Assembly: GCA_017410195.1 (NCBI GenBank)
Contig: JAFQRF010000020.1
Span: 1-43,147, forward strand
Origin: Clostridia bacterium
GTDB taxonomy: Bacteria > Bacillota > Clostridia > Oscillospirales > Acutalibacteraceae
DNA: 43,147 nucleotides
Reading direction: 5' to 3'
The notes beneath the pieces are model-generated. The model ran no database searches. It was not told the origin of the DNA and worked only from the letters and a program-made list of their open reading frames with translations. Of this stretch, positions 1 through 43,147 are shown in pieces. The translations under genes were made by a program, and so were the position numbers. Numbering within the stretch: position 1 is the first letter of the stretch; every line of letters starts with the position of its first letter.

Positions 1-1
1 A

Positions 2-175
2 GTTGTTCCTCAGGCAAGAGCTGCTCTTGACCAGTTCAAGATGGAAGCTGCAAGAGAAGTTGGCGTTAACCTTAAGCAGGGTTACAACGGCGACCTCACT
101 TCCAAGGAAGCAGGTTCAGTCGGCGGTCAGATGGTCAAGAAGATGATCGAAGCCTATGAAAACGGCATGAAATAA
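2..175 (+). CDS. Small acid-soluble spore protein, alpha/beta type (3' part)
   Basis: The last 57 codons of a small acid-soluble spore protein run in from the window edge; the start is outside. The family coats and protects DNA in dormant spores. The fragment shows both family hallmarks: an ALDQFKMEAAREVGV-like helix, then GYNGDLTSKEAGSVGGQMVKKMI, the second conserved DNA-binding region (written here in two overlapping parts: GYNGDLTSKEAG and SVGGQMVKKMIEAYE). It ends at a TAA and is followed by a strong terminator. Its presence implies the host makes endospores. Identification is firm; which paralogue cannot be told. Confidence 0.93.
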   Translation, partial: VVPQARAALDQFKMEAAREVGVNLKQGYNGDLTSKEAGSVGGQMVKKMIEAYENGMK

Positions 176-194
176 GTGAACTTCGGTTTTTCGG

Positions 195-228
195 GAGCTG
201 TCGCAGAAAGATGCGGCAGCTCTTTGTT
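195..228 (+). terminator. Rho-independent terminator of the spore protein gene
   Basis: GAGCTGTCGC (195-204) and GCGGCAGCTC (213-222) form a 10-bp stem with one G-T pair and an 8-nt loop, followed by TTTGTT. It lies 20 nt past the stop codon. Confidence 0.9.
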
Positions 229-262
229 AATTTGTAATTCAAAATGCGTAATTCGTAAATAA
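228..262. repeat. Degenerate 7-nt-period tract
   Basis: Five units of seven bases stand head to tail: TAATTTG, TAATTCA, AAATGCG, TAATTCG, TAAATAA. The tract follows the spore-gene terminator. Three other intergenic spacers in the window (20251-20285, 25040-25074, 31378-31481) hold tracts with the same period but other motifs. Function unknown. Confidence 0.6.
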
Positions 263-298
263 GAGTAATTTTAGTTTGTATAATACAGAGTGAAGCGG

Positions 299-333
299 AC
301 GATTGAAATTTTTACATGACAAAAATTAATCGT
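299..333. promoter_or_regulatory. AT-rich imperfect inverted repeat upstream of the lon promoter
   Basis: ACGATTGAAATTTTT (299-313) and AAAAATTAATCGT (321-333) can pair apart from a small internal mismatch. The element ends 18 nt before the lon -35 box. No T-run follows, so it does not look like a terminator. It could be an operator or chance; it does not match CIRCE or CtsR heptad consensus sequences. Confidence 0.3.
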
Positions 334-350
334 TTGTTCATTTGGCGGTG

Positions 351-379
351 TTGACGGATTTACATTTATATTATATAAT
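351..379 (+). promoter_or_regulatory. Sigma-A promoter of the lon operon
   Basis: TTGACG (351-356), a 17-nt spacer and a perfect TATAAT (374-379). The start of transcription would fall near 386, giving a leader of about 85 nt to the lon start codon. Confidence 0.8.
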
Positions 380-469
380 ATTATACTAAGAAAATTTTAT
401 TTTCTTGTATTTGATTTAAACATTACTGTTTCAGCCGTCGGAATGTCACGGCCAAAAGGAGTTTTTATA

Positions 470-2881
470 ATGACAAAAGAAGAAAAGATAAGGGTAATGC
501 CGACCGTTGCTTTGCGCGGTCTGGTTGTGTTTCCCGATATGTTTATCCATTTTGATGTGGGCAGGGAAAAATCCGTAAATGCCCTCAAAAAAGCTATGGA
601 TACCGACCAGGAAATTTTTCTTGTTACTCAAAAAGATATCAGTGTTGATGATCCTGACTATAATGATCTTTACGAAATCGGTGTTGTTGCGAGTGTAAAG
701 CAGGTGTTGAAGCTTCCCGGAAAGAACGGTAACGTGCGTGTTGCGGTTGAAGGTCTTCACAGAGCAAGACTTGTTCAGGGCCTTGAATCGGGAAAAGGAA
801 ATTATCTTAAAGCGATGATATTTCCGATTGAGGAGCCTGCTGTCAGACGGGATACCATTGACTACGAAAAGGCACTTATCCGACATACAAAGGATGTTTT
901 TGCAGATTATTCAGACTGTGCGCCGCAGATGCCTGCAGATCTTGTGACGAGTGTTCTGCAGAAGTCGAAGGCGGGTGAACTTGCAGACTATATTGCAGGA
1001 AATATCATGCTTGAATATGAGGACAGACAGAGCATACTTTCCGTTATCAATCCGATAAGAAGACTTGAAGAACTTTGCGTTCTTCTTGCTAACGAGAGCA
1101 ATCTGCTTGCGATTGAAGCCGATATCGGCGACAAGGTTCAGGAAGCAATTGACAAAAATCAGCGCGAATACTATCTGCGGGAGCAGATGAAGGTTATTTC
1201 GCAGGAACTTGGCGGAGGTGTTTCGCAGGAAGAGGAGCTTGATCATTTCAGAGAAACAATATTCTATATGAAAGCTCCTGACGAGGTGAAGGAAAAGCTT
1301 CTCAAGGAATGCGACAAGCTTGAAAAATATTCCCCGCAGTCACCCGAAGCGGCAGTCTGCAGAAACTATATTGAAACCTGCCTTTCGCTTCCGTGGGACA
1401 ATCCTTCCGAAGAAAATACGGATATTGAAAAATCAAGAAAGATACTTGAACGTGACCATTACGGACTCGATAAAATCAAGCAGAGAATTCTCGAATATCT
1501 TGCCGTGCGTATCCTTGCACCCGACATCAAAGGTCAGATTATCTGCCTTGCAGGTCCTCCGGGAGTCGGAAAAACCTCCGTTGCACGCTCAATTGCATCC
1601 GCAACGGGCAGGGAATATGTGAGAATTTCTCTTGGCGGTGTTAAGGATGAAGCCGAAATCAGAGGTCACAGAAAAACATACATCGGCTCGATGCCGGGCA
1701 GAATCATAAGCGCGATGCAGCAGGCGGGTACAAGCAATCCGCTCATCCTGCTTGACGAGGTTGATAAGCTTTCGTCGGACTATAAGGGCGACCCGACCTC
1801 TGCGCTGCTTGAAGTACTCGACCCTGAGCAGAACTCAACCTTCAGAGATCACTATATTGAATTGCCGTTTGATTTGAGCAAAGTTCTTTTCATAACAACG
1901 GCAAACGTTGAAGCAAATATTCCCGATCCTCTGCGTGACAGAATGGAAATCATCGAACTCGGCAGCTATACAGCAGAGGAAAAATTCAACATTGCAAAGA
2001 AGCATCTTATCCCCAAGCAGATAAAACGCCACGGGCTGACGGCAAAGCAGCTCAGAATAACCGATAAGGCAATCAGATTGATAATCGATGGCTATACACG
2101 TGAAGCAGGTGTGAGAAACCTTGAACAAAAAATTGCTGCGGTCTGCAGAAAGTCAGCAATAGCGATAGTCGAAGGCAGTGCAGAAAAGCTTTCCGTAAAG
2201 CCCGAGAACATTGAAGAATTGCTCGGAACGAGAAAGTATAAGAACGATTCGATTGTCCGTGAAAATGAGGTTGGCGTTGTCAACGGACTTGCATGGACAA
2301 GCGTCGGCGGTGATATGCTCGAAATTGAAACGGCGGTGCTTAAAGGTACGGGTAAGCTTGAATTAACAGGTTCTCTCGGAGATGTTATGCAGGAGAGTGC
2401 GAAGGCTGCAGTTAGCTGCGTCCGTTCAAGATCTGAGATTCTTCCGATAAACGGAGATTTTTATAAGGAAAACGATATTCATATTCATGTTCCGGAGGGG
2501 GCAACGCCCAAGGACGGACCTTCCGCAGGCGTTACGATTGCAACCTCGCTTGTGTCCGCACTTTCGGGAATCAAGGTGCGCAAGGATGTTGCAATGACAG
2601 GTGAAATTACTCTCAGAGGCAGAGTTCTTCCGATTGGCGGACTCAAAGAAAAATCAATGGCGGCTTACAGAGCAGGTATTAAAACCGTTGTTATTCCTTA
2701 CGACAACATTTCCGATCTTGATGAGGTTGACCCCGTTGTTAAAGAGGCGGTGACCTTTAAGCCGGTCAAGACCGTTGAAGCAGTCTGGGATATTGCTCTT
2801 GAAAAGCCTGCAAAGAACGGTGAAACATCGGTTCAGCCCGTGAATGTGAGTAAAAGCTCGCGAGCATCAATAACACAGTAA
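470..2881 (+). CDS. lon: ATP-dependent protease Lon (LonA)
   Basis: Lon is a cytosolic homo-hexameric AAA+ serine protease that degrades misfolded and regulatory proteins. The 803-residue protein has the LonA order: N-terminal substrate domain (about 1-200), coiled coil, AAA+ module with Walker A GPPGVGKT (362-369) and Walker [10 protein letters not shown] (425-433), and the C-terminal peptidase with PKDGPSAG. Ser685 and Lys728 form the catalytic dyad, 43 residues apart as in E. coli Lon. I chose ATG 470 because AAAGGAG (455-461) sits 8 nt upstream; an in-frame ATG at 443 would add nine residues but swallow that site. engB follows after 12 nt, a lon-engB (lonA-ysxC) order common in Firmicutes. 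Confidence 0.97.
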
Positions 2882-2893
2882 GGATTTGAAAAA

Positions 2894-3487
2894 ATGAGAT
2901 TTGATAAAATAGAATTCACCGCCGCTTACGGTACGTCGAAGCAGCTTCCGCCCTCAAAAGAAACGGAAATTGTTTTTTCGGGACGCTCGAATGTCGGCAA
3001 ATCATCGCTTATCAACAAAGTTTTTAACCGCAAAAACCTTGCGAGAGTAAGCTCCGTTCCGGGTAAGACGATAACCGTCAATTTCTTCAAGGGTGACGGT
3101 GTTTACTTCGTTGACCTGCCCGGCTACGGCTATGCAAAGCGTGAGCAGAGCGAAAAAAAGCGTTGGGCAGAGCTTATGGAAGGTTATTTTCAGTCGGGCA
3201 GAAACATAAAACTCGTCATTCAGCTTATCGATATGCGCCATGCACCGTCGGCAGATGATATGACGATGCTCAATTTCCTGCGCGAGAGCGGAATACCTTT
3301 TGTTATTGCTCTTACAAAATGCGACAAGCTCAATAAAACGGAAACCGAAAAGCGCAGGGCAGAGCTTCTTGAGGAGCTTGCGGATTATTCGGAAATAAAA
3401 ACAATCGAGTTCTCTTCCGTAAAGGGAACGGGTGTTGAAGAAGTAAAGGCGGAGATAATCAGAGCCGCCAACGGAGAGGAAAAATAA
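2894..3487 (+). CDS. engB: Ribosome biogenesis GTP-binding protein EngB/YsxC
   Basis: EngB is an essential TRAFAC-class GTPase needed for assembly of the 50S ribosomal subunit. The 197-residue protein shows all G motifs: G1 GRSNVGKSS (30-38), the switch I region with PGKT (56-59), G3 DLPGYGYA (74-81) and G4 TKCD (141-144). Length is normal for the family. It sits 12 nt after lon with AAGGA as ribosome binding site, and lysA begins 4 nt after its stop, so the three are almost surely one transcript. Confidence 0.96.
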   Translation: MRFDKIEFTAAYGTSKQLPPSKETEIVFSGRSNVGKSSLINKVFNRKNLARVSSVPGKTITVNFFKGDGVYFVDLPGYGYAKREQSEKKRWAELMEGYFQSGRNIKLVIQLIDMRHAPSADDMTMLNFLRESGIPFVIALTKCDKLNKTETEKRRAELLEELADYSEIKTIEFSSVKGTGVEEVKAEIIRAANGEEK

Positions 3488-3491
3488 AATT

Positions 3492-4790
3492 ATGTATGTT
3501 TCGGACTGTATATCGGTAAATGACTGCGGTCATCTTACCGTCGGAGGAGCTGATACCGTTAAGCTTGCGAAAAGCTTCGGTACTCCTCTTTATGTTTTTG
3601 ATGAAAATGAAATCAGAAAGAATATCAGAGCGTTTATCCGCTCGATGAACGAATTCTATAACGGCAACGGTATGGTTGTTTACGCAAGTAAGGCGTTTTG
3701 CTGCAAGGAGATGTGCAGAATCTGCATGCAGGAAAATATCGGCATTGACGTTGTTTCGGGCGGCGAGCTGTATACGGCACTTTCTGTTGGTTTTCCTGCA
3801 GAGAAAATTGTTTTCCACGGAAACAACAAAACCCGTGAGGAGCTTGTTGCAGCGGTGGAAAACGGCGTGGGCAGAATTATTGTTGATAATCTTACCGAGC
3901 TTGAAACGCTTAATGAAATTGCGGCTTCTCAGGGCAAAACCGCGGGGATTATGTTCAGAATCAAGCCGGGCATTGATGCTCATACCCACGATTTTATCAA
4001 GACGGGTCAAATTGATTCGAAGTTCGGCTTCGCTCTCGAAACGGGAGAAGCTATGGAAGCGGTTAAAGCCGCTCTCGGAATGCCGAATGTAAAGCTCAGA
4101 GGTCTGCATTGCCATATCGGTTCGCAGATTTTTGATATTGACCCCTTTGAGCTTGCAGCGAAGGTTATGCTTGAACTTTATAAGGACATAAAAGAGCAGA
4201 CGGGTGTTGAGCTTCCCGAACTCAATCTCGGCGGCGGTTTCGGAATAAAATATCTTGAAAGCGAAAACCCCAAGCCATATGGCGAATATATGAAGAATGT
4301 TTCGGCGGTTGTCAAGAGCTTTTCGCATGAGCTGGGTATTAAAACTCCGTTTGTACTTATTGAACCGGGACGCTCTATTGTCGGTGCGGCAGGGCTTACG
4401 CTTTATACCGTCGGCAATGTCAAAAACATTCCTGATATCAGAACCTATGTTTCGATTGACGGCGGAATGGGAGATAACCCGAGATATGCGCTTTATAAGG
4501 CAGATTATGAAATTGTCTGTGCAAATAAAGCGAATGAAGAGAGAACGGAAACGGTTACCGTTGCGGGTAAGTGCTGCGAAAGCGGCGACCTTATTCAGGA
4601 GAATACAAAGCTCCAGCCCGTGAATGCAGGTGATATTCTTGCCGTTCTTTCGACCGGTGCATATAATTACTCAATGGCATCAAACTATAACCGTATCGCA
4701 AGACCTGCCGTTGTTATGGTCAGGGACGGCGAAGCAAGAGTTGTTGTTAAAAGGGAAACCTATGAACAGATAACAGCTAACGATGTTTGA
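3492..4790 (+). CDS. lysA: Diaminopimelate decarboxylase
   Basis: LysA removes CO2 from meso-diaminopimelate to give L-lysine, the last step of lysine synthesis, in the cytosol with pyridoxal phosphate. The 432-residue protein is a fold type III PLP enzyme: YASKAF carries the PLP lysine (Lys67), HCHIGSQ and GGGFGIKY line the cofactor phosphate site, EPGRSIV follows, and CCESGD (Cys362-Glu363) is the dimer-interface active site motif donated by the partner subunit. GGAGAGGA lies just upstream, inside the end of engB. YmfF follows after 26 nt. A diaminopimelate-type cell wall fits with this but is not proved by it. Confidence 0.95.
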   Translation: MYVSDCISVNDCGHLTVGGADTVKLAKSFGTPLYVFDENEIRKNIRAFIRSMNEFYNGNGMVVYASKAFCCKEMCRICMQENIGIDVVSGGELYTALSVGFPAEKIVFHGNNKTREELVAAVENGVGRIIVDNLTELETLNEIAASQGKTAGIMFRIKPGIDAHTHDFIKTGQIDSKFGFALETGEAMEAVKAALGMPNVKLRGLHCHIGSQIFDIDPFELAAKVMLELYKDIKEQTGVELPELNLGGGFGIKYLESENPKPYGEYMKNVSAVVKSFSHELGIKTPFVLIEPGRSIVGAAGLTLYTVGNVKNIPDIRTYVSIDGGMGDNPRYALYKADYEIVCANKANEERTETVTVAGKCCESGDLIQENTKLQPVNAGDILAVLSTGAYNYSMASNYNRIARPAVVMVRDGEARVVVKRETYEQITANDV

Positions 4791-4816
4791 TTAATCAGTT
4801 AAAAGGAAGTGACATA

Positions 4817-6094
4817 ATGCCTCAGGTCAGAATGATAGCAGAGCAGGTCCGCCTTGTTTCCGAGCAGACGGACAGATTCAAAACCGGACGCATTTCCGTA
4901 TCCATGGCTCTGCCGATGGATGAAAAAATGGCAGCAAATTCGCTTTTAATATTTCTTTTGAAGCGTTCTTGCAAGGAGTATCCCGATTTTTCACTCCTCA
5001 ACGGGAAGCTTGATGAACTTTACGGTGCAAGTCTTTCGGCATCGGTTTCAAAGTCGGGCGAAGCGCAGGTGCTTACACTTTCGCTTACCTTCCTTGACGA
5101 TCGCTTTGCTCTTACGGAAGAAAGCATAGCAGAGCAGTGTGCAAAGCTTCTTGCAAGCATGATATTCTCTCCCAACTGCAAAAACGGCAGCTTCGGTGCC
5201 GAGAATCTTGCGGCGGAAAAAAGACTTCTTATTCAGCGCATTGAAGAAGAACTCAATGACAAACGCACTTATGCATTTAACCGCTGCATAAGCTATATGT
5301 GTGCAAACGAGGCTTACGGTAAGGATAAGTACGGCACGATTGAAGAAATAGAAAGCGTTAAGATAACTGATGTTTATTCGGCATGGAAAAACCTGCTTTC
5401 CTCGGCGATATTCCAGATAACGGTTGTCGGCAGCTGCAATGCGGATGATGTTGCGGAAATCTTTGCAAAGAAATTCGAAAAAACCGAGCGCAATCCCGTA
5501 AAGCCCGAAACCGTTTTCTACAAAAGAGGCGGTCATTTCAACCGCTATGAAGAAAAGTTTCCCGTCAATCAGGGTAAGCTTGTTATCGGCTTCAGAGCCG
5601 GAACGGCTGACAGCAGGGATAACCTTGCGGCCGTGACGGTTATGAACGATATTTTCGGAATGGGGACTTATTCCAAGCTCTTTATGAACGTACGTGAAAA
5701 GCTCAGTCTTGCCTATTATTGCTGGTCAAGGCTTATTGCAAGCAAGGGCATTGTTCTTGTTGAGGGCGGAATCGATACCGATAAGGAAAAGAAGGTTTCT
5801 GCCGAGATTCTTTCTCAGCTTTCAGACCTGAGAAACGGAAAGACCGACCCTGAGGTGCTTGAATCCTCAAAACGTTCGCTTAAAGAAAGACACACGTTCA
5901 CTACTCCCGAAGGAATCTGCGCATGGTATGCTTCGCAGGTTCTTGAAGATGAAATTTTAACGCCCGAAAGTCTTGTCGGTGAGATCGAAAACGTGACTAT
6001 GGAGCAGGTATGCGAAGCGGCAAAGAAGCTTTCGATAGATACGATATTTATGCTTTCGGCTGAATCCGAGGAGGGCGAAGAGAATGCAGATTAA
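4817..6094 (+). CDS. ymfF: M16-family protein YmfF, EF-P modification associated
   Basis: This 425-residue protein has the M16 (pitrilysin-like) fold but no HxxEH zinc motif in its N-terminal domain, as expected for the inactive partner of a heterodimeric M16 pair. The closest family I recognise is YmfF of Bacillus subtilis, which together with YmfH is required for 5-aminopentanol modification of elongation factor P; the biochemical role is not settled. ATG 4817 has AAGGAAG 8 nt upstream; an in-frame ATG at 4787 overlaps the end of lysA and lacks a good site. The end overlaps ymfH by 11 nt, which fits equal production of the two subunits. Confidence 0.85.
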   Translation: MPQVRMIAEQVRLVSEQTDRFKTGRISVSMALPMDEKMAANSLLIFLLKRSCKEYPDFSLLNGKLDELYGASLSASVSKSGEAQVLTLSLTFLDDRFALTEESIAEQCAKLLASMIFSPNCKNGSFGAENLAAEKRLLIQRIEEELNDKRTYAFNRCISYMCANEAYGKDKYGTIEEIESVKITDVYSAWKNLLSSAIFQITVVGSCNADDVAEIFAKKFEKTERNPVKPETVFYKRGGHFNRYEEKFPVNQGKLVIGFRAGTADSRDNLAAVTVMNDIFGMGTYSKLFMNVREKLSLAYYCWSRLIASKGIVLVEGGIDTDKEKKVSAEILSQLSDLRNGKTDPEVLESSKRSLKERHTFTTPEGICAWYASQVLEDEILTPESLVGEIENVTMEQVCEAAKKLSIDTIFMLSAESEEGEENAD

Positions 6095-7355
6095 TCAGAT
6101 AACAAACGAAAAGCTTGGCGAGAGCGTGTTCTGTACCCGCCATGAATCGGGTCTTGAAATAAGAGTTATGCCCAAGGCGGGTTATACTTCGGCTTATGCT
6201 GTTTTCGGCGTAAAGTACGGCTCAATTGACACCGCAATAAAGAATGAAAACGGAGAATTTGAAACAATTCCCGAGGGTACTGCTCATTTTCTTGAGCATA
6301 AGCTTTTTGAAAGTGAGGATCTGAATGCCTTTGAGCGTTTTGCAAAGACGGGTGCAAGCGCAAATGCTTACACAAGCTTTGAAAAAACCGCTTATCTTTT
6401 CAAGGGTTCGGAGAATATAGGGGAATCTCTCGAAATTCTTCTTGATTTTGTTCAGAATCCCTATTTTACTCAGCAGACCGTTGAAAAAGAGCAGGGGATT
6501 ATCGGTCAGGAAATCAGAATGTATCAGGATTTGCCCGACTGGCAGGTTATGTTCAATCTTCTTCGTGCGCTTTACAGCGCTCATCCCGTCAGAATCGATA
6601 TTGCAGGCACTCAGGAATCGATAGCAAAAATTGATGCTGACCTGCTTTACAGACTTTATAAGAATTTTTATAATCCCGCAAACATGGTGCTTTGTGTTGT
6701 CGGTGCAATTGAACCGCAGGAGGTTTTTGACATCGTTGACAGATGCATAAAGAAAACCGATGTAAAACCGGTTGAGAGAAAATTCGAGAAAGAAAGCGGA
6801 AAACCCGTTCAGTCGTTTATTGAAGAACAACTTTCAGTTGCTCAGAAGCAGTTTCTTCTCGGATTCAAGGAAGAACTTGATGCGCCGCTTCTCAGCCTTG
6901 AGGATGAAATCGCATCCGAAATTGTGCTTGAAGCTCTTTGCGGAAAATCGTCTCCGCTTTTCAAGCGTCTGCTTGATGAAGAACTGATTGACATGGGCTT
7001 CGGCTCGGAAATGTTCAACGGCTTCGGCTTTTCGTGCGTGATGATAGGCGGAACGAGTGCTGATCCCGAAAAGACTGCGGATATCATCAAATCCGAAATC
7101 AGAAAGGCACAGACCGAAGGCATTGATCCTGCTGCATTTGAAAGAGCAAAACGCAAGTTTTACGGCAGATATGTTATGTGTTACAACGATATAGACGACA
7201 CAGCGAATATGCTGATGAATCTTTATTTTAACGACTATGAGCCGTTTGCGGAGCTTGAAGCCTGCAAGAATCTTACAGTCGAAAAAGCGCAGGAAAGGCT
7301 GAATATTCTCAAAGCCGACAACAGCGCACTTTCGGTTATAAGTCCGATTGCATAA
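6084..7355 (+). CDS. ymfH: M16-family zinc peptidase YmfH, EF-P modification associated
   Basis: The 423-residue partner of YmfF keeps the inverted zincin motif: HFLEH (His68, Glu71, His72), with a downstream EQGIIGQE helix that supplies the third zinc ligand in this family. It resembles B. subtilis YmfH, linked genetically to 5-aminopentanol modification of EF-P; a processing-peptidase-like activity is plausible but unproven. GAGGAGG lies at 6069-6075 inside ymfF. The B. subtilis reductase gene ymfI, also needed for that modification, is not next to the pair here; lgt follows instead. Confidence 0.88.
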   Translation: MQINQITNEKLGESVFCTRHESGLEIRVMPKAGYTSAYAVFGVKYGSIDTAIKNENGEFETIPEGTAHFLEHKLFESEDLNAFERFAKTGASANAYTSFEKTAYLFKGSENIGESLEILLDFVQNPYFTQQTVEKEQGIIGQEIRMYQDLPDWQVMFNLLRALYSAHPVRIDIAGTQESIAKIDADLLYRLYKNFYNPANMVLCVVGAIEPQEVFDIVDRCIKKTDVKPVERKFEKESGKPVQSFIEEQLSVAQKQFLLGFKEELDAPLLSLEDEIASEIVLEALCGKSSPLFKRLLDEELIDMGFGSEMFNGFGFSCVMIGGTSADPEKTADIIKSEIRKAQTEGIDPAAFERAKRKFYGRYVMCYNDIDDTANMLMNLYFNDYEPFAELEACKNLTVEKAQERLNILKADNSALSVISPIA

Positions 7356-7376
7356 ACAGAAAGAAGGAATAATAAA

Positions 7377-8393
7377 ATGTCGGATTATGCGGTAGTATAT
7401 TTTACGGGCATCAAGCGCGGATTCAGTATTCCGAGCGTGCTTGCCGATTTTTCAATATTCGGAATTGATATTGAAATCAAATTTTACGGAGCGATTATCG
7501 CTTTCGGCTTTTTGCTTGCCGTGCTTTTCGGAGGCAGAATGGCTTATAAATGGAAGATGAGCCTTGATAAAATGGTTGATGTTCTCATTTACGGAACAAT
7601 CGCCGCTATTGTCGGCGCAAGGCTTTATTATGTTTTTTCAAAATGGGATTATTACGGCGCACATCTTTCCGAAATTCCTCAGATCTGGAACGGCGGTCTT
7701 GCCATTTACGGCGGAATCATCGGCGGCGTTGTTGCAGCGTATTTCGTTTGCAAAATAAGAAAGATGAACTATTGGAATCTGCTTGATATTGCAACTATGA
7801 GCCTTCTTATCGGTCAGGGCATCGGCAGATGGGGCAATTTCACAAATCAGGAAGCCTTCGGTGTCAACACTGACCTTCCTTGGGGCATGTGGAGCGAAAA
7901 GGTTGCGGCGGAAATTATGAGCAATCAGGAGCTTTATGCTTCAAAGGGCTTTGAGGTTGACCCGATGGCACCCGTGCATCCGACCTTCCTTTATGAGTCG
8001 ATCTGGTGTCTTCTCGGTTTCTTCGTCCTTTATTTTATCTGTTGCAAGGCAAGAAAATTCAGCGGTCAGATAGCTCTTTGCTACGGTATTTGGTACGGAC
8101 TTGAAAGAACAATCGTTGAAGGTCTGCGCACTGACAGTTTATATATCGCAGGAACGACAATCCGTGTTTCTCAGGCACTTTCGGCGACACTTGTTTTGGT
8201 TTGTACCGTTTTGCTTATTGTTCTGTTAAGAAAATACACAAAAAACCCCCAACCTATTGACGGTGTCGATTTCTTCCTCGAAGAACAGCTCAAAGCCGAG
8301 GCAGAGTCAAAGAATAACGAAGAAGCTGAAGTTGTTGATTCGGAAGAAACAGTTGAAAATGAGGAGGCTGAATCAGATGTACAAAATAATTGA
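7377..8393 (+). CDS. lgt: Prolipoprotein diacylglyceryl transferase
   Basis: Lgt is a polytopic membrane enzyme that moves diacylglycerol from phosphatidylglycerol to the lipobox cysteine of prolipoproteins, the first step of lipoprotein maturation. Visible hallmarks are WNGGLAIYGGIIGG, the Lgt signature GRWGNFTNQEAFG and HPTFLYES, plus about seven hydrophobic segments. The 338 residues are slightly long because of an acidic, Glu-rich tail of about 45 residues (from about 290) with no hydrophobic part, probably cytoplasmic. GAAGGAAT precedes the ATG. The last 17 nt overlap folD. Confidence 0.95.
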   Translation: MSDYAVVYFTGIKRGFSIPSVLADFSIFGIDIEIKFYGAIIAFGFLLAVLFGGRMAYKWKMSLDKMVDVLIYGTIAAIVGARLYYVFSKWDYYGAHLSEIPQIWNGGLAIYGGIIGGVVAAYFVCKIRKMNYWNLLDIATMSLLIGQGIGRWGNFTNQEAFGVNTDLPWGMWSEKVAAEIMSNQELYASKGFEVDPMAPVHPTFLYESIWCLLGFFVLYFICCKARKFSGQIALCYGIWYGLERTIVEGLRTDSLYIAGTTIRVSQALSATLVLVCTVLLIVLLRKYTKNPQPIDGVDFFLEEQLKAEAESKNNEEAEVVDSEETVENEEAESDVQNN

Positions 8394-9225
8394 CGGCAAA
8401 GCAATAAGAGAATATAATCTCGAAAAAATTTCGGAGCAGGTTGAGGAACTTAAGGCAAACGGAATCCTCCCGACCCTTGCAGTTATCATCGTCGGAAACG
8501 ACCCCGCTTCAAGAATATATGTTAATAATAAGAAAGCGGCTTGCGAAAGAACGGGTATGCGTTCGCTTGAATATGCTCTTCCCGAAGAAACAACAACCGA
8601 AGAACTTCTTGAGCTTATCGACAAGCTCAATGCGGATAAATCAGTCAACGGTATTCTCTGTCAGCTTCCCGTTCCCAAACATATCAACAAGAATCTTGTC
8701 CTTGAAAGAATTCTTCCGGAAAAGGATGTTGACTGCTTCCATCCCGAGAATGTCGGCAGACTTTGCATCGGCAACGGAGAGCTTGTTCCCTGCACTCCGA
8801 TGGGTATGGTCAAAATGCTCGAATATGAAGACATTGACCCCACCGGCAAGCATTGCGTTATCATCGGCAGAAGCGATATCGTCGGCAAGCCCATGGCAAT
8901 GCTTATGCTTGCAAGGAACGCAACCGTCACAATCTGCCACTCGAAAACACAGAATCTTGCCGAAATAACAAAGCAGGCTGATATTCTCGTTGCGGCTGTC
9001 GGCATTGCAAAATTTGTTAAAGAGGATATGGTCAAAGACGGCGCAATTGTTCTCGATGTCGGAATGGACAGAGATGAAAACGGCAAGCTCTGCGGAGACG
9101 TTGATTTTGAAAATGTCAAGGATAAAACTTCCATGATTACTCCCGTACCCGGCGGTGTCGGTCCCATGACAATTGCGATGCTGATGAGAAATACTCTCAC
9201 GGCGGCGAAGATTCAAAACAAATGA
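8377..9225 (+). CDS. folD: Bifunctional methylenetetrahydrofolate dehydrogenase/cyclohydrolase
   Basis: FolD interconverts 5,10-methylene-, 5,10-methenyl- and 10-formyl-tetrahydrofolate with NADP in the cytosol, feeding purine and formyl-methionine synthesis. The 282-residue protein has the catalytic YVNNK motif (Tyr48, Lys52), QLPVPKHI, the nucleotide-site GRSDIVGKPMA and the C-terminal PVPGGVGPMT signature. ATG 8377 is preceded by GAGGAGG at 8361-8367; longer readings overlap lgt far more and lack a site. The 17-nt overlap with lgt points to translational coupling. Confidence 0.96.
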   Translation: MYKIIDGKAIREYNLEKISEQVEELKANGILPTLAVIIVGNDPASRIYVNNKKAACERTGMRSLEYALPEETTTEELLELIDKLNADKSVNGILCQLPVPKHINKNLVLERILPEKDVDCFHPENVGRLCIGNGELVPCTPMGMVKMLEYEDIDPTGKHCVIIGRSDIVGKPMAMLMLARNATVTICHSKTQNLAEITKQADILVAAVGIAKFVKEDMVKDGAIVLDVGMDRDENGKLCGDVDFENVKDKTSMITPVPGGVGPMTIAMLMRNTLTAAKIQNK

Positions 9226-9265
9226 CACTATATAATGAAAATATAATAAAGAAAGGAACATAAAT

Positions 9266-9487
9266 ATGAAAAAACTTTACAGAAGCAAGACAGATAAAAA
9301 ACTCCTCGGCGTACTCGGCGGTTTTGCAAAATATTTCAATGTTGATGCGACCGTTCTCAGAATTATTTATGTTTTGCTTTCAATTTTTGTTCTCGGCTGC
9401 CCAATAATTATTTATCTTGTTGCAGCTTTGATTATTCCTGAAGAGCCTGACGGATACAATTCCGAGAATACCAATCAGAATTATTAA
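9266..9487 (+). CDS. PspC domain membrane protein
   Basis: This 73-residue protein is a stand-alone PspC domain: a basic YRSKTDKKLLGVLGG start, FAKYFNVDATVLRI, one long hydrophobic segment and the family ending IIPEEP. PspC proteins sit in the membrane; in Proteobacteria one takes part in the phage-shock response, while the short Firmicutes copies are poorly understood. AAAGGA (9252-9257) lies 8 nt before the ATG. It is 40 nt behind folD and may be the last gene of the lon operon. No terminator separates it from the rplU promoter. Confidence 0.88.
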   Translation: MKKLYRSKTDKKLLGVLGGFAKYFNVDATVLRIIYVLLSIFVLGCPIIIYLVAALIIPEEPDGYNSENTNQNY

Positions 9488-9505
9488 AAAATTCTCAAAA
9501 AACAT

Positions 9506-9534
9506 TTGACAAGGCTTGAATGTTGTGTTATAAT
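9506..9534 (+). promoter_or_regulatory. Consensus sigma-A promoter of rplU-prp-rpmA
   Basis: TTGACA (9506-9511), a 17-nt spacer and TATAAT (9529-9534): a perfect match to both boxes, as expected for ribosomal protein genes. Transcription should start near 9541. Confidence 0.92.
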
Positions 9535-9540
9535 CTCATA

Positions 9541-9640
9541 TGCCGCATATTCGGGGCGGGCATAGCTATGCCCAAAAACAGATTTAATCTGTGCCTCCGG
9601 TAACCCACTTATAAGAGTTACAGAATAGCGAGTCTTAAAG
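9541..9640 (+). promoter_or_regulatory. Probable ribosomal protein L21 leader
   Basis: The roughly 115-nt leader between the promoter and rplU folds into several hairpins: GGGCATAGCTATGCCC (9558-9573), ACAGATTTAATCTGT (9578-9592), and GTAAC/GTTAC (9600-9604 with 9617-9621). Its place directly before rplU and its ending match the Firmicutes L21 leader family, an autoregulatory structure thought to bind L21. The call rests on position and fold; a covariance-model scan would settle it. Confidence 0.72.
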
Positions 9641-9658
9641 AAAAGGAATGAAAATCCG

Positions 9659-9970
9659 ATGTACGCAATTATCGAAACAGGCGGCAAGCAGTATAAGGTT
9701 GAAGCCGGCGATGTAATTTTCATCGAAAAGCTTGGCGCAGAAGAAGCAAGCGAGTACACCTTTGACAAGGTTATCGCAGTTGGAACCGACGACGGTATCA
9801 CCGTTGGCGCACCCTATGTAGCAGGTGCAAGCGTTTCAGCAAAGATTGTCAAGAACGGCAAGGCAAAGAAAATTACCGTTATGACCTACAAGCCCAAGAA
9901 GAACTCAAAGAGAAAGATGGGCCACAGACAGCCTTACACCAAGGTTGAAATCTCTGCTATCAACGCATAA
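9659..9970 (+). CDS. rplU: 50S ribosomal protein L21
   Basis: L21 binds 23S rRNA in the large subunit. The 103-residue product starts [14 protein letters not shown] and ends with the basic [17 protein letters not shown] block that is the family signature. AAAAGGA precedes the ATG. It heads the standard Firmicutes rplU-prp-rpmA operon. Confidence 0.98.
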
Positions 9971-9981
9971 GAATTTTTACC

Positions 9982-10299
9982 ATGATTAGGGTTAAATTCT
10001 TAATCGGTAACAAACAACTCACAGGCTTTGAAATCAGAGGTCACGCGATGTTTGCCGAAAACGGCAGCGATGTTGTCTGTGCGGCAGTTTCTTCGGCGGC
10101 TTATATGGCGGCGAACACGTTAACCGAAATCGTCGGTGCAAAAGCCGATGCAAGCGCGCAGGACGGAATGATGCGTGTAATCCTCATTCAGCCCGATGAG
10201 CAGACGGAAACGGTACTCAGAGGTCTGGAGCTTCATTTGACGGAGCTTTCAAAGCAATATCCCGAAAACATTAAAATAATCTACGGAGGTGTAAAGTAA
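9982..10299 (+). CDS. prp: Ribosomal-processing cysteine protease Prp
   Basis: Prp removes the N-terminal extension of ribosomal protein L27 in Firmicutes and related bacteria. The 105-residue protein has the catalytic pair His21 (in RGHA) and Cys33 (in DVVCAAVS) in the usual spacing. It lies between rplU and rpmA, as in B. subtilis (ysxB), and its stop overlaps the rpmA start in TAATG. The 11 nt between the rplU stop and this ATG hold no recognisable Shine-Dalgarno sequence, so it may depend on ribosomes ending rplU. Its substrate is encoded by the next gene. Confidence 0.95.
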
Positions 10300-10583
10300 T
10301 GCTTAAGATAAATGTACAGCTTTTCGCTCATAAGAAAGGTATGGGTTCAACCCGTAACGGCCGTGATTCAGAGTCAAAGAGACTCGGCGCTAAGAGAGCT
10401 GACGGTCAGTTTGTTCTTGCAGGTAACATCCTTGTAAAGCAGAGAGGTACTCACATCCATCCCGGCAACAATGTCGGCAGAGGTTCGGATGATACTCTCT
10501 TCGCACTCATCGACGGAACAGTTAAGTTCGAGCGTATGGGTAAGGACCGCAAGAAGGTAAGCGTTTACGCTGTTGAGCAGTAA
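10299..10583 (+). CDS. rpmA: 50S ribosomal protein L27 with Prp-cleaved extension
   Basis: L27 reaches towards the peptidyl transferase centre. The 94-residue precursor begins [10 protein letters not shown] followed by [14 protein letters not shown]; the first ten residues match the extension that Prp removes, with cleavage expected after Phe-Ala. GGAGGTG (10285-10291) precedes the start, which overlaps the prp stop by one base. Confidence 0.98.
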
Positions 10584-10600
10584 TTACTGAAAATGATAAA

Positions 10601-10629
10601 GGACACAGTCAATCGGCTGTGTCCTTTTT
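10601..10629. terminator. Bidirectional terminator between rpmA and uvrA
   Basis: GGACACAG (10601-10608) and CTGTGTCC (10617-10624) make an 8-bp stem extended by G-T and G-C pairs, followed by TTTTTG on the + strand. On the - strand TTTATCATTTT follows it. The uvrA stop is 3 nt to the right. Confidence 0.92.
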
Positions 10630-10631
10630 GT

Positions 10632-13460
10632 TTATTTCTTCAAAACCTCTTTCAAATACATACCCGTATAGGATTTTTTGCATTTTGCAACCTCTTCGGG
10701 GGTGCCTTGTGCAACGATTTTTCCGCCGCCGCTGCCGCCCTCGGGTCCGAGGTCGATAATGTGGTCGGAAACTTTGATAACATCAAGATTATGCTCAATA
10801 ACTATAACCGTGTTGCCCTTGTCAACAAACCTCTGCAGCACGTCAATAAGTCTGTGAACATCGGCAGTGTGAAGACCCGTTGTCGGCTCGTCAAGGATAT
10901 AAACGGTTTTGCCCGTCGAAATTTTTGAAAGCTCGGTTGCGAGCTTCACTCTCTGCGCTTCGCCGCCGGAAAGAGTTGTTGCCGGCTGTCCGATTTTGAT
11001 ATATCCGAGACCGACATCATAAAGAGTTTTGATTTTACGGTGGATTTTCGGAATGCTTTCAAAGAAATTCATTCCCTCCTCAACCGTCATTTCAAGAACA
11101 TCGTGGATGCTCTTACCCTTATATTTTACCTCAAGTGTTTCTCTGTTGTATCTCTTGCCGCCGCAGACCTCACACGGCACATAAATGTCGCTCATAAAGT
11201 GCATTTCGATTTTAACTATGCCGTCACCCTGGCAGGCTTCACATCTGCCGCCCTTGACATTGAACGAAAAACGGTTTGCCTTGTAGCCTTTTTTCTTTGA
11301 ATCAACGGTTGATGCAAAAAGCTCGCGGATATCGTTGAAAACTCCCGTGTAGGTTGCAGGATTCGAACGGGGAGTTCGTCCGATGGGGGATTGGTCAATG
11401 TTGATAACTTTATCAAGATGCTCGGTACCCGTGATTTTATCATGGTCACCGGGCTTTTTCTTTGCGTTGTTGAGTTCGGTTGCAAGATATTTATTAAGGA
11501 TTTCGTTGACAAGTGAGGATTTGCCCGACCCCGAAACGCCCGTTACGCTGATGAATTTTCCGAGAGGAAACTCAACGTCAATATTTTTGAGGTTGTTTTC
11601 TCTTGCTCCGTGAATAATGAGCGATTTGCCGTTGCCTTCTCTGCGATTTTCGGGAAGGGGGATATATTTTTTACCGCTGAGGTACTGACCTGTAATGGAT
11701 TTTTCACAGTTCATAATATCATCAACATCGCCGCAGCAGACGATTTCACCGCCGTGAATGCCTGCTCCGGGTCCGACATCAACAATGTAGTCCGCAGCTC
11801 TCATGGTTTCTTCGTCATGCTCAACAACAATAAGTGTGTTGCCGAGGTCGCGCAATTCCTGTAAAGTTTTCAGTAACTTTGAGTTGTCACGCTGATGAAG
11901 TCCTATGCTCGGCTCATCGAGTATATAAAGAACGCCCATGAGCGATGAACCGATTTGCGTTGCGAGACGGATTCTCTGCGCTTCGCCGCCCGAAAGGGTA
12001 GCGGATGAACGGGCAAGGGTAAGATAATTCAGACCGACACTTGAAAGAAAGTTCAGCCTGCTTCGGATTTCTTTTATTATCTGCTCGGCGATCATCAAAT
12101 CTCTTTCGCTGAGAGTCAGGCTGTCGAGGAACTCAATCTCTTCATCTATGGGCTTGTTGACGAATTCGTCAATATTGATGCCGCCGACCGTGACACCGAG
12201 TGACTCCTTACGCAACCTTGCGCCGCCGCATTCGGGACATTTTACGCTTGACATATAGCCTTCGATTTCAGCTCGTGACCATTCACTTGTTGTTTCTTTG
12301 TAACGGCGTTCGAGATTATTGATAATTCCCTCAAAATCGGTCATATAAGTGCCGCTGCCGTATTCACTTCTGCGTTCAAGCTTAATTTTTTTGCCGCCCG
12401 TACCGTAGAAAATAATATCCTTTGCTTTCTTTGAAAGGTCTTTGAACGGGGTGTCGAGCGAAAAATCATAAGCATTTGCGATTCCTTCATAATACATCTG
12501 AGCAATCGTTCCGCCGTCGGCTGCTGACCAGCCGCTCGCTTTTATTGCCCCGTCACGGATAGAAAGACTTTCGTCAGGTACAACCATTTTCGGGTCAACC
12601 TTCATGAATACGCTCAGACCCGTACACTTCGGGCATGCGCCGAACGGATTGTTGAATGAAAATGAACGGGGTTCAAGTTCTTCAATGCTGACTCCGTGTT
12701 CAGGGCAGGCATAGTTAAGGGAATAGAGCATTTCTTCTCCGCCGATAACATCAATCATCAACAGACCGTCGGTGAGGTTGGTTGCTGTTTCTATTGAATC
12801 GGCAAGTCTTGAACGTATGCCGTCTTTAATAACAAGGCGGTCAACGATAACCTCAATATTGTGCTTTATATTCTTTTCCAGTTTAATATCTTCGGATAAA
12901 TCATAGGTGATTCCGTCAATGCGCACTCTTGCAAATCCGCTTTTGCGGATTGAGTCAAGCTCCTTGACATATTCGCCCTTTTTGCCTCTTGCAATGGGTG
13001 CCATAACTTGAATTTTTGTTCCTTCTTCAAGAGAGAGAACCTGCGTTGTTATGTCGTCAACTGTCTGACGGCTGATTTCCCTTCCGCATTCGGGGCAGTG
13101 GGGAATACCGATTCTTGCGTAGAGCAGACGCAGATAGTCGTAAATTTCAGTGACCGTGCCGACGGTTGAACGAGGATTTTTGGATGTTGTTTTCTGGTCG
13201 ATTGAAATGGCAGGGGAAAGACCTTCAATGCTCTCAATGTTCGGTTTTTCCATCTGACCGAGGAACTGCCTTGCATATGACGACAGGGATTCAACATATC
13301 TTCGCTGTCCCTCGGCGTAGATTGTATCAAAGGCAAGCGAGGATTTTCCCGAACCTGAAAGACCCGTGAAAACAACAAGCTTATCACGGGGAATTGTTAT
13401 ATCAACATTTTTAAGATTATGCTCTTTGGCGCCCTTAACGGTTAAATTTTTTATTGCCAT
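10632..13460 (-). CDS. uvrA: Excinuclease ABC subunit A
   Basis: UvrA is the damage-sensing ABC ATPase of nucleotide excision repair; it loads UvrB onto lesions. The 942-residue protein contains two ATPase modules: Walker [10 protein letters not shown] (33-41) and a second GVSGSGKSS, two LSGGEAQR signatures, and zinc-finger cysteines ([13 protein letters not shown], and CEACQGDG with CEVCGGKR). I chose the ATG reading MAIKNL because AGAGGT sits 8 nt upstream; a longer reading overlaps uvrB and has no site. It starts 1 nt after the uvrB stop, so it shares the uvrB promoter and its LexA box. Confidence 0.98.
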
Positions 13461-13461
13461 T

Positions 13462-15420
13462 TTATTTACCTCTTCTGAGCTTTTCGATTCTGTCACGCAG
13501 ATAAGCGGCATGCTCGAATTCGAGAATCTTTGCAGCTGCCTTCATCTCGGCAGTGAGTTTTACAATCATCGCCTCGCGCTCTTTTTTGCTCATTTTTGAA
13601 ATTGATTTTTCTTCGCCGTCTTTGGATGAAATTTCAATGATGTCGTAAACATCTTTGACGATGGTTTGAGGCGTAATGCCGTGTTCTTCATTATATTTTA
13701 TCTGTTTTTCACGGCGGCGTACGGTTTCGGATATCGCTCTTTCCATTGACGGAGTGACAGAATCCGCATACATGATAACTGTGCCTTCCGCGTTTCGTGC
13801 AGCTCTGCCGATAGTCTGAATAAGCGATGTTTCGGAGCGCAGGAAGCCTTCTTTATCCGCATCGAGAATCGCAACAAGCGAAACCTCGGGGATGTCAAGA
13901 CCTTCACGAAGAAGGTTGATGCCGATAAGCACATCAAAATCACCCAGTCGCAGACCTCGGATGATTTCCATTCGTTCGAGTGTATCTATATCGTGGTGCA
14001 TATAGCGGACCTTGATATCGAGATTTTCAAGATAATCCGTCAAATCCTCCGCCATGCGTTTTGTCAGAGTTGTAATAAGCACACGCTCGCCTTTTGCTGT
14101 TCTTGCGTTAATCTCGGAAACAAGGTCGTCAATCTGACCCTCGGTCGGGCGCACCGATATTTCAGGGTCAAGCAGACCTGTCGGTCTTATGACTTGTTCT
14201 GCAATCTGTGCGCTTTTTTCTTTTTCGAATTCACCCGGCGTTGCGCTGACGAACACTTTCTGACCTGTTCTTTCGTAGAATTCATCAAATGTCAGCGGAC
14301 GGTTATCGTAAGCCGAGGGCAGACGGAAGCCGAACTCAATCAGGCTTTCTTTTCTTGCTCTGTCGCCGCCGTACATTGCTCTTACCTGAGGCAGAGTGAC
14401 ATGTGATTCGTCAACAAAAAGAAGATAATCATCGGGAAAATAGTTGAGAAGCGTAAACGGTGACGAGCCTGCGGGTCTGCCGGACATGATTCTCGAATAG
14501 TTTTCAATACCCTTACAGAATCCCGTTTCACGCAGCATTTCGATGTCGTATTCCGTGCGCTGCCGAATTCTCTGCGCTTCCAAAAGCTTGCCGTTTTCTT
14601 CGAAAAACTTAACTCTGTCAAGCATTTCGCCGTAAATTTGTGTTATTGAACGCTCCATTTTTTCGGGTGCGATAACATAGTGGGATGCAGGATAAATTGC
14701 TGCATGTGAAAGCACGCTTTTAACCTGACCCGTAAGTGCGTTTATCTCGCTTATGCGGTCAATTTCGTCGCCGAAAAATTCAACTCTGATTCCGTTTTCG
14801 TTTGAATAAACGGGGAAAATTTCAACAACATCGCCCCTGACACGGAATTTGTTGCGGCTGAAGTCTATATCATTTCTTTCGTACTGAATCGAAACAAGCT
14901 TTTCTATCAGCTCATCGCGGCTTTTCTCCATGCCTGTACGCAGAGAAATAACCATGCTTCGGTAGTCAATCGGGTCGCCGAGAGTGTAAATGCATGAAAC
15001 GCTGGCAACGATAATAACGTCACGCCTTTCCGAAAGGGCAGAGGTTGCCGAATGGCGGAGCTTATCGATTTCATCGTTGACGGCGGAGTCTTTTTCAATA
15101 TAAGTATCCGTTGTGGGAATATATGCTTCGGGCTGATAATAGTCATAATAAGAAACAAAATATTCGACTGCGTTCTCAGGAAAAAACTCACGGAATTCGG
15201 TGCAAAGCTGTGCAGCGAGAGTTTTATTGTGAGCCAGAATAAGCGTAGGTCGGTTGACCTTCTCGATGATGTTTGCCATCGTGAAAGTCTTTCCCGAGCC
15301 GGTAACGCCGAGAAGGGTCTGCTCGGCATAGCCCTTGTTAATTCCGTCAACAAGCTCTGCGATTGCCTGAGGCTGGTCGCCAGTGGGCTTGTATTTTGAA
15401 TGAAGTTTGAATTTATCCAT
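13462..15420 (-). CDS. uvrB: Excinuclease ABC subunit B
   Basis: UvrB verifies DNA damage and recruits UvrC. The 652-residue protein has the helicase Walker A GVTGSGKT (38-45), the beta-hairpin region [14 protein letters not shown], helicase motifs such as DESH and IGRAAR, and a C-terminal UVR motif that contacts UvrC. GGGAGA precedes the ATG. It heads a two-gene operon with uvrA. uvrC is not in the window. Confidence 0.98.
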
Positions 15421-15443
15421 AAATTTTCTCCCGTCAGCATTAT

Positions 15444-15455
15444 GAACAAATGTTC
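15444..15455. promoter_or_regulatory. LexA (SOS) box of uvrBA
   Basis: GAACAAATGTTC is a perfect GAAC-N4-GTTC palindrome, the core of the Gram-positive LexA operator. It begins 6 nt downstream of the -10 box of the - strand promoter, so bound LexA would cover the transcription start. Confidence 0.9.
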
Positions 15456-15461
15456 TAATTG

Positions 15462-15490
15462 ATTATATCACAATTTTTTTTAGTTGTAAA
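15462..15490 (-). promoter_or_regulatory. Sigma-A promoter of uvrBA
   Basis: Read on the - strand: TTTACA (15485-15490), a 17-nt spacer and TATAAT (15462-15467). It is divergent from the rfbA promoter. Confidence 0.85.
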
Positions 15491-15559
15491 CCGTTATTTG
15501 AAATTATTTTATCTTTATAACAAAATTCATAAACAAATATCTTATTTCGGCTTTGTTTG

Positions 15560-15588
15560 TTGACAATTTCAACAAAAGGTGATATTAT
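15560..15588 (+). promoter_or_regulatory. Sigma-A promoter of rfbA-rfbC
   Basis: TTGACA (15560-15565), a 17-nt spacer and TATTAT (15583-15588). The transcript would have a leader of about 47 nt. Confidence 0.85.
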
Positions 15589-15641
15589 TGTCTAAAGATG
15601 TTGCGGCAAATACATCTTCAATTTGAAACGGAGTGAATTAA

Positions 15642-16580
15642 TTGAAAGGTATCATTCTGGCGGGCGGTTCGGGAACAAGACTTTATCCTCTGACCATGGT
15701 AACCAGTAAACAGCTTCTGCCCGTTTATGACAAACCTATGATATATTATCCCCTGTCAACGCTTATGCTTTCAGGAATCAGAGAAATTCTTATTATTTCA
15801 ACGCCGACGGATACTCCGAGGTTTCAGGAGCTTCTCGGCAGCGGAAGACAGTTCGGTTTGAATCTTTCTTATGCTGTTCAGCAAAGCCCGGACGGACTTG
15901 CTCAGGCGTTTATTATCGGCGAAGAATTTATCGGCGATGATGATGTTGCAATGATTCTCGGCGACAATATTTTTTACGGCAACGGTCTCGGTCATATGCT
16001 CAGGCAGGCTGCAAAGAATAAAAACAGAGCAACCATTTTCGGCTATTACGTTGATAATCCGCAGGCTTTCGGTGTTGTTGAATTCGATGAAAACGGAGTT
16101 CCCGTTTCAATTGAAGAAAAGCCCGAGGTTCCCAAGTCGAATTATGCGGTAACGGGTCTTTATTTCTATGATAACAGAGTTGTTGAGTACGCAAAATCAC
16201 TCAAGCCTTCAAAGAGAGGCGAGCTTGAAATAACCGATATCAACCAGATGTATCTTGAAAACGGAGACCTTGATATCAAACTCATGGGCAGAGGCTTTGC
16301 ATGGCTTGATACCGGAACGGTTGAAAGTCTTACCGATGCGGCGAATTTTATCAGAACGGTTGAAAAGCTCCAGGGTATCAAAATTTCCGCACCCGAAGAA
16401 ATTGCATATAACATGCGTTGGATAAGTCGGGAGGCTTTGCTTCGTTCTGCGGAAAAATACGGTAAATCGTCCTACGGTCAGCATCTCAGGTCTGTTGCGG
16501 AGGGTAAGATACTTTATTCAACAAATAAGCCGGGCGAAAGACCTTGCTGGGGTACGGAGGGAAAAAATGAAGCTGAATGA
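15642..16580 (+). CDS. rfbA: Glucose-1-phosphate thymidylyltransferase
   Basis: RfbA/RmlA joins dTTP and glucose-1-phosphate to dTDP-glucose, the first step of dTDP-L-rhamnose synthesis. The 312-residue protein starts [18 protein letters not shown] and has [17 protein letters not shown], the metal-site LGDNIFYG and EEKPEVPKS. The start is TTG at 15642, with GGAGTG 6 nt upstream; no ATG lies in a better position. About 20 residues are added at the C-terminus compared with typical family members. Its last 14 nt overlap rfbC. rfbB and rfbD, needed for the full pathway, are not in this window. Confidence 0.95.
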
Positions 16581-17118
16581 AACCGCAATCAGCGGAGTTT
16601 TTGAAGCGGAGCCGCAGGTTTTCGGCGATAACCGCGGCTGGTTTTGCGAAACATATTCAAAAAAAGAGTTTGAAAAAGTCGGCATAAACGCCGACTTTGT
16701 TCAGGATAACCGTTCTTTTTCAGCAAAAAAAGGAACTCTCAGAGGTCTGCATTGCCAGAAGAATCCCATGGCGCAGGCAAAACTTGTTTCCTGCATTAAA
16801 GGCGCAATTCTTGATGTTGCTGTCGATATAAGAAAAGGTTCACCGACCTATATGAAATGGGTTGCCGTTGAACTCAGCGAAGAGAATAAGAAGATGCTTT
16901 TTATTCCGAAGGGTTGCCTTCACGGCTTTGTAACGCTGACGGACGATGTTGAAATCGCATATAAGGTTGATGAATTTTATTCGCCTGAGAATGACAGAAG
17001 CGTTTGCTTCAGCGACCCTGAAATCGGAGTTGAATGGGGTGTAACAGACCCTGTTCTTTCCGAAAAAGATAAAAATGCGCCGCTGCTTAAAGACAGCGAC
17101 GTTGATTTTGAATTCTAA
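16567..17118 (+). CDS. rfbC: dTDP-4-dehydrorhamnose 3,5-epimerase
   Basis: RfbC/RmlC epimerises dTDP-4-keto-6-deoxyglucose at C3 and C5. The 183-residue cupin shows [12 protein letters not shown], the catalytic-histidine motif [15 protein letters not shown] and the [16 protein letters not shown] strand. ATG 16567 has GGAGG just upstream, inside the end of rfbA; earlier in-frame starts lie deep in rfbA. The overlap implies coupled translation. Confidence 0.95.
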
Positions 17119-17197
17119 AATTTTCCTGCAAATCAAAGAATAAAGCAGTTGTTTCGGCTCATAATAAATTCGAAAAGCGATTAAGGAGTTGAAACGA

Positions 17198-17422
17198 ATG
17201 CTTGATAAAATTTCACTGGCCCTTGTAATTATCGGTGCTCTTAACTGGGGCAGCATAGGTCTGTTTCAGTTTGATATCGTTGCATGGATTTTCGGCGGTC
17301 AGGGCGCAATTCTCAGCAGAATTGTCTATACGCTTGTTGCCCTTGCAGGTGTCTGGTGTGTGTCACTTCTTTTCAGAGACACCGAAAGCCTTGTTGAAAC
17401 CGGCACGGACGATATACAGTAA
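17198..17422 (+). CDS. DUF378 small membrane protein
   Basis: This 74-residue protein carries the DUF378 pattern: KISLALVIIGALNWGSIGLF, then a short loop, then a second hydrophobic segment RIVYTLVALAGVWCVSLLF. Two membrane helices are likely. Function is unknown. AAGGAG (17183-17188) supports ATG 17198 over a TTG nine bases upstream. It follows rfbC by 79 nt with no clear promoter and ends at a strong terminator. Confidence 0.85.
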   Translation: MLDKISLALVIIGALNWGSIGLFQFDIVAWIFGGQGAILSRIVYTLVALAGVWCVSLLFRDTESLVETGTDDIQ

Positions 17423-17443
17423 AATTTCATATCAAAAAACGTA

Positions 17444-17470
17444 GGGGCGTCCTTTGGACGCCCGATTTTT
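17444..17470. terminator. Bidirectional terminator
   Basis: GGGCGTCC (17445-17452), loop TTT, GGACGCCC (17456-17463), then GATTTTTTAT. On the - strand TACGTTTTTTG follows, so it can also end the xre transcript. Confidence 0.9.
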
Positions 17471-17494
17471 TATAGGTGAATTGTTATACAAATA

Positions 17495-17776
17495 TTAAAG
17501 CTTTTTTAAATGTTCTGCAATATCATTTAATCCGGCTTGAATTTCGGAAATCTTTTTTTCAATTTTTTGTATTGCTAATGATTTATCGTCAGATCTGCCG
17601 ATCAAATAATCAGCACTTACATTGAAAAAATCACATAATTTAATTATTGCATAACTGTCAGGATTGGTTTTGCCTGTTTCGTAATTTGAAAGTGTTCTTT
17701 GGTCTATTCCGGTTGCTTCTGCAACGTCTGATTGTCTTAAATCTCTATCTTCACGAAGTTCTCGTATTTTGTTCAT
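17495..17776 (-). CDS. Xre-family HTH transcriptional regulator
   Basis: The 93-residue protein begins with a Cro/CI-type helix-turn-helix (about 1-60: IRELREDRDLRQSDVAEATG, then QRTLSNYETGKTNPD) and ends with a heptad-like amphipathic helix (about 66-93) that may drive dimerisation. GGAGGTG precedes the ATG. It faces the zinc-ribbon/TM2 gene across 115 nt that hold a palindrome over its own likely -10 box, so self-regulation and control of the neighbour are plausible inferences. The effector is unknown. Confidence 0.9.
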   Translation of the reverse strand: MNKIRELREDRDLRQSDVAEATGIDQRTLSNYETGKTNPDSYAIIKLCDFFNVSADYLIGRSDDKSLAIQKIEKKISEIQAGLNDIAEHLKKL

Positions 17777-17798
17777 TGAAGCACCTCCATCAAAAATT

Positions 17799-17816
17799 AT
17801 ACTAAAATAATAGTAT
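17799..17816. promoter_or_regulatory. Candidate operator for the Xre regulator
   Basis: ATACTAAAATAATAGTAT has perfect 6-bp half-sites (ATACTA/TAGTAT) around six bases. It overlaps ATTATA at 17796-17801, which reads TATAAT on the - strand and is the likely xre -10 box. A further half-site with the same flank, ATACTAAAAT, recurs at 17828-17837 inside the spacer of the + strand promoter. Assignment to this regulator is inferred from position. Confidence 0.65.
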
Positions 17817-17822
17817 ATTCTA

Positions 17823-17851
17823 TTGACATACTAAAATTTATCTTGTATAAT
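17823..17851 (+). promoter_or_regulatory. Sigma-A promoter of the zinc-ribbon/TM2 gene
   Basis: TTGACA (17823-17828), a 17-nt spacer and TATAAT (17846-17851), a perfect consensus match. An ATACTAAAAT half-site sits in the spacer. Confidence 0.9.
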
Positions 17852-17891
17852 TTGAATTGCAGAAAAAAATTAGTAAAACGGAGGATTGTCA

Positions 17892-18365
17892 ATGTATTGT
17901 AGAAACTGTGGAAGTGAAGTAGCTGAAAATGCTGTTGTGTGTGTAAAATGCGGAGTAGCAAGGGGCGCAGCATCAAATTTTTGTCCGAATTGCGGCAGCG
18001 AAACCAATAGGGATGCATCAGTATGTATTAATTGCGGAGTTGCTCTAAAAGCCGTTGCAAAGTCCGGCTTGAATTCTGATGAAAAAACAAAAATGGCTGC
18101 CGGATTACTGGCTATATTTTTGGGTCACATCGGAATGCATGAATTTTATTTAGGCTTCAACAAAAAAGCAAAGCCAAGAATTATTCTGACTGTTGCAGCT
18201 GTTGTTTTATATATATTAGGAAAAGTTTTGTGGCTGCTTGGAGGAAGTTTCCTAAAAACAGTAGGTATTTTAATCCTTTTGGGTGTATTAGTGTGGAATA
18301 TATTTGATGCAGTTAATATTTTCAAGGGAAAACGCACGGATGCAGACGGAAATGAGTTGGCATAG
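17892..18365 (+). CDS. Double zinc-ribbon TM2 domain membrane protein
   Basis: The 157-residue protein starts with two zinc ribbons, CRNCG...CVKCG and CPNCG...CINCG (about 4-50), followed by a TM2 domain: LLAIFLGHIGMHEFYLGF, a turn, and hydrophobic stretches to about residue 145. Two to three membrane helices are likely, with the ribbons probably in the cytoplasm. Function is unknown for this architecture. ATG 17892 has GGAGG 7 nt upstream. It is divergent from the Xre regulator and transcribed from a consensus promoter. Confidence 0.85.
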   Translation: MYCRNCGSEVAENAVVCVKCGVARGAASNFCPNCGSETNRDASVCINCGVALKAVAKSGLNSDEKTKMAAGLLAIFLGHIGMHEFYLGFNKKAKPRIILTVAAVVLYILGKVLWLLGGSFLKTVGILILLGVLVWNIFDAVNIFKGKRTDADGNELA

Positions 18366-18440
18366 TCTAACAAAGAAATCAATTTAGTAAGAATGTTTTT
18401 ATAACATTACAAAATCCTAAAATTTATCGAAATCAAAACA

Positions 18441-18475
18441 AAACCGCCGACTTGTAGAAGTCGGCGGTTTTGTTA
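18441..18475. terminator. Bidirectional terminator
   Basis: CCGCCGACTT (18444-18453), loop GTAG, AAGTCGGCGG (18458-18467): a perfect 10-bp stem flanked by AAA and TTTTGTTAT. It ends the TM2 gene on + and rqcH on -. Confidence 0.92.
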
Positions 18476-20233
18476 TGTCTTCTTCTTTTTTAATCTTTCG
18501 CAAAGCTCTCTGTCGGGGGTGACCCACATTGTGTTATAGGTGTGATAAATGACCTTGCCGGGCTTTGCACCGGTCGGTTTTTTAAGAGAGCGCACCTCAG
18601 TGTAGTCAACCGCAACCTGCGAAGATTCACGTCCTCCGCTGTGATATGCGGCAAGAATCGCCGCCTGACGGCAGGTAAGCTCGGGAATAATATCGCCGTT
18701 GCCGATAACAACAACGTGTGAACCGGGTATTTTCTGGGTATGAAACCATGAATCATCTTTTGCGGCGGTCTTGAAGGTCAGCAAATCATTCTGAACGTTG
18801 TTTCTGCCGACAAGAATGGTATAACCGTCATCGGAAACATATTCCATCGGCGGCATTGGTTTTGCTTTCTTTGTTTTGTCGTTTTTTGCACGCTTAAGAT
18901 ATCCCTGCTCATAAAGCTCATTTCTGATTTCGGCAAGCTCTGTGTAGCCGTCGGCACGGTTGACTGAATCTATAACCGATTCAAGATATGAAAGCTCCTG
19001 TTCGCTCTGCTCAATCAGCTCGCCGAGCATACTTTCGGCAACCTTTGCTTTGCGGTATTCTTTGAAATATTTTTGTGCATTTGCAGCAGGTGACAGCGCA
19101 GGGTCAGCGGCAATGCGAATGGGTTCATTATTGTTGTAAAAATTTTCAAGATCGTAGAAAAGCGAGCCTTTTTCGAGTCAGTACTGATTTGCGAGAATCA
19201 GCTCCGCAATTATGCGCAGGGTGTCACGGTCTGCACAAGCTTCAAGCTCCGCCTGCCTGCTCTGCAATTTTCTTGCTGCTCTTGCAGCGGCATTGTTGAG
19301 CAATTTCAGAAGCGACTGACTGCGCTGGCGTGTCCTTTCAAAGCGGTCTTTTTCATAATAAAAGTCGTCAAGAAGCTCTGAAAAGCTCTCAAAGGGTCTT
19401 GCGGTAACGGTAAATCCGTATTGCGTTATATCCATGAATGTAAAGTCGTATGGCTTTACATTCTCGCGCATGAGCATTGTCGGTGATGCTTTGCCCGAAA
19501 GGAGAGAATTTTTTATTTCGGTGAGCTTTTTTTCAAGACGCTGCTCGAAAATTTTATTCATCTCCGCCGTGCCGATGTCACCGCCGCATGAAAATGCAGC
19601 AATTTCTCGGCTTATCAAGGGAGAAACGCCCTCAAGAGTTTCAAGAATTGCACCGGAAAGACGCTTGCCGACGCAATTTTTTATCGCCGAAACAGCAACA
19701 TCCACATCCGTTTCCGTCAAATTAAGCTTATTCTGACGGGGCGGATATTCATATCTGAATGTCGGCAGAATCTGCCTTACCGACGATTGTGTAAAGTCAA
19801 CTCGCTTTACAGCATCGACGATTGTTCCGTCGGAATTTATGAGTATAATATTGCTGTGTTTTGCCATGATTTCAACGCAGAGAGTGAACGAAACAGCATC
19901 GCCGATTTCATTTGTACCCGCAAGGTCGATAAAAACAACTCTGTCAAGCCCGAGCTGACGGATATCTGTTATTGCTGCACCAGTCAGATGCTTTCTGAAA
20001 AGCATGCAGAGCATGGGCGGAGTTGCAGGATTTTCGGGCGCTCTTGTTGTAAGATGAAGCCTCGGACTGTTAGCCGAAGCCGAGATAAGAAGGCGGTATG
20101 CACCCTCTCTTGAACGCAGATGAAACACCAGCTCGTCTTTTGATGGCTGGTGTATTTTTTCTATTCGGCTTCCGATTATATATTGCGAAAGCTCTTGTTT
20201 GAGTAAATTTATTGTAATTCCGTCAAGGGGCAT
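18473..20233 (-). pseudogene. rqcH: Ribosome quality control NFACT protein RqcH with in-frame TGA
   Basis: RqcH binds stalled 50S-peptidyl-tRNA complexes and directs C-terminal alanine tailing. The reading frame is full length (587 codons with the stop) and unbroken except for TGA at codon 352 (19178-19180). Part one (1-351) is the NFACT-N domain with Asp97-Arg98, the pair essential for tailing in B. subtilis, plus the start of the coiled-coil region. Part two resumes LEKGSLFYDLENFYNNNEP and reaches the NFACT-R domain (DDSWFHTQKIPGSHVVV). No frame shift occurs. CGA (Arg) to TGA is the simplest origin. GAGGAATAA precedes the ATG. A sequencing error, a real nonsense mutation or readthrough are all possible; TGA is a normal stop elsewhere here (lysA, era). 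Confidence 0.9.
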
Positions 20234-20250
20234 AATTTATTCCTCGTTAA

Positions 20251-20285
20251 ATGAATAATGAAAAATGAATAATGAAGAATTTCGG
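20251..20285. repeat. Degenerate 7-nt-period tract
   Basis: Units ATGAATA, ATGAAAA, ATGAATA, ATGAAGA, ATTTCGG stand head to tail between nif3 and rqcH. Same period as the other three tracts, different motif. On the - strand it lies inside the operon transcript, just upstream of the rqcH ribosome binding site. Confidence 0.6.
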
Positions 20286-20306
20286 AAGGGCTTCATCCTT
20301 ACCCGA

Positions 20307-21068
20307 TTAATAGTATTCCACGGGTGATTTTTGCGGAATAATTTCGACTTCACATTCAAAATTGCTTCTTATTTTATCTGCAAGTACGGCAACAACGGGA
20401 TTTTCAGTTTCAAAATGGCCTGCCGCAATGAGTGTTACGCCGAGTTCCTTTGCTGCAAGAAATTCGTGATGCTTTGCTTCGCCCGTAATGTATGCATCAC
20501 ATCCGCTTTCGGCAACTGCGTGAATGAAATCGCCGCCTGCACCGCCGCAGAGAGCAACTGTGTCTATCGTTTTGCCGCAGTCTGCAAGCTGAACGCCGGT
20601 TGAGAGTCTGTCCGCAACAAGCATTGCAAGTGCATCAGCCTCGGTTTCGTCAATAACAACCTTTCTTATCATTGCAGCTTCGCCCGATTCGGTAAGAGGT
20701 ACGGGATTTTTAAAACCGAGTGTTTCCGCAAGAACATCATTGACTCCGCCGTTTGCACAGTCAAGGGAAGTGTGTGCACAAATTGCAGAGATACCGTTTG
20801 CGGCGAGCATATATGAAACATCTCCGTCAAGAAAGCTTTTGACGGGTCTGAATATTACGGGGTGGTGGCTGACTATCAGCTCAACTCCTCTTTCTGCCGC
20901 ATATTTTACTGCGTCGGGCGTAATGTCAAGCACAACGCCGATTTTTGAAATTTCACGGCAGGGGTTGCCTATGAGAAGTCCGCTGTTATCCCATTCGCAC
21001 TGCTTTTCAAACGGTGCGATCGAATCTATAAAATCATATATATTTTTAACTGTCGGTCTGCATTCCAT
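20307..21068 (-). CDS. Nif3-like dinuclear metal center protein (YqfO family)
   Basis: The 253-residue protein belongs to the Nif3/DUF34 family, annotated in databases as GTP cyclohydrolase 1 type 2 homologue; its in vivo role is unsettled. Metal ligands are visible: SHHP (His68, His69), HTSLDCANGGVND and the C-terminal GHFETE. It is the short form without the PII-like middle domain. ATG 21068 has GGAGG about 9 nt upstream; a start at 21089 would overlap trmK further without a site. It overlaps the end of trmK by 23 nt, the conserved trmK-nif3 pairing of Firmicutes. Confidence 0.92.
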   Translation of the reverse strand: MECRPTVKNIYDFIDSIAPFEKQCEWDNSGLLIGNPCREISKIGVVLDITPDAVKYAAERGVELIVSHHPVIFRPVKSFLDGDVSYMLAANGISAICAHTSLDCANGGVNDVLAETLGFKNPVPLTESGEAAMIRKVVIDETEADALAMLVADRLSTGVQLADCGKTIDTVALCGGAGGDFIHAVAESGCDAYITGEAKHHEFLAAKELGVTLIAAGHFETENPVVAVLADKIRSNFECEVEIIPQKSPVEYY

Positions 21069-21741
21069 TAATTGTTTCCTCCAGTTCATTTGTTACTTTT
21101 TCGAGATATTCCGCATTTTCGGCAGTGCCGTGGATTTTCTCCGCTTCAAGCTTCTTTTTTAGACGTGAATTTATATTATCGAGAAACATTTTTGCTTCTT
21201 TTTTTCTGCATTTCGGAAGCTCGCCCGAATATATGTAAGCAAGCGTTTTTTCTTTGATTTCGCCGGTGTATTCCGCCGTCATTGCACAGTAAAGCTTGCC
21301 GCTGTCGATGCAAGCATCTTCAAAGAGTATTTCAAATCCGTTTTCAACAAAAAATCTTCTGATATCCTCTGCGTGTGACTGCGGCTGAACAATGATTCTT
21401 TTGCTTTTATCTTTGAGCCAATATGTGCGTGAAACAAGCTGCTCCATAAGCGTGCCGCCCATTCCGCACATAATAAAATCATCAGCTTCAAACGGCTCTA
21501 TTTCGTCAAAGCCGTCGGAAAGCCTGAGAGTTACTTTTTCTTCAATTGAATAATTTTCAACCGTTTTTTTTGCATTCTCAAGCGGACCCTTGCGCACATC
21601 GCACGCAAGAGCCTTCGGAGAAATGCCGTTGAGAATAAGGTAGGCGGGAAGATATGCATGGTCTGTGCCGATATCGGCAACCGAACTGCCTTTTCTTACC
21701 ATCTTCGCCGCCATAAGCATTCTTTCGCTTAAATTAAGCAT
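21046..21741 (-). CDS. trmK: tRNA (adenine(22)-N(1))-methyltransferase
   Basis: TrmK methylates N1 of A22 in the tRNA D-stem using S-adenosylmethionine. The 231-residue protein opens with LSERMLMAAKMVRKG, motif I VADIGTDHAYLP, then DVRKGPLENA and the acidic FIMCGMGGTLM motif typical of this family; a helical C-terminal part follows. It starts 2 nt after the DUF1858 stop codon and overlaps nif3. Confidence 0.94.
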   Translation of the reverse strand: MLNLSERMLMAAKMVRKGSSVADIGTDHAYLPAYLILNGISPKALACDVRKGPLENAKKTVENYSIEEKVTLRLSDGFDEIEPFEADDFIMCGMGGTLMEQLVSRTYWLKDKSKRIIVQPQSHAEDIRRFFVENGFEILFEDACIDSGKLYCAMTAEYTGEIKEKTLAYIYSGELPKCRKKEAKMFLDNINSRLKKKLEAEKIHGTAENAEYLEKVTNELEETINGMQTDS

Positions 21742-21743
21742 TA

Positions 21744-21944
21744 TTATTTTGCGAGAAATGCGTTGATTTTTGCGATAAGCTCGTCTGCATTAACGCCGTG
21801 AACCATGCAAGCCTGAGCAACGCTCTCGTTTCTTGCGGAGGGACAGCCGAGGCAGTGCATGCCCATTTCAAGGAAGAAGGGGGCAACTTCACGGTTAGCA
21901 TCGAGAATTTCGCCGATTTTCATATCTTTTGTTATTTCTGTCAT
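21744..21944 (-). CDS. DUF1858 domain protein
   Basis: The 66-residue product is a single DUF1858 domain: ITKDMKIGEILDANREVAPFFLEMGMHCLGCPSA. Cys31 and Cys34 form the CLGC pair typical of the hybrid-cluster-protein-associated redox-disulfide subfamily; Cys46 is a third cysteine. A redox or metal role is likely but unproven. AAAGGATG supports ATG 21944 over a longer reading. It heads the operon with trmK, nif3 and rqcH. Confidence 0.9.
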   Translation of the reverse strand: MTEITKDMKIGEILDANREVAPFFLEMGMHCLGCPSARNESVAQACMVHGVNADELIAKINAFLAK

Positions 21945-21979
21945 AATAAAAACATCCTTTCGGTTTGAAATACATAATA

Positions 21980-22008
21980 AGTATACCACATCAGATACGC
22001 AATATCAA
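21980..22008 (-). promoter_or_regulatory. Sigma-A promoter of DUF1858-trmK-nif3-rqcH
   Basis: On the - strand: TTGATA (22003-22008), a 17-nt spacer and TATACT (21980-21985). Confidence 0.75.
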
Positions 22009-22042
22009 CTACGCTTTTTCAAAAAATTCTTTAAATAATATA

Positions 22043-22071
22043 GTGACTTTTATGAACTGTTGTGTTATACT
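22043..22071 (+). promoter_or_regulatory. Probable promoter of the phoH operon
   Basis: GTGACT (22043-22048), a 17-nt spacer and TATACT (22066-22071). The -35 is weak, the -10 good. It is divergent from the DUF1858 promoter. Confidence 0.6.
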
Positions 22072-22106
22072 AAAATGTAATTGTATGGATATCTCGGGGT
22101 GAATCT

Positions 22107-23084
22107 ATGTTTGAACAGATTATCAATGTTGACAGAATGGAGCAGGCGGTGAGCCTTTTCGGCAGCTTTGACGAAAATGTCAAGCTTATTGAAAAGGAAT
22201 TCGGAGTGTCTGTTATCAGCCGCGGCTCGGAGCTTAAGGTTACGGGCGAAGCGGAGAATGTTCAAAAGGGCGTACGTGCAATCAATGGTCTGCTCACCCT
22301 CATCAATAGGGGCGAATCGCTCAGCGACCAGAATGTCAGATATGTGCTGTCCCTTGTCAACGACGGAAATGAGGATAAGCTTGTTCACATGGCGGCGGAC
22401 TGCGTCTGCATAACCTCAAAGGGCAAGCCCGTGAAGCCCAAGACCCTCGGTCAGAAAAAATATATCGAAACAATCCGTAACAATACAATCACCTTCGGCA
22501 TCGGTCCTGCGGGTACGGGTAAAACCTACCTCGCAGTTGCAATGGCGGTCACCGCTTTCAGAGCGAAGGAAATCAACCGCATTGTGTTGACCAGACCCGC
22601 AGTTGAAGCGGGCGAAAAGCTCGGTTTTCTTCCCGGCGATTTGCAGTCGAAGGTTGACCCTTATTTAAGACCTCTTTATGATGCACTTTTTGATATGCTC
22701 GGTGCAGAGAACTTTCAGAAGCATCAGGAGAGGGGAGATATCGAGGTTGCACCTCTTGCATATATGAGAGGACGCACTCTTGATGACAGCTTCATCATTC
22801 TTGACGAAGCACAAAATACAACGGCGGAACAGATGAAAATGTTTCTCACCCGTCTCGGCTTCAATTCGAAAATGGTTGTTACCGGTGATGTTACTCAGAT
22901 TGACCTTCCCGACGGAAAACGCTCGGGTCTTAAAGAAGCGGTCAGAATTCTCAAAAACGTTGAGGATATCGGAACGGTGAGATTCAGTGAAAAGGATGTT
23001 GTGCGCCACAGATTGGTGCAGGATATCATTAAGGCTTATGAAAAGCAGGAAGAGGAGCGTAAAAGAAATGACAGGAAAGGTTAA
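22107..23084 (+). CDS. phoH: PhoH family ATPase
   Basis: The 325-residue protein is a PhoH/YbeZ-type P-loop ATPase: an N-terminal KH-like region (about 1-100), Walker A GPAGTGKT (133-140) and Walker B with SFIILDEAQN, then MVVTGDVTQIDLP. These proteins act with YbeY in RNA metabolism; the exact activity is unclear. GGGGTG precedes the ATG. It overlaps ybeY by 17 nt, the conserved phoH-ybeY pairing. Confidence 0.95.
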   Translation: MFEQIINVDRMEQAVSLFGSFDENVKLIEKEFGVSVISRGSELKVTGEAENVQKGVRAINGLLTLINRGESLSDQNVRYVLSLVNDGNEDKLVHMAADCVCITSKGKPVKPKTLGQKKYIETIRNNTITFGIGPAGTGKTYLAVAMAVTAFRAKEINRIVLTRPAVEAGEKLGFLPGDLQSKVDPYLRPLYDALFDMLGAENFQKHQERGDIEVAPLAYMRGRTLDDSFIILDEAQNTTAEQMKMFLTRLGFNSKMVVTGDVTQIDLPDGKRSGLKEAVRILKNVEDIGTVRFSEKDVVRHRLVQDIIKAYEKQEEERKRNDRKG

Positions 23085-23580
23085 GGTTGTTATTTCAAAC
23101 GATCAGAGTGAAATCCGTATTCCGACCGGTGTACGCATGCTCGTACGCCGTTGCTGCACAGCCGTGCTTGTTCAGGAAGAATTTGACGGTGCTGCGGAAG
23201 TGAGCGTTACTTTTGTTGACGATGAAGAAATTCATAAGCTCAACAAGCAGTTCAGAAATATTGACAGATCGACAGATGTTCTTTCGTTTCCGCTCGGCGA
23301 AAACGGAGTATATGACATAAATCACGATACAGGTGCAAAGATGCTCGGCGATATCGTTATTTCAATTCCGCATGCCATCGATCAAGCGGACAGATACGGT
23401 CATTCTCTTCAGAGAGAAATCGGATTTCTGACGGTGCATTCAATGCTTCATCTGCTCGGTTATGACCACGTTAACGGCGGAATCGAGAGCGTGAGAATGC
23501 GTGAAAAGGAAGAAACCGTTCTCACAAAACTCGGACTTAAACGAAATTCAAGCTACTATATGGATGATGAGAATGTATGA
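23068..23580 (+). CDS. ybeY: Endoribonuclease YbeY
   Basis: YbeY is a zinc-dependent single-strand RNase involved in 16S rRNA 3' maturation and ribosome quality control. The 170-residue protein has RSTDVLSFPL, LGDIVIS and the zinc motif HSMLHLLGYDH (His124, His128, His134); Ser125 replaces the glycine usually found there. ATG 23068 has GAGGAG about 10 nt upstream within phoH. The end overlaps dgkA by 4 nt (ATGA). Confidence 0.95.
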   Translation: MTGKVKVVISNDQSEIRIPTGVRMLVRRCCTAVLVQEEFDGAAEVSVTFVDDEEIHKLNKQFRNIDRSTDVLSFPLGENGVYDINHDTGAKMLGDIVISIPHAIDQADRYGHSLQREIGFLTVHSMLHLLGYDHVNGGIESVRMREKEETVLTKLGLKRNSSYYMDDENV

Positions 23581-24068
23581 AAAGCCTGCTTAAAAGTTTT
23601 GTTTATGCTTTCAGAGGAATTACATACTGCATAGCGCACGAACGCAACATGCGTATCCACCTCTGCTTTACGGCCTATATGTTCGGATTTTTAACCGTTC
23701 ACGATTTTTTTGAGGTCACAAGAACGCAGTTTGCTCTGCTCTTTACAGTTTGTGCAATGGTTATGGCTCTTGAATGTGTGAACACCGCAGTTGAAAAAGC
23801 GGTTGACCTCGAAACAAAGGAGTTCAGTCCGCTCGCAAAAGTATCAAAGGATGCGGCGGCGGGGGCTGTGCTTATTGCGGCAATCGGAGCTGTTGCGGTC
23901 GGAATTTCAATTCTTTATCAGCCCGAAGCATTCGCCGAAATGTTTGATTACTATAAAGAAAATATTCCCGTTTTAATCGGATTTGTAATAAGCTTCATTG
24001 CAAGCCTTGTATTCGTTTTTGCAGGACCTTACGGAATAAAGAATTTTTTCAAAAAACATGTAAAATGA
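23577..24068 (+). CDS. dgkA: Diacylglycerol/undecaprenol kinase DgkA, long form
   Basis: Gram-positive DgkA proteins phosphorylate undecaprenol, and to a lesser degree diacylglycerol, at the membrane. The signature ECVNTAVEKAVDL places the catalytic residues Glu66, Asn69 and Glu73; HERN (21-24) precedes the first helix. The core has three helices (about 29-45, 50-68, 93-113). The protein is 163 residues, some 40 more than usual, because of a hydrophilic link and a fourth hydrophobic helix at about 131-153. It overlaps ybeY by 4 nt. No cdd gene separates it from era, unlike B. subtilis. Confidence 0.93.
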   Translation: MKSLLKSFVYAFRGITYCIAHERNMRIHLCFTAYMFGFLTVHDFFEVTRTQFALLFTVCAMVMALECVNTAVEKAVDLETKEFSPLAKVSKDAAAGAVLIAAIGAVAVGISILYQPEAFAEMFDYYKENIPVLIGFVISFIASLVFVFAGPYGIKNFFKKHVK

Positions 24069-24078
24069 GGAAAATGAA

Positions 24079-24969
24079 ATGACGAAAACCGCATTTGTTG
24101 CAATTGTCGGCTGCCCTAATGTCGGCAAATCCTCGCTTCTCAACAGGATGCTCGGTCAGAAGGTAGCAATCGTTACCCAGAAGCCGCAGACGACGAGAAC
24201 GAGAATTATGGGTGTTCTTACCGAAGGCGAAACACAGCTTGTGTTTACTGACACTCCGGGTTACCACCGACCCAAAACAAAGCTCGGCGAAAAGATGATA
24301 AAGGCTGTCGGCGAAGGAATAAACGGAGTTGATGCCTGCCTTTTCGTAACAGAACCCGAGGGCGATATCAGAGAGGCGGAGCTTGAACTTCTCAAGCGTC
24401 TTAAAGCCGAAAAAGCTCCCGTTGTTCTCGCAATCAACAAGATTGATACCGTAAAGCAAAAAGAAGTCATTATGGAAAAAATCGTTAAATTCACAAATGA
24501 ATTCGATTTTGAGGCGGTTGTTCCCGTCAGCGCGCTAAAAAATGAAAATGTTAATCTTATTCTGGATGAACTCAAAAAGCTGACATATGAATCAGTTCAC
24601 TTTTTCCCCGATGACACTCTTACGGATCAGCCTGAAAGAGTTCTTGCAGGTGAAATTATCAGAGAGAAGATGCTTCTTCTTCTTGATAAAGAAGTGCCTC
24701 ACGGCGTTGCGGTCAGCATTGAAAAGATGCGTGAACGCTCCGACGGCAGCAACATTATGGATGTTGAGGCGACCATTTATTGCGAAAGAGAGAGCCACAA
24801 GGGCATCATCATCGGCAAAAAGGGCGATATGCTGAAAAAGATTTCAACCAGAGCAAGAGCCGATATGGAGAATTTCTTCCAGTGCAAAATTAACCTTCAG
24901 TGTTGGGTAAAGGTAAAAGAAGGCTGGCGCAACAGAGAAGGTCTTATCCACAACTTCGGTTTGGATTGA
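24079..24969 (+). CDS. era: GTPase Era
   Basis: Era is a GTPase that binds the 3' end of 16S rRNA and helps 30S assembly. The 296-residue protein has G1 GCPNVGKSS (11-19), G3 DTPGYHRP, G4 NKID and the C-terminal KH domain with HKGIIIGKKGDMLKK. AGGA precedes the ATG. The stop TGA overlaps the ATG of a 27-codon reading frame. Confidence 0.97.
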   Translation: MTKTAFVAIVGCPNVGKSSLLNRMLGQKVAIVTQKPQTTRTRIMGVLTEGETQLVFTDTPGYHRPKTKLGEKMIKAVGEGINGVDACLFVTEPEGDIREAELELLKRLKAEKAPVVLAINKIDTVKQKEVIMEKIVKFTNEFDFEAVVPVSALKNENVNLILDELKKLTYESVHFFPDDTLTDQPERVLAGEIIREKMLLLLDKEVPHGVAVSIEKMRERSDGSNIMDVEATIYCERESHKGIIIGKKGDMLKKISTRARADMENFFQCKINLQCWVKVKEGWRNREGLIHNFGLD

Positions 24970-25052
24970 TGCCTGATTGTGATAAATGCGCCGTATGCCG
25001 TTTTGCGGAGCAATATAAAAATGCGTCGCAGACCCTTCGTTCTGCACTCTGA
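24969..25052 (+). CDS. Possible cysteine-rich 27-residue mini-protein
   Basis: The ATG overlaps the era stop as TGATG, a layout typical of coupled translation. The product starts MPDCDKCAVCRFAEQYK, with cysteines at 4, 7 and 10, and its stop codon lies inside the heptad tract at 25040-25074, so the tract may have cut a longer protein short. No separate ribosome binding site and no family are recognised. It could equally be chance. Confidence 0.3.
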   Translation: MPDCDKCAVCRFAEQYKNASQTLRSAL

Positions 25053-25074
25053 ACTCTGCATTCTGCACTTTCAT
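25040..25074. repeat. Degenerate 7-nt-period tract
   Basis: Units TTCTGCA, CTCTGAA, CTCTGCA, TTCTGCA, CTTTCAT stand head to tail between era and yqzL, in a spacer probably transcribed with both. Same period as the three other tracts. Confidence 0.6.
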
Positions 25075-25133
25075 AAATTTCCTGCTTCTAATTTTACCGA
25101 AAAGGGTTAACTTATTAACGGGAGATGATGAAA

Positions 25134-25295
25134 ATGGAAAAAGAACAGGCGTGGCGCAGATTTTCAAAAACCGGTGCGGTTGCGGACTACCTCGAATTCC
25201 GCAATTGCGTTTCAAACGTTACTTCGGGAGCAAAGCAGAATGAGAATGAATACCGACGCTCTGGTACTCAGGGTAACGGATACGGGGGAAAGTGA
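25134..25295 (+). CDS. yqzL: YqzL family small protein
   Basis: The 53-residue product begins MEKEQAWRRFSKTGAVADYL, which fits the YqzL pattern (aromatic-x2-F-x2-TG-x-[VI]-x-x-YL). YqzL genes lie between era and recO in Firmicutes, as here. Function is unknown. Start: GGGAG (25120-25124) lies 9 nt before ATG 25134; in-frame ATGs at 25125 and 25128 are too close to that site. Its last 56 nt overlap recO in another frame, so only the first 35 codons are free of that constraint. Confidence 0.75.
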   Translation: MEKEQAWRRFSKTGAVADYLEFRNCVSNVTSGAKQNENEYRRSGTQGNGYGGK

Positions 25296-25968
25296 CCGCC
25301 TTGTCACTCTTCTGACCTCGGAATACGGAGTTCTGAGAGCTTTTGCAAACAGAGCAAAAAAGATAAATAACAGAATGCATGGTGCAACCCAGTCCTTCTG
25401 CTACGGAGATTTTTCAATCTACAAAAGCAGGGACAGCTACATAATTGACGATGCGGTTGCAAAAGAAGTTTTTTTTGGTCTGCGTGAAGATATAGAAAAG
25501 CTTGCGCTTTCGCAATATTTTTGTGCACTTGCGGCTGAACTTGTGCCTGAAATGGAGCCTGCAAGGGATTATCTGAGAGTGATTCTCAACTCTATGCATC
25601 TGCTTGAAAAGCAGAAACGCTCAAACGGTTTTCTTAAAGCCGTAACGGAGCTTAAAATCATGGCATTTTCGGGCTTTATGCCGGATTTGACGGGTTGTTC
25701 AAAGTGCGGAAATGAGCCTTCGGGTGAAATATATTTTAATGTTGCTGACGGCTGCATTTATTGTAAGGGATGCGGCAGCGGCGAAAGGATAAATTCCACC
25801 GTGCTTGCAGCAATGCGGCACGTTTGTGCAAGCCCGATAGAGAAAATATACTCTTTTTCTCTGCCGACAGAGGATGAAAAGCGTTTTGCCGCCGTATGTG
25901 AAAAGTTTTTGCTTTCACAGACGGGGAAGAGGTTCAAAACGCTTGAATTTTATAAATCATTATTTTAA
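25240..25968 (+). CDS. recO: DNA repair protein RecO
   Basis: RecO anneals single strands and, with RecR, loads RecA onto SSB-coated DNA. The 242-residue protein has the N-terminal OB-fold (DALVLRVTDTGESDRLVTLL) and a zinc site Cys153-x2-Cys156 with Cys172-x2-Cys175. ATG 25240 has GGGAG (25226-25230) 9 nt upstream, inside yqzL; a start at 25246 would leave 15 nt. The GPH symporter starts 21 nt after its stop with no terminator between. Confidence 0.94.
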   Translation: MRMNTDALVLRVTDTGESDRLVTLLTSEYGVLRAFANRAKKINNRMHGATQSFCYGDFSIYKSRDSYIIDDAVAKEVFFGLREDIEKLALSQYFCALAAELVPEMEPARDYLRVILNSMHLLEKQKRSNGFLKAVTELKIMAFSGFMPDLTGCSKCGNEPSGEIYFNVADGCIYCKGCGSGERINSTVLAAMRHVCASPIEKIYSFSLPTEDEKRFAAVCEKFLLSQTGKRFKTLEFYKSLF

Positions 25969-25989
25969 GACGAAAGGAAACCTGAAAAA

Positions 25990-27600
25990 ATGAAACTCGA
26001 CGGATTCTTACACAAGCTGTTCGGAACAACTCCGGGCAAGGGCGTGCAGCCCAAAGAGGCGCTCGCCTACAGCGTAGCCGGCTTCGGTCAGAACTTTATC
26101 TGCACCATCATCGGCTCGTACATAACAGTATTTATGACAGATGCACTTCTTTTCGGTGCTGACGGTGTTATGGTCGGCGGAGTCAGCGGTGCGGTTGCAG
26201 TTGCTATTCTTATGCTTGGCGCACGTATATTTGATGCTTTCAACGATCCGATTATGGGTTCGGTTGTTGATAAAACCCGCACAAAGTGGGGAAAATGCCG
26301 CCCTTATCTCAAGTGGATGGCATTTCCTATCGGTATTATGACGATTCTCTGCTTTCTTCCCGTTTTTAATGCAGAAAATGTTTATAACGGTTCGCAGACA
26401 ACTCTTGCATTCGTAACCATCGGTACAATTTACGTTATCTGGTCTGTTTTCTACACAGTTGCAGACGTTCCCTACTGGGGTCTTTCAACCTGTCTTACAA
26501 ACAATACCGCAACAAGAGGTAATATCCTTACCGTTGCCCGTATGTTCTGCACCCTCGGCGGAGGTATCGTAACCGTATTTCTTCCCGTGATTACCGGTTC
26601 GCTCACCTCAAAATTCAAGTATACACAGGACGACATTGCTCAGATTCTTATTGATAAAGCTGAAGCGGTTGCAAATATGATTGTAAACCAGGGTATAACA
26701 GCCGAAGAAGCTGCTCAGACATTCGTCGGAACAGTCAGAAACGGAATGGAAATTGCAAATGCGGAAACCCTCAAGTGGACATATTTCGTTGCAGCAGTTG
26801 TTCTTGTTGTTGCGGCTATTCCCATGTTCTTCTACGGCTTCAAGAATACAAAGGAACGCTTCACATCAGAAGAAAATCCTCCCTCGTTCGGTCATAATCT
26901 CAAGCTCCTTTTCAAGAATAAAGAGCTTCTTCTTATTGTTCTTTCGGGTATTCTCGGCGGTGCAAGAATGGTTTATTCTTACACAGGCGGTCTTTACTTC
27001 GCAAAGTATATCCTTCAGAACGAAGGTCTTTACGGCATCATCACTCTCCTTGTTGTTCCCGGCGGTCTTGTTGCATCAATTCTCGTCCCCTGGATGTCAA
27101 AGAAATTCACAAAGAAATGGTCATATATTGCAGTTCACCTTTTTGGCGGAGTTGTAATGGCGGTCATGTACTTTGTAGGCTATGATGCACCCTGGAAGAT
27201 GATAATTTGCGCTATCGGTCTTGTTCTTCTCGGCATTCCTCAGGGTGTTAACAACATCATCACTTATGCTATGATCGGTGATACCGTTGACTACCTTGAG
27301 TGGAAAACCGGCGAAAGAGGCGAAGGTATCTGCTTCGCTATGCAGACTCTTATCAACAAAATCGGTATGGCTGTCGGCGCATTCATCGGCGTTCTCTCAA
27401 TGAGCATCGCAGGCATCAATGCAAGAACATATGAAGTTGCAAATCCCGACGCACTCTGGGATGTTCTCATCATCTCCGGTGTTGTAAGTATGTTTGCTTG
27501 TGCAGTTCCCATGTTCTTCTACACCATCACTGAGAAGAAGCAGGTTCAGATGGTTGCTGAAATTGAAGCAAGAAAAGCAAAGAAAACTGCAGTAAAATAA
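25990..27600 (+). CDS. GPH-family sugar:cation symporter (MFS)
   Basis: The 536-residue membrane protein belongs to the glycoside-pentoside-hexuronide:cation symporter family. Support: about 12 hydrophobic segments, the motif ARIFDAFNDPIMGSVVDKTRTKWGKCRPY after helix 2 (shown here in part: FDAFNDPIMGSVVDKTRT), and VPYWGLSTCLTN. Substrate is not readable; the downstream aldolase and IolC kinase suggest inositol or a related sugar, by context only. A hydrophilic insert of about 60 residues between helices 6 and 7 (QDDIAQILIDKAEAVANMIV region) makes it longer than usual. AAAGGA precedes the ATG. Confidence 0.9.
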   Translation: MKLDGFLHKLFGTTPGKGVQPKEALAYSVAGFGQNFICTIIGSYITVFMTDALLFGADGVMVGGVSGAVAVAILMLGARIFDAFNDPIMGSVVDKTRTKWGKCRPYLKWMAFPIGIMTILCFLPVFNAENVYNGSQTTLAFVTIGTIYVIWSVFYTVADVPYWGLSTCLTNNTATRGNILTVARMFCTLGGGIVTVFLPVITGSLTSKFKYTQDDIAQILIDKAEAVANMIVNQGITAEEAAQTFVGTVRNGMEIANAETLKWTYFVAAVVLVVAAIPMFFYGFKNTKERFTSEENPPSFGHNLKLLFKNKELLLIVLSGILGGARMVYSYTGGLYFAKYILQNEGLYGIITLLVVPGGLVASILVPWMSKKFTKKWSYIAVHLFGGVVMAVMYFVGYDAPWKMIICAIGLVLLGIPQGVNNIITYAMIGDTVDYLEWKTGERGEGICFAMQTLINKIGMAVGAFIGVLSMSIAGINARTYEVANPDALWDVLIISGVVSMFACAVPMFFYTITEKKQVQMVAEIEARKAKKTAVK

Positions 27601-27614
27601 GGAAAGTTTCAGAT

Positions 27615-28202
27615 ATGAAAACGCAAAAAACACTCCCCGAAAATTACACCAAGCTGCTTGATATCAATTTGCAGAAAAACAAAAAGCTTGCTTTACTTGT
27701 GAATGTGCTCGGTTTTACGATAACTGCTGTTATGATTGTGGTCGCAAATTGGTTTAAGCCCTTTAGCCTGATGTTTGATGTGTCTGAAGGCATCGGCAAA
27801 TATATTACAAGATTTGCCGCAGTTGCTGTCGGAGCGGTTGCTTACATAATCCTGCATGAGCTTGTTCACGGAATATTTATGAAGCATTTCAGCGGCATGA
27901 AACCGAATTACGGCTTTACGGGTCTTTATGCATACGCAGGCAGCAAGGCATACTTTAGTAAAAGAGATTACATAATAATTGCGCTTGCTCCGATTGTTGT
28001 CTGGGGAGCTGTTCTCGCAGTTATAAATGTGTTTGTTCCGGAGTCGTGGTTTTGGGTTGTTTATCTTATTCAGATTTTTAATATTTCGGGTGCGGCAGGG
28101 GATATTTACGTAACCGTTAAATTTTCAAAACTGCCGCCCGATATACTTGTTAACGATACAGGTGTTGCAATGACCGTTTATACCAAAAAAAATGAGGGAT
28201 AA
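27615..28202 (+). CDS. DUF3267 membrane zinc metalloprotease-like protein
   Basis: The 195-residue protein has four to five hydrophobic segments and HELVHG in one of them, the HExxH zinc motif of the DUF3267 putative zincin family; LAPIVVWGAV further on fits the family's second conserved block. Activity and substrate are unknown. It follows the symporter by 14 nt and ends 2 nt before the next gene. Confidence 0.85.
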   Translation: MKTQKTLPENYTKLLDINLQKNKKLALLVNVLGFTITAVMIVVANWFKPFSLMFDVSEGIGKYITRFAAVAVGAVAYIILHELVHGIFMKHFSGMKPNYGFTGLYAYAGSKAYFSKRDYIIIALAPIVVWGAVLAVINVFVPESWFWVVYLIQIFNISGAAGDIYVTVKFSKLPPDILVNDTGVAMTVYTKKNEG

Positions 28203-28204
28203 CA

Positions 28205-29365
28205 ATGAAAAACAAGCAGACGCTATATCAGATAATCGCCGTTTTTGTTTCGGCGCTGCTTATTTTTCTTGCTTACCTTAATATTGTCGGCGACGGAACA
28301 ATTTTTAAAGGTACAATGGAAGGCGAAACTGTCAAATGCAAGGTTATCCGTATTACCGATGTTCAGACTCGAAACGTAAGCGGTGAAAGCGAATTTGTGA
28401 CTGTTTTTTTCAGGGCGCAGGCGCTTAACACCTCTCTCAGAGGAAAAACAATTGATGTTATTCAGGAAATCGACAAAGCCTACGCTTTCAGCCCTAAGCA
28501 GGTTGAGCAGGGCGATACGATTCTTGTTGAGGGTTATACGCAGGACGGTGAGATGTTCTATTATTTCGGCGATTTCGTGCGCATAACTCCGCTTTTGTGG
28601 CTGCTTGTGATTTTTTGCGTGCTTGTGATTGTTTTCTCAAGGATGCAGGGACTCAAAACTGTTGTTTCACTCGGTTTTACCTGCCTTTCGGTTTTTGTTG
28701 TTCTTATTCCCGCAATTCTTAACGGTCGGAATATCTACTTCTGGTCAATCGCCGTATGTGTGTTCATAACGGTGATGACGTTGTGCATAATCAGCGGATT
28801 CAATGTCAAAGCTCTTTGTGCCGGCATTGGCTGCGTATGCGGCGTGCTGTGCTCGGGTCTGATTGTGCTGATTATGGATAAATTTCTTAATATGACGGGT
28901 CTGCTGGAGGAAGAATCGGTTTATCTTATCCAGCTTTACCCCGATAACCCCATAAATCTCAAGGCTATTATTTTCGCAATGATTATTGTCGGCGCAGTCG
29001 GTGCGGTTATGGACGTTTCGATGTCCATTTCATCGTCGCTATATGAGCTGAAAATAAAATCACCCGACATTGCGCCGAGAGAGCTTATGAAATCGGGCTT
29101 CACCATTGGCAGGGATATGATGGGTACAATGGCAAACACCCTTGTGCTTGCTTATATCGGCAGCTCGCTGACAAGCGTTCTTTTGCTTGTTGCATATAAC
29201 GCAAGGCTGGAACAGGTTGTCAACAAGGAAATGATTGTTGCCGAAATTCTCCAGGCACTCGCAGGCAGCATGGGTATGCTGCTTACTCTGCCGCTGACAA
29301 GTGCGGTTTGCGCTGTGATATACTATAATTCCCCGAAGGGAGAAAATAAATATGCCCCTCGTTAA
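28205..29365 (+). CDS. YibE/F family membrane protein
   Basis: The 386-residue protein has an N-terminal helix, an extracellular beta-rich part (about 30-125) and about seven helices typical of YibE/F: GGL-like repeats, MDVSMSISSSLYEL and GRDMMGTMANTLVLAYIGSSL. YibE/F proteins are widespread in Firmicutes and have no agreed function. Its last 14 nt overlap the aldolase gene. Confidence 0.9.
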   Translation: MKNKQTLYQIIAVFVSALLIFLAYLNIVGDGTIFKGTMEGETVKCKVIRITDVQTRNVSGESEFVTVFFRAQALNTSLRGKTIDVIQEIDKAYAFSPKQVEQGDTILVEGYTQDGEMFYYFGDFVRITPLLWLLVIFCVLVIVFSRMQGLKTVVSLGFTCLSVFVVLIPAILNGRNIYFWSIAVCVFITVMTLCIISGFNVKALCAGIGCVCGVLCSGLIVLIMDKFLNMTGLLEEESVYLIQLYPDNPINLKAIIFAMIIVGAVGAVMDVSMSISSSLYELKIKSPDIAPRELMKSGFTIGRDMMGTMANTLVLAYIGSSLTSVLLLVAYNARLEQVVNKEMIVAEILQALAGSMGMLLTLPLTSAVCAVIYYNSPKGENKYAPR

Positions 29366-30197
29366 TATGTCAACCCTTCTTTCAAAAGCAAGGGAAGGCG
29401 GTTATGCCGTCGGCAGCTTCAGCGTTTCGAATATGGAAATGGTTCTTGGGGTGCTGAAAGCGGTTCAGGGAACAAAAAGTCCCGCTATTCTTCAGATAGC
29501 GGAGGTCAGACTCAATCATTCACCGCTGGAAATAATCGGACCTCTCATGGTTGCTGCCGCAAAGAATGCTTCGGTACCCGTTGCGGTTCACTTTGACCAC
29601 GGCAAGACAACCGAAAAAATCAGGCAGGCACTCGACATCGGTTTTACGAGCGTTATGTTTGACGGCTCGCATCTTCCGTTTGAAGAAAACGCAAGACAAA
29701 CCGCCGCAGTAAAACAGCTTGCGGTTGAATACGGTGCGGACTGTGAAGGAGAAATCGGCTGTGTCGGCGGAAGCGAAGACGGCAGCGAGAATATCGCAAT
29801 CAACTGCACATCCCCATCGCAGGCACTTGAATTTTATGAGAAAACAAATGTTGATGCACTTGCCGTTGCAATCGGTAACGCACACGGAAATTATAAGCAT
29901 ACCCCGAAGCTCCGCTTTGATATTCTTGAAGAAACCGCATCTCTTGTTAAAGCTCCGCTTGTTCTTCACGGCGGCACGGGAATTCTGCCCGATGATTTCA
30001 GAAAGTGCATTTTTCTCGGCATAAATAAAATCAATATCGCAACCGCAACATTTGATTCGGTTGAGCAAAACGTCAGAGCCGCATATGAGAATTCGGTAAT
30101 AAACGGTTACTACGATTTGCAGACCGCAGAGGTTGACGGTGCATATAAAAACGCAATGAAGCATATAGAAATATTCGGATGCTCAGGCAAAGCGTGA
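29352..30197 (+). CDS. Class II ketose-bisphosphate aldolase, possibly IolJ
   Basis: The 281-residue TIM-barrel aldolase has the zinc-site motifs VHFDHGKT, GNAHGNYK and LHGGTGI, the catalytic-loop motif EGEIGCVGG and the phosphate-site NIATATF. The family includes fructose-, tagatose-bisphosphate and 2-deoxy-5-keto-gluconate-6-phosphate aldolases. Because IolC, which makes the last of these substrates, is next, an IolJ role is the best guess. It begins within yibE/F and is 13 nt before the kinase start. Confidence 0.9.
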   Translation: MPLVNMSTLLSKAREGGYAVGSFSVSNMEMVLGVLKAVQGTKSPAILQIAEVRLNHSPLEIIGPLMVAAAKNASVPVAVHFDHGKTTEKIRQALDIGFTSVMFDGSHLPFEENARQTAAVKQLAVEYGADCEGEIGCVGGSEDGSENIAINCTSPSQALEFYEKTNVDALAVAIGNAHGNYKHTPKLRFDILEETASLVKAPLVLHGGTGILPDDFRKCIFLGINKINIATATFDSVEQNVRAAYENSVINGYYDLQTAEVDGAYKNAMKHIEIFGCSGKA

Positions 30198-30210
30198 AAG
30201 GATGAATGAA

Positions 30211-31230
30211 ATGAGTTATATTCAGTTTGATAAAACAAAGCCTCTTGATGTAATCCCCATTGGTCGAATTGCAATCGACTTTAATCCCACCGATATGAAT
30301 ATGCCGCTTTCCGAAAGCAGTAATTTCAATAAATATGTCGGCGGCTCACCTGCCAATATCGCTGTCGGTCTTGCAAGACTCGGAGCAAAGTGCGGCTTCA
30401 TCGCAAGAGTATCCGATGACCAATTCGGCGATTATGTTGAGAATTATTTCAAGAACGACGGAATTGACGTTTCCCACGTTTTCAGATGCGAAAACGGCGA
30501 GAATCTCGGTCTTACATTTACCGAAATCCTCAGCCCCACACAGAGCAGCATTCTTATGTACCGCGAGGGTGTTGCAGACCTTCAGGTTTGCGTTGACGAT
30601 GTTGACGAGGAATATATCAAGAGCGCAAAGGCTGTTGTAATTTCGGGTACGGCTCTCTGCGCAAGTCCTTCAAGAGAAGCCGCTCTCAAAACCCTTTTCC
30701 TTGCGAAGAAAAACGGCGTAGTTGTTATTTTCGATATCGACTACAGAAGCTACACCTGGAAGAATAAGGACGAAATTTCGCTCTATTATTCAATTGCTGC
30801 AAAGAACAGTGACATCGTTCTCGGTTCAAGAGAAGAATTTGACCTTACCGAAGCTGTTGAAGGCGTTTGCGCAAGCGACGAAGAATCGGCTGCACGCTGG
30901 TTCTCATACGGCAACAAGATTGTCATTATCAAGCACGGCAAGGAAGGCTCGGTTGCATATCTCAACGACGGCTCGGCTTATAAGGTGAAGCCCTTCCCCG
31001 TGAAGATGCTCAAGGGCTTCGGCGGCGGTGACGGCTACGCTTCGGCGTTCATCTATTCGCTTCTCAACGGCAAGAGTATTCCCGATGCGCTCGAATTCGC
31101 AACCGCATCCGCATCAATGCTCGTTTCGGCTCACAGCTGCTCGGCAGCTATGCCTTCTGCAGAAGCCGTTCAGGAGTTCATTGATAATATCAAACCTACA
31201 TCGGGCGAGGTTATCGAGAAAATAAAGTAA
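30211..31230 (+). CDS. iolC: 5-dehydro-2-deoxygluconokinase
   Basis: IolC phosphorylates 5-keto-2-deoxygluconate in inositol breakdown. The 339-residue PfkB-family kinase has the IolC-like stretches DVIPIGRIAIDFNP, YVGGSPANIAVGLARLG, SPTQSSILMYR and FDIDYRSYTWKNKDE. The anion-hole motif reads GGGD where many PfkB kinases have GAGD. ATG 30211 is 8 nt after AAAGGA; an ATG at 30202 overlaps that site. The earlier enzymes of the pathway are not in the window. Confidence 0.88.
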   Translation: MSYIQFDKTKPLDVIPIGRIAIDFNPTDMNMPLSESSNFNKYVGGSPANIAVGLARLGAKCGFIARVSDDQFGDYVENYFKNDGIDVSHVFRCENGENLGLTFTEILSPTQSSILMYREGVADLQVCVDDVDEEYIKSAKAVVISGTALCASPSREAALKTLFLAKKNGVVVIFDIDYRSYTWKNKDEISLYYSIAAKNSDIVLGSREEFDLTEAVEGVCASDEESAARWFSYGNKIVIIKHGKEGSVAYLNDGSAYKVKPFPVKMLKGFGGGDGYASAFIYSLLNGKSIPDALEFATASASMLVSAHSCSAAMPSAEAVQEFIDNIKPTSGEVIEKIK

Positions 31231-31238
31231 AATAAAAC

Positions 31239-31268
31239 GCAAGGGTCGATAAATACATTGACCCTTGC
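31239..31268 (+). terminator. Hairpin between iolC and tRNA-Arg
   Basis: GCAAGGGTC (31239-31247) and GACCCTTGC (31260-31268) form a 9-bp stem with a 12-nt loop. AAACAAATATTT follows instead of a T-run, so termination is uncertain; it may instead mark a processing point before the tRNA. Confidence 0.5.
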
Positions 31269-31280
31269 AAACAAATATTT

Positions 31281-31357
31281 CCGCCCGTGGCGCAGCAGGA
31301 TAACGCAGCAGATTCCGATTCTGAAGAACGGGGGTTCGAATCCCTTCGGGCGGGCCA
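31281..31357 (+). tRNA. tRNA-Arg (anticodon CCG)
   Basis: The 77-nt gene has a 7-bp acceptor stem CCGCCCG/CGGGCGG, discriminator G and an encoded CCA (31355-31357). The D-loop has GG followed by A20, and the anticodon loop TTCCGAT (31313-31319) gives CCG with C35; A20 and C35 are arginine identity bases. The T-loop is TTCGAAT. Two positions fail to pair (13-22 as C-A, 27-43 as G-A) and the T-stem has two G-T pairs. It reads the codon CGG. It lies 50 nt after iolC. Confidence 0.93.
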
Positions 31358-31481
31358 AACAGCGCCTCTTGCGAGGCTAAGATAAGAGATAATATTGAAT
31401 AAATAATAGATAATAGTGAACGTGAATTTTCGGGCGCTGTTTGTATTATTATCTATTCTTTATTATCTCTTATTTGTTATC
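31356..31481. repeat. Interleaved inverted repeats with 7-nt periodicity after tRNA-Arg
   Basis: Arm A CAAACAGCGCC (31356-31366, starting in the tRNA CCA) is an exact complement of A' GGCGCTGTTTG (31433-31443). Arm B ATAAGAGATAATA (31382-31394) is an exact complement of B' (31461-31473), and AATAGATAATA (31405-31415) of 31447-31457. Order A-B-A'-B' means the two stems interlock. Both B arms have a 7-nt period (31378-31426; 31447-31481). The capA ribosome binding site begins within 5 nt of the right end. Confidence 0.7.
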
Positions 31482-31499
31482 TGAAAGAAGGAAAACAAA

Positions 31500-32663
31500 A
31501 TGAAAAACAAATCAACTCTGGTTTTTACCGGTGATATCGGTTTTGACAGATATATGTACGGCAAGTGGGATGATGAGAAGCTTATTTCCGATGAAGTGCT
31601 TGATTTTCTTCACAGTGCTGACCATGTTATTGCGAATGTTGAGGGGCCTGTTGCACCGGTTGAACAGAACACGACAAAGGACGGCGTGCAGCAGCTTCTC
31701 CATACAATTGATCCCGAAGCTGTTAAGGTACTCAAAAAAATGAATGCCGATATCTGGAATATCTGCAACAACCATATCATGGACGCGGGCGAATACGGCA
31801 TAAGGACAACTCTTGAAATTGCCTCTGAGAAAGGCGTCAAGACCATCGGCGCGGGAATGGATATTCACGAAGCGAGAAAACCCGTTATTCTTGATGAAGC
31901 CGGCGGAATAGGCATGTTCGGTGTCGGATATCAGCGTGCTTGCAGAAAAGCCGATGAAAATAAGGCGGGATGCTACAGCTGGAGCGACCTTGACGAGATT
32001 CAGAATACCATAAACGAAATCAAAAAGACTTGCCGTTGGTGTGTAGTTGTTGCCCACGCAGGAGAGGAGTTTACTCCGCTTCCGTCGCCCTATACGAGAG
32101 AGCGTTACCGCCTGTATCTCGAAATGGGTGCTGATGTCGTTATCGGTCATCATCCTCACGTGCCGATGAATTATGAAACGGTAGGGGATAAGGTAATATT
32201 CTATTCGCTCGGTAATTTTATTTTTGATACAGATTATCAGCGTTCACAGTTCAACACTCAATTCGGTCTGCTTGTAAAGCTGAATTTTACCGAAACGGAA
32301 TTTTCGTGGGAGCCGATGGGACTCGAAATTCTCAGAGGACCCGAACATGTTGTAAAAGCGGAGCTGCCGAGAATTTTTGTTGATGTGCAGGAGGATGAAT
32401 TTAATCTTCTTTCACCGCTTTCGGCAAAAATGCACATTGCCGCAACGAAACGGCAGATGGCCTATCTCAACCCCGCACGATTTAAGGATGCAACAGAAGA
32501 AGAATGGGCGGAGCATTTTGCAGAGCCGCTCAGGACGGGCAGGGTGCCGGGTGAAACGCTTGATTTCTTTATTCTTGTTCCTCTTGCCGAAAAAGCAGAG
32601 GAAGGGGAGTGGAAAAAGAGCAAGCTCGAGGATGTCAAGCAGTATATTCTGGAGCAGATGTGA
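31500..32663 (+). CDS. CapA-family metallophosphoesterase-like protein
   Basis: The 387-residue protein matches the CapA/PgsA fold, a calcineurin-like domain: GDIGFDRY, NVEGPVAP, NNHIMDAG, VVVAHAGEE, GHHPHVP and YSLGNFIFD. Members take part in poly-gamma-glutamate or capsule metabolism, but many are of unknown role. There is no signal peptide or membrane anchor, so this copy is probably cytoplasmic, unlike classical CapA. No pgsB/pgsC-like genes are nearby. AAGAAGG lies 8 nt before the ATG, directly after the inverted-repeat region. Confidence 0.87.
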   Translation: MKNKSTLVFTGDIGFDRYMYGKWDDEKLISDEVLDFLHSADHVIANVEGPVAPVEQNTTKDGVQQLLHTIDPEAVKVLKKMNADIWNICNNHIMDAGEYGIRTTLEIASEKGVKTIGAGMDIHEARKPVILDEAGGIGMFGVGYQRACRKADENKAGCYSWSDLDEIQNTINEIKKTCRWCVVVAHAGEEFTPLPSPYTRERYRLYLEMGADVVIGHHPHVPMNYETVGDKVIFYSLGNFIFDTDYQRSQFNTQFGLLVKLNFTETEFSWEPMGLEILRGPEHVVKAELPRIFVDVQEDEFNLLSPLSAKMHIAATKRQMAYLNPARFKDATEEEWAEHFAEPLRTGRVPGETLDFFILVPLAEKAEEGEWKKSKLEDVKQYILEQM

Positions 32664-32765
32664 CGACACGACATATAAAAATAACCACAAAATATAATAA
32701 AAAACCGCCGTGATTGTGACATATTCCGAATTTGAGAATTTGCACAAAAAAGTTGGTTTAAATTC

Positions 32766-32793
32766 TTGCAAAACGACGAAAAAAGCGTATAAT
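32766..32793 (+). promoter_or_regulatory. Promoter of the SulP gene
   Basis: TTGCAA (32766-32771), a 16-nt spacer and TATAAT (32788-32793). Confidence 0.75.
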
Positions 32794-32799
32794 AAATTT

Positions 32800-32830
32800 C
32801 CGGTACAAACTGTTGTTTGTGCCGGATTCT
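32800..32830 (+). terminator. Terminator-like hairpin at the 5' end of the SulP transcript
   Basis: CCGGTACAAAC (32800-32810), loop TGTT, GTTTGTGCCGG (32815-32825) give an 11-bp stem with one T-G pair, followed by ATTCTTTTATT. It starts about where transcription should begin and ends 25 nt before the SulP start codon. It may attenuate or stabilise the messenger; a terminator of the upstream capA transcript is the other reading. Confidence 0.6.
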
Positions 32831-32850
32831 TTTATTATATGGGGTTTGCT

Positions 32851-34488
32851 ATGAACATATTTCAACCGAAGCTTTTTTCATCCTTGAAAAGCTACAGCGG
32901 CAAAAAATTTGCGAATGACCTGATTGCAGGTGTCATTGTTGCGATTATTGCACTTCCGCTTTCGATTGCACTCGCAATAGCATCGGGCGTATCTCCCGAA
33001 AAAGGTCTTTACACCGCCATAATCGCTGGCTTTGTTATCGCATTCCTCGGCGGAAGCAATGTCAACATTTCGGGTCCGACAGCGGCATTCGCAACCATCG
33101 TTGCAGGCATAGTAGCACAGTTCGGAACAAGCGGACTTGTAATCGCAACCATTATGGCGGGTCTTATACTTATTTTAATGGGCATCTTCCGCTTCGGTTC
33201 CCTGATAAAATTTATTCCGCATACGATAACAACGGGCTTTACATCGGGTATCGCACTGACAATAGTTATCGGTCAGATTAAAGATTTCCTCGGTCTTTCC
33301 TTCCCGGAAGGAACTCACGCCGTTGAAACAGTCGAAAAGCTTGAGGCTGTTGCAAAGTCGATTGCAACCTTCAATTGGCAGGCGCTTGTTGTCGGCGCGG
33401 TTGCAATGGCTGTACTTATTGTCTGGCCTAAAATCAGCAAGAAAATTCCCGGTTCGCTGATTGCAGTTGTTGTCGGCGTTGTCATGGTTAAGGCTCTTAA
33501 AATGGACGTAAATACCGTCGGCGACCTTTACGCGATTTCCCGTGATCTCCCTTCTTTCTCGGTTCCCGAATTCAGTTTTAATACGATAAAACAGCTTTTG
33601 CCGAGTGCGTTCACTATAGCGATTCTTGCAGGCATTGAATCACTTCTTTCCTGCGTTGTTTCGGACGGAATGATTAATGATAAGCATAATTCGAATACGG
33701 AGCTTATTGCACAGGGTGTCGGAAACATATGCTCGGGTCTTTTCGGAGGAATACCTGCAACGGGTGCGATTGCACGAACCGCCGCCAATGTCAAAAACGG
33801 AGGAAGAACTCCTGTAGCAGGAATAATTCACGCGGCTGTTCTTCTGCTTATTCTCGTCGTGCTTATGCCTTACGCGGCATGGATTCCCATGCCCGTTATT
33901 GCGGCAATTCTCTTTATGGTTGCTTATAATATGTGCGAGTGGCGCCAGTTTGTCAAAATCTGCAAAACCGCACCCAAGAGCGATATCCTTGTCTTGGTTG
34001 TAACTTTTGTGCTGACGGTTGTTTTTGACCTTGTTGTTGCGATTGAGGTCGGTATGCTTATCGCTGTTGTTCTGTTTATGAAGAGAATGGCAGATGTTGC
34101 GAATGTAAGGACATGGACTTCGCACGGAGAGGATATTTCTGCCGACAGCGAGAGAATGAAAACCATTCCCGACCATACTGAGGTCGTTGAATTTGAAGGA
34201 CCGATGTTCTTTGCTTCAAGCGAAAAATTTGCATCCGTTCCCGTCAAAGAGGGGGTAAAGACGATTATCCTCAGAATGAGAAATGTTCCGTCGCTTGATG
34301 CAACGGCGATGCGCTCACTCTATGAAATTTATAACGGATGCAAAAAGAACGGGCTGACTCTCATTCTTTCGCATGCAAATGAGCAGCCGCTTTCCGTTAT
34401 GAAAAAATCGGGCTTCTATGACGAAGTCGGCGCAGAGAATTTCCTGCCGAATATTGACGAAGCTCTTGCGTACGCCGAAAAACTCTAA
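32851..34488 (+). CDS. SulP family inorganic anion transporter with STAS domain
   Basis: The 545-residue membrane protein has the SLC26/SulP core (about 10-14 helices; NDLIAGVIVAIIALPLSIALAIASG at the start, quoted as NDLIAGVIVAIIALP; GPTAAFATIVAGI; GGIPATGAIARTAANVKNGG as GGIPATGAIARTAAN) and a C-terminal STAS domain (about 440-540, with SLDATAMRSLYEI). SulP proteins carry sulfate, bicarbonate or other anions; the substrate here is open. I use ATG 32851, with GGGG 6 nt upstream; longer readings run through the promoter and hairpin. Confidence 0.93.
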   Translation: MNIFQPKLFSSLKSYSGKKFANDLIAGVIVAIIALPLSIALAIASGVSPEKGLYTAIIAGFVIAFLGGSNVNISGPTAAFATIVAGIVAQFGTSGLVIATIMAGLILILMGIFRFGSLIKFIPHTITTGFTSGIALTIVIGQIKDFLGLSFPEGTHAVETVEKLEAVAKSIATFNWQALVVGAVAMAVLIVWPKISKKIPGSLIAVVVGVVMVKALKMDVNTVGDLYAISRDLPSFSVPEFSFNTIKQLLPSAFTIAILAGIESLLSCVVSDGMINDKHNSNTELIAQGVGNICSGLFGGIPATGAIARTAANVKNGGRTPVAGIIHAAVLLLILVVLMPYAAWIPMPVIAAILFMVAYNMCEWRQFVKICKTAPKSDILVLVVTFVLTVVFDLVVAIEVGMLIAVVLFMKRMADVANVRTWTSHGEDISADSERMKTIPDHTEVVEFEGPMFFASSEKFASVPVKEGVKTIILRMRNVPSLDATAMRSLYEIYNGCKKNGLTLILSHANEQPLSVMKKSGFYDEVGAENFLPNIDEALAYAEKL

Positions 34489-34509
34489 AAATTTTTGGGA
34501 GAGAGAAAA

Positions 34510-35655
34510 ATGATATCAGATGTTTTGAATCGCATTATCAGGTGGATTCCTGCACTTCTTTCGGCGATTATTGCTCTTGTTTCGGTTTTTCCCGCAAGCC
34601 TTGAAAGGCTTGACGAGGATGCCGCTTCTCAGGTCAGCCGAATTGCCGCTCTTGAACAGGCATATGCAAACGGTGAAATTGCGCCGGTAGAAGAAAGTGC
34701 ATTTTTTGATGGCGACCTTGCCGCTGAACTTGAGGCGGGGATAAAATTTAACGAGCTGAGTTTTCTCGGAACGCATAACAGCTATCAGACATCCGCTATT
34801 GAAGAAACCAAAAAGCTTTATGATTCTCTTTCTGCACTCACTTTCGGAATTTATAAGCCGGATGCGATTGAGTTTGAGAGTGAAACCTTAACAGAACAAC
34901 TCAACTGCGGACTGAGAAGCTTTGAAATGGATATTGAAACCTTTGAACGTGACGGTGAAATTTCATTTACCTGTATGCACAGCCCGTATTTTGAAATGTC
35001 AACCTCGTGCTATGACTTTTCGCTTGCCTTGAAGGAAATTTCAATGTGGTCGGATAATAACCCGAATCATCTTCCCCTGACAATCATTATTGAACCCAAA
35101 AAAACATTTCTTCCTCTTGAGAATATGAAGTTTTTTAACATCGATTATGCTCTTGCGCTTGACGAAACGCTTAAGGCGAATCTCGGAGAAAAGCTTTTTA
35201 CGCCTGCTGATATGCTCGGGGATTATGAGTCGTTCGGCGAAATGCGTGCGGCAGATGATTGGTGTAAGGTTAAGGATATGCTCGGCAAGGTTGTTGTACT
35301 TTTGCACGAAGGCAAGGTTACGGAGGAATATATTGCCGTTGATTCGTCGGTTAAGACCCAGGCGATGTTTCCGATGCTGCGTGAAAAAGATATCGATCGT
35401 GACTGCGCTTCATTTATTCTCAGCAACAAGCCCGAGGAGCTTCTTGAAATAAGTGAAGAAGTTATCGGTGAAAAGAAAATAATGGTTCGAACCCGTGCCG
35501 ATAAATTCGGTCAGATAACCGATGAACGCAGAGAAAATGCTTTTGCAAGCGGCGCAAACATTATTTCAACCGATTATCCCGTGAGAACGGATTCAGAGTA
35601 CGATGATTATATTGTCACATTCAGTGAAAAATCAACGGTTAGGAAAAACAAATAA
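34510..35655 (+). CDS. PI-PLC-C1 type phosphodiesterase
   Basis: The 381-residue protein resembles the calcium-dependent phosphoinositide phospholipase C family of bacteria (PI-PLC-C1): GTHNSYQ with His89, CGLRSFEMDIE, CMHSP with His157 as the second catalytic histidine, and TIIIEPK. Residues 10-32 are hydrophobic and should export or anchor it. Natural substrates are unknown; a phosphodiester lipid or inositol phosphate is inferred from the fold. GGGAGAG precedes ATG 34510; a TTG at 34495 is inside that site. It follows SulP by 21 nt. Confidence 0.83.
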   Translation: MISDVLNRIIRWIPALLSAIIALVSVFPASLERLDEDAASQVSRIAALEQAYANGEIAPVEESAFFDGDLAAELEAGIKFNELSFLGTHNSYQTSAIEETKKLYDSLSALTFGIYKPDAIEFESETLTEQLNCGLRSFEMDIETFERDGEISFTCMHSPYFEMSTSCYDFSLALKEISMWSDNNPNHLPLTIIIEPKKTFLPLENMKFFNIDYALALDETLKANLGEKLFTPADMLGDYESFGEMRAADDWCKVKDMLGKVVVLLHEGKVTEEYIAVDSSVKTQAMFPMLREKDIDRDCASFILSNKPEELLEISEEVIGEKKIMVRTRADKFGQITDERRENAFASGANIISTDYPVRTDSEYDDYIVTFSEKSTVRKNK

Positions 35656-35656
35656 C

Positions 35657-35708
35657 AAATGTAAAAAAGATGGAGCAGTTCAAAAAACAGCTCCGCTTTT
35701 TTACATTT
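35657..35708. terminator. Terminator after the PI-PLC gene
   Basis: AAATGTAAAAAAG (35657-35669) pairs with CTTTTTTACATTT (35696-35708), and inside it GGAGC pairs with GCTCC. The stem ends in a T-rich 3' arm and works in both directions by sequence. Confidence 0.85.
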
Positions 35709-35830
35709 AAGAACAAATCTGTATAAAATAGTAAAAAATATTCTTAAAATGACAAAAACAATTTTCTGAATTAACAAATATACAATATTGAGTAATTGAA
35801 GCAAAGAAAGTATAATTTCTTTTTGGAATA

Positions 35831-35859
35831 TTGACACTCTCTTTCCCGGGTTCTATAAT
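35831..35859 (+). promoter_or_regulatory. Consensus sigma-A promoter of the radical SAM gene
   Basis: TTGACA (35831-35836), a 17-nt spacer and TATAAT (35854-35859). The 120 nt between the preceding terminator and this promoter are AT-rich and I see nothing else there. Confidence 0.92.
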
Positions 35860-35910
35860 TGAATTATAATTTTTATTTTGGAATAAAAATTTAGGGAGAG
35901 AGAAAATTGA

Positions 35911-37377
35911 ATGAAGGTTTTATTGGTTAACCCGCAAAGGTACAAGTCTTACCGACCGAATTCCGTGCCTTTGGGGATTTTGTCTATTGCAACATATCTG
36001 AACGCAAACGGTCATGAAGCAGTTATATATGACAGAACGGTTTCGAAAGAGGATATTAATGACACTTTGAAAAAGCACAAGCCCGATGCTGTCGGTATTT
36101 CGTTGATAACCAATTGTGCAATAAGGGATGCGGTTAAGGTTTCGAAGGCATCGAAAAAACACGGAATCCCGGTCGTTTTCGGCGGAACATTGGCAACGGT
36201 GATTTATGAACCGCTTTTGAGAGAGGGTGCGGCAGATTACGTCAGTCTGGGTGAGGGCGAAGCAACATGGCTTGATTTTGCCGATTCATACGAGAAAAAT
36301 CTGCCGTTTGATAAGGTTGAGGGAATGGTATTCCTGAAAAACGGTAAAATATTTTTTACCCCAAACAGAGAACTTCTGGATTTGTCTGTTTTGCCTGAGC
36401 TTGACTGGAGTCTTATTGACCCCGAGAACTTCTTCCAGGTCGGCAACGGCTGCAAAAAGCAGCTTGCAATTTATTGGTCAAAAGGGTGTTCGGGCAGCTG
36501 CACTTTTTGCTACAACAAGCAGTTTCATAGGTCATGCAGACGTCAGCGCCCTATGGAAACGCTTATCAGCGAGATGCGCTATCTTGTTGAAAAACACGGC
36601 GCAGACGGATTCGATTTTGCAGATGACCATTTGTTTGCAACACGTACTCAGATGCTTGAATTCTGCAACAAGCTTATCGAAAGCAGTCTGAAGGTTGCAT
36701 GGCATGCGTGCATGAGAATTGATGCGGTTAAATCGGTTGATGATTATAAATTGATGTATGAATCGGGCTGCAGAAGCCTTTTGTTCGGCATCGAAACTGG
36801 TTCCGAAAAAACTATGAAGCTCATCGGAAAGCGAGTTAATCTTCAGAAAATCGAGAATGAAATCTCAATGTGCGTTGAGGCGGGAATTCAGCCCGTACCG
36901 ACAATTATTATCGGCTTCCCCGGAGAAACGGCAGAGGATATCAAGGCAACGGTTGAGCTGACAAAGCGAATCAAGGATGCCAACTGTTATTATCAGATTT
37001 ATACTCCGATTCCGGGTTCAGATATGCACGAAATGCTTGTGAAAAGCGGAAAAATCGCTCCTTCAAAATCTCTGAAAGAGTATTCGAAGATAAAATTTGC
37101 CGAGCTGAGTGTAAAAAATTATTCCGATGTAAAAACCTCGGAAATAAGAACAATCTGGAAGTTTTTCAGACTGAAAATGATTTTCTTCGGTGCCGATAAA
37201 TCGGATGATGAGCAGTTCATAAAAACTGTTATGAATGCGCTGAAAGCAATGAGCAAAAAAGGTTTTATTTATTTCTTTAAGCAGGGATTCAGTACCGCAA
37301 AATCGCTCCTTGAGCTTATCACGGTTTTCCTTCATCCCGGAATAAGAAGAAAATACGGATTATATTTTAATAAATGA
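35911..37377 (+). CDS. B12-binding domain radical SAM protein
   Basis: The 488-residue protein has an N-terminal cobalamin-binding domain (about 1-140; MKVLLVNPQRYKSYRPNSVP, GGTLATVIYEPLL, SLGEGEA) and a radical SAM domain with Cys193-x3-Cys197-x2-Cys200 (KGCSGSCTFC), then GIETGSEKTMKLIGKR and IIGFPGETAEDI. The C-terminal 110 residues are basic and partly hydrophobic. The layout is that of the BchE-like class, which includes methylases, cyclases and ring-forming enzymes. No substrate, peptide precursor or partner gene is adjacent, so the product is unknown. AGGGAGAG precedes the ATG. Confidence 0.92.
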   Translation: MKVLLVNPQRYKSYRPNSVPLGILSIATYLNANGHEAVIYDRTVSKEDINDTLKKHKPDAVGISLITNCAIRDAVKVSKASKKHGIPVVFGGTLATVIYEPLLREGAADYVSLGEGEATWLDFADSYEKNLPFDKVEGMVFLKNGKIFFTPNRELLDLSVLPELDWSLIDPENFFQVGNGCKKQLAIYWSKGCSGSCTFCYNKQFHRSCRRQRPMETLISEMRYLVEKHGADGFDFADDHLFATRTQMLEFCNKLIESSLKVAWHACMRIDAVKSVDDYKLMYESGCRSLLFGIETGSEKTMKLIGKRVNLQKIENEISMCVEAGIQPVPTIIIGFPGETAEDIKATVELTKRIKDANCYYQIYTPIPGSDMHEMLVKSGKIAPSKSLKEYSKIKFAELSVKNYSDVKTSEIRTIWKFFRLKMIFFGADKSDDEQFIKTVMNALKAMSKKGFIYFFKQGFSTAKSLLELITVFLHPGIRRKYGLYFNK

Positions 37378-37380
37378 GAA

Positions 37381-37424
37381 TAACCCGGCAAAAAACGTCT
37401 TTCAAGATGCTTTTTGCCGGGTTA
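37381..37424. terminator. Bidirectional terminator
   Basis: TAACCCGGCAAAAA (37381-37394) pairs with TTTTTGCCGGGTTA (37411-37424). It separates the radical SAM gene (+) from the SGNH gene (-). Confidence 0.9.
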
Positions 37425-37429
37425 TAAAA

Positions 37430-38215
37430 TTATTCTTTATATTCCAAATCTGTTCCTATAAATCCGACCTCTTTGAAATCGTCCGGATTGTGGCGGATGA
37501 TGAAGTCAATGTAAGATGCAACCATGTGCGCCGTGAAAACGTATCCCATGGGATTCATGTGGCCGCCCATGAAAAATCTTTTTTTGAACTCGTCGTCATA
37601 AACGGGTCCGTTTTCGCAGATATCAAGAACGTAGGTGTTATCAAAATAATCTGCAATTTCATAAATAATTTTTCTGTGTGCCAGAGTCTTTTCCTGATTG
37701 CGTCTGCTTGTTTCTCTCGGCATTGTCATAAGAAAAAATTTCGCCCTTGGCTGAATTTCCTTGAGTCTTTGAATGATTTGTGCGTAATATCCCGTAAAGG
37801 TTGCCGCATTTTGGGTGTAATCTTCTTTTATGTCATCAACACTGCCGATTTCCTGACCTGCGTTGTGGATATCATTGACGCCGAGTGCGATTATGTAGCA
37901 TTGGCAGGCAAGTGACGGGTCCCAGAAACGCATATGGTCGGCAAAGCTTTCGCAGTATTCTCTTGCTGTCATGCCGCCCCTTGAAAAATTGATGCATTCG
38001 CTGCCGCACATGCGTGCAAGATTCTGCCCCCACGAATATTCAAAATAGTCGTGATAACCTTTGTTTCCGTTTTTATCCGTACTCTCGAATTCACCTGATG
38101 AAAGGCTGTCGCCGACAACGCCGATTCTTCGGAATATTGCTGCATATCCGCCGTTGCAGACGAGGTTTTCAAGCGGTTTTTCGTCCGATGCACCGAGCAT
38201 ATATTCAAGTTTCAT
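37430..38215 (-). CDS. SGNH/GDSL family hydrolase
   Basis: The 261-residue protein shows all SGNH blocks: VVGDSLSSGE with nucleophile Ser37, the glycine block SRGG, GVND and a C-terminal GGHMNPMGY with His219. These enzymes remove acyl groups from lipids, glycans or esters; the substrate is unknown. No signal peptide is seen. GGGGGC precedes the ATG. It is a single-gene unit. Confidence 0.9.
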   Translation of the reverse strand: MKLEYMLGASDEKPLENLVCNGGYAAIFRRIGVVGDSLSSGEFESTDKNGNKGYHDYFEYSWGQNLARMCGSECINFSRGGMTAREYCESFADHMRFWDPSLACQCYIIALGVNDIHNAGQEIGSVDDIKEDYTQNAATFTGYYAQIIQRLKEIQPRAKFFLMTMPRETSRRNQEKTLAHRKIIYEIADYFDNTYVLDICENGPVYDDEFKKRFFMGGHMNPMGYVFTAHMVASYIDFIIRHNPDDFKEVGFIGTDLEYKE

Positions 38216-38236
38216 ATTGATGCCCCCTTTTTAGAG

Positions 38237-38265
38237 ATTTTATCACGGTAAGGCAAATATATCAA
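38237..38265 (-). promoter_or_regulatory. Sigma-A promoter of the SGNH gene
   Basis: On the - strand: TTGATA (38260-38265), a 17-nt spacer and TAAAAT (38237-38242). Confidence 0.75.
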
Positions 38266-38303
38266 GAGACAGAATAATTTTTGAAAAAATTTGTATATTT
38301 TGC

Positions 38304-38332
38304 TTGTAATATATTAATATTTATGAGATAAT
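38304..38332 (+). promoter_or_regulatory. Possible promoter of the NSS symporter gene
   Basis: TTGTAA (38304-38309), a 17-nt spacer and GATAAT (38327-38332). The region is very AT-rich, so other placements are possible. Confidence 0.5.
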
Positions 38333-38362
38333 AAATTATTATTTTTGAGAGGACGGTATTTT

Positions 38363-39718
38363 ATGTCTGAAAAAAGAAGCAGTTTTACCGGTAAAATCGG
38401 CTTCGTTCTTGCGGCGGCAGGTTCGGCAGTCGGTCTCGGTAATATCTGGCGATTCCCTTATCTTGCGGCAAAATACGGCGGAGGTATATTTCTTCTTGTT
38501 TATATCATCCTTGCCGTTACTTTCGGATTTGCACTTATGTGCGCTGAAATTGCGCTTGGCAGAAAAACAGGTCAGAGCGCAATCGGTGCTTTCCGCACAC
38601 TCAACAAAAAATATTCATTCATCGGCGTTATTGCTTCAATAATCCCCGTGATTATTCTTCCTTATTATTCCGTTATCGGCGGCTGGGTAACGAAGTATCT
38701 GACCGTGTTTGCAACCGGCGGAATGACCGAAGCTGCAGCCGACGGATATTTTGAGAGCTTTATTGCAAAACCGATTGAGCCTATCGGCTGGTTCCTTCTC
38801 TTTATAGGCTTGACTGCTCTTGTTGTTCTTTTGGGCGTTGAAAAGGGCATTGAGAAGGTTAGCAAGGTTATGATGCCGATTCTCGTTATTCTGACCGTTT
38901 TCATTGCGGTTTACGTTCTGTTTATGCCCGGCGCAATTGACGGTCTTATCTATTATGTCAAACCCGATTTCAGCAAATTTTCGGCAACAACCGTGCTTGC
39001 GGCTATGGGTCAGCTTTTCTATTCGATGTCGCTTGCAATGGGTATTATGATTACTTACGGCTCATATATGAAGAAGGATGTTAACCTTGAATCTTCAGTC
39101 AGACAGATTGAGATTTTTGATACCGGTGTTGCTTTCTTCGCAGGTCTTATGATAGTTCCCGCTGTTTTTGCTTTTTCGGGCGGTGATGAGGCAGCACTCG
39201 GTAAGGGTCCCGGACTTATGTTCATCACTCTTCCCAAGGTCTTTGAAAGTATGAAGGGCGGAGCGTTCATCGGCGCAATATTCTTCCTTCTTGTTCTTTT
39301 TGCGGCTCTTACTTCTTCGATTTCACTCATGGAAACCGTTGTTTCCATCGTCAGAGATAAAATCGGTTGGAGCAGAAACAAGACCTGTATTCTCGTTCTT
39401 GTTTTCAGCATTCTTCTCGGACTTCCATCATCGCTCGGCTTCGGTGTATGGAGCGGATTCAGCCTCGGCGGAATGACTTTCCTTGATATGTCCGATTTCC
39501 TGAGTAACAGCATTCTTATGCCGATTGTTGCTCTGCTCACATGTATTTTTGTGGGCTACGTAATCAAACCCAAGGCACTTATTGAAGAAATTGAGCTTAC
39601 GGGTCCCTTCAAGGCAAAAACACTTTTTACGGTTGTTATAAAGTACATCGCACCCGTTTGCATCGTTCTGATTCTTATTTCGTCTGTGCTTGATGCACTC
39701 GGAATTATGAAAATATAA
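38363..39718 (+). CDS. Sodium-dependent transporter, NSS (SNF) family
   Basis: The 451-residue membrane protein has the NSS signature GSAVGLGNIWRFPYLAAKYGG (here split: GSAVGLGNIWRFPY, LAAKYGGG) in helix 1 and about 11-12 hydrophobic segments. Bacterial members such as LeuT and MhsT import amino acids with sodium; the substrate here is unknown. GAGAGGACGG precedes ATG 38363; a TTG start at 38345 would lie in front of that site. The next gene is 21 nt downstream. Confidence 0.94.
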   Translation: MSEKRSSFTGKIGFVLAAAGSAVGLGNIWRFPYLAAKYGGGIFLLVYIILAVTFGFALMCAEIALGRKTGQSAIGAFRTLNKKYSFIGVIASIIPVIILPYYSVIGGWVTKYLTVFATGGMTEAAADGYFESFIAKPIEPIGWFLLFIGLTALVVLLGVEKGIEKVSKVMMPILVILTVFIAVYVLFMPGAIDGLIYYVKPDFSKFSATTVLAAMGQLFYSMSLAMGIMITYGSYMKKDVNLESSVRQIEIFDTGVAFFAGLMIVPAVFAFSGGDEAALGKGPGLMFITLPKVFESMKGGAFIGAIFFLLVLFAALTSSISLMETVVSIVRDKIGWSRNKTCILVLVFSILLGLPSSLGFGVWSGFSLGGMTFLDMSDFLSNSILMPIVALLTCIFVGYVIKPKALIEEIELTGPFKAKTLFTVVIKYIAPVCIVLILISSVLDALGIMKI

Positions 39719-39739
39719 AATGATAAAAGAGGTAAGAAA

Positions 39740-41446
39740 ATGAAAAAGATTATCAGTGTATTGCTTTCGGTTCTTATGGTCGCTTCGTGTGTTTCGGTTG
39801 GCTTTGCCGCAGAAACCGAGCCTGACCTTAAGTTTGCGGTTGCTTCCGACCTTCACTATAATGTTCCCGAAGAAGAGCTTACCGCAAGCGGTGAAATTGA
39901 CGACGAAATTTATTGGTACGCAAACCGCCGTGCGTCAATGGATAACGAAAGCGGCTGGATTATTGATGAATTCCTTAATCAGTGCGCAGAGAATGACGAT
40001 ATAGAATTTGTTCTGATTTCCGGTGACATTGCGGATAACGGCAAATCCGTTATTCAGGAGCATCTTGACGTTGCGGCAAAATTCAAGGCATTTGAAGAAA
40101 AGACCGGTAAGCAGATTTATGTTACCGTAGGTAATCACGATGCAGGTCTCAACTGCGAAACAACATATGAAAAATTCAAGGAAATCTATCACGATTTCGG
40201 TTATGCGGAAGCTATTGAAACAGTTGAAAGCAACTGCTCATATACTGCAGACCTCAGCGATAAGTACAGACTTATTTCTCTCGACAGCTGTGACTACGAC
40301 AAGTCAACCGAGGACGGTATGACAGCAGAGAAGATGGATTGGGTGCGCAAGCAGGCTCAAAAGGCAAAAGAGGACGGCAAATATCCCATTCTCATGATGC
40401 ATCACAACCTTCTCGACCACCTTCCTCTCCAGCGACTTCTCAGCCACGATTTCATCGTTAAGTTCCACTATTCAACCGCAACTCTCTTTGCCGATTGGGG
40501 AATAAAGCTTGTGTTCACGGGCCATGAGCATTGCAGCGATGCAACCTCATACACAAGCCCCGCAGGCAACAAAATCTATGACTTCGCGACAACCTCACTC
40601 ACAATGTATCCTCTCCAGTACAGAACCTTTGAAGTTACCGACAAGGAAATCAAATATGCGGCACAGACCGTTGATACACTTGATACAGATGCACTTTCTG
40701 CAGCAGTCAAGGGCTATTCTCAGGAGCAGCTCGACCTTATGAATGCAGGTCTTAATGCATATGCAAAGGGCTTCCTTAAAGCAGGCGTTCAGTGGAGACT
40801 CACACGCTCACTCAAGATGGAGCAGATAGGCATTGCAGAGGGCGAAATGTTCTATGACCTCGTTAATACCGCAGTCGGCGGACTTCGCAAGATTCTTGAA
40901 GAGCCTCTCTACGGCGAAGACAGCATTCAGGAGCTTGCAAAAGAATATAACCTTGACATTCCCGACAGCGAATATGAAACAGGCTGGCAGGTTGTAACGG
41001 AGCTTGTTGCAGCTCATTACGAAGGCTCGGAGGACTTCCATTTCGAATCAACTGAAATCACAATCTTCCTTCGTCTTGTTGCTCTTCTTCTCAAGGATGA
41101 CCTTTCAACCGTAACCGATGAAGTTTTCCTTGAAGCGGCTAATTCAATCCTTGCTGACCTCGGCACGGATTCAATCGTCAGCGACCTTACAAAGCTCGGC
41201 ACTCAGATTTTCGGCGGCGTAACACCAATGGAATATTTCCTTCTTGCTGCAGTTTCACCTCTTGTTCACGCATTCATCGTTGATGACGACGGTGTTGATG
41301 ATAACAACGGCACAATCGAAGGCTACGGCACAGCTACTGTTGAAGATAACGTTCAGAATGTTATGGACAGCATCTACGGTATTTTCAACAAGATTGCTCA
41401 GATGCTCTCAACAATCGTTTCCGTACTCTTTAAAATGATATTCTGA
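39740..41446 (+). CDS. Exported calcineurin-like metallophosphoesterase
   Basis: The 568-residue protein starts with a signal peptide (1-24, ending GFAAE; VASC at 14-17 also fits a lipobox). The catalytic domain has all metal motifs: DLHY (Asp37, His39), SGDIADNG, GNHD, MMHHN and GHEH. After about residue 310 comes a long helical region with no recognised domain and a hydrophobic C-terminus. Substrates could be nucleotides, phospholipids or phosphosugars. AGAGGT precedes the ATG. It is probably co-transcribed with the NSS gene. Confidence 0.9.
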   Translation: MKKIISVLLSVLMVASCVSVGFAAETEPDLKFAVASDLHYNVPEEELTASGEIDDEIYWYANRRASMDNESGWIIDEFLNQCAENDDIEFVLISGDIADNGKSVIQEHLDVAAKFKAFEEKTGKQIYVTVGNHDAGLNCETTYEKFKEIYHDFGYAEAIETVESNCSYTADLSDKYRLISLDSCDYDKSTEDGMTAEKMDWVRKQAQKAKEDGKYPILMMHHNLLDHLPLQRLLSHDFIVKFHYSTATLFADWGIKLVFTGHEHCSDATSYTSPAGNKIYDFATTSLTMYPLQYRTFEVTDKEIKYAAQTVDTLDTDALSAAVKGYSQEQLDLMNAGLNAYAKGFLKAGVQWRLTRSLKMEQIGIAEGEMFYDLVNTAVGGLRKILEEPLYGEDSIQELAKEYNLDIPDSEYETGWQVVTELVAAHYEGSEDFHFESTEITIFLRLVALLLKDDLSTVTDEVFLEAANSILADLGTDSIVSDLTKLGTQIFGGVTPMEYFLLAAVSPLVHAFIVDDDGVDDNNGTIEGYGTATVEDNVQNVMDSIYGIFNKIAQMLSTIVSVLFKMIF

Positions 41447-41457
41447 TAATAACAACA

Positions 41458-41487
41458 ATCCCCGATGTTCAGACGAACATCGGGGAT
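41458..41487. terminator. Bidirectional terminator
   Basis: ATCCCCGATGTTC (41458-41470), loop AGAC, GAACATCGGGGAT (41475-41487): a perfect 13-bp stem. T-rich DNA follows on both strands. It serves the phosphoesterase (+) and ileS (-). Confidence 0.92.
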
Positions 41488-41500
41488 TAATCATTTTATT

Positions 41501-43147
41501 TTAGTTTTTCTCAACTCCGAGAGTTACCTTTTCGCCGTTGATATCCCAATCCTTGGTGTATGAGCCGCCTGCGGATGCGATGATATCGGTTGCAAGAACA
41601 TCGTGCTTGATATCACCTGCGTTTGAAGCAAAGATTGCTTCAATCTTTTCGTTGCCGCTGACGAAAATCTTAATGGTGTCCATAACCTCAAAGCCTGCAT
41701 CCTTACGCATGGTCTGAATCTTCGAGATAAGCTCTCTCACGAAGCCTTCTTCGATAAGCTCAGGAGTGAGGTTGGTGTCGAGAACAACGGTAACGCCGTT
41801 GCCGCTTTCTGCGTGGTAGCCTTCCTTCTGAACGGTTTCGATGAGAAGGTCTTCAGCTGCGAGCGAAATCTCGGCGTCGCCTGCAGTGAAGGTGATTGCG
41901 CCCTTTTCGTCAAGCTCTTTCTTTGCAGCCGAGCCGTCAAGAGAAGCGAGCTTTTCTCTGATTGCTCCGAGAAGCTTGCCGTACTTGGGTCCGAGCGTTT
42001 TGAGCTGGGGCTTGAAGCTGTATGAAACATAGCCCGATGAATCGGTAACAAATTCAAGCTCCTTAACGTTGAGTTCATCCTCGATGATTTCACAGCAGTC
42101 TTTGTCGAGTGTCTTTGCAGCAGTAACGAAAATCTTGCCGAGGGGCTGTCTGTTCTTGATATTTGCGGTGTTTCTTGCTGCACGTCCGAGAACAACGATA
42201 TTGAGAACTTCGTCCATCGATGCTTCAAGTTCTTTGTTAACAAGCTTTTCATCCGATACGGGATAATCGCAAAGGTGAACGCTGATGGGGGCATTCTTGT
42301 CAACGTTGCATACAAGATTGCGGTAAATATCTTCTGCCATGAAGGGAATCATGGGAGCAGCGAGCTTGATAACGGTAACAAGAGCGGTATAAAGAGTCAT
42401 GTAAGCATTAATCTTATCCTGCTCGAGTCCCTGCGCCCAGAAACGCTCTCTGCCGCGGCGGACATACCAGTTACTCATATCATCAACGAAGCTCTGGAGA
42501 GCCTTTGCAGCTTCGGGGATAGCATAATTATCAAGATAGTTGTCAACGGTGTTGATAAGAGTGTTGAGCTTTGAAAGAAGCCACTTATCCATAACGGAAA
42601 GCTTGTCATACTCAAGAGAATGCTCTGCGGGGTTGAATTTATCGATGTTAGCATAAAGAACATAGAAAGCATAGGTATTCCAGAGTGTACCCATAAACTT
42701 TCTCTTGCCTTCAACAACAGCGTTGTCGTGGAAGCGGTTGGGAAGCCAGGGTGCGGAGTTGGTGTAGAAATACCAACGGATAGCGTCTGCGCCATGCTTT
42801 GCGAGTGCATCGAACGGGTCAACGGCATTGCCCTTGGATTTTGACATCTTCTGACCGTTTTCGTCCTGAACAAGACCAAGAACGATAACGTTCTTATAGG
42901 GGGACTTGTCAAAGAGAAGGGTCGAGATAGCCATGAGCGAATAGAACCAGCCTCTTGTCTGGTCAACAGCCTCGGAGATGAACTCTGCGGGGAACTGCTG
43001 CTCAAAGAGGTCTTTATTCTCAAACGGATAGTGATGCTGTGCGAAGGGCATTGCGCCCGAATCGTACCAGCAGTCGATAACTTCGGGAACTCTCTTCATT
43101 TCGCCACCGCACTTTTCGCACTTGATTGTTACATCGTCGATAAACGG
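41501..43147 (-). CDS. ileS: Isoleucyl-tRNA synthetase (3' part)
   Basis: The last 548 codons of IleRS run off the right edge; the start is outside. The reading frame is open to the last base, beyond the first internal ATG at 43099. Visible: the CEKCGGE zinc-like pair, CWYDSGAMPFAQ, QTRGWFYSL, the class I signature KMSKSKGN, and the anticodon-binding region (WYVRRGRERFW). The end lacks the C-terminal zinc finger of the E. coli type and carries a long C-terminal domain with the late VREL-KIQTMRK pattern, which suggests the type 2 IleRS common in Clostridia. That form is often less sensitive to mupirocin, but this cannot be judged here. Confidence 0.95.
   Translation of the reverse strand, partial: PFIDDVTIKCEKCGGEMKRVPEVIDCWYDSGAMPFAQHHYPFENKDLFEQQFPAEFISEAVDQTRGWFYSLMAISTLLFDKSPYKNVIVLGLVQDENGQKMSKSKGNAVDPFDALAKHGADAIRWYFYTNSAPWLPNRFHDNAVVEGKRKFMGTLWNTYAFYVLYANIDKFNPAEHSLEYDKLSVMDKWLLSKLNTLINTVDNYLDNYAIPEAAKALQSFVDDMSNWYVRRGRERFWAQGLEQDKINAYMTLYTALVTVIKLAAPMIPFMAEDIYRNLVCNVDKNAPISVHLCDYPVSDEKLVNKELEASMDEVLNIVVLGRAARNTANIKNRQPLGKIFVTAAKTLDKDCCEIIEDELNVKELEFVTDSSGYVSYSFKPQLKTLGPKYGKLLGAIREKLASLDGSAAKKELDEKGAITFTAGDAEISLAAEDLLIETVQKEGYHAESGNGVTVVLDTNLTPELIEEGFVRELISKIQTMRKDAGFEVMDTIKIFVSGNEKIEAIFASNAGDIKHDVLATDIIASAGGSYTKDWDINGEKVTLGVEKN

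Follow-up and report, generated by a model that had tools for sequence, protein, structure and literature searches.

Interlocking inverted repeats behind a tRNA-Arg gene of a Clostridia bacterium: a probable tRNA-linked relative of rRNA intervening sequences

The DNA analysed here (the window) is a stretch of 43,147 nucleotides from a Clostridia bacterium. Between a tRNA-Arg gene and capA it carries two inverted repeats, A/A' and B/B', whose arms alternate (Table 1). The CCA of the tRNA is the start of the element, with A overlapping the CCA annotated by ARAGORN. A and A' are complementary at 11 of 11 bp, and 66 nt separate the two arms. B and B' form a 36-nt stem with 81% complementarity that is made of 7-nt repeats, and this is the longest of the eight inverted-repeat pairs listed for the 43-kb window (at least 20 nt, at most 150 nt apart). 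The identity of B with itself at lag 7 is 0.69, compared with 0.22-0.44 at lags 4-6 and 8-11. A first-pass annotation of this DNA had described the same interleaved repeats, with A beginning inside the tRNA CCA and a register of B/B' that can slip by 7 nt. Its coordinates and matches were right, and B/B' turned out to be even larger. It did not contain the small hairpin h1, which A overlaps and continues into. Without B between them, A, h1, and A' would make up a normal terminator hairpin.

Table 1. Features of the tRNA-Arg to capA region in the window
Feature	Position	Strand	Basis or remark
tRNA-Arg(CCG)	31281..31357	+	ARAGORN; Rfam RF00005 match 31281-31354
A, 5' arm of helix 1: CA of CCA + AACAGCGCC	31356..31366	+	exact complement of A'; family covariation
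h1, small hairpin GCCTC-TTGC-GAGGC, putative tip of split terminator	31364..31377	+	5 pairs invariant in 21/21 genus copies
B, 5' arm of helix 2; GATAATA-type heptad repeats	31380..31415	+	complementarity, lag scores, compensatory differences between types
v, variable loop separating B from A'	31416..31432	+	alignment A1
A', 3' arm of helix 1	31433..31443	+	complementarity; CTGTTTG unchanged in 21 genus copies
B', 3' arm of helix 2, doubling as T-rich tract behind A'	31447..31482	+	complementarity, genus alignment
Short leader with ribosome-binding-site-like AGAAGGAAAA	31483..31499	+	by eye
capA, PGA_cap family (PF09587), E = 3.9e-52	31500..32663	+	occupies slot of IVP gene in many family members

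The start of capA is 17 nt past B' in the window. By consensus, no promoter-like site was found in 31150-31550, the interior of the element included, and a consensus scan for terminators with loops of 3-8 found none on the + strand of the same region. Rfam 15 was run on positions 31200-31700. The tRNA alone reached the cut-off, and the best other match over the element was mir-577 (24.6 bits vs 100). Sixteen relative loci gave tRNA and tmRNA matches only, and neither they nor the window had an Rfam match to a known riboswitch or T-box core. The statement that the layout belongs to no named RNA family is in line with these searches. The genome of the window (2.36 Mb, 88 contigs, 93.6% complete) was also searched for copies elsewhere, as had been proposed, and it has a single copy at E <= 0.001, the second match being the opposite strand of that copy.

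Of the 45 genomes of the genus, 43 matched the query at least in part, in many cases through the tRNA or capA alone. The element follows tRNA-Arg(ccg) in 10 of the 45 genomes, and the genus also has it after tRNA-Gln(ttg), after tRNA-Ala(cgc), and after CCA ends not belonging to an intact tRNA. Scanning the named genome collection with a pattern returned 15 stretches. All of them come from Clostridia or Oscillospiraceae MAGs, and a ruminant host is given in 13 of the 15 titles. A sequence-only model (R1) built from 21 genus copies (alignment A1) was used for the family search, and it matched 47 of 398 genomes and 29 of 135 genera (E <= 1e-4). Twelve of 291 genomes matched in a class-wide sample, from which 12 loci were read. 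Five are tRNA-linked copies outside the family of the window (L271, L273, L274, L282, L284), two follow a CCA without an annotated tRNA (L272, L288), and the other five do not have the layout. L272 and L282 are about 2.7 kb apart on one contig (G555:C102). One is behind an annotated tRNA-Ala and the other is behind a CCA end very similar in sequence, with a tRNA-like start directly after that end.

In total, 89 copies were read. The genus contributed 20 of them, and the other 69 were picked from the family matches, mostly those high in the list. An annotated tRNA or tmRNA is directly upstream of 63, another CCA precedes 17, and nine have no CCA. For the analyses below 11 copies were dropped, leaving 78. 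Five were look-alikes without a tRNA (L157, L159, L162, L168, L178), one had a coordinate failure (L174), and five had no CCA or an odd layout (L180, L140, L131b, L129, L165); L131b has both arms in place without a preceding CCA. Since nine of the 11 dropped copies have no CCA, the CCA start of all 78 is a product of selection. Counting also required the tRNA to read in the same direction, so that this orientation carries no evidential weight. ARAGORN found a tRNA (15 anticodons) or a tmRNA (3 cases, two confirmed by Rfam) in front of 62 of the 78 copies. The remaining 16 follow the CCA of no annotated gene, taken as the last CCA within a 38-base stretch, and several of these ends are a tRNA 3' fragment or the end of an island. 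A degenerate second copy in L035 (from position 1391) is a row in alignment A1 and is outside the 89. The five look-alikes are from one genome (G340), in which a longer repeat occurs in several copies with no adjoining tRNA. Moreover, intergenic B-like heptad stretches of about 37 nt were seen in L044-L054, mostly without a close partner arm and among other short repeats.

The order A-B-A'-B' is kept across the 78 copies. Helix 1 was scored with A as the 10 bases from the CA of CCA and A' located by best match. At least nine of the 10 pairs form between cognate arms in 63 of the 78 copies (49 of 62 with an annotated gene and 14 of 16 behind another CCA). The same score was reached in 232 of 3594 comparisons (6.5%) between non-cognate arms whose A differs at four or more bases, and in 18 of 1560 comparisons of A with shuffled mid regions. 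Examples of cognate pairs are CAAACAGCGC with GCGCTGTTTG, CAGAAACGCC with GGCGTTTCTG, and CAAAAGCGGC with GCCGCTTTTG. Among the 73 copies with at least eight pairs, 66 have an A' that ends in TG, facing the CA of CCA, and this bears out the link to the tRNA 3' end that had been suggested for the window. The 41 distinct A/A' pairs show two-sided changes at eight of 10 positions, a count that overstates the independent changes because A' was placed by best match and subtypes are shifted by one base. Within the genus A/A' is nearly uniform, and one copy (L016) has a full compensatory change.

For helix 2, the mean identity of B at lag 7 over the 78 copies is 0.67, and the remaining lags between 4 and 11 give 0.29-0.43. 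The duplex energy of B with its cognate B' is -29.0 kcal/mol vs -21.7 kcal/mol with the B' of other copies, and duplexes within a heptad type are stronger than those across types. In the genus alignment, 91.3% of the cells of the long hairpin are paired, vs 40.7-55.0% when one arm is slid by 1-3 columns. The hairpin has 28 two-sided changes vs 12.4 in shuffles; these are few independent events, since they mostly reflect one split between two types. Further pair types showed no excess over shuffles in this hairpin (203 of 500 shuffles reach the number), and the covariation term of RNAalifold for the genus set is only -0.6, with two-sided changes in two of 21 pairs. Judged from these alignments, both helices covary across the family, which is the result of looking for compensatory changes in relatives as had been advised. 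An element in L039 (826-941), located between an island junction and capA, is chimeric. It combines a B arm of type I with a B' arm of type II, and the hairpin that they form is weaker (-26.4 kcal/mol).

The RNA of positions 31356-31499 has a predicted folding energy of -46.9 kcal/mol (z = -6.4), and none of 200 shuffles was equally stable. In the best fold of this RNA, B and B' form a long hairpin whose 3' arm draws in A', and h1 stands before this hairpin. Folding was also done on RNA cut six bases past A'. In the best fold of this truncated RNA A/A' forms with at least six pairs in 50 of 63 copies, while the full RNA forms B/B' with at least 15 pairs in 63 of 63 copies and A/A' in 0 of 63. 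For the window, the truncated RNA is a near tie, slightly against A/A' (-21.4 vs -20.7 kcal/mol with A/A' enforced). The folded B/B' duplex has 17-36 pairs (28 in the window), and more when the bases of A' are included. The folding was nested and thus blind to pseudoknots. The first-pass annotation had proposed either two mutually exclusive stems or a large pseudoknot, and covariation and folding together agree with that pair of options.

In many copies the ORF after B' encodes a 23S rRNA-intervening sequence protein (IVP, PF05635; E = 7.5e-25 for one ORF scanned with Pfam), whose closest PDB chain is 2rld. An intact PF05635 gene begins within 120 nt downstream in 27 of the 78 copies, and a remnant or a match only to a profile built from these 27 was found in 12. 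No PF05635 was found in the other 39 over 900 nt read or to the contig end, nor was there a PF05635 match anywhere in the genome of the window (93.6% complete). A/A' has at least nine pairs in 31 of the 39 gene-less copies, 23 of the 27 with an IVP gene, and 9 of the 12 with a remnant. The view that the window holds a degenerate mobile repeat behind the tRNA was thus half right. It is a repeated element found behind tRNAs, but both helices are intact here and gene-less copies keep them about equally, which speaks against "degenerate". A special tie to capA was not borne out. capA is in the same layout in L006, L007, and L039, other downstream genes include an N6 methylase, short ORFs without a Pfam match, and an HTH gene, and PF05635 was the commonest downstream gene seen. 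As read from these copies, the full element is the CCA of a tRNA or tmRNA, followed by A, h1, B, v, A', B', a ribosome-binding site, and the PF05635 gene. Behind one copy (G003, L099 228-3245) there is an N6 DNA methylase (PF02384) with a 402-aa ORF that has no Pfam match, possibly a restriction-modification pair.

A tree of the 27 IVP proteins has no starred branch and is too poorly resolved for dating jumps between tRNAs. The 11 label changes on it were counted without a shuffle baseline and are given no weight. A tRNA or tmRNA is within 500 nt upstream of 11 of 30 PF05635 loci of the genus and four of 30 of the class. Several other arrangements were seen around PF05635 genes. A second layout has a tRNA or tmRNA, a plain terminator, an array of small hairpins with short repeated spacers (GTGAAAT, TGATAT, ATGATGT, GCTAAAT, and similar), and then PF05635 (L220, L225, L228, L231, L233, L234, L236, L237, L260, L268, L270). 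By eye, L222, L227, L265, and L238 have a non-interlocked order of intact terminator, two heptad arms, and PF05635 gene, and the first three of them are behind a tRNA or tRNA-like end. PF05635 genes away from tRNAs often have tandem heptamers ahead of them (by eye and lag score; L212, L216, L218, L224, L239, L240, L245, L259), very different in sequence, for example AATGCGG, GTAATTC, and AATGGCA. In L254 (G670:C1) the heptamers are GTTAGAA, and there are four equal-score matches in G670. The flank upstream of its PF05635 gene resembles 23S rRNA by eye, and we presume that this may be a classical intervening sequence (IVS).

Sites without the element were available for two tRNAs. Eighteen further tRNA-Arg(ccg) loci of the genus (L017-L034) do not have it, and 17 of them have a hairpin within a few bases past the CCA by eye; L029 stops at the contig edge. 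In the genus of G351, 21 of 22 genomes gave a match. Of 19 tRNA-Thr(GGT) loci read there, 17 are without the element, and they mostly have a plain terminator after the CCA by eye. At this tRNA G351 has the element with an IVP gene, and G446 has another subtype with an IVP-like start. The DNA past the IVP stop codon of G351 is a terminator like that of several element-free sites, and thus the element seems to stand between the CCA and what was the terminator before. We take this as a single good example and not as a rule, since terminators of that sequence are also found elsewhere in those genomes. The left edge of the element is the CCA, and its right edge varies between groups. We also searched the genus for a terminator of the same sequence without B. 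There were six hits in six genomes, each with two mismatches, and three of them overlap known element copies on the opposite strand (G004, G009, G030).

The cargo between tRNA-Arg and capA is variable, which raised the idea of integron-like attC cassettes. This was rejected, since att-like sites flank the islands and a large serine recombinase is encoded in one of them, which is about 19 kb long. The element itself is not the att site of the islands, since it is on the chromosomal side of their junctions. tRNA-Arg(ccg) is a target of such large-serine-recombinase islands (568 aa in L095, PF00239/PF07508), seen in L095 (582-2469), L096 (8007-8028 and 9654-9674; G010:C39), L104, and L101. At the far junction the islands read AATCCGTTATTAACAATCG-NN-CCA, and the arm of this junction recurs in inverted orientation at the near one. 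With at most one mismatch, the 19-base junction arm occurs at 19 places in 10 of the 45 genomes, and NN-CCA is next to it at 15.

The IVP gene invites comparison with the IVS elements of 23S rRNA. The available text of PMC4990558 describes a 428-nt 23S IVS with an S23p/IVP gene (PF05635) preceded by tandem heptamers, in which RNase III cuts the stem. It argues that this cut removes the ribosome-binding site of S23p and that the protein is probably not made, and it calls the function of both the IVS elements and the PF05635 protein unknown or unclear. In the part of PMC10053308 available, PF05635 is said to resemble the DGR accessory protein Avd. Reading of the loci, which is short of a dedicated search, brought up neither a reverse transcriptase nor a variable repeat close to the element. 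The element shares with the 23S IVS a PF05635 gene, a long inverted-repeat stem, tandem heptamers near the gene, and a location in the transcript of an abundant stable RNA. By analogy, RNase III cutting of the B/B' stem is plausible here as well. Unlike the 23S IVS, however, the element is behind the CCA ends of tRNA and tmRNA genes and not within a 23S rRNA gene, and its gene follows B', behind the hairpin, whereas the gene of the 23S IVS is in the loop of the stem. Moreover, it has a second helix, A/A', that is interlocked with the first and pairs into the CCA, and many of its copies are gene-less. Its ribosome-binding site is behind B' and outside the duplex, while the 23S IVS would lose its own by the cut, as argued in the same text of PMC4990558. 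Since the place and the gene position differ and the window copy is gene-less, the element falls outside the 23S IVS group. Searches of open-licence papers brought up no title or abstract start that describes PF05635 elements downstream of tRNA or tmRNA genes.

In part like intrinsic tRNA terminators, the element has a candidate hairpin, A-h1-A', followed by T-rich DNA, at the place where relatives carry a plain terminator by eye. It differs from them in that the stem is interrupted by B and the loop (about 50-60 nt) and that the T tract doubles as an arm of a second helix. Terminator/antiterminator leaders have two exclusive helices, one of them terminator-like, ahead of a gene, and the element shares this arrangement. 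Unlike those leaders, we know of no ligand or leader peptide for the element. Furthermore, its competing arm is downstream of the terminator, so that it could act only after read-through.

Taken together, these sequence comparisons indicate that the feature is very probably a tRNA-linked relative of the rRNA IVS/IVP elements, and that the window has an orphan copy with capA in the IVP slot. What the two helices do is less certain. An orphan tRNA/tmRNA-tail element with a split terminator that refolds is the explanation we favor, with a probability of about one half. A chance match of low-complexity DNA was considered because B/B' is A+T-rich, and its likelihood is next to nil given the folding z of -6.4 and the recurrence at CCA ends across the family; the relatives refute it. 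It is improbable that the region is a simple composite, in which a tRNA terminator was broken by heptads that grew by slippage and whose arms match through template switching, with no selection on the RNA. The strong period of 7 and the B-like repeats without an obvious partner elsewhere would fit, but A/A' contains no heptads and still tracks its partner across subtypes, and the order A-B-A'-B' recurs across families.

Two other readings were considered. The structure might matter as DNA, as one terminus of a mobile unit that resembles an IVS or a MITE and whose arms are sites for a mobilising enzyme at tRNA CCA ends, with effects on the transcript incidental. The patchy occurrence among many kinds of tRNA and many genera, the CCA junction in most copies, the type I/type II chimera, and the intact arms of the 39 copies without an IVP gene in the DNA read all agree with this reading. 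However, no target duplication was noticed in the loci as read, which is short of a systematic search, and no enzyme is tied to the element. The pairing of A' with the tRNA-derived CA and the terminator look of A-h1-A' suit an RNA role better, and we regard a purely DNA-level unit as rather unlikely. Alternatively, tRNA 3' processing might be blocked or guided by a true pseudoknot in which both helices are formed at once. That both helices covary and that h1 supplies a linker between A and B would allow it, yet short linkers would hardly span a B/B' helix of 17-36 pairs, and in the best fold the long hairpin takes up the bases of A' in its 3' arm. A pseudoknot thus seems a shade less probable even than the composite.

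In the favored split-terminator explanation, A-h1-A' would be the intrinsic terminator of the tRNA with B held in its loop, and the T-rich start of B' would serve as the U tract. The A/A' stem is present, and the T-rich tract behind A' is interrupted. Polymerases that stop there would release a short precursor of the tRNA. Those that continue past this point would make B', which would capture B, open A/A', and form the long duplex. RNase III might then cut the B/B' duplex, a step proposed from the stem of the 23S IVS in the available text of PMC4990558. This would yield an mRNA whose ribosome-binding site is free, and a tRNA precursor that is then trimmed to the CCA. Since read-through, refolding, and the RNase III cut would free this mRNA, the downstream gene (IVP, or capA in the window) could live off the tRNA promoter. 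The sequence of steps, from termination or read-through through refolding and cutting to translation, is modeled and tentative, with a likelihood at or somewhat under that of the explanation as a whole. That the IVP protein helps the element to spread is speculation.

It is possible, if doubtful, that these copies represent a new class of selfish elements parked on tRNA and tmRNA genes. In such a class, a split self-refolding terminator would replace the old one, read-through would yield a processing stem, and the tRNA promoter would power the PF05635 gene. The 23S IVS and the elements described here would then be two branches of one family of heptad repeats and IVP genes, and the conserved RNA, and not only the protein, would be its mobile or functional core. 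The many tRNA kinds and the tmRNA that serve as hosts, together with protein-bearing and protein-less copies, provide natural comparisons, namely sites with and without the element, orphan and full copies, and interlocked and non-interlocked forms. The element suggests that a refolding switch can replace a tRNA terminator and so couple a tRNA transcript to a neighbouring protein gene.
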